64,000 nucleotides of DNA from Halostagnicola larsenii XH-48 (GTDB lineage Archaea > Halobacteriota > Halobacteria > Halobacteriales > Natrialbaceae). The stretch is from assembly GCF_000517625.1 (NCBI RefSeq), contig NZ_CP007055.1, positions 620,001 through 684,000 on the forward strand, in the 5' to 3' direction. The position numbers were made by a program, and so were the translations under genes. Numbering within the stretch: position 1 is the stretch's first letter; every line of letters starts with the position of its first letter. The notes beneath the pieces were generated by a model. It searched no databases and was not told where the DNA came from. It saw only the letters and a list, made by a program, of their open reading frames with translations. This document shows positions 1-64,000 of the stretch, piece by piece.

Positions 1-932
1 GCCGCGCCGATCGCGCTCGTGATGTGATCGTAGCCCGGCGCGATGTCGGTCACCAGCGGTCCGAGGACGTAGAACGGCGCGCCGTCGCACACTTCCTGCT
101 GGCGCTCGACGTTCTCCGCGATCTTGTCCATCGGGACGTGGCCCGGCCCTTCGACCATCACCTGCACGCCCCGGTCCCAAGCGCGCCGGGTCAACTCGCC
201 AAGCGTGTCGAGTTCGGCGTACTGGGCCTCGTCGCAGGCGTCCGCGATGCTTCCCGGCCGAAGGCTGTCGCCGAGGCTGAAGGTCACGTCGTGCTCGAGG
301 AAGATTGCACAAATCTCGTCGTAGACCTGAAAGAGCGGGTTCTGCTCTCCGTGGGCTTCCATCCACTTTGCCATGATCGACCCGCCGCGGGAGACGATGC
401 CCGTTTTTCGCCCCTCCGTCAGCGGCAGGTGCTCGGCGAGAACGCCGGCGTGAATCGTCATGTAGTCGACGCCCTGTTCGGCCTGCTTTTCGATCACCTC
501 GAGTAGCAGTTCCGTCGTCAGGTCCTCGGGACTGCCGGCGCGTTTGACCGCCTCGTACAGCGGCACCGTCCCGATCGGTACCGGCGAGTGTTCGACATTG
601 GCCTCGCGGATGCGATCGAGGTCGGAACCGGTGCCGAGATCCATCACCGTATCCGCGCCGTGGTGAACCGCCGTGTGAAGCTTCTCGAGTTCCTCTTCTA
701 TGTCGCTCGTCGTCTCGCTGTTGCCGATGTTCGCGTTCACCTTCGTCGAGAACTCGCGACCGATGATCATCGGATCGAGCGTCTCGTGGCTCGTGTTCGC
801 CGGGATCACCGCCTGTCCGTCGGCGACCTGCTCGCGAACGAACTCGGGATCGCGATTCTCTCGCTCGGCGATACGTCTCATTTCGGGCGTAACTGTCCCG
901 TTGCGGGCCATCTGTAACTGGGTCGTCGGCAT
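1..932 (-). CDS. thiC: Phosphomethylpyrimidine synthase ThiC, C-terminal part outside window
   Basis: ThiC converts aminoimidazole ribotide to the HMP-phosphate pyrimidine moiety of thiamine, using radical SAM chemistry. The reverse strand from the ATG at 932 reads [18 protein letters not shown] and stays open to the window edge. Blocks typical of ThiC follow, including a [17 protein letters not shown] stretch, the MDLGTG motif, an [12 protein letters not shown] block and a VEGPGHVP block. The CX2CX4C cluster-binding motif lies near the C-terminus in this family and would be beyond base 1. Two copies of a 9-base direct repeat sit just before the start codon. Confidence 0.95.
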
Positions 933-939
933 CGATAAT

Positions 940-961
940 TAGGTTATATTACTAGGTTATA
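940..961. promoter_or_regulatory. Direct repeat of TAGGTTATA in the thiC promoter
   Basis: The 9-mer TAGGTTATA occurs at 940-948 and again at 953-961, a 13-base period, 8 to 29 bases upstream of the thiC ATG. The repeats overlap the AT-rich segment where the TATA box of thiC must lie. A regulator binding here would block transcription. Archaeal thiamine genes are known to be controlled by ThiR, but assigning this repeat to ThiR is inference. Confidence 0.4.
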
Positions 962-1114
962 AGCTTGGTGTGGCGCGCTCGAGACGTAGATAGCAAGCGA
1001 GTTCGGATACTTAATACCCGTTCCTGCCGGTTTCGTCGGTTTCTGACCGTTTCGTGGCCGATATCGCTCTGCGTTCTGGGAAAGTTTAATTGCTTATTCC
1101 CTGTTAGTGAGCGT

Positions 1115-1537
1115 ATGGAACGAACGCTACGAGATACCCTCATTTCGCTTTTTGCCGGGGGCGCAATTAGCGGCGCGCTCTACTGGCTCGATGGCTATCT
1201 CAGCCTGGCCATTGTTACCGGGCTTTGCTGGGCTTGTGGCCTCAAACTCACACTACACATCGGCCACCTGTATCCGGCGTACGCGACGGGCGAGACGTGG
1301 GCCGATAAACGATGGACGATGTTGAGTGTCGGACTCATGACTCTTGCTGCCCTCATCGGTGTGAGCCCAGCGCTTCCGCTTTCGGATGAACTACGACTCG
1401 GCTTCGGATTCCTCGTCATCGGAACTGGACTCGTCGCGTATACAGCGGGGACACTCGCCGTATTGGAACAAGTAGACAGCAACGCAACCGAGCGATCTGC
1501 GAGCTCGAACGCGCAGTATCCGATGGATAGCGGTTAA
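1115..1537 (+). CDS. Small integral membrane protein, function unknown
   Basis: This is a 140-residue protein with about four hydrophobic segments (roughly residues 8-25, 27-50, 66-90 and 96-118) and a short polar tail. I do not recognise the family beyond haloarchaeal membrane protein. The ATG at 1115 is chosen because TTTAAT at 1085-1090 lies about 25 bases upstream, which fits a leaderless transcript. The longer open frame from 965 would put a basic, non-halophilic extension on the protein. It diverges from thiC with a 182-base gap. Confidence 0.7.
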   Translation: MERTLRDTLISLFAGGAISGALYWLDGYLSLAIVTGLCWACGLKLTLHIGHLYPAYATGETWADKRWTMLSVGLMTLAALIGVSPALPLSDELRLGFGFLVIGTGLVAYTAGTLAVLEQVDSNATERSASSNAQYPMDSG

Positions 1538-1620
1538 TCTCGACGAAACAGTCCGAACGCGATTTATCGCAACGGTCCGTTTCGGTCTCCAGCAAACCTT
1601 GCGTCCATCCCCCATGCAGG

Positions 1621-2970
1621 TCACGAACGGCGGATGCGACCGCCCTGCAACTGTACGGAAAACCTCTCATCCTCGTCAGCGGGAACCGTCATCGTCGCCC
1701 GCACCTCCTCCTGAACCGCCTCGTTCGTCGTTCCGTCCTGTTCCTCGAGCGAGAACGTCTGGCGGTCGTCGTTCACCTCGAGCCAGTACTCCCCGGCTTC
1801 GGTCACGAGGACGGTGACTGTGACAGGAACGGATTCGCCCGAACGCGGTTTCTCGTCGAACGTGATCGACGTGGGCTCGAGGCCGCCGTCGACGAACTCG
1901 AACTCGAGGGTTCGGTCGAACGTCGTCGTGTAAATGGGAATTTCCTCGTCCACGAGGTCGGTCTCGTCGGCGTCGCGTCCGCTCTCACCACCCGATGCCG
2001 GCTCCTCGGTGAGCAATTCGACGCCGAGTTCGGCCTCGACGTTTGCGATTTTGTTCAGGATCGTTTGCTCCGCAGAGCCGCCAAAGAGCAACCCGACGAG
2101 TTCGCCGTCAGGGTCGGTAAAGACCGGCGATCCGCTGTCTCCACCTTCGGACATGTACCCCGCGACGAGCTGATCTCTGAACAGGATCGGACCGTGCTCG
2201 GGGCCGAAGTTCACCCGAACGCTCGCGCTCGTCGCCTCGAGGTCGGCGCTCGTCACGCCCGTCGTCCGACCGCTTTTGGTCACCGTTTCGCCCCGGAGTT
2301 CGTCGTAGTCCTCGCGCCGAATGCCAGTCGGCCACGACTCGTCGAGTCCGAACGCGGCGGTCGACTCGTCCTCGGGGCGAACCGACCGCGCGGCCACGTC
2401 GACGAGCACGCCGTCGTCGATTTCGACGTAGCCGAGCAGTTCGCCGACGTTGTCCTCACCCCGCTGGCCGCCATCCTGTGGCGATGGTTGGAGGATCGGT
2501 TCGCCCAATTCTGCAGCGTTCGAACGCGCGTAGACGTGATTGTTCGACAGGCGGACGAAGTCACCGGACTCGGCGTCGTCGCTCCAGATCGCCGCCGATG
2601 GGTCCTCGAGGCGCGCCGGATACGGACCGGCCGTGGCCGCCGACGATTCGGCGTTGATCTCGCTGACACCCGCGGGCACCGGTCGGTGTCGCTCCTGTCT
2701 GTTCTCGGCGGCTTCCGGCTTCGGCTCGAGGACCGACAGCGCGTCGAAGCCGGTTTTGGTCTCGCCGTATCCACAGTCGACGACCTCGATATCGAGGTCG
2801 ACGCCATCGGTATCCCGTGCGCGAGTTTTCACGTCGTCTTTCGGATCGAGCTCCTCGGGAGGAACCTTCTGTGATACGAAAACCGTTACGCTGTCGGCTT
2901 GTTCGTCGTACTCGACGCCGATCACGTTCTCGCACTCGAGGAGGTACTCGTAGTCCTGGGTCGTTGGCAT
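1621..2970 (-). CDS. Trypsin-like (S1-fold) serine protease with C-terminal beta domain, no signal peptide
   Basis: This 449-residue acidic protein carries a recognisable chymotrypsin-fold triad: His145 in NNHVYA, Asp191 in VLVDVAA, and Ser279 in GGDSGSP. The first 70 residues look like the small alpha/beta N-terminal domain found in some microbial S1 proteins (VFVSQKVPPEEL, then VEVVDCG). Residues about 330-440 form a beta-rich segment with a hydrophilic tail. There is no Sec or Tat signal and no transmembrane segment, so the enzyme is probably cytoplasmic, which is uncommon for this fold. A palindrome next to its TATA box (3024-3040) may control it. The substrate is unknown. Confidence 0.85.
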   Translation of the reverse strand: MPTTQDYEYLLECENVIGVEYDEQADSVTVFVSQKVPPEELDPKDDVKTRARDTDGVDLDIEVVDCGYGETKTGFDALSVLEPKPEAAENRQERHRPVPAGVSEINAESSAATAGPYPARLEDPSAAIWSDDAESGDFVRLSNNHVYARSNAAELGEPILQPSPQDGGQRGEDNVGELLGYVEIDDGVLVDVAARSVRPEDESTAAFGLDESWPTGIRREDYDELRGETVTKSGRTTGVTSADLEATSASVRVNFGPEHGPILFRDQLVAGYMSEGGDSGSPVFTDPDGELVGLLFGGSAEQTILNKIANVEAELGVELLTEEPASGGESGRDADETDLVDEEIPIYTTTFDRTLEFEFVDGGLEPTSITFDEKPRSGESVPVTVTVLVTEAGEYWLEVNDDRQTFSLEEQDGTTNEAVQEEVRATMTVPADEDERFSVQLQGGRIRRS

Positions 2971-3023
2971 GGTGTTGTCTCACGCTCTACAATAACCAAT
3001 GACTAGTTCCGAACGAATATAAT

Positions 3024-3040
3024 TGTTTGGTGACTAAACA
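3024..3040. promoter_or_regulatory. Palindrome TGTTTGGTGACTAAACA beside a TATA box
   Basis: The arms TGTTTGGT and ACTAAACA match at 7 of 8 positions around a central G. Read on the - strand, the palindrome directly precedes AATTATATTC (3023-3014), a plausible TATA box for the protease gene starting at 2970. The placement suggests an operator overlapping the TFB recognition element. The + strand phosphoribosyltransferase starts 120 bases away and could also be affected. Confidence 0.35.
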
Positions 3041-3159
3041 CCTCTTCAATCAACGGTGAATCGGCGAGTTCGAACCGGATCGATCGAATCGGTCCGCCTG
3101 CCGTTTCACCTCACTTAAGGGGGCGCGCTTCGTCTCACCGGCCAGGAGGAGTCAAGAGA

Positions 3160-3855
3160 ATGTCCGATTTGCCGGACGACTTCAAGTGTACAGTGACGAA
3201 CTGGGACTACATCTACAGTCTGTGTCGAGACGTCAGCGAGGACGTTCGAAACGACGAGTTCGAACCCGACGTTATCGTCGCGCTGGCCCGCGGCGGCTGG
3301 TTCGCCGGTCGATGCGTCTGTGACTTCCTGGGACTGGACGATCTGACGAGCCTGAAGATGGAACACTACGTCGGCACCGCCGAGAAAAGCGGCGAGCCGA
3401 CGGTCCGGTATCCGATGCCCGAAGGCAGCGTCGAAGGCAAGGACGTCCTCATCATCGACGACATCGCCGATACCGGCGGCTCGATCAAGCGAGCCCAGGA
3501 GTACGTCACCGACCGCGATGCGGGCACCGTCCGAACCGCGACCCTCCAGTTGCTCGGCACCAGCGAGTTCAACCCCGACTACGTCGGCGAGCAACTCGAG
3601 GAGTGGACCTGGGTCGTCTACCCGTGGAACTTCATCGAGGACATGATCGATTTGATCACGAGCGCAATGGAGAAAGGCGATCAGGAGTCCTACACCAAAG
3701 CGGACATTCGACACTACCTCAATCACTTCCACGACGTCGAACGCATCGAGATGGAGATCGCCCAGCCGAACCGCCTGACCGAGGTCCTGACCGAGATGGA
3801 GCGTCGGGACCTCCTCGAGATGACCGTGTCGGGCGAGTGGCAACTCCTCGAGTAG
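3160..3855 (+). CDS. Phosphoribosyltransferase with C-terminal extension
   Basis: This type I phosphoribosyltransferase has 231 residues. The PRPP-binding loop is VLIIDDIADTGGS at residues 97-109, and a flexible-loop region precedes it (VALARGGWFAG, residues 40-50). The core resembles xanthine/hypoxanthine/guanine phosphoribosyltransferases. The last 65 residues (KADIRHYLNHFHDVERIEMEI onward) look like a small helical, winged-helix-like extension. The HD hydrolase gene begins 26 bases downstream, and the pairing suggests nucleotide salvage. The exact base specificity cannot be read from the sequence. Confidence 0.85.
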   Translation: MSDLPDDFKCTVTNWDYIYSLCRDVSEDVRNDEFEPDVIVALARGGWFAGRCVCDFLGLDDLTSLKMEHYVGTAEKSGEPTVRYPMPEGSVEGKDVLIIDDIADTGGSIKRAQEYVTDRDAGTVRTATLQLLGTSEFNPDYVGEQLEEWTWVVYPWNFIEDMIDLITSAMEKGDQESYTKADIRHYLNHFHDVERIEMEIAQPNRLTEVLTEMERRDLLEMTVSGEWQLLE

Positions 3856-3881
3856 CAAGCCATAACCGATTCCCGACAACG

Positions 3882-4541
3882 ATGACGGAACCCGACTCCG
3901 GCGGCGGCCGTGATAACCCCCTCGAGACGATTCTCCGCGCGTTTCTGTTGAAAGACGAGGGCCGGACGGGCTGGCAGCTACGGGGCGTCGAGGACCCCGA
4001 ATCCGTCGCCGGCCACTCGTGGGGCGTCGCGCTCCTCTCGCTCTTCTACGCCGACCACGACGACGCACCTGCGGACGTTGACCCGGATCGCGCGCTCCGA
4101 ATGGCCGTTCTCCACGATCTCGCGGAAGCCGAGACTGGCGATTTCGCGACACGAGCTGACTCGAGCGCCGATACGATCGATCCCGCGGAGAAAGCGCGAC
4201 TCGAGGAGGACGCGATCACGGAGTTGCTCGAGCCCTTCGACGAGAACGACGGCCTCCGGGCGATCTGGGACGAGTACGAGGTGCGGGAGTCGCCGACGGC
4301 GCAGTTCGTCAAGGACATGGATCTCGTGGATATGTGCGTGCAGGCGGTCCACTACGAGCGCGAGGGGCGCTACGATCCGGCCGACGACACCGGCACCGAC
4401 GAGCAGTTCGCGGAGTACGACGCACTCGACGAGTTCTTCGCGACCGCCACGCCGCGGATCCGGACCGAGATCGGGCGGCGGTTGCTCGAGGAGGCTCGAG
4501 ACCGGTACGAGGCGGTACGCGATGACCGAACTGAGCAGTGA
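3882..4541 (+). CDS. HD-domain phosphohydrolase (YfbR/HDDC2-like)
   Basis: This 219-residue HD-superfamily hydrolase shows the metal-binding H...HD...D set: His45 in AGHSWGVAL, His78-Asp79 in VLHDLAEAETGD, and Asp147 in FVKDMDLVDM. This layout matches the YfbR/HDDC2 group, which acts as 5'-nucleotidases on deoxyribonucleoside monophosphates. The ATG at 3882 follows the preceding stop by 26 bases, so the two genes are probably cotranscribed. The longer reading frame from 3603 lies inside the upstream gene and is a shadow. Confidence 0.85.
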   Translation: MTEPDSGGGRDNPLETILRAFLLKDEGRTGWQLRGVEDPESVAGHSWGVALLSLFYADHDDAPADVDPDRALRMAVLHDLAEAETGDFATRADSSADTIDPAEKARLEEDAITELLEPFDENDGLRAIWDEYEVRESPTAQFVKDMDLVDMCVQAVHYEREGRYDPADDTGTDEQFAEYDALDEFFATATPRIRTEIGRRLLEEARDRYEAVRDDRTEQ

Positions 4542-4591
4542 GAAATCGGACGACGTGAGTCACGATGGACGCGACTGTCTTCCGGGCGAGT

Positions 4592-6079
4592 TCAGCGTTC
4601 GGCCGTCGGCGCGGGTTCGCGGTCGGAGCGTTCGTCCGGCGAACCGCTTCGCTCGTCGTCTTCGCGTGCGTGGCTGTCTTCGCGTTCGTCGTCGACGATG
4701 GCGTTCTTCCACGTGCCTCGAGTGAACCACGCGCCGGCGGCGATCGCGCCGATCACGTCGCCGACGAGGACGCCGACCCAGATGCCCGTCGTTCCCCAGT
4801 CGGCGACGAACAGCAGGAAGACGGTGACGAGCACGCGGCCGAACCACAGCGCGACCACCGAAAACGCCAGTGCCGTCTTCGTGTTGCCGGCACCGCGGAA
4901 CGCGCCCAGGAACACCTGCATGACGCCCATGAAGACGAACATTAGCGCGGCGACCTGCAGGTAGGTCGTCCCGTAGTCGATGGTCGCCGCCCGTCCCTCC
5001 ACGTCCGCGGTGACGAAGACGGACACGATCGGCTCCGGGACCAGGAACGCGATCACGCCGCCGACGGCCATGACCGCGGCGATGACGCCCGCGGCGAGCC
5101 ACGTCGCCCGCGCCGCACGCTCGGGCTTGCCCGCCCCCAGATTCTGGCCGACGATGGTGTCCGTCGCCTGGCTCATCCCCAGCGCCGGCAGGAACGCGAG
5201 CGAGATCAACCGGTTGCCAAGCCCGTAGGCCGTGACGACCGCCGGCGGGAACGTCGAGACCATCGCCGTCATCGCGATCATCGCCAGCGAACTCATCGAC
5301 TGCTCGAGCGCGGTCGGGACGCCGAGTCGCGTGATTTTGGAGATGTATTCGGCTCGCGGGATCAGGTGGCTCGCTTCGATCTCTGGACCGACGTCGGTGT
5401 AGAACAGGACGTAGAACCCGATCACCGTGGCGATGGCTCTCGAGAGGACGGTCGCGACCGCCGCACCCGCCATCTCGAGTCGCGGGACGGGACCGACGCC
5501 GAAGATAAACACCGGGTCGACCGCGACGTTGAAGACGACGCTGACGAACATCACGACCATCGGCGCGCGTGTGTTACCGTACCCGCGCATGAGCGAGACG
5601 AAGATGAAAAAGCCGAACAAGAACGGCATGCCGAGGAAGAACACGCGCATGTACTCGCTGGCGAGCGGGATGATCGCGGCCTCGGTTTCGGGGTCGGCCG
5701 GCAACAGCGCCAGCATCGAGTCGGTCGCGAGAAAGCCGATCACGGCGATCGCGATCGCGATGAGCGTGATAAACGAGACCGTCTGTCCGGCGATCAGGCC
5801 TCCTTTGTCGCTGTCCGCACCGGAGTGCTGGGCGATGAGAATCGCGCCTGCAGCAGTGAACCCACCGCCGATCGAGATCAGAAAGAAGATCAGCGGAAAG
5901 GCGAGACTCAGCGCGCCGACGGCGTCCGGCGAGAGCGCTCCCAGCCAGAACGTGTCGCCGACGTTGTAAGCGACCTGCAACAGCTGGATGACAACGAGCG
6001 GCCACGCCAGCCGGAACATAGGGCGGACGAGCGACCCGTCGGTGAGATCGCTCTCGCTCGAGGAGCGGTCGGCGAGCAT
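4592..6079 (-). CDS. MATE-family multidrug/toxin exporter
   Basis: This 495-residue polytopic membrane protein has the two MatE repeats (first half around LAWPLVVIQLLQVAYNVGDTFWLG, second around RLGVPTALEQSMSSLAMIAM) and about 12 hydrophobic helices. It ends in a highly charged cytoplasmic tail. It should export cationic compounds using a Na+ or H+ gradient. The start at 6079 is preferred over ATGs at 6097 and 6136 because a TCATATAG box on the - strand (6110-6103) lies 24-31 bases upstream, fitting a leaderless message. It converges with the HD hydrolase gene. Confidence 0.92.
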   Translation of the reverse strand: MLADRSSSESDLTDGSLVRPMFRLAWPLVVIQLLQVAYNVGDTFWLGALSPDAVGALSLAFPLIFFLISIGGGFTAAGAILIAQHSGADSDKGGLIAGQTVSFITLIAIAIAVIGFLATDSMLALLPADPETEAAIIPLASEYMRVFFLGMPFLFGFFIFVSLMRGYGNTRAPMVVMFVSVVFNVAVDPVFIFGVGPVPRLEMAGAAVATVLSRAIATVIGFYVLFYTDVGPEIEASHLIPRAEYISKITRLGVPTALEQSMSSLAMIAMTAMVSTFPPAVVTAYGLGNRLISLAFLPALGMSQATDTIVGQNLGAGKPERAARATWLAAGVIAAVMAVGGVIAFLVPEPIVSVFVTADVEGRAATIDYGTTYLQVAALMFVFMGVMQVFLGAFRGAGNTKTALAFSVVALWFGRVLVTVFLLFVADWGTTGIWVGVLVGDVIGAIAAGAWFTRGTWKNAIVDDEREDSHAREDDERSGSPDERSDREPAPTAER

Positions 6080-6309
6080 TACGATCCGAAATAGCATGCC
6101 ACCTATATGAGTGCTTGTAGCTATTGGTAACATCACACATGGTGGCTCGGCGCAGTCGTTCTCTGAGCGCGGAGATCCACACGCCTCGAAACGGAAGAAT
6201 CGGATCGACTGCCACCGTACCAGCGTCGCTCGGATCGTTGTCGAACCTATCTCGTTTGGACCGTTGTCGAACCCGTATCGTTTAGTCGGTTCCCGCCGCA
6301 GGCTGTGCC

Positions 6310-7167
6310 ATGACCATCGGCGTCATCGGCGGCAGCGGAATCTACGAGGCACTGCCACTCGAGAACACGCGGACCGAGTCGGTCTCGACACCGTACGGCG
6401 AACCGAGCGACGACATCACGCTGGGCGAACTCGGGGGGAATGAGGTCGCCTTCCTGCCGCGACACGGAACCGATCACCAGCACACGCCGACCGACGCGTC
6501 ATACCGGGCAAACATCTACGCGCTCAAGTCCATGGGCGTCGACCGCGTTATCGCCACCAACGCTGTCGGGAGCCTCCGCGAAGACCTTCCCCCGCAGACG
6601 CTGGTTATCCCGGACCAGATTTTCGACCGCACGAAACACCGATCGCCGACGTTCTTCGGCGACGGCATGGTCGTCCACATGGGCTTCGCACAGCCGTACT
6701 GTCCGGAGATGGTCGCCCACCTCGCCGAGTCCGCGCGGGCGGCGACTGATGCCACGGTCTCCGAGAACGGCACGTACGTCTGCATCGAGGGGCCGCAGTA
6801 CTCGACGAAAGCCGAAAGCGAGTTCTACCGCGAACAGGGCTGGGATATCGTCGGGATGACGGCGATTCCCGAGGCCAAACTCGCCCGCGAGGCCGAGTTG
6901 AGCTACGCGACCGTCGCCGGCGTCACCGACTACGACGTCTGGAAGGAAGACAGCGAGGTCACCCTCGAGGAGGTCCTCGAGAACGCCGCAGCCAATCAGG
7001 AGTCGATCAACGAGGTTATCGAACGTGCGATCCGAACCATGCCAGCGGACTTCGAGAGCCGCGCCTGGTCGGCGCTCGAGGACACGATCAACACACCGGC
7101 GGAGTCGATTCCGGCAGAGACCCGCGAACGCGTCGAGCTATTAGCCGGCGAGTACCTCGAGGACTGA
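6310..7167 (+). CDS. mtnP: S-methyl-5'-thioadenosine phosphorylase (MTAP family)
   Basis: This 285-residue purine phosphorylase cleaves methylthioadenosine to adenine and methylthioribose-1-phosphate, in methionine and polyamine salvage. Family signatures are IGVIGGSGIYEA at the N-terminus, the phosphate-binding LPRHGTDHQHTP block, the NAVGSL block, and the EGPQYSTKAESEFYR nucleoside-site block. A GMTAIPEAKLAREAE segment carries the Met of the ribose site. Length is normal for the family. The 230-base gap upstream separates it from the divergent MATE gene. Confidence 0.93.
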   Translation: MTIGVIGGSGIYEALPLENTRTESVSTPYGEPSDDITLGELGGNEVAFLPRHGTDHQHTPTDASYRANIYALKSMGVDRVIATNAVGSLREDLPPQTLVIPDQIFDRTKHRSPTFFGDGMVVHMGFAQPYCPEMVAHLAESARAATDATVSENGTYVCIEGPQYSTKAESEFYREQGWDIVGMTAIPEAKLAREAELSYATVAGVTDYDVWKEDSEVTLEEVLENAAANQESINEVIERAIRTMPADFESRAWSALEDTINTPAESIPAETRERVELLAGEYLED

Positions 7168-7207
7168 GTTCGTATCGATGTGTGACGGTCTCACCAGGGA
7201 CCGCGCT

Positions 7208-7591
7208 CTAGACTGGCTCGAACGTCAGCACTCGCTCGTCGGTCGTCTCGGAGACGGCGACCGAGATCTCGACCTCGAGGCCGTTTTCGATCGACTCGAG
7301 GTCGATGCCGGCGACCTGTCCGGTGAGTCGAACCGGGCCGAAATCCGCGATCGCGGTCGCGTAGGGGGCGTCCTCCTCGAACGACGGCGTCGGAACGTGC
7401 GTGACGGTGAACGTCTCTATTTCGCCTGATTCGGGCAACCGCTGGCGCGTGAGTTCCGTCGATCCACACTCCGGACACACCTGCCGCGGCGGCAGCGAGC
7501 CGTGTCCGGCGGCACACTCGAGGTAATAGGCCTCGCCCTCTTCTGCGGCGTCGAGCCAGTCGTCGAATCCCGCGTCTCTGATCTCGCTCAT
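7208..7591 (-). CDS. DUF35-type OB-fold protein with zinc ribbon, thiolase partner
   Basis: This 127-residue protein has an N-terminal helix (SEIRDAGFDDWLDAAEEGE), a rubredoxin-like zinc ribbon (CAAGH, then CPECGS) and a C-terminal OB fold (GEIETFTVTHVPTPSF and later). That is the DUF35 architecture that partners SCP2-type thiolases and HMG-CoA synthase in archaea. The thiolase gene lies just upstream on the same strand. Its start codon overlaps the stop of a 20-codon ORF (7588-7650), and the sequence just before the ATG is a ten-base perfect Shine-Dalgarno, GGAGGTGATC. Confidence 0.88.
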   Translation of the reverse strand: MSEIRDAGFDDWLDAAEEGEAYYLECAAGHGSLPPRQVCPECGSTELTRQRLPESGEIETFTVTHVPTPSFEEDAPYATAIADFGPVRLTGQVAGIDLESIENGLEVEISVAVSETTDERVLTFEPV

Positions 7592-7663
7592 TCGATCACC
7601 TCCAGACCGACGGTCTGGCGTACTCGAATTCGCTCACAACGCTCGCTCATTCGATCACCTCCA
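7583..7663. repeat. 22-base direct repeat, 59 bases apart, at the thiolase/DUF35 junction
   Basis: The same 22 bases occur at 7583-7604 and 7642-7663. On the - strand each copy contains GGAGGTGATC, complementary to the usual archaeal 16S 3' end, followed by GAATGAGCGAG. As a result the thiolase stop, the micro-ORF start, the micro-ORF stop and the DUF35 start all use the same ATGA arrangement. A local duplication is the simplest explanation. Confidence 0.85.
7588..7650 (-). CDS. Micro-ORF of 20 codons between thiolase and DUF35 genes
   Basis: The ATG at 7650 overlaps the thiolase stop (ATGA) and the TGA at 7590-7588 overlaps the DUF35 ATG. The peptide is MSERCERIRVRQTVGLEVIE. Its last five residues match the thiolase C-terminus (LEVIE) because of the 22-base duplication. 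It has a strong Shine-Dalgarno of its own. Whether the peptide is functional or only relays ribosomes is unknown. Confidence 0.35.
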   Translation of the reverse strand: MSERCERIRVRQTVGLEVIE

Positions 7664-8813
7664 ACACATGAACCGTCGCAGACGCAACGGTTCCGCCCGC
7701 GTTGTGCGCGAGCGCGGTCGTCGCGCCCGTGACCGCATCGCTGTTTTCGTGTTCGCCGGCGAGCAGCGACGCGACCTCGGCGATCTGGGACGCCCCGGTC
7801 GCGCCCACGGGGTGGCCCTTGGCTTTCAGGCCGCCGGAGAGATTGATCGGCGTCTCGCCGTCCGCGGTCGTCCGACCGTCTCGAGCGGCGGTGATTCCCT
7901 CTCCGATCGACTCGAGATCGAGCGCTTCGATGGCCAACACCTCCGCGATCGTAAAGCAGTCGTGGACCTCGGCGAAGTCGACGTCGCCCGCATCGATGCC
8001 GGCATCGGCGTAGGCCTCCTCGCCCGCCTCGCGTGCGGCGGGCGAGCGCGCGAGGTACTCGCGGTCGTGCAAGGCCATCCGGTCGCCGCCCTGTCCGGTG
8101 CCCGTGATCGCGACCGGGGCGTCTACGTCGTGTTCGTCGGCGTAGGATTCGCTGGTGAGCACGAGCGCCGACGCGCCGTCGGAGATCGGACAGGAGTCGT
8201 ACAAGCCGAGCGGCGAGGAGACCTGCGGGGCCTCGAGTACGTCCTCGACCTCGATCGCGCGCTGGTATTGGGCCTTCTCGTTCTCGAGGGCGTTGGCGTG
8301 GTTCTTGACGGCGATGTGTGCGAGGTCGGCGTGCTCGCCGCCGTAGGTTTCGAAGTACGCCTGGGCCATCAGGGCGTAGGCTCCGGGGAAGGTCGTCCCC
8401 GCGCGGACCTCCCAGAGGTCGTCGGCGGCGATGGCGAGCGCTTCGGTCGCGCCCGCGGTTCCGAGATTGGTCATCCGTTCTGCACCGCCGACGAGGAGCA
8501 CGTCGTCCTCGCCGTTTCGGATGCGCTTGACCGCGTCGGCGACAGCGACGCCGCTCGAGGCGCAGGCCGATTCATATCTGGTCGCCGGTGCTTGCACCCC
8601 CGCCGCTTCGGCCATCAGCGGTCCCTGGTGGCCCTGGTGCTCGGAAAGTTCCCCCATAAAATTCCCGTAGAGTACACCGTCGACGTCCGATCGTGGCACC
8701 CCACTGTGCTCGAACGCTTCGATGCTCGCTTGCCCGAAGAGGTCCCGGCTCGTCCGCTCGGGAACGTTTCCGAACGGCGTCAGTCCGACACCCGCAACGC
8801 GTACCTCGCTCAT
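7647..8813 (-). CDS. Thiolase-family enzyme (SCP2/acetyl-CoA acyltransferase-like)
   Basis: This 388-residue thiolase-fold protein has the nucleophile Cys84 in ESACASSG, an EVHDCFTIAE block with catalytic His, and the GGLKAKGHPVGATG block that in this subgroup replaces the second cysteine motif. These features match archaeal SCP2-type thiolases, which work with a DUF35 protein in acetoacetyl-CoA formation or beta-oxidation. The downstream DUF35 gene supports that. A mevalonate-pathway role or fatty-acid breakdown are both possible; no HMG-CoA synthase is visible here. Confidence 0.88.
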   Translation of the reverse strand: MSEVRVAGVGLTPFGNVPERTSRDLFGQASIEAFEHSGVPRSDVDGVLYGNFMGELSEHQGHQGPLMAEAAGVQAPATRYESACASSGVAVADAVKRIRNGEDDVLLVGGAERMTNLGTAGATEALAIAADDLWEVRAGTTFPGAYALMAQAYFETYGGEHADLAHIAVKNHANALENEKAQYQRAIEVEDVLEAPQVSSPLGLYDSCPISDGASALVLTSESYADEHDVDAPVAITGTGQGGDRMALHDREYLARSPAAREAGEEAYADAGIDAGDVDFAEVHDCFTIAEVLAIEALDLESIGEGITAARDGRTTADGETPINLSGGLKAKGHPVGATGASQIAEVASLLAGEHENSDAVTGATTALAHNAGGTVASATVHVLEVIE

Positions 8814-8973
8814 GGCACACTCTACCGCACCGATGGGTTAATATCCCGCGGTTAGTCCACTGCTCAGTCGGCCCGCCACCTTTCGCCAATCTGTCCCAAA
8901 CGAACGCACGAGTACCGATGCGACTCGAGACGCTTCCTCGAGTTTATCAGCGAGAAGTCCCACAACTGTCCGT

Positions 8974-10041
8974 ATGGACGGGGAACCACTCGACATGCAA
9001 GCGCTCACGGAGCTCACGGAAACGAGCGCCGTTCCGGGATACGAAGACAGGGTCCGAGACTACGTTGTCGACGCGCTCGAGGACAGCGTCGACCGCGTTC
9101 GGACGGACGCGATGGGGAACGTCGTCGGCACGCTCGAGGGCGAATCGGACTACTCGGTCGCCGTCGCCGCCCACATGGACGAGGTCGGATTCATGGTCAG
9201 CCACGTTCGTGGCAGCGACGACGGCTTCGGCTTTCTCGAACTCGACGCTCTCGGTGGGTGGGACGCCCGCGTTCTCAAGGCACAGCGCGTCACGATTCAC
9301 GCCGAGGACGGCGATATTCCGGGCATCATCGGCTCGCCGCCGCCACACACCCTTGACGACGAGACGCGGGAGAAGACGCCCGAGGTCGACGATATCTACG
9401 TCGACACCGGCCTCCGAACCGACGACCTCGAGGACCGCGTTTCCGTCGGCGATCTGGTTACGATGGAACAGACGACCAAACGCGTCGGCGAGACGGTGAC
9501 GGGGAAGGCTCTCGACGACCGCGTCTGCCTGTTCGCCGCTCTCGAGGCGGCACGCCGGATAGACGATCCGACGGCGACGATTCACTTCTGTGCGACCGTT
9601 CAGGAGGAGGTCGGCCTTCGAGGTGCCCGCGCGCTCGGGGTCGACGTCGATCCGGATCTGGCGATCGCGCTCGACGTCACCGTCGCGAACGACGTTCCCG
9701 GCTTTTCCGCGGGCGAGCACGTGACCGAACTCGGCGAAGGGGCCGCGATCAAACTCAAGGACTCGAGCGTGATCACGAACCCGAAGGTCCACCGGCGGCT
9801 ACGGGACGTAGCGGACGAAGAGGGGATCGACTACCAGTACGAAATCCTTCCCGCGGGCGGCACCGACACCGGCGGGTTCCAGTTCAGCGCCGGGGCGAAG
9901 CCGGTCGGTGCGATCTCGATTCCGACGCGGTATCTTCACACCGTCACGGAGACGGCCCACGTCGAAGACATCACCTCGACGATCGAGCTATTAACAGCGT
10001 TTCTCGAGAGCGAAGACGGAACGTACGACTATACGCTCTGA
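8974..10041 (+). CDS. M42-family zinc/cobalt aminopeptidase
   Basis: This 355-residue M42 peptidase is the tetrahedral aminopeptidase or endoglucanase-like type. Metal and catalytic residues are visible: His67 and Asp69 in AAHMDEVGF, the Asp pair 181-182 in KALDDRVC, Glu211-Glu212 in VQEEVGLRGA, Asp234 in IALDVT and His322 in YLHTVTE. It should trim peptides in the cytoplasm into amino acids and could act downstream of the peptide importers in this window. A GTTTATC box near 8943 fits leaderless transcription from the ATG at 8974. Confidence 0.93.
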   Translation: MDGEPLDMQALTELTETSAVPGYEDRVRDYVVDALEDSVDRVRTDAMGNVVGTLEGESDYSVAVAAHMDEVGFMVSHVRGSDDGFGFLELDALGGWDARVLKAQRVTIHAEDGDIPGIIGSPPPHTLDDETREKTPEVDDIYVDTGLRTDDLEDRVSVGDLVTMEQTTKRVGETVTGKALDDRVCLFAALEAARRIDDPTATIHFCATVQEEVGLRGARALGVDVDPDLAIALDVTVANDVPGFSAGEHVTELGEGAAIKLKDSSVITNPKVHRRLRDVADEEGIDYQYEILPAGGTDTGGFQFSAGAKPVGAISIPTRYLHTVTETAHVEDITSTIELLTAFLESEDGTYDYTL

Positions 10042-10093
10042 GACGACCTGAGAACACGCAAAGCACATCGGAGCCCAAAGCACGCTGGGGAAC

Positions 10094-11431
10094 TCAAAGC
10101 GCATCGGAGACGTCGCCGAGCACGTCCGTCTCGACGAAGACGACGACGTGATCGCCAGCGTCGACGACCGTCTCACCGCGTGGCGTAATGAGTTCGTCGT
10201 CTCGAGTGATCGCCCCGATGACGACGCCGTCCGGAAGCTTCGAGATCACGTCGCGGATCCGATTGCCACAGAGCAGGCTGTCCTGATCGACTTCGATTTC
10301 GAGGACTTCCGCCCGGTCCGACTCGAGCATCGCGACGTTTTCCGTGCGCCGTGCGCGGGTGAATCGGGTGATCTCTTCGGAGGTGACCAGCCGCGGATTG
10401 ACGGCGACGTCGATGCCGACAGTTTCGAAGAGGTCGACGTACTCGCCGTACTCGACGATGCCGATGGTTCGCTCGACGCCGATGCGTTTCGCGAGCAACG
10501 AGACGAGGAGGTTCTTCTCGTCGCTATCGAGCGCCGCGACGACGATGTCGGACTCGTCGACGTGCTCGCGGACGAGAAAGTCGATGTCGGTCGCGTCGCT
10601 TTCTAACACTAACGTGTTCGGGAGACGTTCGGCGAGTTCGCGAGCGCGCTCGTGGTTCTGCTCTATCAGCCGCGGGGAGAGTCCTTCTTCTTCGAATATT
10701 CGGGCCGTCTGGTAGCCGATTTCGCTCCCGCCGACGATGACGATCTCGTTTGCGTCCTCGAGCGTCGGCGCGGGCGTCAGCGAACTGGCGAAGCCGCGGA
10801 CGCTTTCGGACGAGCCGATGACGACGATGGCGTCGTTGGGTTCGATGACCGTCTCACCGGTGGGAATCACGACGTCCCCGTTGCGAAAGAGCGCCGCGAA
10901 CGTCAGCGACTCGTACCGATCGGCCTCCGCGACCGTCTCCCCGGCGATCGGGCTATCCGATTCGACCTCGAACTCCGCCATCTGGACGAGTCCACCCCCG
11001 AACGTATCGACGTCGTGAGCGCCCGGGAGGCTGGCAATCTTCACGATCGTCTGTGCGGTGTGGAGATTCGTACAGACCATGAAGTCGACGCCGAACGCGC
11101 CCTCGGCGTGTTCCCAGGTCCGTAACAACGTCGTGTCCTTCACGCGAGAGATCGTGAACGGGTCGTCGAGGGTTTTGGCCGCCCCGCAGACGACGATGTT
11201 CGTCTCGTCGCGGTCGGTGCTCGCGATCACCATATCCGCCTCCTCGACGCCCGCTTCCTCGAGGGTACTTCGTGTGGTTCCGTCGCCCTCGATGGCAAGT
11301 ACGTCAAGCGAGTACGTGAGCGATTCGATGCGTTCGGAGTCGGTGTCGACGACGACGACATCGTGGTCGTCGGCGAGCCCTTCCGCGATGTTCGAACCGA
11401 CCTCACCCGCGCCGATGATGATTATGCGCAC
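10094..11431 (-). CDS. trkA: Trk-type potassium uptake regulator, NAD-binding TrkA
   Basis: This 445-residue peripheral membrane protein has the duplicated TrkA-N/TrkA-C layout. The first Rossmann fold starts MRIIIIGAGEVGSNIAEGL and the second IVIVGGSEIGYQTARIFE at about residue 230. Each is followed by a beta-rich RCK-C segment. It gates a TrkH-type K+ channel in response to NAD(H) or nucleotides. No trkH partner is next to it, as is common in haloarchaea, which carry several copies. Length matches the full two-domain form. Confidence 0.92.
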   Translation of the reverse strand: MRIIIIGAGEVGSNIAEGLADDHDVVVVDTDSERIESLTYSLDVLAIEGDGTTRSTLEEAGVEEADMVIASTDRDETNIVVCGAAKTLDDPFTISRVKDTTLLRTWEHAEGAFGVDFMVCTNLHTAQTIVKIASLPGAHDVDTFGGGLVQMAEFEVESDSPIAGETVAEADRYESLTFAALFRNGDVVIPTGETVIEPNDAIVVIGSSESVRGFASSLTPAPTLEDANEIVIVGGSEIGYQTARIFEEEGLSPRLIEQNHERARELAERLPNTLVLESDATDIDFLVREHVDESDIVVAALDSDEKNLLVSLLAKRIGVERTIGIVEYGEYVDLFETVGIDVAVNPRLVTSEEITRFTRARRTENVAMLESDRAEVLEIEVDQDSLLCGNRIRDVISKLPDGVVIGAITRDDELITPRGETVVDAGDHVVVFVETDVLGDVSDAL

Positions 11432-11564
11432 GCGAGCGCCACCTGCAACATACGAACGGCTATTCGACGGAGGTGTAAGTCCGTTTCCATTGCCGATACT
11501 CGGATTTCGGCGGGGGCTTCCCGCTCGTCGGTATCGATCGGTACCAGCCCCTCAGACCGGTCGA

Positions 11565-12095
11565 TCAGGGCATCTCGTGAACCGTGAGTTCGACGTCGCG
11601 TTGCTCCCCTTCGATATCGGCGACGAGCCGTCTAACGACCTCTCTGGCTTCCTCGAGCAGTCGGGGCTGTACCTTCCCGACGACCCAATCGAGCGAGACG
11701 AACCGCGGGAGCGAGATCGCGTTTCCGTCGGCCGAGTGGGGATCGTACACCGCCTCGAAGTAGATTCGGCTGGCCGTCTCGATCCCCTCGGGAGCCGCCT
11801 CGGGTGCCGGTTCGACCCGCCAGGTTCCGCGGGCGTCGACGTCCTTGCGAAGCTCCCATTCGAGCGTGTGCGGTTCATCGACGGCCACGACCTCGGAGCG
11901 GGCGGTGTACCCGAGTTTCCACCAGGTCAGCCGAAGGTCGTATATCGCGCCAACGCCGTTCTCGTCGCCCCCGCGGCGCTTTCGAACGGACTCGAGGTGC
12001 TCCGTGTACCGCGGGTAGTCGGTAAAGGAAACGACGTACGGGAACACGTCCGCCGGCGACCGGTGGGCGACGGTGCTGAGGAGGATCCTGTCCAC
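11565..12095 (-). CDS. SRPBCC (START/polyketide cyclase-like) protein
   Basis: This 176-residue protein begins MDRILLSTVAHRSPADVFPYVVSFTDYPRYTEHLESV, the pattern of polyketide cyclase/coenzyme Q-binding SRPBCC domains, with the characteristic bulky pocket and a long C-terminal helix (QPRLLEEAREVVRRLVADIEGE). Ligand and reaction are unknown. It is divergent from the flavoprotein gene at 12303 across a 207-base gap. Confidence 0.75.
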   Translation of the reverse strand: MDRILLSTVAHRSPADVFPYVVSFTDYPRYTEHLESVRKRRGGDENGVGAIYDLRLTWWKLGYTARSEVVAVDEPHTLEWELRKDVDARGTWRVEPAPEAAPEGIETASRIYFEAVYDPHSADGNAISLPRFVSLDWVVGKVQPRLLEEAREVVRRLVADIEGEQRDVELTVHEMP

Positions 12096-12180
12096 GATTT
12101 CGCTATGGCTGCGCTGAACGTAAGGATTTTCGTCTCGTCGCGGATCGGCTGTTTCCGCCGTCGGTTCGACGACCTATCTC

Positions 12181-12220
12181 CGCCGGTTCGGTTGATCCAC
12201 GCTCGCCGGTTCGGTCGATC
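12181..12220. repeat. Two 17-base imperfect tandem repeats in an intergenic gap
   Basis: CGCCGGTTCGGTTGATC at 12181-12197 recurs with one change at 12204-12220, a 23-base period. A third degenerate copy may follow. The pair lies between the divergent SRPBCC and flavoprotein genes. Confidence 0.4.
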
Positions 12221-12302
12221 TATCTCCGTCAGTTCGTCCGAACCACTCCGTCGATTCACCCGTTTCACTACCTTTCTATACGCCGGCCGAGAACACCGGC
12301 GC

Positions 12303-13040
12303 ATGCGAGATATCTGTATCGTCGGCGGCGGCGTCGCCGGGCTTGCCGCGTCGATCTTCACGGCTCGAGCGGGACTGGATACCATCGTGGTCGACGGCGG
12401 GGAATCCATCCTCGCGCGGAACGCCAGCCTCGAGAACTATCCGGGGTTTCCAGACGGGGTCGACGCGCGGCGGTACCTGCGTCTGGTTCACGAACAGGCA
12501 CAGGGCGCGGGCGTCGAGGTCGAACTCGGCCGGGTCTCGAGCGTCGAGCGGATCGAGGAGACGAACCCCGAATCGGGGTTCGTCCTCGAAACCGACGGCG
12601 GGGACCCGCTCGAGGTCCGGCGGGTGATCGCCGCCTCGTGGTCCGACAGCGAGTACCTGGTTCCGCTGGACGTGGGCCGCATCCAGCGCGGGAGCAAACA
12701 CTACGTGAACGTCGACGAAGACGGCCGAACCGCCGTCGAGGGCGTCTACGCGGCGGGGCGACTCGCCGGCGAACCCCACCAGACGATCGTCGCGGCCGGT
12801 CACGGCGCGAAAGTCGGACTGACCGCGATTCACGACTCGGACGTCAACTTCTATCACGACTGGGTCGTCCCGGAAGGCTATTTCACCGGCCGCGATCGGG
12901 ACGTGCCGCCGGGCTGTGAGGAGATCGACGACGAGGAACGGCTGGAACGCGATGTCGCGGCGCGGGAGACGATCCTCGAGGCCTTCGCGGAACCGCTCGC
13001 GGAGAAACCGACCATGCACCCGAGCGTCGACCGGGAGTGA
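12303..13040 (+). CDS. Short FAD-dependent oxidoreductase related to thioredoxin reductase
   Basis: This 245-residue flavoprotein starts with the FAD dinucleotide motif GGGVAGLAASIFTARAG at residues 7-23 and has a NYPGFPDGV block as in thioredoxin reductases. It also has the C-terminal FAD block GVYAAGRLAGEPHQTIVAAGHGAKVG. The central NAD(P)H-binding domain and the redox-active CxxC of thioredoxin reductases are absent, so the protein is about 80 residues short of that family. The frame opens earlier (11058), but the ATG at 12303 fits the family start. The electron donor is unknown. Confidence 0.82.
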   Translation: MRDICIVGGGVAGLAASIFTARAGLDTIVVDGGESILARNASLENYPGFPDGVDARRYLRLVHEQAQGAGVEVELGRVSSVERIEETNPESGFVLETDGGDPLEVRRVIAASWSDSEYLVPLDVGRIQRGSKHYVNVDEDGRTAVEGVYAAGRLAGEPHQTIVAAGHGAKVGLTAIHDSDVNFYHDWVVPEGYFTGRDRDVPPGCEEIDDEERLERDVAARETILEAFAEPLAEKPTMHPSVDRE

Positions 13041-13146
13041 GTCGACGCGCCGACCTGTGTCGACCAGCAGCGAGTCGAACTTCCGATCTGGGTTTCCGTC
13101 GAATCCTCGCTACGCTTAACATACCTCCCCCGAGAAAGGCAAACGA

Positions 13147-14379
13147 ATGCTCGAGGGAGTCAACGTCGCGCTCGGGGTGTCCGGATCGATCGCCGCCGTC
13201 AAAACGGTCGAACTCGCCCACGAGTTGCGACGCCGGGGTGCAAGCGTTCGCGCCGTGATGACCGACAGTGCCCGACACATCATCCACCCGTGGTCGCTCG
13301 AGTTCGCCACCGAAAACGACGTCGTCACCGAAATCACGGGCGGCGTCGAGCACGTTGAACTCTGCGGCTACGACGGCTGGGCCGACGTCCTGTTGATCGC
13401 GCCGGCGACCGCGAACACGGTCGGAAAGATCGCCGGGGCGGTCGACGACACGCCGGTAACGACCTGTGCGACGACCGCGCTGGGCGCGGACACGCCGGTC
13501 GTTATCGCCCCCGCGATGCACGAACCGATGTACGACCACCCCGGCGTTCTCGAGGCGATCGAGACCCTCGACGACTGGGGCGTCGCGTTCGTCGATCCCC
13601 GGATCGAAGAGGGCAAAGCGAAGATCGCGAGCGAGGAGGCCATCGTCTGCGAGACCGCTCGAGCCGCGGGCGAACGGCCGCTCGCGAGCGAACACGTCGT
13701 CGTCACCAGCGGGGCGACCAGCGAGCCGATCGATCCCGTCCGCGTGCTGACGAACCGCTCGTCGGGGCGGATGGGCCGAGCCGTCGCGCGGGCCTGTTAC
13801 GTCCGCGGCGCGGACGTAACGCTCGTCCACGGCGTCGTCGGCCCGCACTCGCTCCAACGCTCGTCGCCGGTCGCCGGTCTCTCCGGAGGCGATTCGGGAG
13901 TAGCGCTTCCGTACGCGAGCGTCGAGCAGGTCGAAACCGCCGCAGAGCTACTCGAGGCCACGCTCGAGGCCTGTTCGACGGCCGACGCGCTCGTTTCGGC
14001 TGCGGCGATCGGCGATTACACGCTCGAGCCGAGTGCAGAGAAACTCCGCTCCGGCGCGGAGCGAACGCTCGACCTCGAGCCGACGGCAAAGGTGATCGAC
14101 GAGGTTCGGGATCGGCACCCGGACCTCCCGATCGTCGGCTTCAAGGCCGAGACCACCGGCGACGACGAGGCGATGATCGAGGCGGCCCGGAAGACGCTCG
14201 AGCGTGCGGACCTGACGTTCGTCGTCGCGAACGACGCGAGCGTGATGGGATCGGACCGGACGCGGGCGCTGTTGGTCCACGCGGAGAACGCGGCCCGCTA
14301 CGAGGGTACGAAAGCCGGACTCAGCGGTGAGATCGCCGACTCGATCGCCGTCGTTCTCACGGACGAATCCTCGCGCTGA
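13147..14379 (+). CDS. coaBC: Bifunctional phosphopantothenoylcysteine decarboxylase / phosphopantothenate-cysteine ligase
   Basis: CoaBC catalyses two steps of coenzyme A synthesis. The 410-residue protein has an N-terminal flavoprotein domain (GVSGSIAAVKTVELAHEL, then the decarboxylase block APAMHEPMYDHP) and a C-terminal CTP-dependent ligase domain (VVTSGATSEPIDPVRVLTNRSSGRMG, AAIGDYT, FVVANDAS). Archaeal fused proteins have this order and length. The gap after the flavoprotein gene is about 106 bases, so it may have its own promoter. Confidence 0.94.
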   Translation: MLEGVNVALGVSGSIAAVKTVELAHELRRRGASVRAVMTDSARHIIHPWSLEFATENDVVTEITGGVEHVELCGYDGWADVLLIAPATANTVGKIAGAVDDTPVTTCATTALGADTPVVIAPAMHEPMYDHPGVLEAIETLDDWGVAFVDPRIEEGKAKIASEEAIVCETARAAGERPLASEHVVVTSGATSEPIDPVRVLTNRSSGRMGRAVARACYVRGADVTLVHGVVGPHSLQRSSPVAGLSGGDSGVALPYASVEQVETAAELLEATLEACSTADALVSAAAIGDYTLEPSAEKLRSGAERTLDLEPTAKVIDEVRDRHPDLPIVGFKAETTGDDEAMIEAARKTLERADLTFVVANDASVMGSDRTRALLVHAENAARYEGTKAGLSGEIADSIAVVLTDESSR

Positions 14380-14552
14380 CGGCGTCTCATCTCGCGATCG
14401 AGTCCCCGGGCTGACTGCGGCGTCTCGGACGATTCCTCCATCCGCTAGCGACTCGTCGCTGAACCCCATCCTCGAGTTATCGGGCTTTCAACCTGTTCGT
14501 TCGGCGCTCTCAGGATCGTCAACTTTTACTCCCCAACCGACCCATCCACGAC

Positions 14553-15119
14553 ATGGATCAGTTACAGCGGTCACTACTCGAGGCCCCGATTATCGAGAAA
14601 GACGGGTATCATTACTTCGTCCATCCGATCAGCGACGGGGTTCCGAAACTCGATCCCGGACTCTTGCGCGAGATCGTGATCCGGATTATTCGAAAGGCGA
14701 AACTCGAGGAAGTCGATCGTATCGTCACGCCCGCGGCCATGGGAATTCACATCTCCACGGCCGTATCGTTGATGACGGACATCCCGCTGACGGTGATTCG
14801 AAAACGACAGTACGGACTCGAAGACGAAGTCGCCATCTCCCAGCAGACCGGTTACTCGGAAAACGAGATGTACATCAACGACGTTCGCGAGGGCGAACGC
14901 GTCCTCGTCCTCGACGACGTGCTCTCGACCGGCGGCACGCTGGCTGCCGTCCTCGAGGCGCTTGACGAAATCGGTGCCGAGGTCGTCGACACGGTCGCGG
15001 TAATCAAGAAGGTCGGCGGCGAAAACAAAGTCGAGGACGTCGACCACCACGTCAAGACGCTGGTCAACGTCGACGTCGTCGACGGTGAGGTCGTTATCGT
15101 CGACGAAAACGGCGACTGA
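14553..15119 (+). CDS. hpt: Hypoxanthine/adenine phosphoribosyltransferase (archaeal Hpt)
   Basis: This 188-residue type I phosphoribosyltransferase has its PRPP loop [13 protein letters not shown] at residues 117-129. The N-terminal block [28 protein letters not shown] is the one I recognise in haloarchaeal Hpt. It salvages purine bases to nucleotides. It is the second of three phosphoribosyltransferases in the window. It is followed after 86 bases by the first peptide transporter locus, which has its own TATA box. Confidence 0.9.
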
Positions 15120-15148
15120 TCGAACGCCCCAAGCGCTGGTCGACGCAA

Positions 15149-15157
15149 TATTTAATT
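15149..15157 (+). promoter_or_regulatory. TATA box of the first Dpp-type locus
   Basis: TATTTAATT ends about 48 bases before the ATG at 15206, predicting a short leader of roughly 25 bases. It lies in an AT-rich island just after hpt. Confidence 0.45.
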
Positions 15158-15205
15158 CGATTTGAGATAACGATAGGACGTGTACTCGAGTCACACGGTT
15201 GGTTC

Positions 15206-17170
15206 ATGCGCCGATTGAACGCCCAATCAGGGGACCTTCCGACTCGCCGCCAGTTGCTCGGCGGCGTCGGTTCGGTACTCGTCGGGAGTGCAGCGGGGTG
15301 TCTCGACGCGGACTCCGGTGAGGTTTCGTTTCCGCTCGAGGTCCGGTTAGAAGTGGATGCGGACAACTCGGACCGCCTCGAGTGGACCGCCGCGGTCGCG
15401 CAGGTGATGGAAAACACCGGTTACTTCGACGTCGAAGTCAAAGAGTACGAGTTCGACGATTTTCTCGAACGCATCTTTCAGGTCGACTATCCCGAAACGG
15501 GAAATATCCCGTTTCTCAGTATTTCGGGGACGTTCAATCCGGAGAGCTTCTGTGATTCGCTCCACGGCACGGCAAATCAGGGCCAGTGTTGTAACCTGAA
15601 CGGACTCGGCTACGACGAACTCGACCGGATGATCGATCGCGCGCGCTTTGGCACCGACGTCGTCGACGATCCGGCGCTCCGGGCGCGACGATACGACGAA
15701 ATCTGGCGCGAGTTAGCCGAGTACCGCGGCAGTTCACCGATCACGTTCATCACCGAAGAGTACGTCCGAAGTACGGACGTACGCGGCTTTTCCCCGTATC
15801 CGTTTACCGAGGGGACGCTCGATTACTCGCTGCACTCGCCGGCCGCTCGAGTTCTCACCTGGATCGATCGGGACGCCGACGGCGAGGGAGATTCCGACTG
15901 GTCGACGTACGAGTCGGGCGGTACGCTCCGGTACGGATTCGACGCGAACATCAACTCGTTCGATCCGCCCTACAGCACCGATACGCACTCGACGACGGCA
16001 CAGTCGCTCATTTTCGAAGGGCTAACCGCGATGGATGCCGATGGGAACGTCTATCCCTGGTTGGCAAAACGCCAGGAGGAACTCGATGTGCAGGATATCG
16101 ACCGCACCGCGTACGAACCGTATATGCGAACCGTCTCGGCCGACGACGACGGCGTCCTCGAGTTCGAGGGCGACGAACCGGTTCAGACCGTCGTGGTTCA
16201 TCCGGACGACGATCGGATCGCCGACGGCGAGGTTCGCGTTCTCACGCCCGACGGCGCGGCCGATGCGGTCGGCAATGGGGTCTATGGAATGCAGTATCGA
16301 TACCACCTTCACGAGGGCGTCAGGTTCCACAACGGCGAAGAGTTGACCGCCGAACACGTGGTGGCGACCGCAAAGCGCTACGAGAACTCCGACATCTCCG
16401 CACAGACGTTCGATTCGGTACTCCACGTCGAGTCCGTCGACGAGTACGTCGTCGATATCTACGCGCAGGTGCCGGACGCCGAAGCCGAGCGGGAACTCCC
16501 GAGCTTCCGGATCCACGCGCTCGAACAGGCGGAACTGCCCGCCAACGGCATCGATCCACTCGACGGAAGCCCGCCGATCGGTACCGGCCCCTACGAGTTC
16601 GAGACGTTCGAGGACGGACAGTACTTCGTGGCACGAAAAACGGACGACTACTGGCTCGAGCAAAAAGGGCTGGACGCCCTCGAGTGGTACGACGGTCCCG
16701 AGGGGTTCCCCGCCGGGCCCGTCATCGACGAGATCGACATCAAAATCATTTCGGGCGATTCGACGCGAAGCACTGCACTCCAGAACGGCGAAATCGACAT
16801 CACGTTCGGGCTCGTTTCCTCGACGCTCGAGGCCTACGACTCGGACGACGGTTACGTCGTCGACTCGATCCAGAGCGGCGGCTATCAGTTCCTCCAGTAT
16901 CCCGTCACCGTCGAACCGTGGGACGACGAGCGGTTTCGACGGGCCGTCAATCACCTCGTCCCTCGAGAGCGCATCGTCGAAAACGTCCTCGACGGCTGGG
17001 GCGACCCCGCGTGGACGATGCTTCCGGAAGTCGCACGCGAAACCGGTACGGCCGACTACGAGGCGCTCGAGTCCGACCTCGGGGAGAAAAACGCGTTCGA
17101 TACGGAGACCGCGATCGAATTGATCGAAACAGTCATCGACGACCGCGGATACGACTCGAGCGTCCAATGA
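15206..17170 (+). CDS. Circularly permuted peptide-binding lipoprotein of ABC transporter (family 5)
   Basis: This 654-residue secreted lipoprotein has a Tat-type leader: Arg14-Arg15 in PTRRQLLGG and lipobox Cys32 in GSAAGC. The domain order is unusual. Residues about 41-222 match the C-terminal block of the paralogue encoded at 25817-27832 (GQCCN against NGCCNFF, RFGTDVV against RFGVDVA, ending LTWIDRD against VIYLDR). Residues 239-654 match that paralogue's N-terminal and central parts (FHNGEELTAEHV, GTGPYEFETFE). Nothing is missing, and the total lengths are nearly equal. It should bind oligopeptides outside the cell. Its stop overlaps the next ATG (ATGA), so it is coupled to the permeases. 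Confidence 0.9.
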   Translation: MRRLNAQSGDLPTRRQLLGGVGSVLVGSAAGCLDADSGEVSFPLEVRLEVDADNSDRLEWTAAVAQVMENTGYFDVEVKEYEFDDFLERIFQVDYPETGNIPFLSISGTFNPESFCDSLHGTANQGQCCNLNGLGYDELDRMIDRARFGTDVVDDPALRARRYDEIWRELAEYRGSSPITFITEEYVRSTDVRGFSPYPFTEGTLDYSLHSPAARVLTWIDRDADGEGDSDWSTYESGGTLRYGFDANINSFDPPYSTDTHSTTAQSLIFEGLTAMDADGNVYPWLAKRQEELDVQDIDRTAYEPYMRTVSADDDGVLEFEGDEPVQTVVVHPDDDRIADGEVRVLTPDGAADAVGNGVYGMQYRYHLHEGVRFHNGEELTAEHVVATAKRYENSDISAQTFDSVLHVESVDEYVVDIYAQVPDAEAERELPSFRIHALEQAELPANGIDPLDGSPPIGTGPYEFETFEDGQYFVARKTDDYWLEQKGLDALEWYDGPEGFPAGPVIDEIDIKIISGDSTRSTALQNGEIDITFGLVSSTLEAYDSDDGYVVDSIQSGGYQFLQYPVTVEPWDDERFRRAVNHLVPRERIVENVLDGWGDPAWTMLPEVARETGTADYEALESDLGEKNAFDTETAIELIETVIDDRGYDSSVQ

Positions 17171-18120
17171 CGTTCCGACGGTTCGTCCTGCGACGGTTGC
17201 TGTTGATCGTCCCGATCCTGCTGGGTGTCTCGGTACTCACGTTCGCGCTCGTCCACCTGACGCCCGGTGACCCGATCAGCCGCATGGTCGCCCAGAACCC
17301 GCACGTGACCGCGGCCGAGGAGGCGCAACTTCGCGCCCAGTACGGCCTCGACGGCCCCGTCTGGGAGCAGTATCTGATGTGGCTCGGAAACGTCCTCTCC
17401 GGTGACCTCGGAACGGTCTACGGATCGAACCGGTCGGTTTCTGAAGTCATTCTCTTGCGACTCCCCGAAACCGTCGCGCTCGGCGTCTTCGGCTGGGTGT
17501 TCGCTATCGGCATCGCGATTCCGACCGGAATATACGCCGCGATCCGAAAGGGAACGGTCGGCGATACGGCCAGCCGAGTCCTCGCGCTGTCGGGAGCGTC
17601 GATTCCGAACTTCTGGCTCGGGCTGTTGCTCATCCTCGTGTTCGTGTTGTGGATGGGGTGGTGGGACGTACGGCCGCCGCGTGAACCGCTTACGCATCCG
17701 TCGGTGCTGTGGCACCTCGTCCTGCCGGGTATTACGGTCGGGACGGCGACGTGTGCGTCGGTCATGCGCGTTCTCCGCAGGTCGATGGCAGAAGAACTGA
17801 ACAAGGAGTACACCACCGCCGCAAGAGCAAAGGGGCTCCCCGAACGGCAGGTCGTCTGCAAGCACGTACTTCGAAATTCGTTGAGTGCGGTCGTCACCAT
17901 CGTCGCGACGCTGACCGCCGGCATCGTCGCCGGCGCCGTCGTCGTCGAGGTCGTGTTCGCCTGGCCCGGCCTCGGACAGGAACTCGTCGGGGCGATCCAC
18001 GGTCACGAGATCAACCTCGTGGTGGGAATAACGCTCCTTACCGCGGTGTTCGTCGTCCTCTGTAACCTGCTCGCGGATATCATCTACGCGGTGCTCGATC
18101 CGCGGATCAGATATGACTGA
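17167..18120 (+). CDS. ABC transporter permease, DppB/OppB type
   Basis: This 317-residue inner-membrane permease has six predicted helices. It begins MTFRRFVLRRLLLIVPILLGVSVLTFALVHLTPGDP, the standard DppB start, and has an EAA loop around EELNKEYTTAARAKGLPE. It forms half of the transmembrane channel for the adjacent lipoprotein. It overlaps its neighbours by 4 bases upstream and 8 downstream. No ATPase gene follows in this locus. Confidence 0.93.
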   Translation: MTFRRFVLRRLLLIVPILLGVSVLTFALVHLTPGDPISRMVAQNPHVTAAEEAQLRAQYGLDGPVWEQYLMWLGNVLSGDLGTVYGSNRSVSEVILLRLPETVALGVFGWVFAIGIAIPTGIYAAIRKGTVGDTASRVLALSGASIPNFWLGLLLILVFVLWMGWWDVRPPREPLTHPSVLWHLVLPGITVGTATCASVMRVLRRSMAEELNKEYTTAARAKGLPERQVVCKHVLRNSLSAVVTIVATLTAGIVAGAVVVEVVFAWPGLGQELVGAIHGHEINLVVGITLLTAVFVVLCNLLADIIYAVLDPRIRYD

Positions 18121-19189
18121 CAAACAATCCGGTCGCGGCCGAATTCGGATCCACGGATTCGAATCCGAACGCGACGGCGCTCGAGACGGACCGACTCACC
18201 GGACGAGACTTCCTCGAGAGGATTCGGTCGATTGGGGCTCGGACGCACGAACCGAGCCGACCACGCGCTGGCGGCGCGACCTCTCGCGGTTCGCTCGAAA
18301 CCGCGAGGCGCTGGTGGGACTCTTGATCGTCCTCTCGATGGCGGTCCTTTCGATCTTCGCCCGGCCGATAGAACTCTGGGGTCTGACAGTCCAGCCGGTT
18401 TCGCTGGCGCCGTATTCCCCCTCGGAAATCCTCTGGCTCACCCAGGACGTCTCGCCCTACGACCCGCCGTCGCTGGCGCACCCGATGGGCGTCGACGGCG
18501 AGGGACGCGACGTCTTTTCGCGGGTGCTGACCGGCGGTCGCTACAGCATCTCGATCGGGCTCGTCGTCGTCACGATCACGAGCGTGATCGGCATCGTGTA
18601 CGGCTCCATCTCCGGCTATTACGGCGGCTGGGTCGACGAACTCCTGATGCGGTTCGTCGACGTTATCCTCGCGTTTCCGGGGCTCGTCCTGGCGCTGGTC
18701 GTCGTCGCGCTGTTCGAGAGCGGCTACTGGCAACTGGTCGTCGCGTTCTCCGTGTTCGGCTGGGCGGGGTACGCTCGAGTCATCCGCGGGGAAGTACTCT
18801 CCGTCAAAGAATCGGAGTACGTCCTCGCGGCGAAAGCGCTCGGGGCCGGCGATCGATCGGTGCTGTTCAGGCACGTCGTGCCCAACGCCGCCCCGCCGGT
18901 CATCGTCCTCGCAACGCTCAACATCGGGACGGTCGTCATCGGCGTGGCCGCCCTCGGCTTTCTCGGCCTCGGCCTGTCGCCGGCGACCGCCGAGTGGGGG
19001 ACGATGCTCGAGGGCGCTCGAGACGCGATCATCCAAGGACCGGGCGGCGACGCTCGCTGGTGGGTGACGGTCTTCCCCGGCGGCGCGATTTTCGTCTTCG
19101 TGCTGTCGATCAACCTGATCGGCGACGCCATCAACGAGACGCTCGACGCCCGCGGAACCGACTCGGCGACCCGAACCGAATTGCGATGA
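18113..19189 (+). CDS. ABC transporter permease, DppC/OppC type
   Basis: This 358-residue permease has a polar N-terminal tail of about 65 residues, then the DppC core (MGVDGEGRDVFSRVLTGGRYSISIG, EAA loop VLAAKALGAGDRSVLFRHVVPN). Its tail starts with a GRIRIHGFESE motif that parallels GRIQVSGFETE in the second locus's DppC (23805-24821), so the two are paralogues. The operon ends here without the DppD/DppF ATPases, which suggests the complex borrows the ATPases encoded at 21096-23805. Confidence 0.93.
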   Translation: MTDKQSGRGRIRIHGFESERDGARDGPTHRTRLPREDSVDWGSDARTEPTTRWRRDLSRFARNREALVGLLIVLSMAVLSIFARPIELWGLTVQPVSLAPYSPSEILWLTQDVSPYDPPSLAHPMGVDGEGRDVFSRVLTGGRYSISIGLVVVTITSVIGIVYGSISGYYGGWVDELLMRFVDVILAFPGLVLALVVVALFESGYWQLVVAFSVFGWAGYARVIRGEVLSVKESEYVLAAKALGAGDRSVLFRHVVPNAAPPVIVLATLNIGTVVIGVAALGFLGLGLSPATAEWGTMLEGARDAIIQGPGGDARWWVTVFPGGAIFVFVLSINLIGDAINETLDARGTDSATRTELR

Positions 19190-19307
19190 TCCCTCGCTCC
19201 CGCGAATCGCTGTTTCGAAGATTGCCCTGTTTCCTCGACCGACACTGAACAGGCGTTTCGTCCCGCTCGTCGAATGTCTTTTTGTGATAGACCGGATGGG
19301 AAGTAGT

Positions 19308-19874
19308 ATGTCAAACGACGAATCGGCGGCCGAACGAATCGCATATCGGCGACAGAACGCCGTCGACCCCGAAGCGTTTCTCCGCGACCTTGCGGTCATC
19401 GAACCGACCGATCAGGACGAGAACCTCCAGTTCACCCCCAAATTCGTCTCCAGGATCGATCGACAGCTCGAGCAGGTTCGCTCGACGGGCGTCGAGACGG
19501 CCGATATCGCCGTCATGTTCGGCGTCGACGAGGAGCACGTGACGGAGGCAGATCGATCGTACACGGCCTACAAGACCCACGCGACGGTTCGAAACTGGCC
19601 GTCGGAGGCGGCCCTCGAGCTAGACGTCGCGACCGACAGGGAACTCCGCGCGGAGACCGACCGATGGGACGAGGTGCCGCCCAGACAACGCTACCGGCTG
19701 TTACAATCGCTTCGGTCGTTTCGGGACGACTGTCCCTTCTGTGGGGGGTCGGTATCGATCGGCGACGAAACGGTCGAGTCTTGCTGTGGAGATACCGAGG
19801 TCGTGACGGTCGGCTGCGGGGACTGTGACCGTCGATTCCTCGAGTTCTCCGCAGATTCCATCCGGGGGGCGTGA
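19308..19874 (+). CDS. Haloarchaeal protein with C-terminal zinc-ribbon, unknown function
   Basis: This 188-residue acidic protein has a helical N-terminal part and a four-cysteine C-terminal ribbon: CPFCGG, then CC and CGDC. I do not recognise the family. The central part (DIAVMFGVDEEHVTEADRSYTAYKTHATVRNW) could be a helix-turn-helix, but that is weak. The ATG at 19308 is chosen because CTTTTTGTG lies about 25-30 bases upstream. The next gene on this strand (20023) also encodes a small cysteine-containing protein, but no functional link is evident. Confidence 0.7.
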   Translation: MSNDESAAERIAYRRQNAVDPEAFLRDLAVIEPTDQDENLQFTPKFVSRIDRQLEQVRSTGVETADIAVMFGVDEEHVTEADRSYTAYKTHATVRNWPSEAALELDVATDRELRAETDRWDEVPPRQRYRLLQSLRSFRDDCPFCGGSVSIGDETVESCCGDTEVVTVGCGDCDRRFLEFSADSIRGA

Positions 19875-20022
19875 CGCGGCCACCCTTGAGGGGGAGCAGG
19901 GCTGTCGGGCGCTTCTTCCATCAGAACTGTCTTCTGCCGGAGCCGTTTGCGAGGAGGCCAGTTTGCCGTCGGGATGGCCCCGTGGATAACGTTCATGCCG
20001 AATCGGTCGATAGGTTCTGACG

Positions 20023-20484
20023 ATGACGTTCCGGGATCAGATCGACCGACTCCGACAGCCGGCGTATACCGGGGAAAACCGGTGTACTCCGTGCACTATT
20101 CTAAACGTCGTGATCGCAGCCGTGCTCGTCGCTGTCGCCGTCGGTGTTACCGTCTCAAACACCGGTCTCGCCGCCGCGACGGTCGTCGGAACGGTGCTTG
20201 CGGCCGTCTCGGGAGCGACGATTTATCTCCGCGGCTATCTCGTTCCGGGCACCCCGCGGCTGACGGAGGCCATGCTGCCGGCTCGAGTCCGTCAGTGGTT
20301 CGAGAAGCGGCCGTCGGGCGTCGACGACGATGCCCCGGTTGACTTGGCGTTAAAAGGCGTCGGCGCAACGTCGAACACGGACGCCCGACGGCGGTCCGAC
20401 GAGCGTTCCCGTACGGGGGCGACGACTGAGGACGCGCCCGACTCGATCGAGGACGACCCGGACGGTACTGTGACTGATGAGTGA
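20023..20484 (+). CDS. Small membrane protein with N-terminal CTPC motif
   Basis: This 153-residue protein begins MTFRDQIDRLRQPAYTGENRCTPCTILNV, followed by two transmembrane helices (about residues 27-46 and 49-68) and a long charged cytoplasmic tail. The CxxC just before the first helix is intact. I cannot name the family; haloarchaea have similar two-helix proteins with an RCTPCT motif. Confidence 0.65.
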   Translation: MTFRDQIDRLRQPAYTGENRCTPCTILNVVIAAVLVAVAVGVTVSNTGLAAATVVGTVLAAVSGATIYLRGYLVPGTPRLTEAMLPARVRQWFEKRPSGVDDDAPVDLALKGVGATSNTDARRRSDERSRTGATTEDAPDSIEDDPDGTVTDE

Positions 20485-20515
20485 GCGAAAATCCCCGTAC
20501 TGGACGGACCTGCTC

Positions 20516-21052
20516 TTATGACGTGATGTGGACTGTCGTCTCGTCGTACAGCCCACGACGTTTCGCATCGTCGACGTTGAGCGCCGCGCTGATCGTGTAC
20601 TCGCCCGGTTCGGCGGGTTCCCACTCCCGGTCGGATACCTGAAACAGCTGCGACCAGCGTCTGCGAAACTGGCGTCGCTCGCCGCGGTCAAAGTGGAGCT
20701 CGCCCGTCCGGTCAGGCGGGTCCCGCCTCGAGGTTCGTGAGGCCTCCGGCGCGTCGTCGATCGACCACGTCCAGCAGATTGGAGAGCGCGTCCTGATCGT
20801 GATCGGGATCGGCAACGCGTTTTTCATCGTCACCGTAAACGGGATCGGCGTCTCTGGTGCAACCTCCGGTGTGGGAGTCGAAACGCGCACTGAAATGGCG
20901 CGTCGGCGAATACCGTGGGGAATCAACCGCTTGCTCCACGCCGAGCCGTTGATCGACCGCGCGGCCTGCGGACCCTCCGAGGACGAGCGTTCGGTGGGCG
21001 AGAACTGATCGTCGTCCCGGGAAAGCGCGTCCGACTCGTAAATCCGGCGCAT
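20516..21052 (-). CDS. BsuPI-related protease-inhibitor-like protein
   Basis: This 178-residue protein has an immunoglobulin-like core resembling the BsuPI intracellular proteinase inhibitor domain: a VSTPTPEVAPETPIPFTVTMKN strand pair, a CWTWS block, and the closing EWEPAEPGEYTISAALNV block. The ATG at 21052 is used because the upstream extension in this frame is arginine-rich and unlike a halophilic protein. It lies 43 bases after the ABC ATPase gene on the same strand and may be cotranscribed. A role in guarding against proteolysis is only suggested by the family name. Confidence 0.65.
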   Translation of the reverse strand: MRRIYESDALSRDDDQFSPTERSSSEGPQAARSINGSAWSKRLIPHGIRRRAISVRVSTPTPEVAPETPIPFTVTMKNALPIPITIRTRSPICWTWSIDDAPEASRTSRRDPPDRTGELHFDRGERRQFRRRWSQLFQVSDREWEPAEPGEYTISAALNVDDAKRRGLYDETTVHITS

Positions 21053-21095
21053 TACCACCAGTAGGCGCCTCCGACGACAAAATCTTTCCGAGAAC

Positions 21096-22478
21096 TCAGT
21101 CGTCCGCGATCGTTCCGTCGGTGCGGGAGCCGTCGCGTTCGGCCGTTCGGCTATCGTACTCGTCGTCGTAGCGCAGACAGTCGATCTCGTGGGTCCGAGA
21201 TAGTTCGACGGTCGACGGGTCGGTCGTTTCACACGGCGAGACGAACCGCTCGTCGAGCGTTTCCGCGGCGGCGGTGCTATCGACCGAGTGCAACTCATCT
21301 ATCGCACTCGCGAGCAGGTCCTCAGCGGCGGGATCGGACAGGCGCTCGGGAATCCCGAACTCCGATCGGACCAGTTCGTCGATCCGCGCCCGGGAAAGCA
21401 CACTTGGGTCCTCTCGAGCCGATTCATCGGTGATCGTGGCGAGTTCGTCGACGGATTCGGCGTCCTCGGCCCGGAGTTTAAAGTTCAGCACCGATCGCCA
21501 CGCGGACTGCTCGAGGTCGAACTCCTCGGGCTGGATAACGCGGGGACACCGCGTGTGGAACCGACAGCCCGAGGGCGGGTCGATCGGGGACGGGACCTGT
21601 CCCTCGAGGAGGATTTTTTCGCCCTCCCAGAGGGGGTCCGGTTCGGGAATCGCAGAGAGTAGCGCCTCTGTGTAGGGATGGTACGGCTCTGCGAACACCT
21701 CTTCTGTCGTGCCGACCTCGGCGAACTCGCCGAGGTACATCACCGCGATCCGGTCTGCGATGTGTTCGACGACGCTGAGATCGTGTGCGATGAAGATATA
21801 CGAGAGGTCGAACTCCTCTTGGAGATCCTCGAGCAGATTCAGGATCTGCGCCTGCACGCTGACGTCGAGGGCGCTCACGGGTTCGTCGCAGACGATGATC
21901 TCCGGGTCGACCGCCAGCGCTCGAGCGATGCCGATCCGCTGGCGCTGTCCGCCGGAGAACTCGTGTGGATAGCGGTAGGCGTGGGTCGGGTTGAGCCCGA
22001 CGATTTCGAGCAGTTCCTGTACTCGCTCGGTTCGAGCCGCTCCCTCGGCGATACCGTGGATGTCGAGCGGTTCGCCGATGATGTCGCCGACGGTGAGACG
22101 CGGGTTCAGACTCGAGAACGGGTCCTGAAAGATGTACTGGAGGTCAGTTCGCAGGTCCCGAAGCTCCGAACTCGAGAGATCGGTTAGCTCGATCTCTCGA
22201 GTCGTGCCGTCGTCCGTCCGTTTGGCGTACGTAATCGAGCCGCCGGTCGGCTCGATGAGTCGCAGCATCGATCGACCGAGCGTCGTCTTGCCACAGCCGC
22301 TCTCGCCGACGATACCCAGGGTTTCGCCGGGGTACAACTCAAGGTCGATCCCGTCGACCGCCTTGACGAGTTCCGACCGGCCGAGGAGGGTATCGAGAAA
22401 CCCGCTGTTGGATTCGTAGTGTTTCCGCAGGCCGTCGGTCCGCAAGATCGGTTGGTCGTCGTTACTCATGTCGCTCAC
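21096..22478 (-). CDS. Peptide ABC transporter ATPase, DppF/OppF type
   Basis: This 460-residue ATPase has Walker A GESGCGKT at residues 58-65, Q-loop FQDP at 117-120, signature SGGQRQ at 175-180, Walker B IIVCDEP and a C-terminal oligopeptide/dipeptide block with RFHTRCPR, the Cys of which often belongs to an iron-sulfur site in this subfamily. A C-terminal tail of about 130 acidic residues beyond the usual end is longer than bacterial DppF. It overlaps the upstream ATPase gene by 17 bases. It drives transport with the partner encoded at 22462-23805, and possibly also for the first locus. Confidence 0.94.
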
Positions 22479-23805
22479 CCGGTATGCGTTCGTTCGGGAC
22501 GTGATCGTCCTCGACGGTGACGGTGTAGCTGATTCCTTCCTCGAGGTCGCCGGTGTACTCGAGACACTTCGCGGACCGACCCTTTCCGTCGACGTCGTCG
22601 AACTCGACCATCCGGGGCTCTTTTCGCTGACAGCTCCGTTCCGCGTACGGACAGCGCGGGTGGAAGCTACACCCCGATGGCGTCTCGATCAGGTCGGGCA
22701 TCGTCCCGGGGATCGTCTGTAGTCGGTCGCGGTCGTCGCCGATCCGCGGGATCGAACTCATCAGTCCGACGGTGTAGGGGTGTTTCGGGTCGTAGTACAG
22801 CTCTTCGACCGGCGACTTCTCGACGGGCTGGCCCGCGTACATCACCATCACCCGGTCACAGAGTTCGGCGACGACGCCGAGGTCGTGGGTGATGAGCTGG
22901 ACCGCGGTATCGAACTCGTCGGTGAGTTCCTCGAGCAGATCCAGAATCTTCGCTTCGGTCGTCACGTCCAGCGCCGTCGTCGGTTCGTCGGCGATGATAA
23001 CGTCGGGATCACAGGAAAGCGCCATGGCGATCACCGCCCGCTGTTGCATTCCGCCGGAGAACTCGTGTGGGTAATCCGAGTACCGGTTCTCGGCGTCCGG
23101 AATGCCGACCGTATCGAGCAGTTCGATTCCGCGCTCTTTGGCTTCTGCGTCGTCGTAGTCGAGATGGTGTCTGATCGCCTCGGCGATCTGTTCCCCGACG
23201 GTGTAGACGGGATTGAGTGCGGTCTGGGCGTCCTGAAAGATCATCGAAATGTTGTTCCCACGGAGTCGTCGAATCGCCCCCTCCGGCGCCCGGAGCAGTT
23301 CGGCGTAGCGGCTGTCACCGTCGTGAACGATGAAGTCCTCCTCGTCGATCAGTCCGAGTTTCGTTGCGTACCCCTGATCGACCACGTCGCGCATGCCGAG
23401 GTCGCCATTCGCATACAACTGGTGCAAGTCGACCCCTTCGTGTTCGGGGTCGCCGGTCGCGTCCGCCCCGGAAACGCCGCGTTCCTCGAGCCGGTCGACG
23501 ACGTCGTCGAACGAAGACTCGCGTCGCAGTCGTTCGATGTCGACGACGTTGTCGGGGTAGGATTCCTCGAGTTCCTCGACGGTCTCTGGCTCACAGAATC
23601 GGATTGAGCCGTGTTCGATCTCGCCGGGACTCTCGATGAGACGCAGCAGCGATAGCGCAGTCACGCTTTTTCCCGCCCCGCTCTCGCCGACGACGCCGAA
23701 CTTCTCGCCGGCGTCGATCGTGTAAGAGAGATCGTCGACCGCCGTAACGACGCCTTCTGCGGTGTAAAACGAAACCGTCAGGTTGTCCACCTCGAGCAGC
23801 GCCAT
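22462..23805 (-). CDS. Peptide ABC transporter ATPase, DppD/OppD type
   Basis: This 447-residue ATPase has Walker A GESGAGKS, signature SGGMQQRAV, Walker [14 protein letters not shown] and the C-terminal [13 protein letters not shown] block. Between Walker A and the Q-loop there is an acidic insertion of about 100 residues ([18 protein letters not shown] and later), which I have seen in haloarchaeal DppD proteins. Its ATG shares one base with the stop of the permease gene upstream, so translation is coupled. Confidence 0.94.
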
Positions 23806-24821
23806 TAGCCACCACCCCCGTGGCCGACGTCGTCGACCTGGGTGTCGAGGGCGTCGTTGATGGCGTCACCGATGATGTTCATCGACATGACGAACAGGAA
23901 GATCATGAGGCCGGGAAAGACCGTCGCCCACCAGTACCACGATCCGCCCGCGCCCGTCGCGAGGGTGTCTCGCTCGGCGTCGAGCATCGTTCCCCATTCG
24001 GGGGTTCCGGCGTCGAATCCGAGACCGAGAAATCCGAGCGCCGCGACGCCGATGACGACGGTGCCGACGCTGAGTGTCGCCTGTACGACCACAGGTGCAA
24101 TCGCGTTCGGGATAATGTGTCGAAACACCACCGAACGGTCGCGCGCGCCGAGTGCTTTCGCAGCCATCACGTACTCGTTCTGTTTGACTTTGAGGATCTC
24201 CCCTCTGATAATACGTGCGTACGACGCCCAGCCGACCAGTACGAACGCACCGACCAGGGGCCAGAAACCGCCGCCGAACAGCGCGACGAGGACCAGCGCC
24301 AGCACGAGCGCGGGGAACGCGAACACCAGGTCGAGAACCCGCATCATCACGTTGTCGACCCAGCCGCCGAAGTACCCGGAGATGCTTCCATAGAGTACGC
24401 CGACAGTCGAGGCGATGCCGGTCACGACGAGTCCGATCGAGATGCTGTAACGACCGCCGACCATCACTCGAGAGAACATGTCTCGGCCCAACCGGTCGGT
24501 TCCCATCCAGTGTGTCGTCGATGGCCCCTCGTGGGGGCTGCCCACGGCCGTCGACGTCGGGTCGAACGGCGCGAGCGAGAGGGGCTGGATGGTCGTCCCG
24601 AAGGCCGACCACGGACGCGCAACCAGCGCGGTTACCGCCATCACCACGACGACGACGATGGCGGCGAGCGCGAGTCGATCTCGTGCGATACGGTTCACGA
24701 TTCGACGAATCAGCCCCGTTGGTTCGGCGTATTCGTCCTCGTGAACGGTCTGCGTCGCTTGCTCTTCGATACTCTCGGTCTCGAACCCCGAAACCTGTAT
24801 TCGTCCTCTTTGTGTTGACAT
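23805..24821 (-). CDS. ABC transporter permease, DppC/OppC type (second locus)
   Basis: This 338-residue permease has a polar N-terminal tail and the DppC core (MGTDRLGRDMFSRVMVGGRYSISIG, EAA loop VMAAKALGARDRSVVFRHIIPN). It closely parallels the permease at 18113-19189. The gap to the upstream DppB gene is 8 bases. It forms the second half of the membrane channel. Confidence 0.94.
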   Translation of the reverse strand: MSTQRGRIQVSGFETESIEEQATQTVHEDEYAEPTGLIRRIVNRIARDRLALAAIVVVVVMAVTALVARPWSAFGTTIQPLSLAPFDPTSTAVGSPHEGPSTTHWMGTDRLGRDMFSRVMVGGRYSISIGLVVTGIASTVGVLYGSISGYFGGWVDNVMMRVLDLVFAFPALVLALVLVALFGGGFWPLVGAFVLVGWASYARIIRGEILKVKQNEYVMAAKALGARDRSVVFRHIIPNAIAPVVVQATLSVGTVVIGVAALGFLGLGFDAGTPEWGTMLDAERDTLATGAGGSWYWWATVFPGLMIFLFVMSMNIIGDAINDALDTQVDDVGHGGGG

Positions 24822-24829
24822 AGATAGTG

Positions 24830-25786
24830 TTAATATTCGTCTCTGATTCGCGGGTCGAGCAGCGCGTACACGATGTCTGCGAGCAGGTTAGCGAGTACGA
24901 TGACGACACCAGTAAGCAGCGTAATCGCCATGATCAGGTTCATCTCTCTGAGTTGGATCGCCTCGACAAGTTCCTTGCCGAGTCCGGGCCAGGTGAACAC
25001 GACCTCGACGACAACTGACCCGGAGACGAGCCCCGCGGTCAGAAACGCCGCGACGGTCGTGACCGAAATCAGGGAGTTTCGAAGCACGTGTTTGAGAATA
25101 ACGGTCCGCTCGGGGAGCCCCTTCGCGCGCGCTGCGGTTACGTACTCTTTGTTCAGTTCTTCTGCCATCGACGTGCGCATGATCCGCATCATGTTCGCCG
25201 CCGCCGCCGTCCCGATCGTCACGCCCGGCAGGAGTAGCCACCAGAGCATTTGGCTCGAAAGCAATCCGGTCTGTGGATTGATCGTTGGAAACAGATCGAG
25301 TTGAACGGCGAACACTGCCATCAACATGAGCCCGAGCCAGAAGTTCGGAATGGAGATCCCTGAAAGCGCGACGAACCGACTGACGTCGTCGCCGAGTTGA
25401 TCCTTGTTGACCGCCGCGTAAATCCCGCCGGGGATCGCGATTACGACCGCGAACACCCATCCGAACGCCCCCAGGGCTAGCGTTTCGGGAAGGCGAGCCC
25501 AGACGATCGACTCGGCATCCCGGCTCGAGGAGTACACCTCGCCGAAATCGCCGGTCAAAACCCCCTGCATCCAGTCTATGTACTGCACCCAGATCGGATC
25601 GTTGAGTCCGAACTCCTCGCGAAGTCGAACGGCTTCTGCGGCCGAGACGTTGGGGTTCGCCGCGACCAGTTGACTCACCACGTCGCCGGGCGCAGCGTGC
25701 ATCAGGCCGAACGTGACCACTGAAACACCGATCAGTACCGGGACAGACGTTACTATCCGCCGTACGATGTATCTTTGCAGACTCAT
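24830..25786 (-). CDS. ABC transporter permease, DppB/OppB type (second locus)
   Basis: This 318-residue permease starts MSLQRYIVRRIVTSVPVLIGVSVVTFGLMHAAPGD and has an EAA loop around EELNKEYVTAARAKGLPERTV, nearly identical to the one in the first locus. It is 30 bases downstream of the lipoprotein gene. Confidence 0.94.
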   Translation of the reverse strand: MSLQRYIVRRIVTSVPVLIGVSVVTFGLMHAAPGDVVSQLVAANPNVSAAEAVRLREEFGLNDPIWVQYIDWMQGVLTGDFGEVYSSSRDAESIVWARLPETLALGAFGWVFAVVIAIPGGIYAAVNKDQLGDDVSRFVALSGISIPNFWLGLMLMAVFAVQLDLFPTINPQTGLLSSQMLWWLLLPGVTIGTAAAANMMRIMRTSMAEELNKEYVTAARAKGLPERTVILKHVLRNSLISVTTVAAFLTAGLVSGSVVVEVVFTWPGLGKELVEAIQLREMNLIMAITLLTGVVIVLANLLADIVYALLDPRIRDEY

Positions 25787-25816
25787 TCGAATGAAACTAT
25801 ATCGCTCGACCCCATC

Positions 25817-27832
25817 CTATCTGTCAAGGTATATGACTTGCTCGTCTGCGGGATTGTACAGCGCGTAACTCAGCAACACCTGGGTCTGTGGGTGTGCGTT
25901 GAATCCGACGACGTCGCTGTTCGTCGTCCCGGTGTTCAACGAATAATCGATGATCGTATTCGCACTCATCTCCGAATATTCCGGCCAGAACTCGTCGTAC
26001 GCCGCTCGGCGAGCGTCTTCATCTTCGGCGACATCGACGCCGAACCGACAGCCGCGCATTTGTTCGATGAAGTCGTCGGGAAGCACTCCCTCCGCGAGGA
26101 AGAAGTTACAGCAACCGTTGTAGTTGTCGGGGTCGGTGATCGCTTCAACGAACCCGTGTGGATCGGGTGTTCCCGCGAGACCGATACACGCCGGGGCGTT
26201 GCGCTCTGAACTGTCGGTCCGTGCATCCTCCTGATAGAGCTCGGCGACCCAATCACCGAGCGCCGCCGGCGTTTCGAGTTCGGCGTCGAACAGGTCGGTA
26301 TCGTTCAGTTGGTCGACGAGAAGCTCCATCTTGTCGCTTCGCGCGTCGTCGTCGGCGTTCGTTTCGATCACGACTTCGATGGGCGTCTCGACGCCCGCGT
26401 CCTCGAGGAGCGATTTGGCCTCCTCGACGTCGGGTTCGACGTTGTACGCCCAGTCCGAGTCGACGATGTCGTCGTAGGGCTCGGACGTCCCCAGGTCGGC
26501 AGCGGGTTGTGGAAACGGCACCTGGGCGGGCGCACCCCATCCTTGCTCGACCACGTCGACGATCTGCTGGCGAGGGACGAGGGCGCTGACCGCCTGCCGA
26601 ACCGCCTTTTCGGAGAACGCTCCCCCCGTATCGGTATCGTCCATGGGGAACTGCATGAACTGGAACCCTAACGCTTCGGTCGCCGAAACCGTGAAATCGT
26701 CGGACGTGTGGAAATTGTTCCGGGCCCCGGCGGGTAGTTCGTATGCGATATCGACGCTCCCGTCTTCGAGCGCGTTGCTCCGAGTGCTCCCTTCGGCGAC
26801 GAACCGGATGTTGATCTCGTCGATAACCGGCCCCTCCGGGAACTCGCTCGGTCCGTCGTACCACGGAATGTTGTCGAGACCGACCGATTCGACCCAGTAA
26901 TTGTCCGTTCGCTCGAGGAGGAGTTGCTGGCCGCCCTCGTACTCTGTGACTTCGTACGGACCCGTGCCGACCGGCACCATATCTGCGTCATTTCGTGGGT
27001 CCAGTTCGCCGGCCGGGACGTCGAAGTGATCCGAGGGGAAAATCACGGGCGGCAACTCGAGGTATGCGGCGGCGTCGGCCTCCTGGGCGTAGAGTTCGAA
27101 CCGGTAGCCGTCGGCCCCGTCGGGTGCTTCGGCGTGGAGGAAACTATCGAAGTACTGCCCCTGATTGTCGGACCCGACGTACCTGTCGTAGGATCGGATA
27201 ACGTTTTCCGCGGTCACTTCCTCGCCGTTGTGGAACTCGATTCCCTCGTGGAGTCGTCCCTCGACTCGGACACCGAAGACGCCGTCGGCGACGGCATCGG
27301 CGGCCTCGTCTCGAGTGAGAACGCGGATCGAGTCTCCGTCCTCGGCGGGGAGGTCGTCCGGGTGTTGCATCAAAACGAGGTTGTTGTCGTCTTCCAGTTC
27401 GAAAATAGGGACCCCGTCTTCGACTTCGGCGGGTTCGATCGCGACCATATAGTCTTCGTAGTCCGCCACGCTCACGTCGTTGGCTTCGTCCGCCTCGTAC
27501 TCTGCGGCCATCCACGGATGGGCTCTTGCGTCGGAGTCGATCTTTAACAATCCGTCGTAAACGGCGTTGAAAACGACCGTGTCTTCGGCCTGCGTACTCT
27601 GGGCCTGATCGTAGTCTGAAATACCGTCGCGCGGGATCGCGAACTCGAGGCGGCCCCCTTCGGAGATATCGTCGATGTTGACGTCGTTCCGCTCGAGGGC
27701 TTCGTCGATATTTACTTCCTCGTCGTTGCCACCGAGACAGCCGGCGACGCCGGCGATTCCTGTTGCCGCGATTCCTTTGAGGACGCGGCGGCGATCGAGA
27801 GACGATACACGTGAGTTGATTTGTGAGGTCAT
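25817..27832 (-). CDS. Peptide-binding lipoprotein of ABC transporter (family 5), conventional order
   Basis: This 671-residue Tat lipoprotein has twin Arg in SLDRRRVLKG and lipobox Cys32 in GVAGC. The domain order is normal for family 5: N-lobe beginning RLEFAIPRDG, the FHNGEEVTAENV and GTGPYEVTEYE blocks, and the C-terminal block from about residue 481 (VETPIEVVIET) to VIYLDR. The track frame opens at a TTG 15 bases earlier, but the ATG at 27832 is the likely start. A TATA box at 27920-27928 predicts a leader of about 60 bases. It captures peptides for the permease pair downstream. Confidence 0.94.
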   Translation of the reverse strand: MTSQINSRVSSLDRRRVLKGIAATGIAGVAGCLGGNDEEVNIDEALERNDVNIDDISEGGRLEFAIPRDGISDYDQAQSTQAEDTVVFNAVYDGLLKIDSDARAHPWMAAEYEADEANDVSVADYEDYMVAIEPAEVEDGVPIFELEDDNNLVLMQHPDDLPAEDGDSIRVLTRDEAADAVADGVFGVRVEGRLHEGIEFHNGEEVTAENVIRSYDRYVGSDNQGQYFDSFLHAEAPDGADGYRFELYAQEADAAAYLELPPVIFPSDHFDVPAGELDPRNDADMVPVGTGPYEVTEYEGGQQLLLERTDNYWVESVGLDNIPWYDGPSEFPEGPVIDEINIRFVAEGSTRSNALEDGSVDIAYELPAGARNNFHTSDDFTVSATEALGFQFMQFPMDDTDTGGAFSEKAVRQAVSALVPRQQIVDVVEQGWGAPAQVPFPQPAADLGTSEPYDDIVDSDWAYNVEPDVEEAKSLLEDAGVETPIEVVIETNADDDARSDKMELLVDQLNDTDLFDAELETPAALGDWVAELYQEDARTDSSERNAPACIGLAGTPDPHGFVEAITDPDNYNGCCNFFLAEGVLPDDFIEQMRGCRFGVDVAEDEDARRAAYDEFWPEYSEMSANTIIDYSLNTGTTNSDVVGFNAHPQTQVLLSYALYNPADEQVIYLDR

Positions 27833-27919
27833 CGTTGATTGCACCAATTTTGTTTAGGTATCCACATCTTCCCCTGCATACACTCGTAGGCTGACCAATT
27901 CAATCGACTGAACGGCGAC

Positions 27920-27928
27920 ATTTATATA
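27920..27928 (-). promoter_or_regulatory. TATA box of the complete Dpp locus
   Basis: On the - strand this reads TATATAAAT, a strong archaeal TATA box. The ATG at 27832 is about 88 bases downstream, so a leader of some 60 bases is expected. Confidence 0.55.
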
Positions 27929-27943
27929 GGGGATTATCGTTCA

Positions 27944-27960
27944 TGTGATACTACATCACA
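27944..27960. promoter_or_regulatory. Inverted repeat TGTGAT-ACTAC-ATCACA upstream of the dpp TATA box
   Basis: The six-base arms match perfectly around a five-base spacer. The element lies 16 bases upstream of the TATA box on the - strand, where archaeal activators or repressors that touch TFB often bind. The regulator is unknown. Confidence 0.4.
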
Positions 27961-28034
27961 CGTACCTCAGTGAAGGTATAAATAAGTTGGCATTCAGGAT
28001 CGGAGCAGGGTCCTTGTTTTTGTTATTTTAACAT

Positions 28035-28105
28035 TTCTGTGGGATACAACTATTACATGTCCACAGAACGTGGATAAACTCCGAGAGAATTGTCTTGGAG
28101 TTTTT
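28035..28105 (+). promoter_or_regulatory. Competing inverted repeats ending in a terminator-like hairpin
   Basis: TTCTGTGG (28035-28042) can pair with CCACAGAA (28061-28068). Part of that second arm can pair instead with GTGGA (28070-28074). Downstream, AAACTCC (28076-28082) pairs with GGAGTTT (28097-28103), followed by TT. This resembles an attenuator or terminator, but no coding sequence follows closely on the + strand. Confidence 0.3.
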
Positions 28106-28336
28106 CGTGTATTAGTGTGCAAATCAGCACATAAGTACACATATCCGCTGAGACGAGATTCTCTCGTCCCCTGGTCCGAATCTCATGCGCTTTCGCTCGA
28201 GCGCGCTGATTTGGTCCACTCGTACCGACAATAGATCGCTTCGTCCGAGATTTTCATTGGCCGGTCGGAAGATGGTACTCGAGAGGTCAGTAGCGCTCCA
28301 GGTCCTTACCAGTCTCACCGATTTGTGTCAGACACC

Positions 28337-28358
28337 GCGGGAGGTGGATTTGAACTAC
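28337..28358. repeat. Partial copy of the tRNA-iMet 3' end (degenerate)
   Basis: These 22 bases match the 3' terminal part of the tRNA gene at 28599-28673 with one substitution (GTGG instead of GTAG). It is the farthest of the two partial copies. The pattern fits an old attachment site left by site-specific integration into the tRNA gene. Confidence 0.6.
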
Positions 28359-28412
28359 GTCAACTTCGGTCGCTTCGCTCTCTCGTTGTCTACTTCAAAT
28401 CTATTCTATACT

Positions 28413-28475
28413 CTTTTCAGGGATTCCACCTCACGCCTCGCTACGCTCGGCGATCAATATTGAATCCCTGAAAAG
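28413..28475. repeat. 14-base perfect inverted repeat abutting a tRNA 3'-end copy
   Basis: CTTTTCAGGGATTC at 28413-28426 is the exact reverse complement of 28462-28475. The right arm ends directly against the tRNA-derived copy at 28476. The 35-base centre contains a further short hairpin. It may be a relic of an integrated element's end or of a transcription terminator. Confidence 0.5.
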
Positions 28476-28496
28476 TAGCGGGAGGTAGATTTGAAC
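28476..28496. repeat. Exact 21-base copy of the tRNA-iMet 3' end
   Basis: This segment is identical to 28599-28619, which covers the discriminator base, the 3' acceptor strand and part of the T arm. The distance is 123 bases. An exact tRNA 3'-end copy downstream of a tRNA gene is the usual signature of an att site of a tyrosine integrase element. Confidence 0.7.
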
Positions 28497-28598
28497 CTCG
28501 GAGAGACGGTCGTCCTCGTTCGCTCGGACGCTGCGACTCCCCTGGTTCAAACTACTCGTGCTATGGATGCCGCTCGCGGGTTTGCTCGCGGCAAAACA

Positions 28599-28673
28599 TA
28601 GCGGGAGGTAGATTTGAACTACCGGTCTGCGGGTTATGAGCCCGCCGGAATCTCCTGGCTATCCCATCCCGCT
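28599..28673 (-). tRNA. Initiator tRNA-Met (CAT)
   Basis: The - strand folds as a cloverleaf: acceptor AGCGGGA with TCCCGCT, anticodon stem GCGGG/CCCGC with the loop CTCATAA, and discriminator A. The anticodon CAT is at 28638-28636. The A1-U72 pair and three consecutive G-C pairs in the anticodon stem mark it as the initiator rather than the elongator. The 3' CCA is not encoded. No intron is present. Confidence 0.95.
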
Positions 28674-28739
28674 ATCACATCATATCGGGTTTGCCTAGTT
28701 AAGGGTTGTGATTCGGCCACCGTATGCGGATTTCTACCG

Positions 28740-29210
28740 TTAGTCCCGATGGACCTTCCACGTGTAGAGGCTCTCACAGGTGTAGTTGACGAAAAAGCCG
28801 ACGCCGATCCCGATTACGTTCGCGAGGAGGAACCAGACGTCGAACCAGTACACCAGCCCGAACAGCACTGCGAGGGTCACGAGAAACCCCGCAAATCGGA
28901 CGAGATACGACGTGAGCAGTCGACGCAACAGCGCTCGAAGACCGATTTTTCCGTACGCCGAAAACGTCCACCATTCGTTTATCGCGAAAATGACTCCGAT
29001 CCCGAACACCCAGGATACAGTCTTCCCAGCAACGGGACCAAATGCGGTCCAGGAGACGAGCGCGTACAGAACGGTTGTGTCGACCGTTGCCCCGACGAGT
29101 CCAACGCCGGCGAACTGCAGGAATAGTGCTCGAGACCGCAGGGCTCGCAGCCGCAGCCGAAGAACCTCCGTGAACGATTTACTCATCTTCTGGATCGTCG
29201 ACCGTCTCAC
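28740..29210 (-). CDS. GtrA-family membrane protein
   Basis: This 156-residue protein has four transmembrane helices in the GtrA pattern: FAGVGLVGATVDTTVLYAL first and, later, the VGFFVNYTCESLYTWKV end that closes this family. GtrA proteins are thought to help flip polyprenyl-linked sugars for surface glycan assembly. The start is uncertain: GTG at 29210, or ATG at 29186 (MSKSFTEVLRL). Confidence 0.87.
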   Translation of the reverse strand: MRRSTIQKMSKSFTEVLRLRLRALRSRALFLQFAGVGLVGATVDTTVLYALVSWTAFGPVAGKTVSWVFGIGVIFAINEWWTFSAYGKIGLRALLRRLLTSYLVRFAGFLVTLAVLFGLVYWFDVWFLLANVIGIGVGFFVNYTCESLYTWKVHRD

Positions 29211-29280
29211 TGGCGCTCCGGTGTAGACAACGTGTCCAAATCATTTCACACACTCAACGCGTGCGCGAACACGCGCGAAC

Positions 29281-29547
29281 TCAAACAGCGAGGTCGCCCT
29301 GTGGACGGACCACGTCGACGGTATCGGCATCGACGCGGTCGACCTCGAGGAAATGCGGGAGGTATTCTCGACGCTCGAACTCCCCGTACTCCGATTCGTC
29401 GCCGATCGTACACCAGAGTTGTACCGTCTCCGGGCCGTTCCACTCGCCGTTGCGATTGATACCGAAGCAGACGACTTCCTCCCCGTCGTAATCGATGACG
29501 GCTCCCTTCCGAATTCCCGGGTCGCCGTGGATGATCAGCCGCTTCAT
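29281..29547 (-). CDS. HAH_0734-type small haloarchaeal protein
   Basis: This 88-residue acidic protein reads MKRLIIHGDPGIRKGAVIDY and later QLWCTIGDE, a pattern I associate with the haloarchaeal HAH_0734 family. The function is unknown. The longer frame from 29682 would add a basic leader, so the ATG at 29547 is preferred. It is divergent from the ribosomal L44e gene, with a 122-base shared promoter region. Confidence 0.75.
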   Translation of the reverse strand: MKRLIIHGDPGIRKGAVIDYDGEEVVCFGINRNGEWNGPETVQLWCTIGDESEYGEFERREYLPHFLEVDRVDADTVDVVRPQGDLAV

Positions 29548-29669
29548 AGCCGATGATTTGGCCGGTGACGGATTAAACGCTTCGAAGCGTGCAGTCGGCG
29601 GGTTCACCCGACGACGAACCAAACGGGTTTTAAGCGGCGCAATCGTAGCCCGTCTCAAGTGAATTAACC

Positions 29670-29954
29670 ATGCAGATGCCACGCCGATTCAATACGTACT
29701 GTCCGTACTGTAACGAACATCACCAGCACGAAGTCGAAAAGGTTCGAACCGGTCGCCAGACCGGGATGAAAAAGGTTGCCGACCGACAGCGACGACGACA
29801 GACCTCGTCGATCGGTAACTCAGGGAAGTTCTCGAAAGTCCCCAGTGGGAACAAACCGACGAACAAAACCGACCTCAAATACCGCTGTAGCGAGTGTGGC
29901 AACGCACACCTTCGCGAAGGATGGCGCGCCGGCCGAATCGAATTCCAGGAGTGA
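29670..29954 (+). CDS. rpl44e: Ribosomal protein L44e
   Basis: This 94-residue large-subunit protein has the archaeal/eukaryal L44e zinc finger: CPYC near the N-terminus and CSEC near the C-terminus, with a basic middle ([20 protein letters not shown]). The start [11 protein letters not shown] agrees with haloarchaeal relatives. GTTTTAAGC near 29627 is the likely TATA box. It leads a conserved archaeal operon with S27e, aIF2-alpha and Nop10. Confidence 0.97.
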
Positions 29955-29959
29955 TTACG

Positions 29960-30133
29960 ATGGCAGGATCATACTACAACGTCCACTGCAGTGACTGCGA
30001 GAACGAACAGATCGTCTTCGGAAAAGCCGCCACGGAAGTCGCGTGTGCCGTCTGCGGAACGACGCTCGCCCGACCGACCGGCGGGAAAGCCGAAATCGAC
30101 CACGAAATCATCGAAACAGTCGAATCACGATGA
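29960..30133 (+). CDS. rps27e: Ribosomal protein S27e
   Basis: This 57-residue small-subunit protein has the four-cysteine zinc ribbon CSDC...CAVCG and the closing TGGKAEI motif of S27e. It is 5 bases downstream of L44e, and its stop overlaps the aIF2-alpha start (ATGA). Confidence 0.97.
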
Positions 30134-30930
30134 AATTCAGTGGCTGGCCAGACACCGGCGAGCTCGTCGTCGGCAAGATCGACGAGATCGAGGACTTCGG
30201 CGTCTTCGTCGATCTCGAGGAGTATCAGGACAAACGCGGCCTGATCCACATCTCCGAGGTCGCGAGCGGCTGGATCAAGAACGTCCGCGATCACGTCCGC
30301 GAAGGCCAGATCGTCGTCTGTAAAGTCCTCGACGTCGACGAGTCCCACGAACAGATCGACCTCTCGTTAAAAGACGTCAACGACCACCAGCGCTCGGACA
30401 AGATCCAGGACTGGAAAAACGAGCAGAAGGCCGACAACTGGATGGACCTGGCGCTCGAGGAAGACAGCGACGACGAGGCCTACACCGCGATCGCGAACGA
30501 ACTGATCGGCGTTCACGGAAGCCTCTACAACGGATTCAAGCAAGCCGCGATTCACGGCGCGGAGGCGCTCGAGGCGACCGATCTCTCCGAGGACGAGATC
30601 GACGCCATCGTCGAGACCGCCCGCGAGAACGTCTCGGTTCCGTACGTCAACGTGACCGGCTACGTCGATCTCGAGAATCCCTCGCCGTCGGGCGTCGACG
30701 GCATCCGCGAGGCCCTCGAGGCCGCCGAAGGGAACGGGGGCGTTCCGGACGAAGTCGAACTCGAGGTCGTCTACGTCGGTGCACCGGAGTACCGAATCAA
30801 GGTCCGTGCACCGAACTACAAAACCGCCGAATCACAACTCGAGGCGAGCGCGAGTCGAGCCGTTGAGGCGATCGAAGAGCACGGCGGCGACGGCGAGTAC
30901 CACCGCGAACGCAAGAGCGACGACGAGTAA
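30130..30930 (+). CDS. eif2a: Translation initiation factor aIF2, alpha subunit
   Basis: This 266-residue protein has an N-terminal S1/OB domain (residues about 1-85, [23 protein letters not shown] and [10 protein letters not shown]), a helical middle domain and a C-terminal alpha/beta domain that binds the gamma subunit. The complex delivers initiator Met-tRNA to the ribosome. The gene for that tRNA lies only 1.5 kb away, probably by chance. The start overlaps the S27e stop. Confidence 0.96.
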
Positions 30931-30962
30931 CCAGTCGCCGAACCGAACTACGGAACTCAGCA

Positions 30963-31142
30963 ATGAAATCAGACATTCGGGTGTGTTCGGCGTGGACGGA
31001 GGTCCACGAACGCCCGGTTTATACCCTTTCTACGACCTGTCCGGACTGTGGTGCCGACGCAGTTAATAGCGCACCAGCACCGTTCGATCCGACGGACCAA
31101 CACGGCGAGTACCGACGCGCACTTAAGCGTCGCAATCGCTGA
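30963..31142 (+). CDS. nop10: H/ACA RNA-protein complex subunit Nop10
   Basis: This 59-residue protein has an N-terminal zinc ribbon pattern (C8, then TTCPDCG) and a C-terminal basic helix ending RRALKRRNR, with the PFDPTDQHGEYRR block typical of Nop10. It joins Cbf5, Gar1 and L7Ae in guide-RNA pseudouridylation. It is too short for a simple length filter. It follows aIF2-alpha by 32 bases and precedes the PAC2 gene by 6. Confidence 0.93.
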   Translation: MKSDIRVCSAWTEVHERPVYTLSTTCPDCGADAVNSAPAPFDPTDQHGEYRRALKRRNR

Positions 31143-31148
31143 TACGGT

Positions 31149-31925
31149 ATGGACGAACTCGAGGTCGACGTAGTTGCCGAGGTCGACGTAAACGACCCAG
31201 TGCTCGTCGAGGGGTTGCCCGGCGTCGGACACGTCGGAACGCTCGCTGCGGAACACATTCTCGAGGAACTCGACGCTGAGAGTACGCTTATTCGACGCGT
31301 CTACTCTCGGGAGTTCCCGCCGCAGGTGACGATCGAGGACGGCGTCGCCGAACTGACCTGTGCGACGATCCACGCGGTATCGAACCCGGAGGGACGCGAT
31401 ATGCTGGTCCTCACCGGCGATCATCAGGCACAGACCAACGCCGGCCACTACGCGCTCACCAGCGCGTTTCTCGACATCGCCGACGAGTTCGAGACGACGG
31501 AAATCTACTCGCTGGGCGGCGTGCCGACGGGCGAGCTTATCGAGGACTACGCAGTTATCGGTGCCGTAACCGAGAAAGCCCGCCGCGACTCTCTCGAGGA
31601 GTTCGGCGTCGAGTTCCGCGAGGACGAGCCCGCGGGGGGCATCGTCGGCGTCAGCGGTCTCTTGCTCGGTCTCGGCGCACGTCGCGGTTTCGACGCCGCG
31701 TGTCTGATGGGCGAAACCAGCGGCTATCTGGTCGATCCGAAAAGTGCACGAGCGGTGCTCGAAGTACTCGAGGAAGCCATCGGAATGGACCTCGAGTACG
31801 ATTCGCTCGACGAGCGCGCCGACGAGATGGAAGACGTCATCGGTAAGATCCAGGAGATGGAACAACAGCAACAACAGCAGTCGATGGAGATGCCGACCGA
31901 CGACGACCTTCGGTACATCGGCTAA
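31149..31925 (+). CDS. PAC2-family proteasome assembly chaperone-like protein
   Basis: This 258-residue protein has the PAC2 fold pattern: DPVLVEGLPGVGHVGTLAAEHI, then YSREFPPQVTIEDG and the GVSGLLLGLGARRGF block. It ends in a coiled-coil with a QQQQQQ-rich stretch. Archaeal PbaA-like members form rings and can bind proteasome core subunits. Its place after Nop10 is conserved in archaea, so the link to the information operon is probably real. Confidence 0.9.
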   Translation: MDELEVDVVAEVDVNDPVLVEGLPGVGHVGTLAAEHILEELDAESTLIRRVYSREFPPQVTIEDGVAELTCATIHAVSNPEGRDMLVLTGDHQAQTNAGHYALTSAFLDIADEFETTEIYSLGGVPTGELIEDYAVIGAVTEKARRDSLEEFGVEFREDEPAGGIVGVSGLLLGLGARRGFDAACLMGETSGYLVDPKSARAVLEVLEEAIGMDLEYDSLDERADEMEDVIGKIQEMEQQQQQQSMEMPTDDDLRYIG

Positions 31926-32006
31926 ACGCGACGCTCTTTTCTTCCGTGCGCGTTCGACGTTCAAACGATTGCTGGCAACTCGAGAGTCGGAACCATCCTT
32001 GAGCGA

Positions 32007-32687
32007 TTAGATGACTCCGCCAGCACCCGCAACGAGGAAGATGACGCCGAACGCGGCGAGAACGACGCCGCTCAGCAACGAGACGATCGGCGCGAACGCG
32101 TCGATACGTCGGCCCACCGAAACCAGTGCGGCGGGGAAGCTCACGATCCAGAGAACGATCCCGACGAAGAACCCGGCCAGCAGTGCGGCCGAACCGGTCT
32201 GGACGACGAGCGCGCCCTCGAGCGCCGTGCCTATACCAGGGACGTGGGCGAAGACGTCGAGCGTTCCCGGCCGGAGAAGGCCGACGCCGACGGTGAGCCA
32301 GAACCCGATCTGGTACGGGTTGGTCAGCGACAGCGCGAACGTTTTTTCGAAGCCTCTCGAGGGTCCGTCGGTGTCCGCTACGAACCCGCTCGCCGATCTC
32401 GCGTCTCGAAACGCGCCGACGGCGAAGTACACCATGAGTACCCCGCCGACGAGATAGAGTGCCGGTCTGATGATCGGATACCGATCGATGATCGCGACGA
32501 CACCCGCGAGCGTACCGAGGAAAAAGACGACGTCAGCGAGCATGGCACCGATCCCGGCTCTGAATCCGGCCGTCCAGCCGCGGAGAACGCTTTCCTCGGC
32601 GATTATTGCGTTCATCGGTCCCGGCGGAGCGGCCAGCGCGATCCCGAAGACGGCCCCTACGAGGAGGGTCGGAACAGTCGTCAACAC
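32007..32687 (-). CDS. LysE-family amino acid exporter
   Basis: This 226-residue membrane protein has about six helices and the LysE signature near the N-terminus (ALAAPPGPMNAIIAEESVLRGW). LysE/RhtB proteins export amino acids and help balance intracellular pools, for instance when peptides are taken up. It converges with the PAC2 gene. Confidence 0.87.
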   Translation of the reverse strand: MLTTVPTLLVGAVFGIALAAPPGPMNAIIAEESVLRGWTAGFRAGIGAMLADVVFFLGTLAGVVAIIDRYPIIRPALYLVGGVLMVYFAVGAFRDARSASGFVADTDGPSRGFEKTFALSLTNPYQIGFWLTVGVGLLRPGTLDVFAHVPGIGTALEGALVVQTGSAALLAGFFVGIVLWIVSFPAALVSVGRRIDAFAPIVSLLSGVVLAAFGVIFLVAGAGGVI

Positions 32688-32819
32688 GTATTCGACTCGA
32701 GGGACAGCGATAGCTAAAACGTGTCGGCAGCGCTCGATGCCAAGTATCGGTAGCGCTCGTTACTGTCAGATCGCACACCGGTGTCCGGTCGGTGGACTCG
32801 AGACGCCGATCTTTGGTCC

Positions 32820-33083
32820 TCAGCGATCGATTTTTCGGATGACGGTCTCGATTTCCTCGTAGGGGATACTTCCCTCGCCGACCGGCTGTCCGTCGAGCTC
32901 GAGGTATGCTGGTTCGGAATCCGGATCGTGACTTCCCGTGACCTCTCCGGTCTGGTGCATCCGTTCGCCGCCGGTCATCGCGTAGCTCTCGACCTCGACG
33001 ACGTCGCCGATATCGACGAGGTCGTCGACCAGTTCCATCGCTTCTCGTTCGTCGGCATCGGCTGGGATCTGGAGTTCTGTCAT
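32820..33083 (-). CDS. Small acidic haloarchaeal protein, unknown function
   Basis: This 87-residue protein begins MTELQIPADADEREAMELVDDLVDIGDVVEVE and is rich in Asp and Glu, with no cysteines or membrane segments. I do not recognise it. It follows the zinc finger gene (33107-33265) on the same strand by 23 bases, so they probably form a small operon. Confidence 0.65.
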   Translation of the reverse strand: MTELQIPADADEREAMELVDDLVDIGDVVEVESYAMTGGERMHQTGEVTGSHDPDSEPAYLELDGQPVGEGSIPYEEIETVIRKIDR

Positions 33084-33106
33084 AGTATTATTGGCGTTCT
33101 ATCAGA

Positions 33107-33265
33107 TCACCACAACTGTGCGCGGGGGGTCTCACACGTATCGCAGATGACCGCCTCGTTTCCCTTGTACCGTCCCCGCTCGAGGCGGCCATCAGCGCAG
33201 GACGGACACTCCCTACCCTCGAGCAGAGATACTAACCGATTTCCGTCGAATTGCGTCGTTGCCAT
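33107..33265 (-). CDS. HVO_A0556-type small zinc finger protein
   Basis: This 52-residue protein has two CxxC knuckles, CPSCADG and CDTCETP, separated by LERGRYKGNEAVI. It resembles the HVO_A0556 family of tiny haloarchaeal zinc finger proteins. The ATG at 33265 (MATTQFDGNRL) is preferred over the extended frame. Function is unknown. Confidence 0.75.
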   Translation of the reverse strand: MATTQFDGNRLVSLLEGRECPSCADGRLERGRYKGNEAVICDTCETPRAQLW

Positions 33266-33399
33266 ATCGGTATCCTCCGCCCGTCGATAGTGAAGGCGTT
33301 GGCCATGCACCTGCAGGTAGCTGGTGTGAGTCGACAGATAGATCGAGCGTCGCGAGTCGACACCGCTATTTCCGTGCTTCGAGAACCTCGAGAGAGACC

Positions 33400-33963
33400 A
33401 TGTGGCCCTGGGGACACCTCGGCGTCGCGTACCTGCTGTACAGCCTCTACACGCACCGCCGGTTCGACCGTCCGCCGCGTGCAGTGCCCGCGCTCGCGCT
33501 CGTGATCGGGTCGCAGTTTCCCGACCTCATAGATAAGCCGCTGGCCTGGAACTTCGACGTGCTTCCGGGCGGGCGAACGCTGAGCCACTCCCTGGTGTTC
33601 GCGATCGGGTTGACCGTCGTCGTCTACGCGCTCGCGAACCGATTCGGCGGCCTCGAAACGGCGATCGCGTTCGTCATCGGGCACGTCGTACACCTCTGTA
33701 CCGATGTCCCACCCGCAGTCTTCGGTGGGGACGTCTCAGGACTGGCCTATCTCCTCTGGCCGTTCGTCGAACAGCCCCCGGAGGAACCGGTCGCCGGCCT
33801 CCTCGATGCGATCCTCACCTATTACGCCGTCGGGCCGTACGAACTCGCCCAATTCGTGCTCTTTGCGTTCGCGGCTGTCGTCTGGTATTACGACAACAAA
33901 CCCGGTCTCGCGTACGTACGCTCGGTCCTCTCTCGGCTTCAGGTGGAAGACCCCTACGCCTGA
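33400..33963 (+). CDS. Membrane-bound metal-dependent hydrolase (YdjM-like)
   Basis: This 187-residue integral membrane protein has the conserved histidine and aspartate pattern of the YdjM family: GHLGVAYLLYS at the start, GSQFPDLIDKPLAW, RTLSHSLVF and GHVVHLCTDVPP. About five helices are predicted. The substrate is unknown. The ATG at 33400 follows GAGAGACC. Confidence 0.85.
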   Translation: MWPWGHLGVAYLLYSLYTHRRFDRPPRAVPALALVIGSQFPDLIDKPLAWNFDVLPGGRTLSHSLVFAIGLTVVVYALANRFGGLETAIAFVIGHVVHLCTDVPPAVFGGDVSGLAYLLWPFVEQPPEEPVAGLLDAILTYYAVGPYELAQFVLFAFAAVVWYYDNKPGLAYVRSVLSRLQVEDPYA

Positions 33964-34041
33964 CGATCGACAGCACGCCTTCGGGCCGACTGTGTCGTCG
34001 AAACCGCTGGTGCTATGCCCACGGTGGCCCACGGCTTGGGT

Positions 34042-34638
34042 ATGCGCCAGTTCGTCCTCCTCGGGCACGACGTTCCGACCGAACCCGATTTCTCGCTCGA
34101 CGACCTCGCCGGCGGGGCTGGGAGACTCGACGCGCTCTGTCGCTCGATCACCGCCTCGTTCGTAACCTCACACGGCATCCGCGAAGACGTCCGGGTCCAC
34201 CTCGTGATTCAGGACCGACTCACGATCACCTTCGACGGGGGCGAACTGCGAAACTTACACCCCGACGAGCGATCGACCGCCGCGCTGGTTCGAACGGCAC
34301 TCGAGCACCGCGGGGAGGCCATCGGCGCGCTCCCAGCAGAACCGAGCCCCGGCGTCGAACTCTACCGACGCGGGTTCGAAGCCACGCTCGAGGCTGCCTC
34401 GAGCGACGGCACGGTCGTCCAACTGCACGAGGACGGTGAGGCCGTCGTCGACGCGTCGGTGCCGACCGACCCCGTGTTCGTCCTCTCGGATCACCACGAT
34501 TTCACGGCGGACGAACAGCAACTCCTTGCTGAGTACGCGGATAGACGACTCCGACTCGGTCCGGAGCGACTCCATGCGGATCAAGCGATCACCGTCGCCC
34601 ATCACTTCCTCGATACCGAGGGTTACGCGCAGTTTTGA
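34042..34638 (+). CDS. trmY: tRNA pseudouridine-54 N1-methyltransferase TrmY
   Basis: This 198-residue SPOUT methyltransferase converts pseudouridine-54 to 1-methylpseudouridine in archaeal tRNA. The start MRQFVLLGHDVPTEPDFSLDDLAGGAGRLD is diagnostic, and the C-terminal trefoil knot follows (VFVLSDHHDFTADEQQLL, RRLRLGPERLHADQAI). The ATG at 34042 is chosen over 34015 because family members begin with MRQFVLLGH. Confidence 0.94.
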   Translation: MRQFVLLGHDVPTEPDFSLDDLAGGAGRLDALCRSITASFVTSHGIREDVRVHLVIQDRLTITFDGGELRNLHPDERSTAALVRTALEHRGEAIGALPAEPSPGVELYRRGFEATLEAASSDGTVVQLHEDGEAVVDASVPTDPVFVLSDHHDFTADEQQLLAEYADRRLRLGPERLHADQAITVAHHFLDTEGYAQF

Positions 34639-34704
34639 AACGAGCGAGACGAGCAAAGCGCAAGCAACTAAACCCGGCCGCGTCTTTCTCCCATCGAACG
34701 TCGA

Positions 34705-35205
34705 ATGTCCGACCAGCAGCGTCTCGTCGTCGTCTGCGGACTGCCCGGGACGGGAAAAACGACAGTTGCCCGCGAACTCGCCGAGCGGACCGGCGGCACC
34801 CTGATTCGAACCGATGTCGTCCGAAAGGACCTGTTTCCGGACCCGGAGTATACGGACGAGGAGGTCCAGGTCACGTACGACGAACTGTTCGACCGCGCTC
34901 GAGCGGCCGTCGAACGCGATGCCGTCGCCGTTCTCGATGGAACCTTCCGACGGGAATCGCTTCGCGACCGGGCTCGGCGCGTCGCTCGAGACTCGAACGC
35001 GCAGTTCGATCTCGTCCGCGTTACGTGCAGTGAGGACGTGGTCCGCGAACGGATCGAGGAACGCGAAAACGACGAGAGCGACGCCGACTTCTCGGTGCAC
35101 AAACTTCTCCGGTCGGAGTTCGAGTCACCGACACTCTCACATCAAACAATCGATAACTCCGGCTCGGTAGCCGAAACCAGACGACAGATCGCACAGCTGT
35201 GGTAA
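34705..35205 (+). CDS. P-loop kinase (AAA/zeta-toxin-like, COG0645 type)
   Basis: This 166-residue P-loop protein has Walker A GLPGTGKTT at residues 12-20 and a DGTFRRESLRDRARRVA block with the Arg-rich region of small-molecule kinases. It ends with a phosphate-lid segment. It could phosphorylate a small metabolite or RNA end; the exact substrate is not evident. It is followed by tRNA-Pro. Confidence 0.78.
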   Translation: MSDQQRLVVVCGLPGTGKTTVARELAERTGGTLIRTDVVRKDLFPDPEYTDEEVQVTYDELFDRARAAVERDAVAVLDGTFRRESLRDRARRVARDSNAQFDLVRVTCSEDVVRERIEERENDESDADFSVHKLLRSEFESPTLSHQTIDNSGSVAETRRQIAQLW

Positions 35206-35288
35206 GTCGCTATCCCTCCGGCCATTCAGTCGAGAGCCGTTCGGGCATTCAGAAAGGTTAAACGCGTGGACGAACTTCCACCGAATGC

Positions 35289-35361
35289 GGGCCGGTGGGG
35301 TAGCTTGGTATCCTTCGGCCTTCGGGTGGCCGTAACCGCGATTCGAATTCGCGCCGGCCCA
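35289..35361 (+). tRNA. tRNA-Pro (CGG)
   Basis: The segment folds as a cloverleaf with acceptor GGGCCGG/CCGGCCC, anticodon stem CGGCC/GGCCG around the loop TTCGGGT, T stem CGCGA/TCGCG and discriminator A. The anticodon CGG is at 35323-35325. The 3' CCA is not encoded and no intron is present. AGGTTAAAC at 35252-35260 is a plausible promoter. Confidence 0.95.
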
Positions 35362-35570
35362 CTTTTGCCCCCGAACAAACTCGTGAGCGGGAAGCATGGC
35401 CGTAACCTCGTTCTCGCGAGCGAAGCGAACGAGAGCCAGTGGCGAGTCAGAAATGGCGGCGGGTCAGAGCCAGCAAACCGTCCGGTCGTCGGGACGAATC
35501 GTCTTCGCACGGCGGTCGCTTCGAAGGCGAGCGCAACCGTTACCGGCGTTGGCCGCCTCCCTCGAAACGA

Positions 35571-36302
35571 ATGACTGACGGGACTGGGAAAGATGTCGCT
35601 ACGACCGAGGAGATCACGAAGCGACGCGATGAAGTGGTCGCTCGAGTCCGCTCGCACGCGGGGCAGATCGCTCGCGAACTCGCGCTGTTGCAGGGCGGCG
35701 ACTACGGCCAGGAGGCCATCGAGACGGCGAACGCGACGTGGACGGTCAAATACGAGGCGGGCGATATTCAGTATCTCCGATTCGATCCAAATTCGGGCGA
35801 GGAAACGTACGTTATCTCGACGAAACAACCACCCGAGCCCGACGCGCTCGAGCGGGCGATGGACGATTACGGGGCGTTCATCGACGCCTACAACGAGTAC
35901 GTCGCGTCGTTCGACGACGTGCTCGTGGGGGTTCCCGACGAGTTTCCGGCGATCGAGTCGGCAGCCGACCTCGTCGCGGAACGGGATCGGATCGTCCGGC
36001 AGATCCACGACGTTGCGACCGAGATGGCCGGTCAACTGCAGCGCTACGACGGCGAGTACGGCACCTATTCGACGACGATATCGGGAACTCGCTGGGAACT
36101 CAAGTGGGACGGGAGCGAGGTATCCTACCTCCGGGTCGGCGGCTCCGATGGCACGTATCTGCTCTCGCAGTACGGGCCGCCTTCGGCGTCCGAACTCCGC
36201 CGGCTCGCTCCGGACGTTGAACCATTTGTCGAGTCGTTCAACGCCGAAATCGCCGACCTCGAGGCGGATCTCGATCGTGTTTCGCTTCGGAAAGACGAGT
36301 AG
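35571..36302 (+). CDS. Internally duplicated haloarchaeal protein, unknown function
   Basis: This 243-residue protein contains two similar halves. The first has RDEVVARVRSHAGQIAREL then TWTVKYEAGDIQYLRF; the second has RDRIVRQIHDVATEMAGQL then RWELKWDGSEVSYLRV. Each half is a helix followed by a beta hairpin with a W...K...YLR pattern and a second helix. No catalytic residues stand out. It is a two-domain repeat of a small alpha/beta fold that I cannot name. The ATG at 35571 is chosen because the frame upstream is basic. Confidence 0.7.
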   Translation: MTDGTGKDVATTEEITKRRDEVVARVRSHAGQIARELALLQGGDYGQEAIETANATWTVKYEAGDIQYLRFDPNSGEETYVISTKQPPEPDALERAMDDYGAFIDAYNEYVASFDDVLVGVPDEFPAIESAADLVAERDRIVRQIHDVATEMAGQLQRYDGEYGTYSTTISGTRWELKWDGSEVSYLRVGGSDGTYLLSQYGPPSASELRRLAPDVEPFVESFNAEIADLEADLDRVSLRKDE

Positions 36303-36513
36303 CGAGGAGCGCTTGGCTTTGGCTTTCTCTCACTCGATGTAGATACGTTCGCTGTTCCGAATAGGTGGTGATTTCTCGGTTTTATGGGCCACTTACGGTG
36401 AGTTCGGTGTTGTCAGTCTCGGCCTACGCGAGATTCACAGCGGAAAGGGGAGGACAATTCGGACAACTGACTGGCTCCCTTTTGGGGCGCTCGCGCCCAG
36501 TATCCAGTGCTTC

Positions 36514-37770
36514 ATGACGACAACACGACGCGCAACGATGGCGGCTATCGGCGCACTGGGAGCGGGAGCAGCACTGACCGGTTCGGCACTGGCGGTCGGC
36601 GAACACGAGGACGACGAGCGGGCACAGGAGGAGACCGACGACGAAGTTCCGGACGCGGTCGCGGCGGTCCGGATCGCCCACTTCTCGCCGGATGCGCCGG
36701 CGATAGACGTCTACGTCGACGGCGAACAAGTTCTCCAGTCGATCGCCTACGACGAGGTGTCGCCGTATCTCGAGGTCGAGCCCGGAACGGCGGACCTGAC
36801 GATAACCGCAGCTGGCGACTCGGAGGCGGTCGTCTTCGAGGACAGCGTCTACTTCGGGCGCGCGTTCTATACGGTCGCGGCGATCGGCGAACTCGAGGGC
36901 GAGACGTTCAACCCCCTGATTCTGACCGACGCCGGTTCGTCGCTCGTTCGGCTCGTACACGCGTCGCCGGACGCACCGGCGGTCGACGTCGTCGGGAACG
37001 ACGGCGCGATGGACCTCTTCGAGAACGTTTCGTTCGGCAGTGCGACGAACTACGTCGCGCTTCCCGCCGGCAGTTACGCACTCGACGTGCTCCCCGCGGC
37101 GGACGGAAACGGCGAACCGGACGCCGGGGGAGAGGCCCCGGAGTACGACTCCCTCGAGGAGGCTGACACGGGCGACGATGGGGCTGATGTGGGTGGTAAC
37201 GAATCCGAAACGTACGAAAACGAGACGGCGACTGCTGATAACGAAACGGCAACTGCTGGCAACGAGACGGCATCTGTTGGCAACGAAACGACATCTGCTG
37301 ACAACGAAACGGAAACGGGTACCGACGGGACCGGCGTCGATGATGAACCGGAAACGGGAGACGGCGAGACGGCCACGGAGGACGACGGCGAAAACGGAGC
37401 GGACGACTCCGGACAGGCCGACGAGGCGGTCGCCAGTTTCGAAGTCACGCTCGAGCAAGGCGGTGCCTACACCGTGGCCGCGATCGGCTATCTCGAGGGG
37501 ACTGAGGGCGACGCAGCCTTCGACGTGACCGTGACCGAGGACGGACCGATGGCGGTGCTCTCAGAGGCCGAAGACGGCGGGTATTCGGACGACACTGAGC
37601 CGTCCGACGAAGCCGGTGCGGACGAGCAGACAGCACCGACGGACGACGAGATGGACGATAACGAGTCGACGGACGACGGGATGGCCGATAACGAGACGGC
37701 GACTGCCGACAACGAGACGGCAACAGCAGATAACGAAACGGCAACCGCTGACAACGAATCAGACTACTAA
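36514..37770 (+). CDS. DUF4397 surface protein with sequon-rich insertions
   Basis: This 418-residue secreted protein has an N-terminal signal (TTTRRATMAAIGALGAGAALTGSALA, a Tat-like leader) and two DUF4397 repeats (VRIAHFSPDAPAIDVYVDG and VRLVHASPDAPAVDVVG). The second repeat is interrupted by a low-complexity insert of about 100 residues before resuming at GGAYTVAAIGYLEG. The insert and C-terminus carry 11 Asn-Glu-Ser/Thr sequons in NETATAD-type repeats, predicted N-glycosylation sites. It is probably a cell-surface protein of unknown ligand. A small GC hairpin (36485-36498) lies before the ATG. Confidence 0.85.
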   Translation: MTTTRRATMAAIGALGAGAALTGSALAVGEHEDDERAQEETDDEVPDAVAAVRIAHFSPDAPAIDVYVDGEQVLQSIAYDEVSPYLEVEPGTADLTITAAGDSEAVVFEDSVYFGRAFYTVAAIGELEGETFNPLILTDAGSSLVRLVHASPDAPAVDVVGNDGAMDLFENVSFGSATNYVALPAGSYALDVLPAADGNGEPDAGGEAPEYDSLEEADTGDDGADVGGNESETYENETATADNETATAGNETASVGNETTSADNETETGTDGTGVDDEPETGDGETATEDDGENGADDSGQADEAVASFEVTLEQGGAYTVAAIGYLEGTEGDAAFDVTVTEDGPMAVLSEAEDGGYSDDTEPSDEAGADEQTAPTDDEMDDNESTDDGMADNETATADNETATADNETATADNESDY

Positions 37771-38054
37771 TCCCTCTCGCGAATGAGTATCGTGGCCGCC
37801 CGATCACGTCGACGGGGAGATTCCATTCCCTGACGCCGCAATAGCCCGTTTTGCTTTCGTTGGCTCGAGCGATGTGTCTTCTCGCGAACGGCATGTTCGA
37901 GTAACCGATCCACAAACGCGAGAACGGCGATACTGCGTTCGTGCGAGAACAGAATCTACGGTCGTTCTCCGGCGTGAACCGCTCGAGTGTGCTATCTCAT
38001 CGCCGTGTCGTTCCTCGTCGAGCGAGGAGGAGAGACGTGTCGACACACTGCCGA

Positions 38055-38330
38055 TCAGGCGTCGACGTATCGTTCTATCCACTCCTGTCGTTGCTCGAGA
38101 ATGCGCCTCCCCTTGGGGGTCAACGCGTAGTAGTTCGTCCGACGATCGATCTCCCCTTTCTCGACGAGTTCGAACTCGACGAGCGTATCGAGATTCGGGT
38201 ACAGCCGACCGTGTGTCACCGGTTGGTCGATGTACCGATTGATGTCGTCCAGAATTTGCTGGCCGGACGGACGGTCCATTCCTGCGATGACGTACAACAA
38301 GTCGCGTTGGAATCCTGTAAGCTGGTCCAT
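38055..38330 (-). CDS. PadR-family transcriptional regulator
   Basis: This 91-residue winged-helix protein has the PadR pattern: LTGFQRDLLYVIAGMDRPSGQQILDDI, then the recognition-helix region VTHGRLYPNLDTLVEFELVEKG and the wing DRRTNYYALTPKGRRIL. It lacks the long C-terminal helix of bacterial PadR. A small palindrome, ACTGA-CCT-TCAGT (38347-38359), is just upstream of its start, which suggests autoregulation. Confidence 0.85.
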   Translation of the reverse strand: MDQLTGFQRDLLYVIAGMDRPSGQQILDDINRYIDQPVTHGRLYPNLDTLVEFELVEKGEIDRRTNYYALTPKGRRILEQRQEWIERYVDA

Positions 38331-38346
38331 GGATCACCCTCTGAAT

Positions 38347-38359
38347 ACTGACCTTCAGT
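38347..38359. promoter_or_regulatory. Small palindrome upstream of padR-like gene
   Basis: ACTGA and TCAGT flank a CCT spacer. The element lies 17-29 bases upstream of the PadR-family start codon, between a possible TATA box (CTATAACAAA on the - strand near 38377) and the ATG. Operator function is inferred. Confidence 0.25.
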
Positions 38360-38508
38360 CGTCTACGGCTTTGTTATAGAGCGTGTACGCCCCGTGTAGA
38401 TCGTCTCGTTCGGTTGGCGTTCCAAGGGCGCTCCGTTCGCCGACCGTTCGGAGATGTGATCGGCTCGCCGTCGCTGTCTTTTTCCAGTCGACCGGCCTAT
38501 CGGCCGAT

Positions 38509-39072
38509 ATGACAGACGACTCGCTCTCCTGGGAGACGATAGACAGCACGGTAGCCTACTCCTGTCCGGGTTTTGAGATCGTTAACGAGACCGTTCAGCT
38601 TCCCGACGGGACCGAAACCGATTTCGATTACCTCACCGAGCCGCCGAGCGTCTGCATCCTGCCGTTGACGCCCGACGGCGAGGTCGTCTGCATCGAGGAG
38701 TGGCGACAGGCCGTCTCTCGAGTCAACTACGGACTCCCCGCCGGCGGGACCGAGTCCGATGACGTCGACCTCGAAGCGGCCGCTCGTCGGGAACTCCGCG
38801 AGGAGACCGGCTACGAAGCCGACCGGCTCGAGTCGCTCGTCAGCGTCGAACCGGCGAACGGCTTCGCCGACGCGGTCATCCACTTTTTCGTCGCCCGCGG
38901 CTGTCGGCCGACCGCAGCCCAGCGACTCGATCACGACGAAAGCATCCGCGTCACGACGCCGTCTCTCGAGGAACTAACCGACGCCGTTGCTGACGGTGCG
39001 CTGCGCGACGGACGCGTCGTGCTCGCGCTCTCATACTATCGGCTCTTCGCTGAGGACCGCGACGAAGAGTAA
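38509..39072 (+). CDS. Nudix hydrolase, ADP-ribose pyrophosphatase-like
   Basis: This 187-residue Nudix protein has EEWRQAVSRVNYGLPAGGTE preceding the Nudix helix AAARRELREETGY, the layout of ADP-ribose/ADP-sugar pyrophosphatases. The region before the helix is lengthened by a few residues compared with the plain consensus. It would hydrolyse nucleoside diphosphate sugars to AMP and sugar phosphate. The ATG at 38509 gives the expected N-terminal beta domain. Confidence 0.87.
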   Translation: MTDDSLSWETIDSTVAYSCPGFEIVNETVQLPDGTETDFDYLTEPPSVCILPLTPDGEVVCIEEWRQAVSRVNYGLPAGGTESDDVDLEAAARRELREETGYEADRLESLVSVEPANGFADAVIHFFVARGCRPTAAQRLDHDESIRVTTPSLEELTDAVADGALRDGRVVLALSYYRLFAEDRDEE

Positions 39073-39201
39073 ATTTGAATCGATTCGGTCGCGTCCCATA
39101 CGCTGGCTGTGGGTCCGTTCTTCTGGGCTGGCGATTCGGACATCGGACCGACCTCCGACTGGAACGGAACGTTTACCGCGTGGCTCGCAAAGAGACGGTA
39201 G

Positions 39202-40686
39202 ATGCGCGAGTGTTTCGAACTCCAAGACACCGATGCAGGGGGGCGTCTCGGCGAACTCACCGTGCCGCGGGCCGGCGTCACCGTCGAAACGCCGGCACTG
39301 CTCCCGGTGATCAATCCGAATTTAGATACGATCTCGCCTCGCCGACTCGCAGACGAGTTCGGCGCGGAGATACTCATCACGAACTCCTATATCATCTACA
39401 ACACCGACGACGTTCGGGAGCGAGCGCTTTCGGAGGGCCTCCACGATATGTTCGACTTCCCGGGTGCGATCATGACCGACTCGGGGTCGTTCCAGCTATC
39501 GGAGTACGGCGAAATCACCGTTACGACCGAAGAGATCCTCCAGTTTCAGGCCGACATCGGCTCCGATATCGGCACGCCCGTCGATATTCCGACGCCCCCG
39601 GACGTTTCCCGTGAGCGCGCAGCCGAGGAACTCGAGACGACCAAAGATCGACTCGAGATCGCCGACGGCGTCGACGTCGGCGACATGCTGATCAACGCGC
39701 CCGTTCAGGGGTCGACCCATCCGGATCTCCGCGAGGCGGCCGCCCGCCACGCCGACTCGACCGGCCTCGACGTGTTCCCCGTAGGCGCGGTCGTCCCGTT
39801 GATGAACGACTATCGGTACGACGACATGATCGACGTCGTCGCCGCCGCCAAACGCGGTCTGGGTGCCGACGCACCGGTTCACCTCTTCGGAGCCGGTCAC
39901 CCGATGATGTTCGCACTCGCGGTCGCGATGGGCTGTGACCTGTTCGATTCTGCGGCTTACGCCCTCTACGCCCGCGACGACCGCTATCTCACCGTCCGCG
40001 GGACCCAGCACCTCGAGGATATCGAGTACTTCCCGTGTTCGTGTCCGGTCTGTTCGACTCACGAACCGGCCGACGTGCGCGCGCTTCCCGATCAGCAACG
40101 AGAGGAGACCCTCGCCGCCCACAACCTCCACGTCACCTTCGGGGAGATCCGTCGGATCAAACAGGCTATCCGAGCGGGCAATCTCCTCGAACTCGTCGAA
40201 CAGCGCGCTCGCGCCCACCCGACGATGCTCGACGGTTACCGGACGCTGTTGGACCACGCCGACCAGCTCGAGGCGAGCGATCCCGTCTCGAAGGGCGCGT
40301 TCTTTTACACGTCCCACGAGAGTGCCCGACGGCCAGAAGTGCTGCGCCACCGCCGACGACTCGAGCGCCTCTCGGTTCCTGACTCCCTGTTTCTCACCGA
40401 GGGTGACGGAGACGGGCCCGCGGAATACGACGATTCCTGGCGCGTCAAACCGCCCTTCGGCCCGTTCCCGCGGGCGCTTTCGAAGAGCTATCCGCTCACC
40501 GCGGAGGTGCCAACACGCGTCGACCGCGGCGCGCTCGAGGCTGCTGCGGCGGGTATCACTCGACTGGTCGAATCCAACCCGGACAGCGAGTTCGGAGTGG
40601 GACATCTGGACTGGCCGGCAGGGGCGCTCGAGGCGCTTCCCGACTCCGTCGAGACGATCGATCTGACGGAGTCTCATCGCTCTTGA
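39202..40686 (+). CDS. tgtA: Archaeosine tRNA-guanine transglycosylase TgtA
   Basis: This 494-residue enzyme exchanges guanine-15 of archaeal tRNA for preQ0, the first step of archaeosine synthesis. The TIM-barrel nucleophile region is IMTDSGSFQ with Asp93. The structural zinc site is CSCPVC at Cys279, Cys281 and Cys284 with a following His. The C-terminal part beyond the barrel ([24 protein letters not shown] onward) belongs to the archaeal extension. The small TRAM protein follows 97 bases later. Confidence 0.95.
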
Positions 40687-40783
40687 GCGACTCTCATCGC
40701 CGCTGGCTGTGTTGCCACCAGTGGAACGATGGGGCCACCGCGGATCAGAACAGCAAAGAGGGGCTGGAAAGCTTTGTTTTGGT

Positions 40784-41140
40784 ATGATCGTCGTAGCGGC
40801 GCTTGCGATCGGCGTCCTCACCGTTCTCGTCGTCGGATCGTGGCTGGTCAAGCGGTTTCGCGGCCCCTCGAGCGATCGACGGGAATCACTCGAGAGCCAT
40901 CGCGAGGCCCAAGAGCGAGAGCCACCGGTCGCTATCGGCGACGAACGGACGGTGGGAGTCGAGGAATTCACCGAGCACCATTCGGGGGAGCGCCAGGCGG
41001 TAACCAAAGTCGAGGGGTTCGTCGTCTTCGTCGAAGACGTTCCATCGGATATCGACGTTGCAGACGTGATCGAGATCAAAATCCTCTCGTTCAATCGCGG
41101 TCACACCTCGGCGACGGGAACGTATCTAGGTCGGGCATAG
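40784..41140 (+). CDS. Membrane-anchored TRAM-domain protein
   Basis: This 118-residue protein has one N-terminal transmembrane helix (about residues 1-24, MIVVAALAIGVLTVLVVGSW) followed by a charged linker. A TRAM-like beta-barrel makes up the C-terminal 65 residues (VTKVEGFVVFVEDV, ADVIEIKILSFNRGHTSATGTYLG). TRAM domains bind RNA, often in tRNA-modifying enzymes, so a membrane-bound member after tgtA is notable. The ATG at 40784 follows GGT with no clear Shine-Dalgarno. Confidence 0.8.
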   Translation: MIVVAALAIGVLTVLVVGSWLVKRFRGPSSDRRESLESHREAQEREPPVAIGDERTVGVEEFTEHHSGERQAVTKVEGFVVFVEDVPSDIDVADVIEIKILSFNRGHTSATGTYLGRA

Positions 41141-41318
41141 TCGATTTCTCGAGGAGTATCGGCGACGATATACGGTATTCTCGGTAGTAATTTTGGGCGT
41201 CGGTCGAACTCGTCACTCTGAGACGAGACTTAGATAGCGTCACAGCAACTGCTCTCACGAACTGGCGCGAAAAAGACAGATCGAACGGCGAAAATCGAAA
41301 CGCGGGAAGGCGACGTTC

Positions 41319-42200
41319 TTAGAGTAGACCGGTTTTCTGGAGTTTCATCAGGTCCTCGGTGTCGAGGGTCTCTCCTTCCTTGAACTTCTGGTAGATCTCC
41401 TCGGCTTCCTCCTTGGCCTCCTCCTTTTTCTTGTCCCGCTGGGACTTGCGTTCTTTCTCTTCTTTCTTGTCGAGTTCACGCAGGCGCTTCTGGACGCGGA
41501 CGAAGTCCTCGTGGTGCTGGTCGGCCGCTTCCTGCGCCTCGACGAAGGACTCGTGCATCTCGTCGGCCTCGTCGCGGATGTCGTCGGCTTCACGATAGGC
41601 CTCGATCATCTCGTTGTGATGTTCCTGGGCCTTGTCCGCGAGTTCGGTGACCTTCTGGTGGTGCTGGGAGGCCTCCGATCGGACCTCTTCGGCTTCCTCG
41701 ACGAGTTCCTCGAGGTCGTCGTTTTGCTCGAGTTTGCCCTTGCGCTCTGCGTACTCCTCGCGTTTTCCCTCGATCTTCTCGATGAGCTCCTGTTCTTCCT
41801 CACTCGAGAGCACTTCGGTCTGCTGTTTGAACTCGAGTTGTTCGATCTCCTCTTCGAGTTCCTCGAGATCTTTTCCCTCGTCGAGTTCCATGTCCGATTT
41901 GAGCTTCTCGACGCGGTCGAAGAGCTTGTTCGCTTCCGCGTTGAGCTCGTTACGGCTCTCTTTGTGCTCTTGAACCTGCTCGTTGAGCTCGTCGCGTTTT
42001 TCGCGGTGTTCCTGTGCCTCGTCGACCTTCTCGCGCGTCTTTGCGTTAAGATCGTCGCGGCTGGATGCCCGCTCGGAGGCCATCTGGTTGAGATCGTTTC
42101 GTCGATCTCGGAGCTGGCCGGCCATCTTGATGAGCTGGCCTTTCGATTTGTTTTCGAGGTCGTCTTCTGTGAGTTCGATGTTTTTGGATTCGTCTACCAT
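41319..42200 (-). CDS. Long coiled-coil protein (COG1340 type)
   Basis: This 293-residue protein is almost entirely heptad-repeat helix, rich in Glu, Lys and Gln, with QHHQKVTELADKAQEHHNEMIEAYREAD and DQHHEDFVRVQKRLRELDKKEEKE as examples. It matches the archaeal COG1340 coiled-coil proteins, whose function is unknown. There is no membrane segment. It is separated from the CetZ gene by one small zinc-motif gene and a gap. Confidence 0.88.
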   Translation of the reverse strand: MVDESKNIELTEDDLENKSKGQLIKMAGQLRDRRNDLNQMASERASSRDDLNAKTREKVDEAQEHREKRDELNEQVQEHKESRNELNAEANKLFDRVEKLKSDMELDEGKDLEELEEEIEQLEFKQQTEVLSSEEEQELIEKIEGKREEYAERKGKLEQNDDLEELVEEAEEVRSEASQHHQKVTELADKAQEHHNEMIEAYREADDIRDEADEMHESFVEAQEAADQHHEDFVRVQKRLRELDKKEEKERKSQRDKKKEEAKEEAEEIYQKFKEGETLDTEDLMKLQKTGLL

Positions 42201-42627
42201 GTGTTAGTAAACCCTCTGTGCCATTCCCGCATCGGCGACAGCGTCCGCTCAGGACCTGCGAAATCTCGGTGAATAAGATTTCCTGTCATCGTTCGTCGAG
42301 CGATACGCGCCCCGATGGCGTTCTGGTATGCGTAACTACTGCCGCATGTAATTTAAATGTACCGGTCCAATACCCCCTGAAAACCGTTAGCAGGAAGCTC
42401 ATATCGTGTGTTGTGGATTAGCATGGACAGGTCGGTTGTATATAAACGAACACACCGCTCGAGCGGTCAATTCCTCCCGAATTTTGCTTTGCGATCGGCC
42501 GTTCGATTCACGGCAGATCTGGTGTGACAAATATCGATCTCAGCGCGGTTTGTCGATCTCCGTTTCACTTTCACTTTCACTCTCCTGTTGGCGGAGCTTG
42601 ACATGGGTTCCGGAACGAGTCGTATCC
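42201..42627. other. Gene-poor gap of 427 bases before the small zinc protein
   Basis: I see no convincing gene in this stretch. It holds a TATA-like GTATATAAACG at 42437-42447, a locally AT-rich patch near 42345-42360 (TAATTTAAATG), and a TTTCAC unit repeated three times in tandem at about 42562-42580. The TATA box faces the + strand, but only a 34-codon ORF follows it directly. Confidence 0.55.
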
Positions 42628-42807
42628 ATGTTGGACGAGCTTACCTCTGCGTGCGAACACTGTGATCAGCCGCTCGAGGACGATCGGCTGATGCTCTCGA
42701 TGCGAACCGACGAAGGGACTCGTCGAGCGTACGAGTGTGACTGTGGTGCAGTCACGATCACTGTCGTCGGCGACGCGGAGATTGACGGTCGCTCAGCGAC
42801 TAGATAA
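42628..42807 (+). CDS. Small protein with zinc-knuckle cysteines
   Basis: This 59-residue protein has CEHCDQPLEDDR near the start and CDCGAVTITVVG further on, a two-knuckle zinc-ribbon-like pattern. It is typical of the tiny zinc finger proteins common in haloarchaea. Function is unknown. The longer frame from 42406 adds a basic segment and is not supported. Confidence 0.65.
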   Translation: MLDELTSACEHCDQPLEDDRLMLSMRTDEGTRRAYECDCGAVTITVVGDAEIDGRSATR

Positions 42808-42900
42808 CGGTCGCCACGATCGACGCGGCAACGCTGCCGGAGTCGTGGGTTTGCTTACGCAGCGCTTTCAGCAGACGAGAGCATGCCGAGACAGTTCGAT

Positions 42901-43983
42901 TTAGAAAAGATTCTCGAGTCGGTCGTCAGCGAACTGCTCGGCAGGGTCTTCTCTCGGCTCGTCCTCCTGTTTCTGTGCCTCGCGGGCGCGTTCCATGAAC
43001 TGGTCGATCCGGTCGGAGCGTTCGACGCCGCCGAGCAAGACGAGTGCGGCGACTCGATCGCTCTGGAGCGGGAAGTCACCCCCGCGGACCTGCATGCTCC
43101 CGGTTTCGTCTTCGAGCCAGCGTCGAGACTTTTCGACGCCTTTTCGCGGAATCACGTCCGGATCTCCGGCGATAACGAGCAGCGCCGCGTCGGCGGTGGT
43201 CGCGTCCGGAAGACTCGTCCCCGTCAGCAGGGACTGTCTCGAGACGTTCATGACGGTTCGAATGTTCTCGCCGCTTTCCTCGGCTGCGAGTTCGCTCGCG
43301 TAGCCGAGCGCGGCGACGCCGCCACCCCGGAGCGTGTTGATGACTTCACTCGAGTCGACGACGCTCTCGCCGACGCCGTCCATCCCTTCGCCCGATGCGA
43401 ACAGGAGCCCGACGCGCTGAGCGATGTTCTCGTTGATCGTTTCGAACGCGCCCTCGACGCTCTCGCCTTGCTCGTGCCACGCGTCGTTGTCGATCAGCAG
43501 CGTCGAATCCGCCTCTCGGATGATCGTTTTCAGCGAACGGCCGGCGTTCGCCTGATACAGCGATCCCTCGTTTCGCCCCGGGAGGATGCCGAGCGCGTAG
43601 ACCGGGATGTCGTATACCCGCTGGAGGTTGTTGACCAGAACCGGCGCGCCGCCGCTTCCGGTTCCGCCGCCGAGTCCGGCGACGACGAATATCGCGTCCG
43701 CGCTCGAGGTGATGCGGCCGTCGATACCGCCGATCACCTGGTCGATGTCGCTTTGCATGATCTCTGCGCCGAGTTCGTTATCGCCGCCGACGCCGTGGCC
43801 GTTGACGCGGTCTGCACCGATGAGTTGCGTGTCGACGAACTCGAGAGACTGGAGGTCTGCCTTCGCGGAGTTGACGACGAGCCCACCTTGAATCGCGTCG
43901 AACTCCATGTCGGCATCGAATCGGACGAGCCGTTCGGTGACCTTTCCACCAGCCTGGCCCACCCCGATCAGGGCAACTTTCAT
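42901..43983 (-). CDS. cetZ: CetZ tubulin/FtsZ-like cytoskeletal GTPase
   Basis: This 360-residue protein has the tubulin signature GGGTGSGG at residues 105-112, an N-terminal GTP-binding start MKVALIGVGQAGGKVTERLV and a QGGLVVNSA block. It matches the CetZ branch rather than FtsZ1 or FtsZ2. CetZ proteins control cell shape and motility in haloarchaea. The acidic tail (EDEPREDPAEQFADDRLENLF) is short. It diverges from the coiled-coil gene at 44079. Confidence 0.93.
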   Translation of the reverse strand: MKVALIGVGQAGGKVTERLVRFDADMEFDAIQGGLVVNSAKADLQSLEFVDTQLIGADRVNGHGVGGDNELGAEIMQSDIDQVIGGIDGRITSSADAIFVVAGLGGGTGSGGAPVLVNNLQRVYDIPVYALGILPGRNEGSLYQANAGRSLKTIIREADSTLLIDNDAWHEQGESVEGAFETINENIAQRVGLLFASGEGMDGVGESVVDSSEVINTLRGGGVAALGYASELAAEESGENIRTVMNVSRQSLLTGTSLPDATTADAALLVIAGDPDVIPRKGVEKSRRWLEDETGSMQVRGGDFPLQSDRVAALVLLGGVERSDRIDQFMERAREAQKQEDEPREDPAEQFADDRLENLF

Positions 43984-44048
43984 ACGACTATCATGCGGGG
44001 GAGGGCTGTTGAACGTTGCGGGGCGATACGGCGCTTCCCGGGCATATG

Positions 44049-44056
44049 TTTAAATA
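44049..44056 (+). promoter_or_regulatory. TATA box of the coiled-coil gene at 44079
   Basis: TTTAAATA ends 23 bases before the ATG at 44079, fitting a leaderless transcript. It lies in the 95-base gap shared with the divergent cetZ gene. Confidence 0.6.
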
Positions 44057-44078
44057 GGGTACCGAAGCCAGAGCAGCC

Positions 44079-44822
44079 ATGAGCGATTTCGAGCGGCTCG
44101 AACGGCGACTCGCCGCCGTCGAACGAGCACTCACAGACAGCGACCGTCCGGTGAGCGACGTTCCGGAGCAGGCCGCGATTGCTGACGATATCGACCGCCT
44201 CGACGAGCGAATCGACGATTTGGTTGCCCGCGTCGCCGACCTCGAGGGGAGCACGCAGGCGTTGCGCGGCTACGTGGGAAACGTTCGATCGGTCAACGAA
44301 GCCGTCGAACGACGCGCGGACGCGGCGGTCGCGACTGTCGATCGCCTCGAGCGCCGCATCGAGGCGGTCGAGGGAGCACGAACGGACTCGGAGACGACCA
44401 TGGTCGTCTCGAGGGCCGTCGTCCGCGATTCGACGACACCAGCAGGTCGGTACCGAAGCGAGAGCGGAGGATCCGGTCCCGAAACCGATCCCGATTCGAC
44501 GACCGATCAGCGGGCCGCGCTCGAGGAATTCCACCAAACCGATCCAGACCACTCGGTTGACCGTTCCCTGCTGGCCGGCGGTAGCGACCGCCGGTCTCGA
44601 CCGGGAGTGGGCGTGACGGACGCCAGCAGCGTTCGCCTCGCTGATCCGAGCGCGATCGATCACCAACAGATCGAAGCGGAACTCGCCGAACTGACGGCGA
44701 TTGACGACGAACCGGACCGGCGTGATTCGACGGAGCCGACCGAGGATCAATCCCGACGAGACGACGCCGACGAATCGGACGGTACAGCGATTTTCGAGGC
44801 TGTTCGTGGCCTATTCTCGTGA
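44079..44822 (+). CDS. Haloarchaeal coiled-coil protein (DUF7310-like)
   Basis: This 247-residue protein has an N-terminal coiled-coil (about residues 1-100, with DRLDERIDDLVARVADLEGSTQALRGYVGNVRSVNEAVE) and a disordered acidic C-terminal half. It resembles a haloarchaeal family, DUF7310 from memory, found near type IV pilus loci. No pilus genes are visible here, so the role is open. Confidence 0.7.
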   Translation: MSDFERLERRLAAVERALTDSDRPVSDVPEQAAIADDIDRLDERIDDLVARVADLEGSTQALRGYVGNVRSVNEAVERRADAAVATVDRLERRIEAVEGARTDSETTMVVSRAVVRDSTTPAGRYRSESGGSGPETDPDSTTDQRAALEEFHQTDPDHSVDRSLLAGGSDRRSRPGVGVTDASSVRLADPSAIDHQQIEAELAELTAIDDEPDRRDSTEPTEDQSRRDDADESDGTAIFEAVRGLFS

Positions 44823-44973
44823 TTCGACGGCTCTGTCGTACGTGGTCTCACCTACCCGTCCATCGCCGCTTTTGCCACCGGTCGAACGTCCGCCGGCGAA
44901 GACCCGTCCGATCCGTTCCGTGGGGTCGGCTTCGATGGCAACCCCTTTGGGCACGTTTCCCGTTCGGGTCGAT

Positions 44974-45399
44974 ATGTTCTACGAGCAGCGGATGTCCGTT
45001 CCGGAGTCGCCGGCGGAACTCCGCGCGGAGTACGACGACGACCTCGCACAGGTACTCGAAACCCGCGGTCTCGAGCACGTGTCGATGCTCACGGGAATCG
45101 ACGAGGATCGGCTCGAGTCGATCGGGACGGCTGAGCCGCCGTCGCTGTCGCTCGAGGAGGCGGCACAGATCCAGTCGCAGGGCTCGGACGATCCGGACCC
45201 GGAGACGATCGAAACGATGGCCTGCGAACACCTCCTGCTGGGCATGTCGACTGCCGTCCTCGACGTGGATGCCGTCGAAAGCGAACTGGAGATCGATCTC
45301 GATCCCAAGGAGATTCAACAGAAGATCGAACGGCGGGCTCCGATGTCGTTCGACGAGTACGTGCACGTACAGCATACTATCGTGAGCAATACTCCATAA
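44974..45399 (+). CDS. DUF5791-like haloarchaeal protein
   Basis: This 141-residue acidic helical protein reads ESPAELRAEYDDDLAQVLETRGLEHVSMLTGIDEDRLESIGTAEPPSLSLEEAAQI and ends with a DEYVHVQHTIV block. It resembles the haloarchaeal DUF5791 family from memory. Function is unknown. The ATG at 44974 excludes a long non-acidic extension in the same frame. Confidence 0.7.
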   Translation: MFYEQRMSVPESPAELRAEYDDDLAQVLETRGLEHVSMLTGIDEDRLESIGTAEPPSLSLEEAAQIQSQGSDDPDPETIETMACEHLLLGMSTAVLDVDAVESELEIDLDPKEIQQKIERRAPMSFDEYVHVQHTIVSNTP

Positions 45400-45435
45400 C
45401 GCGACAGGCAAGTCCTGTACTGCTGCCGCCTCGAC

Positions 45436-46215
45436 CTATCCTTCGAGCACTTCGTACGCCACGCCGGCGTCCCGAAGCGCGTCCGTGACCCGGCCGACGG
45501 AATCGATCGTCACGACGGCGACCACCTCGAGACCGCGCTCTGCGGCGTCTGCGGCGACTTCCCCGCCCGCGAAGTTTACGGCCGGCTCCGTTCCAGCCTG
45601 TCGGCAGGCGACGACGGCTTCGACGCCGGTTGCGACCACGAGGTCGGCACCGTCGCAGGTCTCGGTGATGAACTCGTCGGCGATGGCCCGACTTCCGCCG
45701 GTTCGAACCGCGGGCACCTGCAACACGGTAACGGAACCGGGCTCGAGTTCCATGACGCCCTCGAAGCTCGTGACGCCAACGTCCGTTCCCGCTTCGGCGT
45801 CGGTCGTCGCGACGCCGGTCGCCGGCCCGTCCTCGCCCGACTTCGCGTGTAACAGGCCGTCTCGAACGAATAGCGTGACGGTCTCTCCCTCCTCGATATC
45901 GTCGGTCGCGATGTAGGCCGCCTCGCTCATCGCGTCGAGGACGTCGCCGGTAACGTGATCTGCGAACCGGCGAACGTCGTCGGCGGTGGTAAAGAGCCAG
46001 TCGACGCCCTCGTTGGTAACGCGATAGCGAGAGCGCCCCTCCTTTTCGACGAGGCCGTCGTCGACGAGATCGCGGATGTACTCGCTGACCGCCTGGCTCG
46101 TCACCCCGACGTCGGCTGCGATCTCTCCCTGGCTGACCGCGGGCTGGCGCTCGGCGATCTGGACGAGGATTCGAAACCGCGTCGCAGCCCGCTTGTTGTC
46201 GAGGACATCGACCAT
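45436..46215 (-). CDS. Winged-helix transcriptional regulator with C-terminal sensor domain (COG1497-like)
   Basis: This 259-residue protein has an N-terminal winged helix (MVDVLDNKRAATRFRILVQIAERQPAVSQGEIAADVGVTSQAVSEYIRDLVDDGLVEKEG). The larger C-terminal domain is an alpha/beta fold, with VATGVEAVVACRQAGTEPAVNFAGGEVAADAA as the clearest block. It resembles archaeal COG1497 regulators with a possible ligand-binding domain. The ligand is unknown. The ATG at 46215 is preferred to the one at 46242. Confidence 0.8.
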   Translation of the reverse strand: MVDVLDNKRAATRFRILVQIAERQPAVSQGEIAADVGVTSQAVSEYIRDLVDDGLVEKEGRSRYRVTNEGVDWLFTTADDVRRFADHVTGDVLDAMSEAAYIATDDIEEGETVTLFVRDGLLHAKSGEDGPATGVATTDAEAGTDVGVTSFEGVMELEPGSVTVLQVPAVRTGGSRAIADEFITETCDGADLVVATGVEAVVACRQAGTEPAVNFAGGEVAADAAERGLEVVAVVTIDSVGRVTDALRDAGVAYEVLEG

Positions 46216-46328
46216 ACGCTGGCTGTTGGGCGACGGTACCAAAAAGGGCGTGGTCGTCGATACATGCGCGCCGCACTACTCGTCTGCTGTCGCGTCGTTC
46301 CTTCACTGCTGTCGCGCTCTCCCAGTCC

Positions 46329-46334
46329 TTTTAA
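46329..46334 (+). promoter_or_regulatory. TATA box of the nucleoside hydrolase gene
   Basis: TTTTAA ends 26 bases before the ATG at 46360, indicating leaderless transcription. Confidence 0.5.
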
Positions 46335-46359
46335 CTCCCGCCGATTCGACGGTACGGGC

Positions 46360-47316
46360 ATGTCTCGGCCGCTATTGATCGATACCGACCCCGGATGCGA
46401 CGATGCGCTCGCGCTCTTGCTCGCCCTCGAGCGCGACGAACTCGACGTCGTCGGCCTGAGTACCGTCCACGGCAACGCGTCGCTCGCCGACACGACGAGA
46501 AACGCCAGATCCCTCCTCGAGTGCTTCGATAGAACCGATATTCCGCTCTCTGAGGGTGCGAAGCTGCCGCTTACGGCCGAACTCGAGACGGCCGAACACA
46601 TCCACGGTCCGGGCGGAATTCGCGGCGAACTACCCGAACCGACGAGCGCGACGGAGCCGCTCGAGCAACACGCTGCCCAGTTCATCGTCGAGAAAGCCCG
46701 AGAGTACGAGGGGGAACTGACGCTGGCAGCGATCGGCCCGCTGACGAACGTCGCGCTCGCGCTCGCGATCGAACCCGACCTCCCGGACCTGCTCGACGAA
46801 CTGATCGTGATGGGCGGCGCGGCGTTTGCGCCCGGAAACGTGACGCCGCTGGCGGAGGCGAACTTCCGGTCCGACCCGGAGGCGGCCGCTCGAGTGGTTC
46901 GGGATGCTGAGCCGACGATCGTCGGTCTCGACGTGACCAACGGCGCGAACGTGCCCGGCGAGTGGATCGACGCACTGCCAGAAGAGACCGCCCTCGGCCG
47001 GTCGATCGTCGAGTGGTTCACCTACTATTCGGGCGCCCAACTCGAGCAGTACGAGTACGAGACGACGGCGATCCACGACGCGCTGGCGATCGCCGGAATC
47101 GTCGACGAGGACGTTCTCGAGACCGAGACCTACCACATGCAGGTCGGCACCGACTCGGACCTCGATCGGGGCGCGCTCGTCTGTGACGCGACCGATGTCA
47201 CGGACGGGAAGCCGAACGGCTCGGTCGCCCTCGAGGCCGACTTCGAACGCTATCGCGAACTGCTTACAGGGTCGGTCGAGCGGACGCTCGATACGCTTGC
47301 CGATCGCAGGGCTTAG
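46360..47316 (+). CDS. Inosine/uridine-preferring nucleoside hydrolase
   Basis: This 318-residue IUNH-family enzyme hydrolyses ribonucleosides to ribose and base. The calcium-binding DTDPGCDDALAL motif is at residues 8-19, with ANFRSDPEAA and a His/Asp-containing TTAIHDALAIAG block near the C-terminus, all expected for the family. The ATG at 46360 agrees with the TATA box spacing. The longer frame from 45955 is antisense to the regulator gene. Together with phosphoribosyltransferases nearby it fits nucleoside salvage. Confidence 0.9.
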   Translation: MSRPLLIDTDPGCDDALALLLALERDELDVVGLSTVHGNASLADTTRNARSLLECFDRTDIPLSEGAKLPLTAELETAEHIHGPGGIRGELPEPTSATEPLEQHAAQFIVEKAREYEGELTLAAIGPLTNVALALAIEPDLPDLLDELIVMGGAAFAPGNVTPLAEANFRSDPEAAARVVRDAEPTIVGLDVTNGANVPGEWIDALPEETALGRSIVEWFTYYSGAQLEQYEYETTAIHDALAIAGIVDEDVLETETYHMQVGTDSDLDRGALVCDATDVTDGKPNGSVALEADFERYRELLTGSVERTLDTLADRRA

Positions 47317-48512
47317 TTGTATACTCGGCGTCCGATCGCGTTCTCCTCGATGAATTCCCAGTCGTATTCGACACCGAGTCCGGGGTCGTCCGGCACCGGC
47401 ACGGTTCCGTCGTCGTCGATCGACTCGAGGGATTCGGAGTACTCCCCGCGGTAGATCGGCGGTTGTGTGTTCGCACAATCGGGGTGGACCAGCGCGAGTT
47501 CGTAGTAGTTCGCGTTTCGAATCGCGGCGATACACTGGCGCTGGGCGGGTCCGGGCGCGTGAAACTCGACGTCGAGGCCGAACCCCTCGGCGATCCGGGC
47601 GCGCTTTATCGCGCCGGTGATCCCGCCGTCGTATTCCGGATCCGCGCGCACGAAGTCAGTCGCGTCGTTGGCGATGAAGTCGGTAAATGGCTCGAGTCCC
47701 CGAACGTGCTCTGTCTGGAGGATCGGCGTCTCGAGCGATTCCCGAAGCTTTCGGTGGGCGTGTTGGGAGATCCCGCCGTCACGGTAGGGATCTTCGTACC
47801 AGAGGAAGTCCTCTTCGTCGCACGCGCGGCCGACTTTGAGCGCATCGCCGTAGGTCTGGTACTCGCAGGCGGGGTCGATCATGAGATCCATTTCGTCGCC
47901 GACCCGGTCGCCGACGGCGTGGACCGTCTCGATCTCTCGATCGATGTCCCTGGCCGCGTCGCCGCCGCCCCAGCCGTGTATCTTGAAGCCGGGAAAGCCG
48001 AGTTCGAGACACTCCTCGGCGAAGTCTGCGTAGGCCTCCGGTGAATCGAGTCCGCCGTTATCGTCGGCGTGGTAGGTCGAGGCGTACGTCGGGAGCCGCC
48101 TCGTGTAGGTGCCGAGCAGTTCGTGAATCGGAACGTCGTGGTACTTTCCGGCGAAGTCCCAGAGCGCGATGTCGACCGGGCCGATCCCCATCCGGTCGTA
48201 CTTTCGCAGCCCGCGTTTGATCTCGCTCCAGTGGCGTTCGCGCTCGAGCGGGTTCTTCCCGATGAGATAGTCCGCGAACGTGTTGATCTGTGCGGCCGCC
48301 GGCGAGTTGCCGCCGACGTACTGGCCGGTGATCCCGACATCGGTTTCGATACTGAGTGCGAACAGTTTTCGCGTCGTCGTCGATCCGGGCTCGTACACCA
48401 GGTTGAACCCGTTCTCGTCGGTTCCGACGTCTACCAGTTCGTAGGAAAACTCGATCGATTCGATTTCGGTTATCTGTGGTGGCACGCCGAAACGAGGGAC
48501 GGCCAGCCACAT
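47313..48512 (-). CDS. Enolase-superfamily enzyme, mandelate racemase/muconate lactonizing type
   Basis: This 399-residue protein has the capping domain at the start and a TIM-barrel with metal ligands in MIDPACEYQTY (Asp), WYEDPYRDGG (Glu) and QTEHVRG (Glu). A FKIHG motif provides the acid-base Lys in a K-x-H arrangement. An Asp in FVRADPEYDGG and a His in FHAPGPAQ suggest a His-Asp dyad, so a sugar-acid dehydratase or racemase is likely. The substrate cannot be read. Its stop overlaps the end of the nucleoside hydrolase gene. Confidence 0.85.
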   Translation of the reverse strand: MWLAVPRFGVPPQITEIESIEFSYELVDVGTDENGFNLVYEPGSTTTRKLFALSIETDVGITGQYVGGNSPAAAQINTFADYLIGKNPLERERHWSEIKRGLRKYDRMGIGPVDIALWDFAGKYHDVPIHELLGTYTRRLPTYASTYHADDNGGLDSPEAYADFAEECLELGFPGFKIHGWGGGDAARDIDREIETVHAVGDRVGDEMDLMIDPACEYQTYGDALKVGRACDEEDFLWYEDPYRDGGISQHAHRKLRESLETPILQTEHVRGLEPFTDFIANDATDFVRADPEYDGGITGAIKRARIAEGFGLDVEFHAPGPAQRQCIAAIRNANYYELALVHPDCANTQPPIYRGEYSESLESIDDDGTVPVPDDPGLGVEYDWEFIEENAIGRRVYN

Positions 48513-48660
48513 AATATCTGTCACGAAACGCGATTGTGACGTGATCGACACGATCCGCTCTCGGTGGACGTTGAGGGGTTCGAATCTCGAGCGACGAGGA
48601 GACACCGAGGCGCCAGTTCCGGCCCAAGAATCTAGTACGATGGCGTCGTAGTACCACGTA

Positions 48661-49287
48661 ATGTTCGCGGATCGAACCGACGCCGGCGATCGACTCGCAG
48701 CGGAACTCGAGCGCCGCGGGACGAAAGCCGACGTCGTCCTCGGCATTCCTCGCGGCGCGCTGCCGGTCGCCAGACCGGTCGCGGACGCACTCGATGCCGA
48801 TCTCGACGTCGTCGTCGCCCGAAAACTCGGCGCGCCGAACAACCCGGAACTGGCCGTCGGGGCAGTCGCGAGCGAGGGAAGCGTCTGGCACAATGACCCG
48901 CTTATCGGGCGGCTGGGCGTCTCCGAGTCCTACCTCGAGTCGGTCGAGGCCGACGAAATCGAAAACGCACGCGAGAAGGCCGACCGCTACCGCGAGACGC
49001 CGGGTCTTCCGGACCTCGAGGGAACGCACGTGGTGGTCGTCGACGACGGCGTGGCGACGGGAGCGACCGCGATTGCGTGTCTTCGACAGGTCCGCGAGGC
49101 GAACGCGGCTCGAGTCACCCTCGCCGTCCCGGTCGGCCCGCCGGGTTCGCTCGCCGATCTCGAGGACGAAGCCGACGAGGTCATCGCCCTGCGAACCCCC
49201 GCCGATTTCCGCGCCGTCGGACAGTACTACCGGACGTTCGGGCAGGTGACCGACGAGGAGGCGATCGAATACCTCGATCACGGGTAA
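48661..49287 (+). CDS. Phosphoribosyltransferase-domain protein
   Basis: This 208-residue protein has a PRPP loop VVVVDDGVATGAT at residues 124-136 and the start LAAELERRGTKADVVLGIPRGALPVARPVADAL of the stand-alone phosphoribosyltransferase group often fused to dienelactone-hydrolase-like domains. No such fusion is present. The acceptor is unknown. It is the third phosphoribosyltransferase in the window. Confidence 0.85.
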   Translation: MFADRTDAGDRLAAELERRGTKADVVLGIPRGALPVARPVADALDADLDVVVARKLGAPNNPELAVGAVASEGSVWHNDPLIGRLGVSESYLESVEADEIENAREKADRYRETPGLPDLEGTHVVVVDDGVATGATAIACLRQVREANAARVTLAVPVGPPGSLADLEDEADEVIALRTPADFRAVGQYYRTFGQVTDEEAIEYLDHG

Positions 49288-49331
49288 CTGGCTCGTTGGA
49301 CGTCGACTCGTCGTTCGGGCGTCTCGGGATC

Positions 49332-49562
49332 TCAGGACGACGAGTCGCTCATCACGAACGCGAAAACGAATAGCCCGGCGGCGAGGAGCACGATGTTGGT
49401 GAGCCCGTACTCGAGGAAGCCGACGACGCTTCCGCCCCAGACGAGCAGCCAGGCGAACCCCACCGACAGGATCGCGTTCAGGACGGCGACGACGCGCGGG
49501 TCGCCCTCCGAGGACTCGAGTCCCTCCCGAAAGCCGGGGCGATCGCCGTTGGAGTCGCTCAT
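49332..49562 (-). CDS. Small two-helix membrane protein
   Basis: This 76-residue protein has a polar N-terminus and two hydrophobic helices (about residues 26-47 and 52-70), ending FVMSDSSS. No known motif is seen. It follows the CobW gene on the same strand by about 70 bases, so they may share a message. Confidence 0.6.
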   Translation of the reverse strand: MSDSNGDRPGFREGLESSEGDPRVVAVLNAILSVGFAWLLVWGGSVVGFLEYGLTNIVLLAAGLFVFAFVMSDSSS

Positions 49563-49633
49563 GGCACAACTGGCGGTCGTCGATCACTTAGTCGTTGCTG
49601 TAGAACGGCACGAAGCGGCCGTGTGATGCCCGC

Positions 49634-50890
49634 TCAGGGCTCGCGGAGCACGCGCTCGTCTTCAGGTTCGATCGGAAACCGGTTTTCGAGCGTTTCCGCA
49701 CGCTCGAGTTCGTCGTCGGTGACGAGCGCCGCCTCGAGATCCGAGCGAAGCCTCGAGGACTCGAGATCCGTGCCGATGAAGACGAGTTCCGTTCGTCGAT
49801 CGCCGTGGTCGTCGTCCCACGCGAGGTCCGGACGATTCGATCGGTACAGTTGCCGATCGACCTCGGGGAGGGACGCGATCCACGGGCCGCGGACGGTCGC
49901 CCGGATCGAGGGGCCCGCCTGACTGATTTCGACTTTCACGTCGCGGCCCGCGACCCACGCGATCCCCTTCGATCGGACGACGCTCGAAGGAAGCGATCGG
50001 AGGAACTCGTGGAACCGTTCCGGGTGGAACGGTCGCCGCTCGCGGAAGACGAACGAGTCGACGCCGTAGACCTCGTCTGGGTGGCGATGGTCGTGGTCCG
50101 TTCCAGGAGGGCCGTGGCTGGCCGGTTCACTATCGGGTTCGGCGTGTTCGTCCCCCGCGAGCGCGCGCTGCCAGCCGGCCCGTTCGCCGAGCGTGGCGGG
50201 ATCGAACCGGTCCCCGTCGAAGAGTCGGTCGGGGTCGACCACGCTGAACTCGGTTCGAATTAGCTCGGCCGCCGGTTGGAGCGCGTTCACGAGCGTCTCC
50301 GCGCGCTCGAGTTCGTCCCGGTCACAGAGGTCGGTCTTGTTGAGCAGGACGACCGAGGCGACCTCGAGCTGTTCGATCAGAAGATCGGAGAGGGGGCGGG
50401 TCGAGGCGTCCCCATCCACAGCGGATTCGGGATCTGCGCCGCGACGTTTCGGTGTCGCTGTGCCGTCGAAGGAGTCGAGAAAGAGTCGCGTATCGAGGAC
50501 GGTGACCAGCGCGTCGATTTCGTAGCGGGCTGCGACGCGAGAACTCGTCGTAAAGAGCCGAGCGACCGGCTCGGGTTCGGAAATTCCGGATGACTCGACG
50601 ATCAGCCGATCGAATTCCCGGTCTCGGGCCAGTCTGACGACCGCGGTCTCGAGGTCGTCTCGAAGCTCACAGCAGATACACCCGTTGGATAGCTCGGCGA
50701 CGCCGCCGCTGACCTCGAGTTCCGAGTCTTCCGCGACGCGTTCGGCGTCGACGTTGACCGAACCCATGTCGTTGACCAGCACTGCGAGGTCTCTCTCGCC
50801 AGCGTTCCGAAGCAGGTGATTGAGCAGGGTCGTTTTGCCGGCGCCGAGATTCCCGGACAGGACCGTGACGGGAATCGAATCCTGTGACAT
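49634..50890 (-). CDS. CobW/COG0523 GTPase (metal chaperone family)
   Basis: This 418-residue G3E GTPase has Walker A GNLGAGKT at residues 13-20, the metal-binding GCICC at 70-74, a GTP-binding NKTD block and a VESSGISEP segment. Members insert metals such as zinc into client enzymes. A histidine-rich segment (GPPGTDHDHRHPDE) in the middle is consistent with metal handling. The start MSQDSIPVTVLSGNLG is standard. Confidence 0.92.
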   Translation of the reverse strand: MSQDSIPVTVLSGNLGAGKTTLLNHLLRNAGERDLAVLVNDMGSVNVDAERVAEDSELEVSGGVAELSNGCICCELRDDLETAVVRLARDREFDRLIVESSGISEPEPVARLFTTSSRVAARYEIDALVTVLDTRLFLDSFDGTATPKRRGADPESAVDGDASTRPLSDLLIEQLEVASVVLLNKTDLCDRDELERAETLVNALQPAAELIRTEFSVVDPDRLFDGDRFDPATLGERAGWQRALAGDEHAEPDSEPASHGPPGTDHDHRHPDEVYGVDSFVFRERRPFHPERFHEFLRSLPSSVVRSKGIAWVAGRDVKVEISQAGPSIRATVRGPWIASLPEVDRQLYRSNRPDLAWDDDHGDRRTELVFIGTDLESSRLRSDLEAALVTDDELERAETLENRFPIEPEDERVLREP

Positions 50891-50996
50891 CGACTCGCCA
50901 TTGGAACCGTGCCACTACAAAGGTTGTACTCGACGGCAGAGTATGGTTGTACTCGACCGCAGAAAATTCACCGCGAGCGCGCTGCGTGTGCGATTC

Positions 50997-51602
50997 TCAG
51001 TTCGGTACGACCGAATCGTCGGATACGGTCACCGCAGGTTCGTCTTCGGAGTCGCCGGGGAGTTCGTCGATCGCGTCGACGGGGGCGGCAGGCTCGTTGA
51101 CTGCATCGGTCGAAGTGTTTCGCTCGTCGATCGAGTCAGCAGCTTCGATCGTGTGACCCGTCTCGACGTGGTGGGCGATCGCCAGCCCGGACCGTTCGCT
51201 CGTCGAGTGCTCTTCGGCGTCGGTAAGCGCCCAGTCGCAATCGAGACAGTAGTGGCTCACATCCCCCGTCGAATCGCTGTTCGATTCATCGATACCCTCG
51301 CTCGTGGATCCCGACGACGCGCCGGTCTCCTCGAGCGTGATCGTCGGACCGCCATCGTCGCTGTGCTCGATGACGATATCGTAGCCATGGTAGGTAAATT
51401 CGACAGTGCCGGACCGCTGTTCGCCGTTTCGTCTCGGTTCGAAGAGTTCGTCGAGCGCCTCCGGGTTGATAACGTCGTACAACGGCGCGTCGAGTTCCGT
51501 TGGATCGACCCCGTCCATTTGTGCAACTTTTCGAACCACCTTGACACTAAGTGGCTCCGAGTCGGACCGCGTCTCGAGTGTGCCGGTAAGTGTTGTTTCC
51601 AT
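50997..51602 (-). CDS. HalOD1 output-domain protein with zinc-like C-terminal part
   Basis: This 201-residue protein has the HalOD1 pattern in its first 90 residues (LSVKVVRKVAQMDGVDPTELDAPLYDVINPEALDELFEP, then VEFTYHGYDIVI). HalOD1 is a haloarchaeal signalling output domain. Here it lacks a receiver partner. A CLDCDW...HHVETGH segment at about residues 122-150 may bind zinc. Confidence 0.8.
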   Translation of the reverse strand: METTLTGTLETRSDSEPLSVKVVRKVAQMDGVDPTELDAPLYDVINPEALDELFEPRRNGEQRSGTVEFTYHGYDIVIEHSDDGGPTITLEETGASSGSTSEGIDESNSDSTGDVSHYCLDCDWALTDAEEHSTSERSGLAIAHHVETGHTIEAADSIDERNTSTDAVNEPAAPVDAIDELPGDSEDEPAVTVSDDSVVPN

Positions 51603-51746
51603 TACTGTGGTTCAGGGCTCGATTCGGCATAAACACTCGGGAATACTCAGTCCCGAAGCGCTCGTAAACAACCGAAATACGACCGATTCCGGATTTCAGC
51701 CACGATCGAGCGAAAAGATCCGTTCACCGAACGGTTTGAAACAAAA

Positions 51747-52241
51747 TCATCTTTCATGTGATTTTGCTCGGTCGTCGGGAGCCGATTCGAGGAAGACCGA
51801 CGCAGCGGAATCTCGTTCGCTTCGCAACAGTATCTCGTCGGTGATGTCGTATCCGCGCCCGTCGAGCGTCGCAGCAATCTGAGTGATGTCGTCGTTGGTC
51901 TCCCCGACGACGTGAATGTGGACGTTTTTGGTCCCGGTCATGATCTCGCGGACGTTGACGACGCCGTCGATCTCGTGGGCGGCTTCGACGAGGGCTTCTC
52001 TCTCTGCGATCTGTGCCGTACAAATAAAAAGCACTTCGAGCGGGAGGCCGGCCTTCTCGTAGTCGATTTCCGGGCTGTATCCCTTAATGATTCCACGCTC
52101 CTCGAGGCTCGTTATCCGTTTCCCGACCGTACTCGGGGAAACGCCGACTCGCTCGCTGATGTCGGCGTTCGAGTTGTTCCGCGCGTCCTGTTGGAGGGCG
52201 TACAGAATCTCTCGATCGACGTCGTCGAGGTCCGCGGACAT
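51747..52241 (-). CDS. Lrp/AsnC-family transcriptional regulator
   Basis: This 164-residue regulator has an N-terminal helix-turn-helix (LDDVDREILYALQQDARNNSNADISERVGVSPSTVGKRITSLEERGIIKGY) and a C-terminal RAM domain (LEVLFICTAQIAEREALVEAAHEIDGVVNVREIMTGTKNVHIHVVGE). It probably senses an amino acid, though Asn/Gln or other ligands cannot be told apart. The ATG at 52241 is preferred over the earlier open frame. Confidence 0.9.
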   Translation of the reverse strand: MSADLDDVDREILYALQQDARNNSNADISERVGVSPSTVGKRITSLEERGIIKGYSPEIDYEKAGLPLEVLFICTAQIAEREALVEAAHEIDGVVNVREIMTGTKNVHIHVVGETNDDITQIAATLDGRGYDITDEILLRSERDSAASVFLESAPDDRAKSHER

Positions 52242-52343
52242 CGTATCACAGGGTGAGTTACGAGTACGTATAAACGGTGACCATGAATCGAACGGAGCCC
52301 ACGGATCGCTCGAGGTCGACATCGCTGGCTCGCCGCAACGACC

Positions 52344-54512
52344 CTACTCTTCGGCGATCCGGCTCCCGCCCGGTGGCATGAAGTGTTGAATCTTGTCCGG
52401 GCTGGCGATCTTTCGAACGAACGATTCGTCCTCGAACCGCTCGCGGAGTCGTCGATAGAGCCGTTTTGCCGCGTCGGCCTGTGCGTACCGACCGGGTTCG
52501 ATATCGATGGTCGTCACCGCCCGCTCCTCGATCGCCGACGGCGGGCCGCCGATGACGCGGGTGTAAGGTTCACACTGGATCCCGACCGTGACGCCGACGG
52601 GCGTGCTCTCGTGATACGTTCGATCGCCGCGGACGGCGAATCCCCCTTTCTCGAGGTACTCGCCGCTTTCGGGGGTCTTGGTCACCTGATCGGAGTCGAC
52701 GACGTAGACGTCGCCCGCGTAGCGTCCGTCCTTCCAGACCGACGAATAGGAAACCGCGAACTGCGCCGCCTCCTCGATACTCGAGTCGGGGATCTCGACG
52801 TCGCCCGAGGAGGCTTCGCTCGGATCGGTCGCTTTGAGCACGGTAACGGGACCGCCGTGAGCTTGCGTGTGCAACACTTTGTCTCCCCGCTCTAGGTACT
52901 TCTTCACCAGTTCCTCGTTCTGATCAGCGTTGCGCCCGCCGATGACGAGAAAGTCGTCGCTCGTGTGGAACCAGCGGAAGCGGTCGAACCACGGCTCGTT
53001 CTCGCGGATCGGGATCGACGGCTCCGCGAGCCAGTCGCGGTCCGCTCCGTCGTCGTCCGCCTCGTCGTCTGCGTCTCCGTCGTCGGCCTCCCACTCGTCG
53101 CGCCGACGCTTCGCATCCGCCAGATCCTCGCGGGTGTCCTCGATGGCCGCGAGGGCCCCCTCTTTTTTCTCTGCGATCTGCTTGGCCTCCGTGTAGAGGC
53201 GATCTGCGTTCTGCTCGAGGCCGTCTCGAGCCAGCAGTTCGATCCGTTCGCCGTCGATGTCGACGGTGATAGTCCCCTCGCTCCCGTCGACGCCGACGAC
53301 GGCTTCGGCGGCCTCGATGCCGCGAGATTTCCCCTCTTCGAATCGCTCTTCGATCTCCTCCCACGGACGGTCTTGCTCTCTTTGCGTCTGCACCGTCGAG
53401 AGGATCTCGTCGACGAGGTCGTAGTTTGCGTACAGCAACTCCGCGCGCTCGCGCTGGGCCTCGGCCTGCTGTTCGAACCCCTCGATGGCTCCCTCCTGCT
53501 GTTCGATGATCCGCTCGTACTTCGCGATCTCTTCCCCGAAGTCCGGCCGCTGCGTGGTCGGATCCGGCTCTTCGTCGTCGAGTTCGAGTCGGAAGAAGTA
53601 GTCGTCGAGCGCCGTCAAGAAGCTGTCGTAGGCCTCGCCTGCGAGGGCCGCGTGCTCTTCGAGCGGGAACGGGGTGGCGTCGACGACGCGGTTTGCGGAC
53701 CGTTCGTCCCCGCCGTTGTCGTCCCCGTCCTCGTTTTCGTTGTCTCCCTCCGCACTCTCCTCGGCGTCGACGTACACTCGAGGCTCGAAATTCCCGTTCC
53801 GGATGTCGAGCGCGAGGCGCTCGATGGCCTCGTAAATCGCGTCGTAGTCGTCGTCGGTCGCGTCGTCGATGTCGAGGGCCTTCTCGACGCCCGCGCGGGT
53901 ACAGACCTCCTCGGCGTAGAGGCCGCCGAAGTTCAACTGGGTCGCCAGCGTCCTGACGACGTCCGTATCGGAGTCTTCCATCTCGAGGTCGAACGCCTCC
54001 CGGGAGACCGTAAGCGGGTTCGTCCGCGAGTCGGGGAACTCATAGCGCGACCCGGGAACGACGGTCCGGGACTTGAGCCGGACGGTCTCGAGGCAGTCGA
54101 TCACCTCGTACTCGCCGTCGGTCACCGCGATATTGCCCTGTCCGAACAGTTCGACGATGATTCGCGTTGTCCCGTCCTCGCGCTCGAAGACGAACTCGAG
54201 GATGCGGTCGAACTCGAACTGCTCGACGCCCGCGAAGTCGGCCCCGGAGAGCCGGTTTCGAAGCATCATCGCGAACTGCGGTGGGCGTCCGGGGGCGTCC
54301 GGTACGCGCGTCGGATCGACCGTATGGGCACGTTTCGTTTCGCCGACTTCACAGACGAGTTCCATCCGCCCGCGGTCGAAATCCCGCATCTTCAGTCGGA
54401 GGAGGTCGTCGCCGTAGAGATAGGCCTTGTCGACTTTCGCACCCTCGTACGCACCCAGTTCGCGAACGAGAGCGGCGAGGTCGACGCTGGTGAGTTCCCG
54501 CTTCGGATCCAT
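52344..54512 (-). CDS. rqcH: RqcH/NEMF-family ribosome-rescue protein
   Basis: This 722-residue protein of the NFACT family binds stalled large ribosomal subunits and can add alanine tails in bacteria. The N-terminal NFACT-N domain begins MDPKRELTSVDLAALVRELGAYEGAKVDKAYLYGDDLLRLKMRD. A long coiled-coil occupies the middle, and the C-terminal NFACT-R domain includes WFDRFRWFHTSDDFLVIGGRNADQNE. The frame open from 54557 begins with GTG; the ATG at 54512 is preferred. Confidence 0.93.
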   Translation of the reverse strand: MDPKRELTSVDLAALVRELGAYEGAKVDKAYLYGDDLLRLKMRDFDRGRMELVCEVGETKRAHTVDPTRVPDAPGRPPQFAMMLRNRLSGADFAGVEQFEFDRILEFVFEREDGTTRIIVELFGQGNIAVTDGEYEVIDCLETVRLKSRTVVPGSRYEFPDSRTNPLTVSREAFDLEMEDSDTDVVRTLATQLNFGGLYAEEVCTRAGVEKALDIDDATDDDYDAIYEAIERLALDIRNGNFEPRVYVDAEESAEGDNENEDGDDNGGDERSANRVVDATPFPLEEHAALAGEAYDSFLTALDDYFFRLELDDEEPDPTTQRPDFGEEIAKYERIIEQQEGAIEGFEQQAEAQRERAELLYANYDLVDEILSTVQTQREQDRPWEEIEERFEEGKSRGIEAAEAVVGVDGSEGTITVDIDGERIELLARDGLEQNADRLYTEAKQIAEKKEGALAAIEDTREDLADAKRRRDEWEADDGDADDEADDDGADRDWLAEPSIPIRENEPWFDRFRWFHTSDDFLVIGGRNADQNEELVKKYLERGDKVLHTQAHGGPVTVLKATDPSEASSGDVEIPDSSIEEAAQFAVSYSSVWKDGRYAGDVYVVDSDQVTKTPESGEYLEKGGFAVRGDRTYHESTPVGVTVGIQCEPYTRVIGGPPSAIEERAVTTIDIEPGRYAQADAAKRLYRRLRERFEDESFVRKIASPDKIQHFMPPGGSRIAEE

Positions 54513-54628
54513 ACACGCATCTGCTTTGCGTGGCCCAAAAGGCGTGTCGTTCCGCACGACGATGCCTCGAGCGGGATGTCGGTGGTCCGAGACCGGTCGA
54601 ACGGCAGGGTTGTGGTCCTCTGGACCTG

Positions 54629-55111
54629 CTACCAGAAGTCGAACTCCAGTTCCGAGAACGCGGCCAATTCGTCGGAAACGGAACTCGAGGTATCTGCCGG
54701 CTCGGTCGATACCTCTTCGGTCACCGCCGTTTCGTCGTCCGACGTGACATCCGAGATCTCCACCGATTCGTTCGACATTTGTACCGATTCGTTCGTGACC
54801 GTTTGTGAGACCTCCTCCGAATCGTATTCCGTCGCTCCGTCGTCCGAAAAGTCATCCGCCGGATTCTCCGGTTGGGCCGGTGACTCGAAATCGTATTCGT
54901 CGGCGACGTCTTCCGCCGCCGCTGCTTGTTCGAATGACTCTTCGTAGGTCTCTGTCGTCGAATTCGGGACTTCGTCGGACAACTGTGCCGTCGCGGATCC
55001 GGTAAATAGCGCGCCGCTTACCACGGCGACGCCCGCCGCCTGTAACACGGATCGTCGGTCATGCCGAGACTGTTCTCGCTCGCTTGTCTTCGTTTCGTCC
55101 ATTCGTATCAT
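54629..55111 (-). CDS. Tat-exported acidic protein with N-glycosylation sequons
   Basis: The protein has 160 residues from the ATG at 55111, or 157 from 55102. A Tat signal with DRRSVLQAAGVAVVSGALFTGSATA leads to a short acidic, Ser/Thr-rich mature part. Three Asn-x-Ser/Thr sequons are present: NST and two NES. It is a likely surface or secreted haloarchaeal protein of unknown function. The earlier frame extends basic and is rejected. Confidence 0.7.
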   Translation of the reverse strand: MIRMDETKTSEREQSRHDRRSVLQAAGVAVVSGALFTGSATAQLSDEVPNSTTETYEESFEQAAAAEDVADEYDFESPAQPENPADDFSDDGATEYDSEEVSQTVTNESVQMSNESVEISDVTSDDETAVTEEVSTEPADTSSSVSDELAAFSELEFDFW

Positions 55112-55466
55112 GCTCGCAGGGAGCACCTGATTCCCATCGGACGCGGGAGTAAAACCCCGGTATTGTCGACGCGAACACTCTCGAGTAGCCGAACGATAGG
55201 TTCTCACCTCGTCGTCCGTGGGGAGACACTACGAACGAATGGGCGCGACTAGCGTTCAGTATCCGCTCCTTTCGAGTCCGTCGCAACGAGACGATTCGCT
55301 ACCGATATCGCCCGTCACAACCCCGACACGACTGTACTAGAGCGATACTTCGTCTCGCATTCAGAAAGCTAATCAGTCGCAGTCTCCGTTGGGCACACAT
55401 GAACGGAGCGCTCTATGCACTCGCGGAACCCTCTCTCGAGCGGAGTTCTGGAGGCTCTCGAAACTG
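55112..55466. other. Promoter and leader region of the gene at 55467, with micro-ORF
   Basis: Apart from a 22-codon ORF at 55399-55467, I see nothing coding in this stretch. AAGCTAATC at about 55369-55377 is a plausible TATA box for the + strand. Confidence 0.5.
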
Positions 55467-55467
55467 A
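55399..55467 (+). CDS. Upstream micro-ORF of 22 codons overlapping the next start codon
   Basis: The ATG at 55399 lies about 25 bases after a TATA-like AAGCTAATC, so it could be read from a leaderless message. The peptide is MNGALYALAEPSLERSSGGS plus two more residues. It ends in TGATG, so its TGA shares a base with the start codon of the gene at 55467. GGAGG at 55451-55455, inside the micro-ORF, provides a Shine-Dalgarno for that gene. Confidence 0.35.
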   Translation: MNGALYALAEPSLERSSGGSRN

Positions 55468-56117
55468 TGGCGGGAGACCAAGACGGCTGGTCCGACGTGT
55501 ACCGGCTCCCCCAGTTCTTCGATCGGATCGACGACCAGCAGGCGGTCTCGATCCGGGACGCGGTCGACGAACTCGAGATCGACCTCGAGATGGATGTCGA
55601 CGGCGTCGTCTATCACGACCGGGGGATCCGGGTCCCCGGCTACGATGCGACCTTCATCCGCGAACCGGAGTCGGCCAGGGACGTTCCCGCCTTCAGCGTC
55701 CAACTCGACGCGGTCGGGCCCCGAAGCACCTGGGCCGTCTTCGACGCGTCGAAAGAGTGGGACGCGTACCTTCTCACCGCGGACGACGTCGCGGCGGTCG
55801 CCTGGGTGAGCGACGAGGAGTTCGCCTTCGAGGAGGCACGAAACTTCTCCTCGAAGGATACGGCAGTCGGCGCGGGTCGGTTCTCGTTCGGGATCTTCTT
55901 CTACGAATCCCTCGAATGGGACTCGCTGGCTTCCGAACTCGAGGGCACCGACTCGCCGGCGCTGTTACACCACGACGACGGGTCGACGTACTATCCACAG
56001 ACCCAGTCGGAGTTTTATCGGTACGTCGACTCCTCGCCGGATGAATTCCGTGAGAGCGGCGGCGGCGCGCCATCCTACCTCGGCGTGCTCGAACTCGAGG
56101 TAACGATCGACGACTAG
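55467..56117 (+). CDS. Haloarchaeal hypothetical protein
   Basis: This 216-residue acidic, probably globular protein has alternating alpha/beta character. It reads MAGDQDGWSDVYRLPQFFDRIDDQQAVSIRDAVDELEIDL at the start and ends VLELEVTIDD. No family is recognised and no signal or membrane helix is present. The start is chosen by the GGAGG Shine-Dalgarno 11 bases upstream and the overlapping micro-ORF. The frame open from 55389 would need a TTG. Confidence 0.7.
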   Translation: MAGDQDGWSDVYRLPQFFDRIDDQQAVSIRDAVDELEIDLEMDVDGVVYHDRGIRVPGYDATFIREPESARDVPAFSVQLDAVGPRSTWAVFDASKEWDAYLLTADDVAAVAWVSDEEFAFEEARNFSSKDTAVGAGRFSFGIFFYESLEWDSLASELEGTDSPALLHHDDGSTYYPQTQSEFYRYVDSSPDEFRESGGGAPSYLGVLELEVTIDD

Positions 56118-56504
56118 CGGAGCGGGGTACGTCCGTCATGCGTTACGTCCAATATGCGAATTTTACGCCGTAGAAAATAACATCCAGTCGACAACACGGT
56201 CAGTTCGCTCGGGCCAGGGGGGACCCGAGCGAGTCGGTGAACACGCGGACGACACACGGGGAATGTGTCGTCCCTGCGTGGTGAACGGGATGTGCGATCA
56301 CATTGTCGTTGTGGGGAGATGACAATGCTATCCGACAATCGTCGGCACTCGCTAATCCTGGTGGAGTGATTATAAATTTTATGCTCGACGTGTATGCGAA
56401 ATTCTGCTAGCACGTCGTAGTTCCAGACTCGACGCTCGAGCGAGTTGTCGTTCGATGGCTGGCTAAAATCGGATGACAGCGCTAGCGAGGGGGACGCCTG
56501 CCGT
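56118..56504. other. Gene-free gap with hairpin array, between a hypothetical gene and elp3
   Basis: The segment is 387 bases between convergent genes. It holds four successive inverted repeats (56203-56345), AT-rich flanks (ATTTTAC at 56159-56165 and TATAAATTTTAT at 56370-56381) and no acidic protein-coding frame. The 99-codon frame on the - strand (56114-56413) is basic and probably not real. Confidence 0.65.
56203..56345 (+). ncRNA. Candidate structured RNA: four consecutive hairpins
   Basis: Stem A is 56205-56213 with 56224-56232 (9 pairs, loop CCAGGGGGGA). Stem B is 56247-56256 with 56264-56273 (10 pairs, loop CGGGGAA), extended by CACGC/GCGTG (56242-56246 with 56276-56280) across a 2-base bulge. 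Stem C is 56301-56307 with 56321-56327 (7 pairs, extendable by wobble, loop GTGGGGA). Stem D is CCGAC/GTCGG (56332-56336 with 56341-56345). The wobble pairs that lengthen A and C exist only on the + strand, which favours that orientation. It could also be the 3' end of the upstream gene's message. Confidence 0.4.
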
Positions 56505-58166
56505 TCACAGCCGTTTGCTCACGTACGGCCCGTCCTGATGATAGCCGAGTTTGTTCCGGTAGTACTCTCGAGCGCCGATACCCGAGATGACGCTCACTTT
56601 GTCGAAGCCGGCGTCGGCGGCCAGCGATTCGGCCCGATTCATCAGCTTGCGGCCGTAGCCGCGATGTTGGTGTTGGTCCGTCTCGCCGTCCTCGCCCATC
56701 GTGACTTCCGAGCCGTAGACGTGCAGTTCCCTGACTAGCGCCGCGTTCTCGAGTTCGCCTCTGACGGGGTCGTTCGGGAATCGAAGCCGGCAGAAACCGA
56801 TCAGGAGGTCCTGTTCGAAGTCTTCGAAGCTGATGAAGTGTTCGGTCCCGCCGCTCGCCTCGTAGGTCATGACGTCGAGTTCGACCTGGTCGGGTTCGGC
56901 GTCGTTCATCCCGGCCTCGCGACAGCGGATACACTCACACTCCCAGCCGTGTTCGTCCATCCGCTTTCGCGCGAGTTGCCGGAGGTTCGACTTCCAGACG
57001 CCGGCGTCGATGTAGTCCGCCGGAATGTCCCGTTGGACCCGCTGGAGCCGCGTATAGCGCGGGATCATGTCCTTGATTTCGGCGACGAGTTCCGCGGCTT
57101 CCTCGTTGTCAAGCGGGTCGTACTCGCCTCTGTGCCACCAGTCGTAGGTCGCCGTCCCGCGGACGATCAGCGTCGGATATATCTTCAGGTAGTCGGGCTT
57201 CCACTGCTCCTGTTCGAAGATGCGCCGGAAGTCCTCAAGACACATCTCCCTGCTCATTCCCGGCTGGCCGGGCATCATGTGGAATCCGACCTTGAACGCC
57301 GCGTCCCGCAGTCGCTGGTTCGCCTCGATCGACTCCTGAACGCCGTGGCCGCGGTGCATCTCGCGGTTGATCCGCTCGTAGGTCGTCTGGACGCCGACCT
57401 CGACTTTCGTCCCGCCGAGGTCCAGCATCCGGTCGATCTGCTCGGGATCGCACCAGTCGGGTTTCGTCTCGAAGGTCGTCCCGATGTTCCGGATGTCGCC
57501 CGTCTCGTTTTCCGCGATGACGTCCTCGAGATACTTCCACTCGTACTCCTCGGGATCCTCCGCGAAGCTCACGCCCTGGGCGGGTTCGGGCTCCTTGTCC
57601 ACGTCGTAGTCGTTCATCGCCTCGAGCGCTCGCTTGACGAACCACTCCTGGTAGTCGTGGCTCCGGGCGGTCATCGTGCCGCCCATGAGGATCAACTCGA
57701 CCTTGTCGATCGGATGGCCGATCTCTCGCAACTGCTCGAGTCGAAGGGTAACCTGCCCGTAGGGGTCGTAGTCGTTTTGTACGCCGCGGGCGGCTGCTGG
57801 CTCCTCGCCCGTGTAGCTCTGGGAACTCGAGAACTCCGAGTCCGGACCGCCGGGACAGTACAGACACTTCCCGTGCGGGCAGCGCTCGGGCGAGGTCATG
57901 ATCGCCACCGGCGAGACGCCGGAGGCGGTTCGGACCGGTTTGCGCTGGAGGACCGATTCTAAGTCCTCGCGGTACTCCTGGGGAGCGTAATCTAGCAGCT
58001 CGGAGTTTTTGGGCACTTTCGGTGCCGAGTGCTCCGAGCAGGCCTCGAGTTTGGCCTTCTCGACCTCCTCGCGCTCGACCTCGCCGTTGATGATCCGCTC
58101 GACGAGCGTTTCACAGACCCGCTCGAACGCTTCGGTTTCGGTCGGGTCGGGCGTGTCGGTACTCAC
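56505..58166 (-). CDS. elp3: Elp3-type tRNA uridine-34 carboxymethyl-modifying enzyme
   Basis: This 553-residue radical SAM/acetyltransferase protein has CPHGKCLYC with Cys96, Cys101 and Cys104 for the [4Fe-4S] cluster. The C-terminal GNAT domain contains QHRGYGRKLMNRAESLAADAGF. It makes the cm5U precursor at wobble position 34. The start is a GTG at 58166 (VSTDTPDPTETEAFERV), as in haloarchaeal relatives. It is divergent from the Rieske gene with 131 bases between them. Confidence 0.95.
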   Translation of the reverse strand: MSTDTPDPTETEAFERVCETLVERIINGEVEREEVEKAKLEACSEHSAPKVPKNSELLDYAPQEYREDLESVLQRKPVRTASGVSPVAIMTSPERCPHGKCLYCPGGPDSEFSSSQSYTGEEPAAARGVQNDYDPYGQVTLRLEQLREIGHPIDKVELILMGGTMTARSHDYQEWFVKRALEAMNDYDVDKEPEPAQGVSFAEDPEEYEWKYLEDVIAENETGDIRNIGTTFETKPDWCDPEQIDRMLDLGGTKVEVGVQTTYERINREMHRGHGVQESIEANQRLRDAAFKVGFHMMPGQPGMSREMCLEDFRRIFEQEQWKPDYLKIYPTLIVRGTATYDWWHRGEYDPLDNEEAAELVAEIKDMIPRYTRLQRVQRDIPADYIDAGVWKSNLRQLARKRMDEHGWECECIRCREAGMNDAEPDQVELDVMTYEASGGTEHFISFEDFEQDLLIGFCRLRFPNDPVRGELENAALVRELHVYGSEVTMGEDGETDQHQHRGYGRKLMNRAESLAADAGFDKVSVISGIGAREYYRNKLGYHQDGPYVSKRL

Positions 58167-58297
58167 TATACCGTTTTCGGTGCCCTCGGCGAATAAGCGT
58201 GTCGGACTCTGCCCCCTCGGCGACGGACCGTTTCGTCGCAGGTGCCGTCCAGACGGGTTCGCAACGTTCACCAGGACTCGAGCGAAAGCCACCGACG

Positions 58298-58723
58298 ATG
58301 GATTCGACACGCCGAATCACCGCACTCGAGGCGGTTCCCGAGGAGTCGACGTTCGTGTTTCGCGTTGTCGATACCGACGACGATGCGAACGAGGTCGAGG
58401 AGGCGATTCTGGTTCGCCAGGATGGCAGACTCGAGTGTTGGCTGAACTACTGTCAGCACTTCACGCACATCAAACTCGACAAGGGAACCGGCGCGGCGAT
58501 GCGAAACGGCGAAATCATCTGCGAAAACCACGGCGCGTATTTCGAGGCCGATTCGGGCGTCTGCACGTTCGGCCCCTGCGAGGGAGCGTACCTCACGGCC
58601 CTCGAGGTGGCCGTCGACGACGGCGACGTCTATCTCACCGATGAGGGATACGATCTCCTCGGTCCGGGGCCGATCCCGACCGACGAGGTCGATCGGGCCT
58701 CGAGTTCGAACGTCGAGTTCTGA
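58298..58723 (+). CDS. Rieske [2Fe-2S] ferredoxin-like protein
   Basis: This 141-residue protein has the Rieske cluster ligands: Cys52 and His54 in YCQHFTH, and Cys75 and His78 in ICENHGAYF. No signal or membrane helix is present, so it should act in the cytoplasm as an electron carrier or part of an oxygenase system. The ATG at 58298 is preferred to the open frame from 58199. Confidence 0.88.
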   Translation: MDSTRRITALEAVPEESTFVFRVVDTDDDANEVEEAILVRQDGRLECWLNYCQHFTHIKLDKGTGAAMRNGEIICENHGAYFEADSGVCTFGPCEGAYLTALEVAVDDGDVYLTDEGYDLLGPGPIPTDEVDRASSSNVEF

Positions 58724-58755
58724 TCGAACGGTTGGTCATCTGACCCAACAGTTGG

Positions 58756-59127
58756 TCACTCTGCGTTTCGGAGCGGCCCCGGCGATACGAGGTCCCGGTC
58801 CTGATTGTACTCGACGAGGTCCGCGCCGACGAGTCGCGGGAGGTGGTCGTGATAGAGCGAGATGTAGACGTTGGCGACCTCCTTGGCCGATAGTTCCGCG
58901 ACCGGTTGTCCGGCTTCCCGCTTTGCGACTTCCTCTGCGGCGTCCGGGAGCGTGATGGACTCGCCGTAGTCGTCCATCACCGCGAGAAAGAGCCGTCGCC
59001 GACGGTCGGCGAGTAGCTCCAGCGCGTCGTCGACCGTCTCCGGCAGTTCCTCCCGGGACTCGAGCCACTCGAGCATTGTCAATGCGAACTCGGCGTAGTC
59101 GGACGGTGGGTGAGCGGGCGTAGTCAT
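58756..59127 (-). CDS. Haloarchaeal winged-helix-like protein (DUF7344-like)
   Basis: This 123-residue protein has a DDALELLADRRRRLFLAVMDDYGESITLPDAAEEVAKREAGQPV segment and a HDHLPRLVGADLVEYNQDRDLVS end, the layout of a small haloarchaeal ArsR-like winged helix (DUF7344 from memory). It probably regulates transcription. The ATG at 59127 is chosen over the one at 59163. A perfect palindrome lies 46-62 bases upstream. Confidence 0.7.
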   Translation of the reverse strand: MTTPAHPPSDYAEFALTMLEWLESREELPETVDDALELLADRRRRLFLAVMDDYGESITLPDAAEEVAKREAGQPVAELSAKEVANVYISLYHDHLPRLVGADLVEYNQDRDLVSPGPLRNAE

Positions 59128-59172
59128 GAATTCTTCGGGCCCCAGCGGTTCACGTCTCGGCACCTAGCCTGC

Positions 59173-59189
59173 ACACTAAATATTAGTGT
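59173..59189. promoter_or_regulatory. AT-rich palindrome ACACTAA-ATA-TTAGTGT
   Basis: The seven-base arms are perfect around a three-base spacer. The centre, AAATATTA, could serve as the TATA box for the gene starting at 59127. It may be an autoregulatory operator, but this is inferred from position only. Confidence 0.4.
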
Positions 59190-59314
59190 CGAAACGGTAG
59201 CAGATACGTTCGGTTCTCGGTACTGTCTCATGTCGTCAACGGTCGTGCTGGTGCGAACGTCACGAGGGCTTTCGATTGGAGTCTCCGAGATCACTTGCTG
59301 ATTAGCACCCGAGA

Positions 59315-59605
59315 TTACTCGATGGTCAACACCGGTTCGTCGACTGCTTCGCTCTTGCAGGAGGGACACCTCGAGGGGAGATTGAGCAGGTCGTCGAAGC
59401 CGTTGAACCCGCAGTCTCGGCACGTCGGCGGTGCGACGAGGAACTCTTCGTCGGTGCCGTCGACCGACCGAGCGACGTGCTCTGCGTGTCGAACGATCGA
59501 GTGGGGCGTCAAGTCGAAGTCAACCGCGAGTTCGCTCGGAGTCGAAGCCTCCGTTCGCAGTGCGTCCGTGAGCCGCTGTCGCGTCGTTTCGTCGGCCTCT
59601 CGCAT
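59315..59605 (-). CDS. Predicted transcriptional regulator with zinc ribbon (COG3357-like)
   Basis: This 96-residue protein has an N-terminal helix-turn-helix (RLTDALRTEASTPSELAVDFDLTPHSIVRHAEHVARSV) and a C-terminal zinc ribbon CRDCGF...CPSCKS, ending EPVLTIE. The pattern matches archaeal COG3357 regulators. It is on the same strand as the gene at 58756-59127 but 190 bases away. Confidence 0.85.
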   Translation of the reverse strand: MREADETTRQRLTDALRTEASTPSELAVDFDLTPHSIVRHAEHVARSVDGTDEEFLVAPPTCRDCGFNGFDDLLNLPSRCPSCKSEAVDEPVLTIE

Positions 59606-59717
59606 ACATCCGTCTCAAGTGGCCGGCGGGGGATAGGTGTTCGCTCTCGCAATGACGGCAAAATCGGTCGCCGGAGAAAGGGTAAGTGACTTACATACTG
59701 GTGCTGAAATCCGGACC

Positions 59718-60692
59718 ATGAAGGCCGTCGTCCTGGCAGGTGGGTACGCGACCCGAATGTGGCCGATTACGAAACACCGGCCCAAGATGTTCCTCCCCAT
59801 CGGCGAATCGACCGTCATCGATCGGATTTTCCGATCGCTCGAGAACGACGATCGAATCGACGAGGTGTACGTGAGTACGAACGAGCGGTTCGCACCCGAT
59901 TTCGAAACGCACCTCGCTGACAGCGAGTTCGAAAAGCCTCGACTCTCCATCGAAGACACCAGCGAAGAAGCCGACAAATTCGGCGTCGTCGGTGCGCTCG
60001 CCCAGCTCGTCGAACGCGAAGCGGTCGACGACGACCTGCTGGTGATCGCCGGCGACAACCTGATCAGCTTCGAGATCTCCGAGTTCCTCGATTACTTCGA
60101 ACGAACGGAGACGCCGACGCTCGCCGCCTACGATGTCGGCTCGCGCGAGAAGGCCTCTTCCTACGGACTGGTCGAACTCGAGGGAGACCGAGTCGTCGAC
60201 TTTCAGGAAAAACCCGATGACCCGAAGAGCACGCTGGTTTCGATCGCCTGTTATGCGTTCCCACAGGATTCGGTCTCCCTGCTCAGGACGTACCTCGAGG
60301 ACGGAAACAACCCCGACGAACCTGGCTGGTTCGTCCAGTGGCTCCAGAACCGGGAACCGACCCACGCCTTTACGTTCGAAGACGCGTGGTTCGACATCGG
60401 CACGCCCGAAAGTTACCTCGACGCCGTCGCCTGGCACCTCGACGGCGAATCTATGGTCGCCGAGACGGCGACCATCGAGAACGTCTCGGTCGGCGAGAAC
60501 GTCCACGTGATGGACGGGGCAACGCTCGAGGACTCGGAACTCGACCACGCCGTCATCTTCCCCGACGCGACGGTTCGAGACGGCGACATCCGGCGCTCGA
60601 TCATCGACGAAGGAACGCACCTCGAGAATCTCGACCTCGCGGGTGCGCTCATCGGCGCTCACACGACGATTACGAACCACGTCGGTGAGTAA
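59718..60692 (+). CDS. Sugar nucleotidyltransferase (NDP-sugar synthase family)
   Basis: This 324-residue protein starts MKAVVLAGGYATRMWPITKHRPKMFLPIG, the nucleotide-binding signature of glucose-1-phosphate thymidylyl/uridylyltransferases. The C-terminal 90 residues form a left-handed beta-helix-like region (ATIENVSVGENVHVMDGATLEDSEL). It activates a sugar phosphate for glycan assembly. The ATG at 59718 is preferred over earlier codons. Confidence 0.9.
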   Translation: MKAVVLAGGYATRMWPITKHRPKMFLPIGESTVIDRIFRSLENDDRIDEVYVSTNERFAPDFETHLADSEFEKPRLSIEDTSEEADKFGVVGALAQLVEREAVDDDLLVIAGDNLISFEISEFLDYFERTETPTLAAYDVGSREKASSYGLVELEGDRVVDFQEKPDDPKSTLVSIACYAFPQDSVSLLRTYLEDGNNPDEPGWFVQWLQNREPTHAFTFEDAWFDIGTPESYLDAVAWHLDGESMVAETATIENVSVGENVHVMDGATLEDSELDHAVIFPDATVRDGDIRRSIIDEGTHLENLDLAGALIGAHTTITNHVGE

Positions 60693-60804
60693 ACCCGGAG
60701 TAATTCCGCCCACGAGGGCCCAACGCAACCGCTTCGGCGCTTTCCGTGGTTTGATCCACCGGTAGATCTATTGAGGAACACCACTCTATGGTATCGACAA
60801 GCCC

Positions 60805-61500
60805 ATGCGTACCGTCGAGGCAGTCCTCCAGCGACGCGCGGAATCGGTGCCCTACGAGGCGCTCGCAGACGCGTTCCTCGAGTTCGATCGATTCAGCGGA
60901 TCGAACCCGCTGTTGTTGATCGCCGAAGCCGCCGCCTCGACGACCGGCCAGAGCTTCGCTGGCGGAATCCGGCCCACCGTCGAACGGTTTCGAGAATCGT
61001 TCGTCGAGAGCGGCCGACTGACCTCGTTCGCTGAGCTCGCGTCGCTCGCGCTCGAGGACGACGACCTCGTCGACGCCCTCGGGGCTCGACGAAAACGCCA
61101 CGTCCTCTTGGAGATCGCTGACCGACTCGAGGACCGCCCTGAAGACGACGACTTCGACTCGCTCCGTGCGTGGGCGGCGCAAGTGGACGTCTACCGCTAC
61201 GAGACGGATCCGATCGGTCGCATCTCCGGCGTGGGTCCCTCGAGCCTGCAGTACCTCCGTATTCTCGCCGGCGTCGACACGATCAAACCGGACCCGACCG
61301 TCGCGGCGTTTCTCGAGTCGGTCGCGGCGGATCTCGAGTCGTCGCCGCTCGACGCGTCGACGCCGCTTCGGGGAATCGCGTCCTGTGAGTGGCTGGCAGT
61401 CCACACGTCGTTTCGCCGCCTCGAGATCGACCGTCTCGCCTGGTGGCTGGGAGCGAGCGACGCCGAGCGGACTGCCGTCGCAGACCAGCACGCTCTCTGA
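60805..61500 (+). CDS. Helix-hairpin-helix-like protein, possible DNA-repair fold
   Basis: This 231-residue helical protein has a GRISGVGPSSLQYLRILAGVDTIKPDPTVAAFLES segment resembling the hairpin and following helix of HhH-GPD DNA glycosylases, where a catalytic Asp follows. Here an Asp appears after the hairpin (KPDPTV). Overall similarity is weak and no iron-sulfur cluster cysteines follow. Function is uncertain. Confidence 0.6.
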   Translation: MRTVEAVLQRRAESVPYEALADAFLEFDRFSGSNPLLLIAEAAASTTGQSFAGGIRPTVERFRESFVESGRLTSFAELASLALEDDDLVDALGARRKRHVLLEIADRLEDRPEDDDFDSLRAWAAQVDVYRYETDPIGRISGVGPSSLQYLRILAGVDTIKPDPTVAAFLESVAADLESSPLDASTPLRGIASCEWLAVHTSFRRLEIDRLAWWLGASDAERTAVADQHAL

Positions 61501-61578
61501 GCGGTGCGCCCGATTCCGATTCGGCGGGTGGGTCCTGACAGGGAAACCCTGATACCATCACCCGCCGAATCGAGTCCC

Positions 61579-62043
61579 ATGAGCGACAACGCCTGGACCG
61601 ATCGGATCGTCAGCGAGCGGATGAGCGTCGATCAGGAGTTCTCTCCGCGAGTGGAGAGTTCCCGCTTCTCGAGCCAGGAGTGGAGCCTGATCATGACCGC
61701 GACCGAGTTCGAAATCGAGCAACCAGAAAATCCCGAACAGGCTCGCATCGTCGCGAACACCGAGAACGTCGACAGCATCCTCCCCGAACTCGAGAACGTC
61801 CGATCGCAGATGGGGGCGATGGGCGCGGGCGGGCAGGCCGGCGCTGAGGGCTCGAGTTCCGGCGGCGTCGTCGACTCGCTCAAGAGCGCGCTCGGAATGG
61901 GCGGAGGCTCTTCGGGTGGGTCCTACGACGCGGAACGCGAGGCCGCGGAGACGCTCACCCAGGAGTACGCCGAGGAGTTACAGAACCGCCTCGAGGCGAA
62001 TCATCGATGGGAGTCCGTCTGTGACGCCGCGGCGGAAAACTGA
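61579..62043 (+). CDS. DUF5799-like haloarchaeal protein
   Basis: This 154-residue protein begins MSDNAWTDRIVSERMSVDQEFSPRVESSRFSSQEWSLIMTATEFEIE and has a glycine-rich segment (GAMGAGGQAGAEGSSSGG) followed by a helix that ends NRLEANHRW. It resembles the haloarchaeal DUF5799 family. Function is unknown. Confidence 0.75.
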   Translation: MSDNAWTDRIVSERMSVDQEFSPRVESSRFSSQEWSLIMTATEFEIEQPENPEQARIVANTENVDSILPELENVRSQMGAMGAGGQAGAEGSSSGGVVDSLKSALGMGGGSSGGSYDAEREAAETLTQEYAEELQNRLEANHRWESVCDAAAEN

Positions 62044-62112
62044 CGACTGCGTCGGTGGCCGTGCCGGTGATGATCTGGCTGGCTGATGAGCGCGAATCGG
62101 GTGCCAGCCCCG

Positions 62113-62256
62113 TTAATCGCCCGCATGAAAGAGATTGAGTTCGCTCGTCTCGTAGATGTTCATGAGTTCCGTGATCAGTTCGTCGTAGGATTCGTCGTCG
62201 ATGCGCAGTTCGTCCAGGCGCTCTACCGTCTCTTCCTCGAGTTCGACTGATGGCAT
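62113..62256 (-). CDS. Small acidic protein (DUF7557-like)
   Basis: This 47-residue protein reads MPSVELEEETVERLDELRID and later SYDELITELMNIYETSELNLFHAGD. The start resembles a ribbon-helix-helix antitoxin, and a short haloarchaeal family (DUF7557 from memory) fits. It is too short for a simple length filter. No toxin partner is next to it. Confidence 0.65.
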   Translation of the reverse strand: MPSVELEEETVERLDELRIDDESYDELITELMNIYETSELNLFHAGD

Positions 62257-62392
62257 ACCCGATAGTACGGCGTCGACGGGCAAAAACACCGCGGCGACAC
62301 TGTGTGTTGGTGAAACGTCTGGATCCGTGAGACCGATCGACCGGGAGGCGCAAGTCACAGCACCTTTAGGCTGGCTCCGTGAGGGTAGACGT

Positions 62393-62683
62393 ATGACAGA
62401 CGAAGTAGAGACGATCACCTTCTCGATAGACGCGGACGGCGAAGAAACGGAGACCGTAACGGTGCCGGCGGGCCTCGTCGACATCGTCGCCGAGGGCGAC
62501 CAGAGCCCGACCGAAACGCTCGGCGACGTCGCGCTGCTCTCGTTCGCGAGTCGCGCCCACCACGTCGTCCACCACGGCGAAGGGTCGGACGAAGAACTCG
62601 AGGCACAGGAGGCTCGAGTCATGGACCTCTTCGAGGAGCGGTTCGGCGTCACGTTCGGCGAAGCGACCGGCCACCAGCACTGA
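62393..62683 (+). CDS. Small acidic haloarchaeal protein (DUF7545-like)
   Basis: This 96-residue protein has a beta-rich start (VETITFSIDADGEETETVTVPAGLVDIV) and a helical, His-containing end (FASRAHHVVHHGEGSDEELEAQEARVMDLFEERF). A CACCTTTA box about 30 bases before the ATG fits leaderless expression. Function is unknown. Confidence 0.7.
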   Translation: MTDEVETITFSIDADGEETETVTVPAGLVDIVAEGDQSPTETLGDVALLSFASRAHHVVHHGEGSDEELEAQEARVMDLFEERFGVTFGEATGHQH

Positions 62684-62826
62684 TCGGACGACCGACTCGT
62701 TTTTCGGCGGCTGCGATCGATCTGTAACCCTGCGTTTCTCGCGGAGTGACCGATACAACGTTGGGTCGAGGCGGTTCGAACACCGCTCTTCGCAAAATTT
62801 AGGTTCGATTGCCTGAATGTCTTCCT

Positions 62827-63177
62827 ATGGGTTCGTTCTGGAATCTCGCTCGAGAGCGGTTCAGCCTCCGCGACACTGTCGTACTTCTCGCGATTCTCGG
62901 CGTCGTTGCCGTCATCTTTGACAGCTCCGTCGGTACCTATCTCGCTATCGTCGGCGCTATCGCCGCGCTCAACCTCGGTTACGTGTTCGCCGATACACGC
63001 GGGTTCGACCGCGATCTCGTTTCGTTCGCCGTCGTGCTGTTGGCGACAGCCGTCATCGCCGTCATCATCGTCCTCGAGCCCGTCGGACTCGAGTACTATG
63101 CCTTGCTCTCCATCGGCGTTATCGGCTCTCTCTTACTGGCTAACAGCGTCTTTCCGCGCAGTCGACTTCCGTTTTGA
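62827..63177 (+). CDS. Small membrane protein with about four helices
   Basis: This 116-residue hydrophobic protein has helices at roughly residues 16-32, 38-56, 62-82 and 88-106. No motif is recognised. The ATG at 62827 is about 30 bases after AAAATTTAGG, a plausible TATA box. The frame open from 62809 starts with TTG. Confidence 0.65.
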   Translation: MGSFWNLARERFSLRDTVVLLAILGVVAVIFDSSVGTYLAIVGAIAALNLGYVFADTRGFDRDLVSFAVVLLATAVIAVIIVLEPVGLEYYALLSIGVIGSLLLANSVFPRSRLPF

Positions 63178-63283
63178 AGGGGAGTACCCGCGGGAGAGCG
63201 CCCGTGGCACGAAACCAGGAAGAAGCGACTGACTGGAACGGAGACGGCGTCGAACCTCCGCCGCCGAGACGCTACGAGGCGAC

Positions 63284-64000
63284 TCAGTTGACCGCCTCGG
63301 TCACTCGAGCGCTTTCGTTTACGCCGTTCGTGGGGCCGCCATCCCCACCGGCGTCGGCCCCACCGTCGTTCTGCGGCGAGTTCGCCGGCGGCTCGTCCGC
63401 ATTCGCGTCCCCTTCTCCCGGAGAACTCTCGGATGCCTCGTCCGTCGTCGCGTCCTCCTCGAGCGGTGCGCCCTCGTTATCGCCGTCGGCGGCCCCCGCG
63501 TTTCCGGGGTCGGCAGCCTCGGCTCCGTCGCCTTCCGTTTCACCGTCGACGGGATCGCCGCCTTCGGTCGTCCCATCGTCCTCGGTCGGCTCGTCGTCTT
63601 CAGCTATCCCATTGTCCGCGGTTGATTCGTCCGCGTCCGACGTGTCCACCTCTCCGGTCACGTTCTCGCCGTCATCGACCCCCTGGTCGACTGCGCCTGT
63701 CTCCTCCGGCGGTGATTCGATGGTCACCGTCGCCGTGTCGCTGTCGTTCTCGCTCGAGACCGTCGCGTCGTACTCGCCGGGCTCGAGGTCGTCCGTTTCG
63801 ACGACGAACGAGACCGTCTCGCTCTCGTCTGCTGTGAGCGAAACCGCGTTGGACCCCGTTGTGCCGTCGACCTCGAAATCTATCGACTGTTCGCCCGCTT
63901 CTTCCCCGACGTTCTCAACGTCGACCTCGAGCGGAAGGTCCTCGCCCTGTTCGACCGGTTCGGTCGGCTCGAGAATATCGACCGCGAACGCGGCCGGCTC
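63284..64000 (-). CDS. CARDB-type surface protein, 3' part only
   Basis: The - strand frame is open from the window edge to the stop at 63284, encoding at least 238 residues. It contains beta-rich CARDB-like modules (EPVEQGEDLPLEVDVENVGEEAG, TADESETVSFVVETDDLEPGEYDATV). The last 150 residues are an Asp/Glu/Thr-rich low-complexity tail. Such proteins sit on the cell surface of haloarchaea. The start lies beyond 64000, so an internal ATG at 63727 is not the real start. Confidence 0.8.
   Translation of the reverse strand, partial: EPAAFAVDILEPTEPVEQGEDLPLEVDVENVGEEAGEQSIDFEVDGTTGSNAVSLTADESETVSFVVETDDLEPGEYDATVSSENDSDTATVTIESPPEETGAVDQGVDDGENVTGEVDTSDADESTADNGIAEDDEPTEDDGTTEGGDPVDGETEGDGAEAADPGNAGAADGDNEGAPLEEDATTDEASESSPGEGDANADEPPANSPQNDGGADAGGDGGPTNGVNESARVTEAVN

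Follow-up and report, generated by a model that had tools for sequence, protein, structure and literature searches.

A natural circular permutation has been described in Tp0684 (TpMglB-2), a binding protein of Treponema pallidum for which the designation 'Type Ic / Cluster Bc' was proposed, and it has been suggested that anchoring may favour permutation (PMC4990184). Among DNA methyltransferases and transhydrogenases there are likewise families with more than one cyclic order: duplication intermediates are documented for the former and independent fusions for the latter, and where permutation proceeds by duplication, partial duplicates that are functional are expected (PMC3320104). For the cluster C solute-binding proteins (SBPs) a domain layout of I, IIa, III, IIb has been published (PMC7312458); no report of a permuted member was found in the open-access literature.

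The lipoprotein described here is encoded in a window of 64,000 nucleotides (the whole stretch of DNA that was analysed) from Halostagnicola larsenii XH-48. Like Tp0684 it is an SBP of an ABC transporter, lipid-anchored by prediction, with a natural permutation that changes the anchor-bearing part and is conserved in a clade. Tp0684, however, is a glucose binder of cluster B, a different fold cluster, and its permuted part is just 13% identical to unpermuted sequence, whereas the haloarchaeal protein belongs to cluster C (family 5), shows clear homology in both of its blocks and has canonical orthologues at the same locus. 'Cluster Bc' calls for a cluster B glucose/galactose-binding sequence; this is not met, the structure hits being of cluster C/family 5 type. 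Moreover, a single arrangement is described for Tp0684, whereas the haloarchaeal SBP has undergone several changes of order and has a second rotation. With canonical cluster C proteins (DppA, OppA, AppA, NikA; PF00496) it shares matches to both blocks and an operon with DppB/DppC permeases; unlike them, its block order is rotated and its anchor is expected on domain III. The methyltransferases and transhydrogenases are enzymes, whereas the haloarchaeal orders belong to binding proteins and are found in related species at a single conserved place in an operon. Our reading, to which we assign a probability of about 0.87, is that the gene encodes a Tat-exported, lipid-anchored receptor (probably for peptides) of a Dpp/Opp-type ABC importer, the mature chain of which is circularly permuted.

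Circular permutation of the binding lipoprotein

Aligned by BLASTP, the permuted protein and its canonical-order paralogue from the same window (Table 1) give two off-diagonal blocks in swapped order: residues 238-654 match paralogue residues 59-486 (38% identity, E 4e-96) and residues 36-222 match 478-671 (28% identity, E 2e-22). The two blocks together cover both proteins, overlapping by only 9 paralogue residues, and neither protein has a duplicated or lost block; a third short match brings the two Tat lipobox regions into register. If the canonical order is written A-B-C, that of the permuted protein is C-A-B, and the definition of a canonical-order protein is not met. The window lipoprotein is a circular permutation of its paralogue. 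The sequence-only reading had proposed this, with a dot plot as the check and two off-diagonal blocks as the expected outcome, and that is what was obtained; the block boundaries that it gave (41-222 against ~481-671, 239-654 against the rest) are right to within a few residues, and its statement that no block is duplicated or missing is borne out by the small overlap.

Table 1. Coordinates of the permuted gene, its parts, its neighbours and related genes (window positions unless a contig is named).
Feature	Position	Strand	Remarks
Permuted SBP gene	15206-17170	+	654 aa; family-5 solute-binding lipoprotein
Twin-arginine signal peptide (TRRQLLGG) and lipobox ending at predicted lipidated Cys32 (AAGC)	15206..15301	+	sequence reading; paralogue lipobox match
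9-residue tether, lipobox Cys to first folded block	15302..15328	+	canonical relatives mostly 24-42 residues
Moved C-block, residues 42-222 = paralogue ~481-671	15329..15871	+	BLASTP and profiles
13-residue join, residues 223-235, old C-terminus to old N-terminus	15872..15910	+	near-neutral sequence, length conserved
N/central block, residues 236-654 = paralogue 59-486	15911..17167	+	BLASTP
Stop codon TGA, overlapping dppB start (ATGA)	17168..17170	+	sequence
Comparator SBP paralogue, canonical order	25817..27832	-	671 aa
Hypoxanthine/guanine (adenine) phosphoribosyltransferase gene, directly upstream	14553..15119	+	conserved-locus marker
dppB-like permease gene	17167..18120	+	
dppC-like permease gene	18113..19189	+	
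dppD/dppF-like ATPase genes	21096..23805	-	neighbouring canonical operon
G138 lipoprotein, order B-C-A, 634 aa	L097:2906-4810	-	family f15, same locus

The Pfam profile SBP_bac_5 (PF00496) spans positions 22-366 of 368 in the paralogue and only 16-272 of 368 in the permuted protein, where the match over the central region scores 167.8 bits (cut-off 32.4; E 5e-49) and satisfies the profile criterion for family 5/cluster C. All parts of the family 5 fold are nonetheless found in the permuted sequence: the C-terminal third simply sits at the N-terminus. In practice, order-bound profiles overlook this moved third.

A profile built from ten moved segments aligns with the canonical C-terminus over 184 columns (probability 100%, E 1.7e-85). 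Against the PDB it matches only binding proteins of the family 5 type, each time in their C-terminal third: 3m8u (residues 353-500, E 6e-5), OppA (370-509, E 0.008), DppA 1dpp (363-499, E 0.011) and AppA 1xoc (361-507, E 0.086). In terms of domains, the moved block comprises the latter half of domain III and the return segment of domain II. A profile of 19 canonical orthologues aligns with AppA 1xoc over residues 79-509 (E 9e-39) and places the permutation cut near AppA residue 358 which, given the layout I-IIa-III-IIb, lies inside domain III. In the permuted protein the cut falls just before the strand FPLEVRLEV, and the new C-terminal tail at the cut site reads VIDDRGYDSSVQ.

It follows from a cut inside domain III that the new N-terminus, and with it the lipid anchor, is expected on the lobe that normally bears neither end. 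By homology alone, then, the anchor should have moved to the other lobe: it would extend from domain III via a shorter tether rather than from the lobe that holds both old termini. A 13-residue acidic linker joins those termini. The fold itself is inferred, and is expected to be unchanged: a two-lobe Venus flytrap delivering to DppBC. AlphaFold models of the permuted protein and the paralogue reached pLDDT values of only 33 and 40, too low to be usable, probably because the alignments were shallow (6 and 9 admissible sequences).

The N-terminus has the twin-arginine motif and lipobox cysteine that define haloarchaeal Tat lipoproteins (TRRQLLGG...AAGC; PMC2945643), a call made by reading the sequence without a dedicated predictor. 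The end of the join is homologous to the linker that follows the lipobox in canonical proteins (ExDxxDLQEGGTLR). The moved block also contains an adjacent cysteine pair (CCN; GQCCN at 15581-15595) that does not vary in the canonical alignment or among the ten aligned moved segments. Such a pair is unusual for a Tat-exported surface protein; a vicinal disulfide or a metal site is possible.

Locus, conservation and selection

Conservation of the permuted order in other haloarchaea was a further check proposed by the sequence-only reading, and it too was borne out: 47 genomes from 11 genera and three families carry the order intact. Within the window's own family a full-length permuted orthologue is present in 24 genomes (its own included) at 50-81% identity; searches across the order and within families brought in another 21 genomes from f5 and two from f4. 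The species with a permuted protein include Natronolimnohabitans innermongolicus and Halostagnicola sp. A-GB9-2. Families f1, f4, f5, f7, f10 and f14 contain canonical-order orthologues, about equal in length to the permuted proteins and reaching 61% identity in the N block.

In comparisons within the window's genus the moved block has a dN/dS of 0.11-0.12, the rest of the protein 0.20-0.24 and the short join 0.8-1.3. Both blocks are under purifying selection; the join drifts in sequence and keeps its length. Of 40 distinct permuted proteins, 35 have a join of 13-14 residues. Between the lipobox cysteine and the first block, permuted proteins have a tether with a median length of 10.5 residues; in canonical proteins the median is 30.5.

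Most permuted and canonical genes lie in a common operon, the SBP being followed by dppB, dppC, dppD and dppF, so that most loci contain the SBP, two permeases and two ATPases that make up a Dpp/Opp-type operon. A phosphoribosyltransferase gene (HGPRT) precedes the SBP in most f1 loci and in many others. That permuted and canonical genes share this operon implies that the order changed in place while the signal peptide remained at the front. The permuted operon of the window's genus has only the two permeases after the SBP and no ATPase genes of its own, whereas dppD and dppF are present at this position in other genera; their absence counts against the importer reading. The nearest ATPase genes are those of the convergent canonical operon, which suggests that the permuted and canonical operons share ATPases.

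The neighbours of the SBP are permeases of the Dpp/Opp/Nik type, and in our reading the permuted lipoprotein serves a Dpp-type importer as its solute receptor. Its ligand class is inferred from the family, by which peptides are the likely substrate; there are no ligand or transport data. In many genera a purine phosphoribosyltransferase gene lies beside the importer operon, a hint that nucleosides or bases, rather than peptides, may be taken up. A small protein with several cysteine-pair motifs (CPFCGG, CGDCDRR) is encoded at 19284-19874; in many genomes it lies close to the operon, on one strand or the other, and it has no NCBIfam match.

Block order among relatives

Trees were built after restoring the blocks to canonical order. 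The permuted proteins do not form one clade: forcing their monophyly costs the best tree 116 log units (AU p = 8e-5), or 128 with more rows included, and adding the canonical protein L086 (genome G285) to the permuted set does not rescue monophyly (AU p = 0.0013). L086 is in fact sister to the permuted L065 (genome G250) with support of 100/100. The two are reciprocal best hits in both blocks (73% identity in each), occupy the same locus and have nearly identical signal peptides (MSQDTKxSxxVLNRRRLLQGAGAAGV); in a separate tree their permease and ATPase genes are also sisters, with support of 100. A group of canonical proteins from f14 and f4 is likewise nested among permuted ones. In all, well-supported branches force at least three changes for the window-type order: block order changed repeatedly in this protein family. 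Genomes G542 and G383/G541, which share a genus code and differ in order, were considered as a switch within a genus and set aside, since the tree places G542 elsewhere.

A third rotation was observed in one genome, G138. Its lipoprotein has the order B-C-A: after the lipobox come the equivalents of window residues 338-654, 42-222 and 236-316. When a doubled query was used each rotation was recovered as one match, the canonical at 2-603, the window type at 413-1017 and that of G138 at 102-677. The cut in G138 falls in an insertion between AppA residues 75 and 79 that is absent from the solved AppA structure. The closest relative of the G138 protein in the tree is canonical, and its rotation is therefore a separate event. 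It is known from one fragmented assembly only (76% complete, ~220 contigs), and no second example of B-C-A was found among 194 relatives of G138.

A broader claim, which we advance only tentatively, at a little under even odds, is that within one conserved operon slot the order (A-B-C, C-A-B, B-C-A) has changed repeatedly, both away from the canonical arrangement and back to it, with cuts at more than one site.

Possible histories of the rearrangement

The route of rearrangement is inferred. It would have taken place with the signal peptide kept in front and the neighbours of the locus kept, most likely by tandem duplication or fusion followed by trimming, with the junctions inside Gly/Asp/Asn-rich linkers. 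No partially duplicated intermediate (with an extra C or N block) was present among 71 proteins, and a search of flanking DNA for relics of the blocks returned only weak matches resembling distant paralogous binding proteins; the duplication route is thus unproven.

The least plausible account of the data, to which we give almost no credence, is that the moved segment is an unrelated added domain with a chance resemblance to the family, or that the order reflects an error of assembly. Within the window pair the block match is indeed modest (28%), and an N-terminal fragment of the single protein has no Pfam hit. An unrelated domain at residues 41-222 was also what the sequence-only reading had named as grounds for rejecting its proposal. 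This account is contradicted at the sequence level by the profile alignment to the canonical C-terminus, with its probability of 100%, by the BLASTP E value of 2e-22, by an identical order in 47 independent genomes and by purifying selection on the segment. Granted that the permutation is real, its history on the tree can be drawn in several ways. One ancestral permutation could have been followed by at least two reversions to canonical order (in G285 and in the f14/f4 group), by rearrangement or by recombination with canonical alleles. This requires the fewest changes, three for the window-type order; it accords with the near-constant cut and the 13-14-residue join, in which a (T)DLSDLQEGG-like motif is common to all families, and with the linkers of canonical L077/L081 (ADLSGIQEGG) and L086, which look derived from a permuted state. 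However, the nested canonical proteins L078-L080, L082, L083, L085 and L152 retain an ancestral-looking, outgroup-like linker of the VDFADLQEGG type, which reversion does not predict, and we place this history just short of an even chance.

The same retained linker is what would be expected had there been several independent permutations at one permissive hot-spot, canonical order persisting in parallel. The separate origin of the G138 rotation at another site, and junction styles that differ among subclades (FPLEV with a GY tail, APF with a DL tail, LFPL with an AADN tail), fit such a history; it needs about four or more events, however, each cutting within a few residues and leaving a join of equal length, and we regard it as possible and rather doubtful. 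It is also conceivable that order is uncoupled from sequence, canonical and permuted alleles swapping blocks between strains so that the tree exaggerates the number of switches. L077 (G190) has this character: its sibling aside, its N block is closest to permuted L050 (76%) and its C block closest to canonical relatives (73%). In the L065/L086 pair, by contrast, both blocks and the neighbouring permease and ATPase genes agree, and as a general account such swapping seems unlikely. One permutation followed by two reversions remains the most economical history; neither repeated permutation nor block-wise recombination is excluded.

Natural circular permutations are usually viewed as old, isolated events between distant proteins. 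Here haloarchaeal orthologues that are 73% identical in both blocks, and that occupy one locus, differ by a permutation. With permuted and canonical orthologues so close, culturable haloarchaea offer a way to test by which genetic route the order changes, whether functional intermediates are needed and what moving the anchor to the other lobe does. If order has indeed changed repeatedly and in both directions within the one operon slot, haloarchaea would provide a natural example of circular permutation that is both frequent and reversible, with recombination in low-complexity linkers as a possible driver and placement of the anchor as a possible target of selection.

Follow-up and report, generated by a model that had tools for sequence, protein, structure and literature searches.

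The window analyzed here, a 64,000-nucleotide stretch of Halostagnicola larsenii XH-48 DNA, contains a gene-free gap between two convergent genes in which an earlier sequence-only reading had noted four hairpins, raising the question of whether they belong to a functional RNA, from which strand it would be read, and what its loops might do. All four hairpins could be located in the sequence and in its folds, following each other on the minus strand in the order hp1 (stem D), C, B and A, and their plus-strand loops are G-rich as described (Table 1). Comparison across genomes supports a near-constant promoter spacing, covarying stems, a defined polarity, unpaired C runs, synteny and a lack of coding capacity, and the element very probably is an independently encoded structured RNA with its own predicted promoter. 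Judged from this comparison, the hairpins form an RNA that is read from the minus strand, opposite to the one first suspected. The whole unit, promoter included, runs from ~56380 to ~56173; this extent, the minus-strand TATA element and the polarity go beyond the sequence-only reading. The upstream neighbor is presumably elp3, a name already given to it in that reading.

Table 1 Features of the hairpin locus, in positions of the window.
Feature	Position	Strand	Basis or remark
elp3	56505..58166	-	Upstream same-strand neighbor; open frame; stop at 56505
TATA element AAAATTTATA, predicted promoter of the RNA	56371..56380	-	Conserved position in homologues
Predicted small RNA, ~170 nt	56173..56347	-	R1 and R2 models; start inferred from TATA spacing, end from T-rich stretch
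hp1, 5' hairpin (stem D)	56332..56345	-	CCGAC-GAUU-GUCGG; 98.8% of cells paired, 56 copies
hp2 (hairpin C)	56300..56328	-	Loop with CUCCCC (plus-strand GGGGAG at 56313-56318)
Hairpin B	56242..56280	-	Loop with UUCCCC; fold
Hairpin A	56205..56232	-	Loop with a C run; folds
T-rich stretch TTATTTTC, candidate terminator	56173..56180	-	Read in the sequence
Hypothetical gene	55389-56117	+	Convergent neighbor on the far side of the gap

A DNA search recovered a syntenic copy in G001, which belongs to the same genus, along with weak matches in three further genomes (G101, G052 and G054). On the minus strand, these relatives show AAAATTTAT(A/G), followed after a spacer of 23-24 bases by a CCGAC....GUCGG hairpin and a second one whose loop is rich in C. 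The covariance model built from these four copies and the query (R1) matched 55 of the 125 genomes of the window's family, 50 of them outside the training set, in 9 of 29 genera and once per genome except for two matches in G027. When a model from these 56 matches (R2) was applied to 391 genomes of the class, 48 were matched at E values up to 0.01, of which 45 lie within the family; R2 added two diverged copies from a tenth genus (G110 and G113) that were accepted on inspection, giving 58 copies in total. Its matches in other families (G194, G263 and G265) have neither the TATA element nor C-loops, and all three were rejected. The training sets of R1 and R2 both contained the query, and a third model (R3), of the RNA without the promoter, was built without the query; its strong matches fell mostly on loci already found. 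Across the class genomes, neither R2 nor R3 gave an accepted copy outside the window's family. The genera carrying the RNA include Natrinema, Natronorubrum and Haloterrigena (with G101 taken as Natronorubrum bangense, G025 as Haloterrigena salina, G103 and G106 as Natronorubrum, and G076 as Natrinema versiforme), all of them genera of Natrialbaceae.

The position of the predicted promoter is nearly invariant. Counted from the first base of the TATA element, hp1 starts 34 bases downstream in 50 of the 58 copies and 33-35 bases downstream in 56; the two exceptions are g24 copies, which have a three-base loop and were missed by the search motif. This near-constant spacing places the expected start at hp1, and a TATA-like element at fixed spacing is what would be looked for in an independently transcribed archaeal sRNA. 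Toward the other end, 25 of 58 copies contain TTTT, and within the 230 bases scanned it always lies 125-170 bases past the predicted start.

Besides the TATA element, folding and the types of substitution within pairs bear on the strand. The minus strand folds better relative to shuffled sequences (z -4.22, 0 of 200 shuffles as good) than the plus strand (251 bases; z -2.48, 2 of 200 as good). In the 38 full-length copies, the 24 predicted pairs give 912 cells, which are not independent, given the relatedness of the genomes: 826 are Watson-Crick, 72 are G.U on the minus-strand RNA, 6 are A/C, 7 are other combinations and 1 is a gap. At least one G.U is present at 16 of the 24 pairs and an A/C at 4, and omitting the pair richest in G.U still leaves 48 G.U against 6 A/C. 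Since an RNA read from the plus strand would give the reverse pattern, the polarity is assigned to the minus strand.

The full-length alignment (A3) comprises 38 of the 58 copies; the 20 left out have 3' domains or scores too different to align (the query and its two same-genus copies, all nine copies from g19, two each from g3, g8 and g24, one from g18, and L089). In the relatives thus aligned, as the sequence-only reading had proposed to do for the gap, the stems are conserved, with double changes at 8 of the 24 pairs, most of them at columns 91-151 (12 sequences) and 117-133 (8 sequences). Most of the covariation is carried by the 3' stems. In the 5' module, for which the alignment of 56 copies was fitted to the model, the paired cells, the double-change cells and the covariation score were all higher than in any shuffle; the number of pairs with double changes was reached by 10 of 500 shuffles, and the number of pair types by 69 of 500. 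Within this alignment, hp2 has 94.4% of its cells paired and double changes at 3 of its 7 pairs. The mean fold energy of the 58 RNAs is -54.6 kcal/mol, compared with -38.7 kcal/mol in 580 shuffles. Conserved structure, covariation and the lack of a conserved open frame, the features expected of an archaeal sRNA, are thus found together.

The window's own copy and that of G001 represent a variant whose hairpins B and A are adjacent and take the place of a long stem enclosing hp3. With R3 the window's copy scores 35.0 bits, close to the 34.3 bits of a coding match that was rejected; what places it in the family is therefore the 5' module together with the promoter and synteny. G000 and G001 share 80-82% identity over the element, compared with 44% and 64% in the flanks. 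In hairpin B, three pairs are changed on both sides relative to G001 with pairing kept, as aligned by eye with a 2-base shift in one arm; hairpin A can be aligned in G001 and also in G004 (83% over 45 bases).

The genomic setting of the RNA is likewise conserved. Same-strand copies lying at most 4 kb downstream of elp3 account for 51 of the 58, and 48 of these lie within 500 bases; as the models contained no elp3 sequence, this synteny is independent support. The seven copies away from elp3 are six of genus g19, which have other neighbors in common, and the second copy in G027 (L090, G027:C2). The next gene after the RNA is not the same in all genera and often has a convergent orientation, as it does here; the conserved codirectional downstream gene expected behind a cis-acting leader or riboswitch was not found. 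In some copies, a codirectional gene, presumably TenA-like, begins ~310 bases past the TATA element. Proteins similar to that of the hypothetical gene at the far side of the gap are encoded near the RNA in other genera (L056 and L057), so the neighborhood is partly conserved on that side too.

Over half of the family genomes have no accepted copy. Of the 70 in which R1 found nothing, 59 were searched downstream of elp3 with filters off, again with no match; the remaining 11 include G110 and G113, which have the element. One same-genus genome (G002, locus L109) keeps elp3, the gap and the TATA element, and its sequence becomes unrelated shortly after the latter. Among the weak R3 matches, one in the genus of Natronorubrum bangense (L202, in G105) was kept as a decayed remnant, a piece of the 3' half with 58 of 82 positions identical, ~29 kb from elp3; G102 has a weak match at a similar distance from elp3. 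From the synteny, the absences and what is left in G002 and G105, the RNA looks to have been passed on together with elp3 and to have been lost repeatedly. Its absence in many relatives suggests an accessory regulator and not a housekeeping RNA.

Turning to the loops, we counted C runs in the first 135 bases of the 58 RNAs, with 580 shuffles as the control. Runs of at least four C number 2.69 per RNA and are unpaired in 93% of cases, against 1.73 and 62% in the shuffles, which corresponds to 2.5 unpaired runs per RNA compared with 1.08. Individual copies have 0 to 5 unpaired runs, mostly 2 or 3, and a single copy (L089) has none; a CCCC run in the hp2 region is present in 53 of 58. The run is preceded by U in 121 of 156 cases and followed by A in 98 of 156, and the loop motif is therefore approximately UCCCC(C)A. 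In 56 of 58 copies, the RNA contains either no ATG frame that closes inside it or one of a single codon. The sequence-only reading had also considered that C-rich loops on the minus strand might pair with Shine-Dalgarno sequences: the C-rich loops are indeed there, but the exact anti-Shine-Dalgarno CCUCC, the complement of GGAGG, is found in only 4 of 58 copies. Of the 58 copies, 10 contain GGGG and none contains GGAGG (GGA alone lay outside the count), and the unpaired runs are of C where a CsrB/RsmZ-type RNA would have GGA motifs in its loops. A search of 8 genomes for the 11-base complement of one conserved loop found no second site common to them: of 15 places, 8 are the RNA gene itself, and the other 7 are mutually dissimilar by blastn at the limits used. 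This argues against a single long-paired target and leaves either short pairing at multiple sites or a sponge.

As a plausible mechanism, the RNA's own TATA promoter would start a transcript of ~140-170 nt on the minus strand downstream of elp3. It would open directly with hp1; next would come a hairpin whose loop is of the UCCCC(C)A type, and then a 3' domain in which more stems carry C-rich loops, with the end near the U-rich stretch. The RNA might then act in trans, with its mostly two or three short C-rich loops contacting UGGGGA-like stretches of several mRNAs. We regard the pairing of the loops with G-rich mRNA stretches as tentative, with a chance slightly below even; the identity of the RNA and this mechanism, taken jointly, appear to us evenly balanced.

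Several other explanations of the locus have to be weighed against an independently encoded RNA. That the hairpins are the terminator or a 3'-UTR element of elp3, or the 5' leader of the downstream gene, would agree with their location just downstream of elp3 on the same strand and with the codirectional, presumably TenA-like gene behind some copies. However, the RNA has its own TATA element at near-constant spacing, the next gene varies and is often convergent, as here, nothing was matched downstream of elp3 in 59 family genomes, and the six g19 copies have other neighbors in common, all of which makes such a cis-element very improbable. The plus-strand RNA favored by the sequence-only reading, whose GGGGA loops would titrate a protein as a Csr-like decoy, draws on hairpins that fold on that strand too (z -2.48) and on loops that are G-rich there. 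Yet the TATA element and the T-runs lie on the minus strand, which also folds better relative to shuffles, and the 72 cells that are G.U on the minus strand would be A/C on the plus strand, as against 6 in the opposite sense; we thus give the plus-strand RNA scarcely any weight. Stems are frequent in GC-rich gaps, which is what a set of functionless chance palindromes would build on, but conservation across 10 genera, covariation, synteny and the promoter reduce this to the least credible explanation of all. The sequence-only reading had itself held that stems lacking conservation in relatives would indicate chance palindromes or a terminator cluster; their presence in 10 genera contradicts the former.

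The sponge deserves more consideration, but we still judge it unlikely. In this case, the repeated UCCCC(C)A loops would sequester a protein with a preference for C-rich single-stranded RNA, much as CsrB sequesters CsrA, although through a different motif and from the minus strand. A sponge is favored by the recurrence of the short core in differing structural contexts and numbers with variable surrounding bases, and by the lack of a shared extended complement elsewhere in the 8 genomes. On the other hand, these data point to no candidate protein, the number of motifs is low for a sponge, and conservation extends past the loops to hp1 and parts of the linker. More broadly, a haloarchaeal family of multi-loop C-rich regulators, serving either as a general binder of G stretches or as a sponge for a C-binding protein, seems possible but doubtful.

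Known RNAs offer partial parallels to the RNA described here. CsrB/RsmZ-type decoys consist of several hairpins that repeat one short unpaired motif, as does this RNA, but the motif here is C-rich instead of GGA and the repeats are few; CsrA is not expected in archaea. In staphylococcal RNAIII, the Rsa RNAs and Helicobacter RepG, C-rich loops pair with Shine-Dalgarno or G-rich regions. These RNAs share with ours the short unpaired C-rich loops on stable stems; they differ in belonging to another domain of life, whereas here exact CCUCC is confined to the 4 copies mentioned and the G-rich targets are putative. Haloarchaeal mRNAs are often leaderless, and another pairing site than the Shine-Dalgarno sequence would therefore be needed. 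If such a multi-loop regulator exists, whether as a binder of G stretches or as a sponge, archaea would have an equivalent of the Csr-type or C-loop sRNA control of bacteria that uses a motif of its own, UCCCC(C)A.

In a search of the window with Rfam release 15, only a tRNA at 28599-28673 reaches the gathering threshold, and eight homologous loci searched at E values up to 1 gave one mir-598 match, outside the element and at 28.2 bits compared with a threshold of 69. The Rfam search named in the sequence-only reading thus leaves the element without a match, and the suspicion of a structured non-coding RNA unlike known ones is borne out by conserved, covarying stems. It is a new RNA family of a known kind, the archaeal sRNAs, with an unusual loop motif. 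Archaeal sRNAs for which covariation across genera is known are few, and for most of them neither targets nor protein partners have been described; for the RNA here, promoter, boundaries and strand are predicted and the loop motif recurs. Its presence in Natrinema, Natronorubrum and Haloterrigena makes deletion and pull-down feasible, and the natural absences inside one genus are ready-made comparisons. The literature searched contained no description of the RNA; an unrecognized earlier record is possible because PMC7002113 reports conserved, unnamed sRNAs of Halobacteria. Like the RNA here, sRNA132 and s479 of Haloferax volcanii are intergenic small RNA genes in a haloarchaeon; the opening lines of their abstracts do not mention repeated UCCCC(C)A loops, and the RNA here has no accepted match outside the window's own family.

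Searches beyond these genomes and the weak R3 matches gave a few minor observations. Neither the plasmid and phage records nor, for an exact pattern, the viral contigs gave a match. In genome contigs, the same exact pattern occurred in 21 stretches, 13 with haloarchaeal titles and 8 with bacterial ones, the latter taken as chance. Thirteen weak R3 matches (L190-L202) were read, and all but the G105 remnant were rejected as coding or chance, several of them lying in what is presumably the phosphate permease gene pstA. At L192, L193, L194 and L196, a coding stretch in a gene that looks to us like a phosphate permease carries GCCGGCGATCGTCGGCAC, which is almost identical to the hp1 palindrome and draws weak matches to the model.
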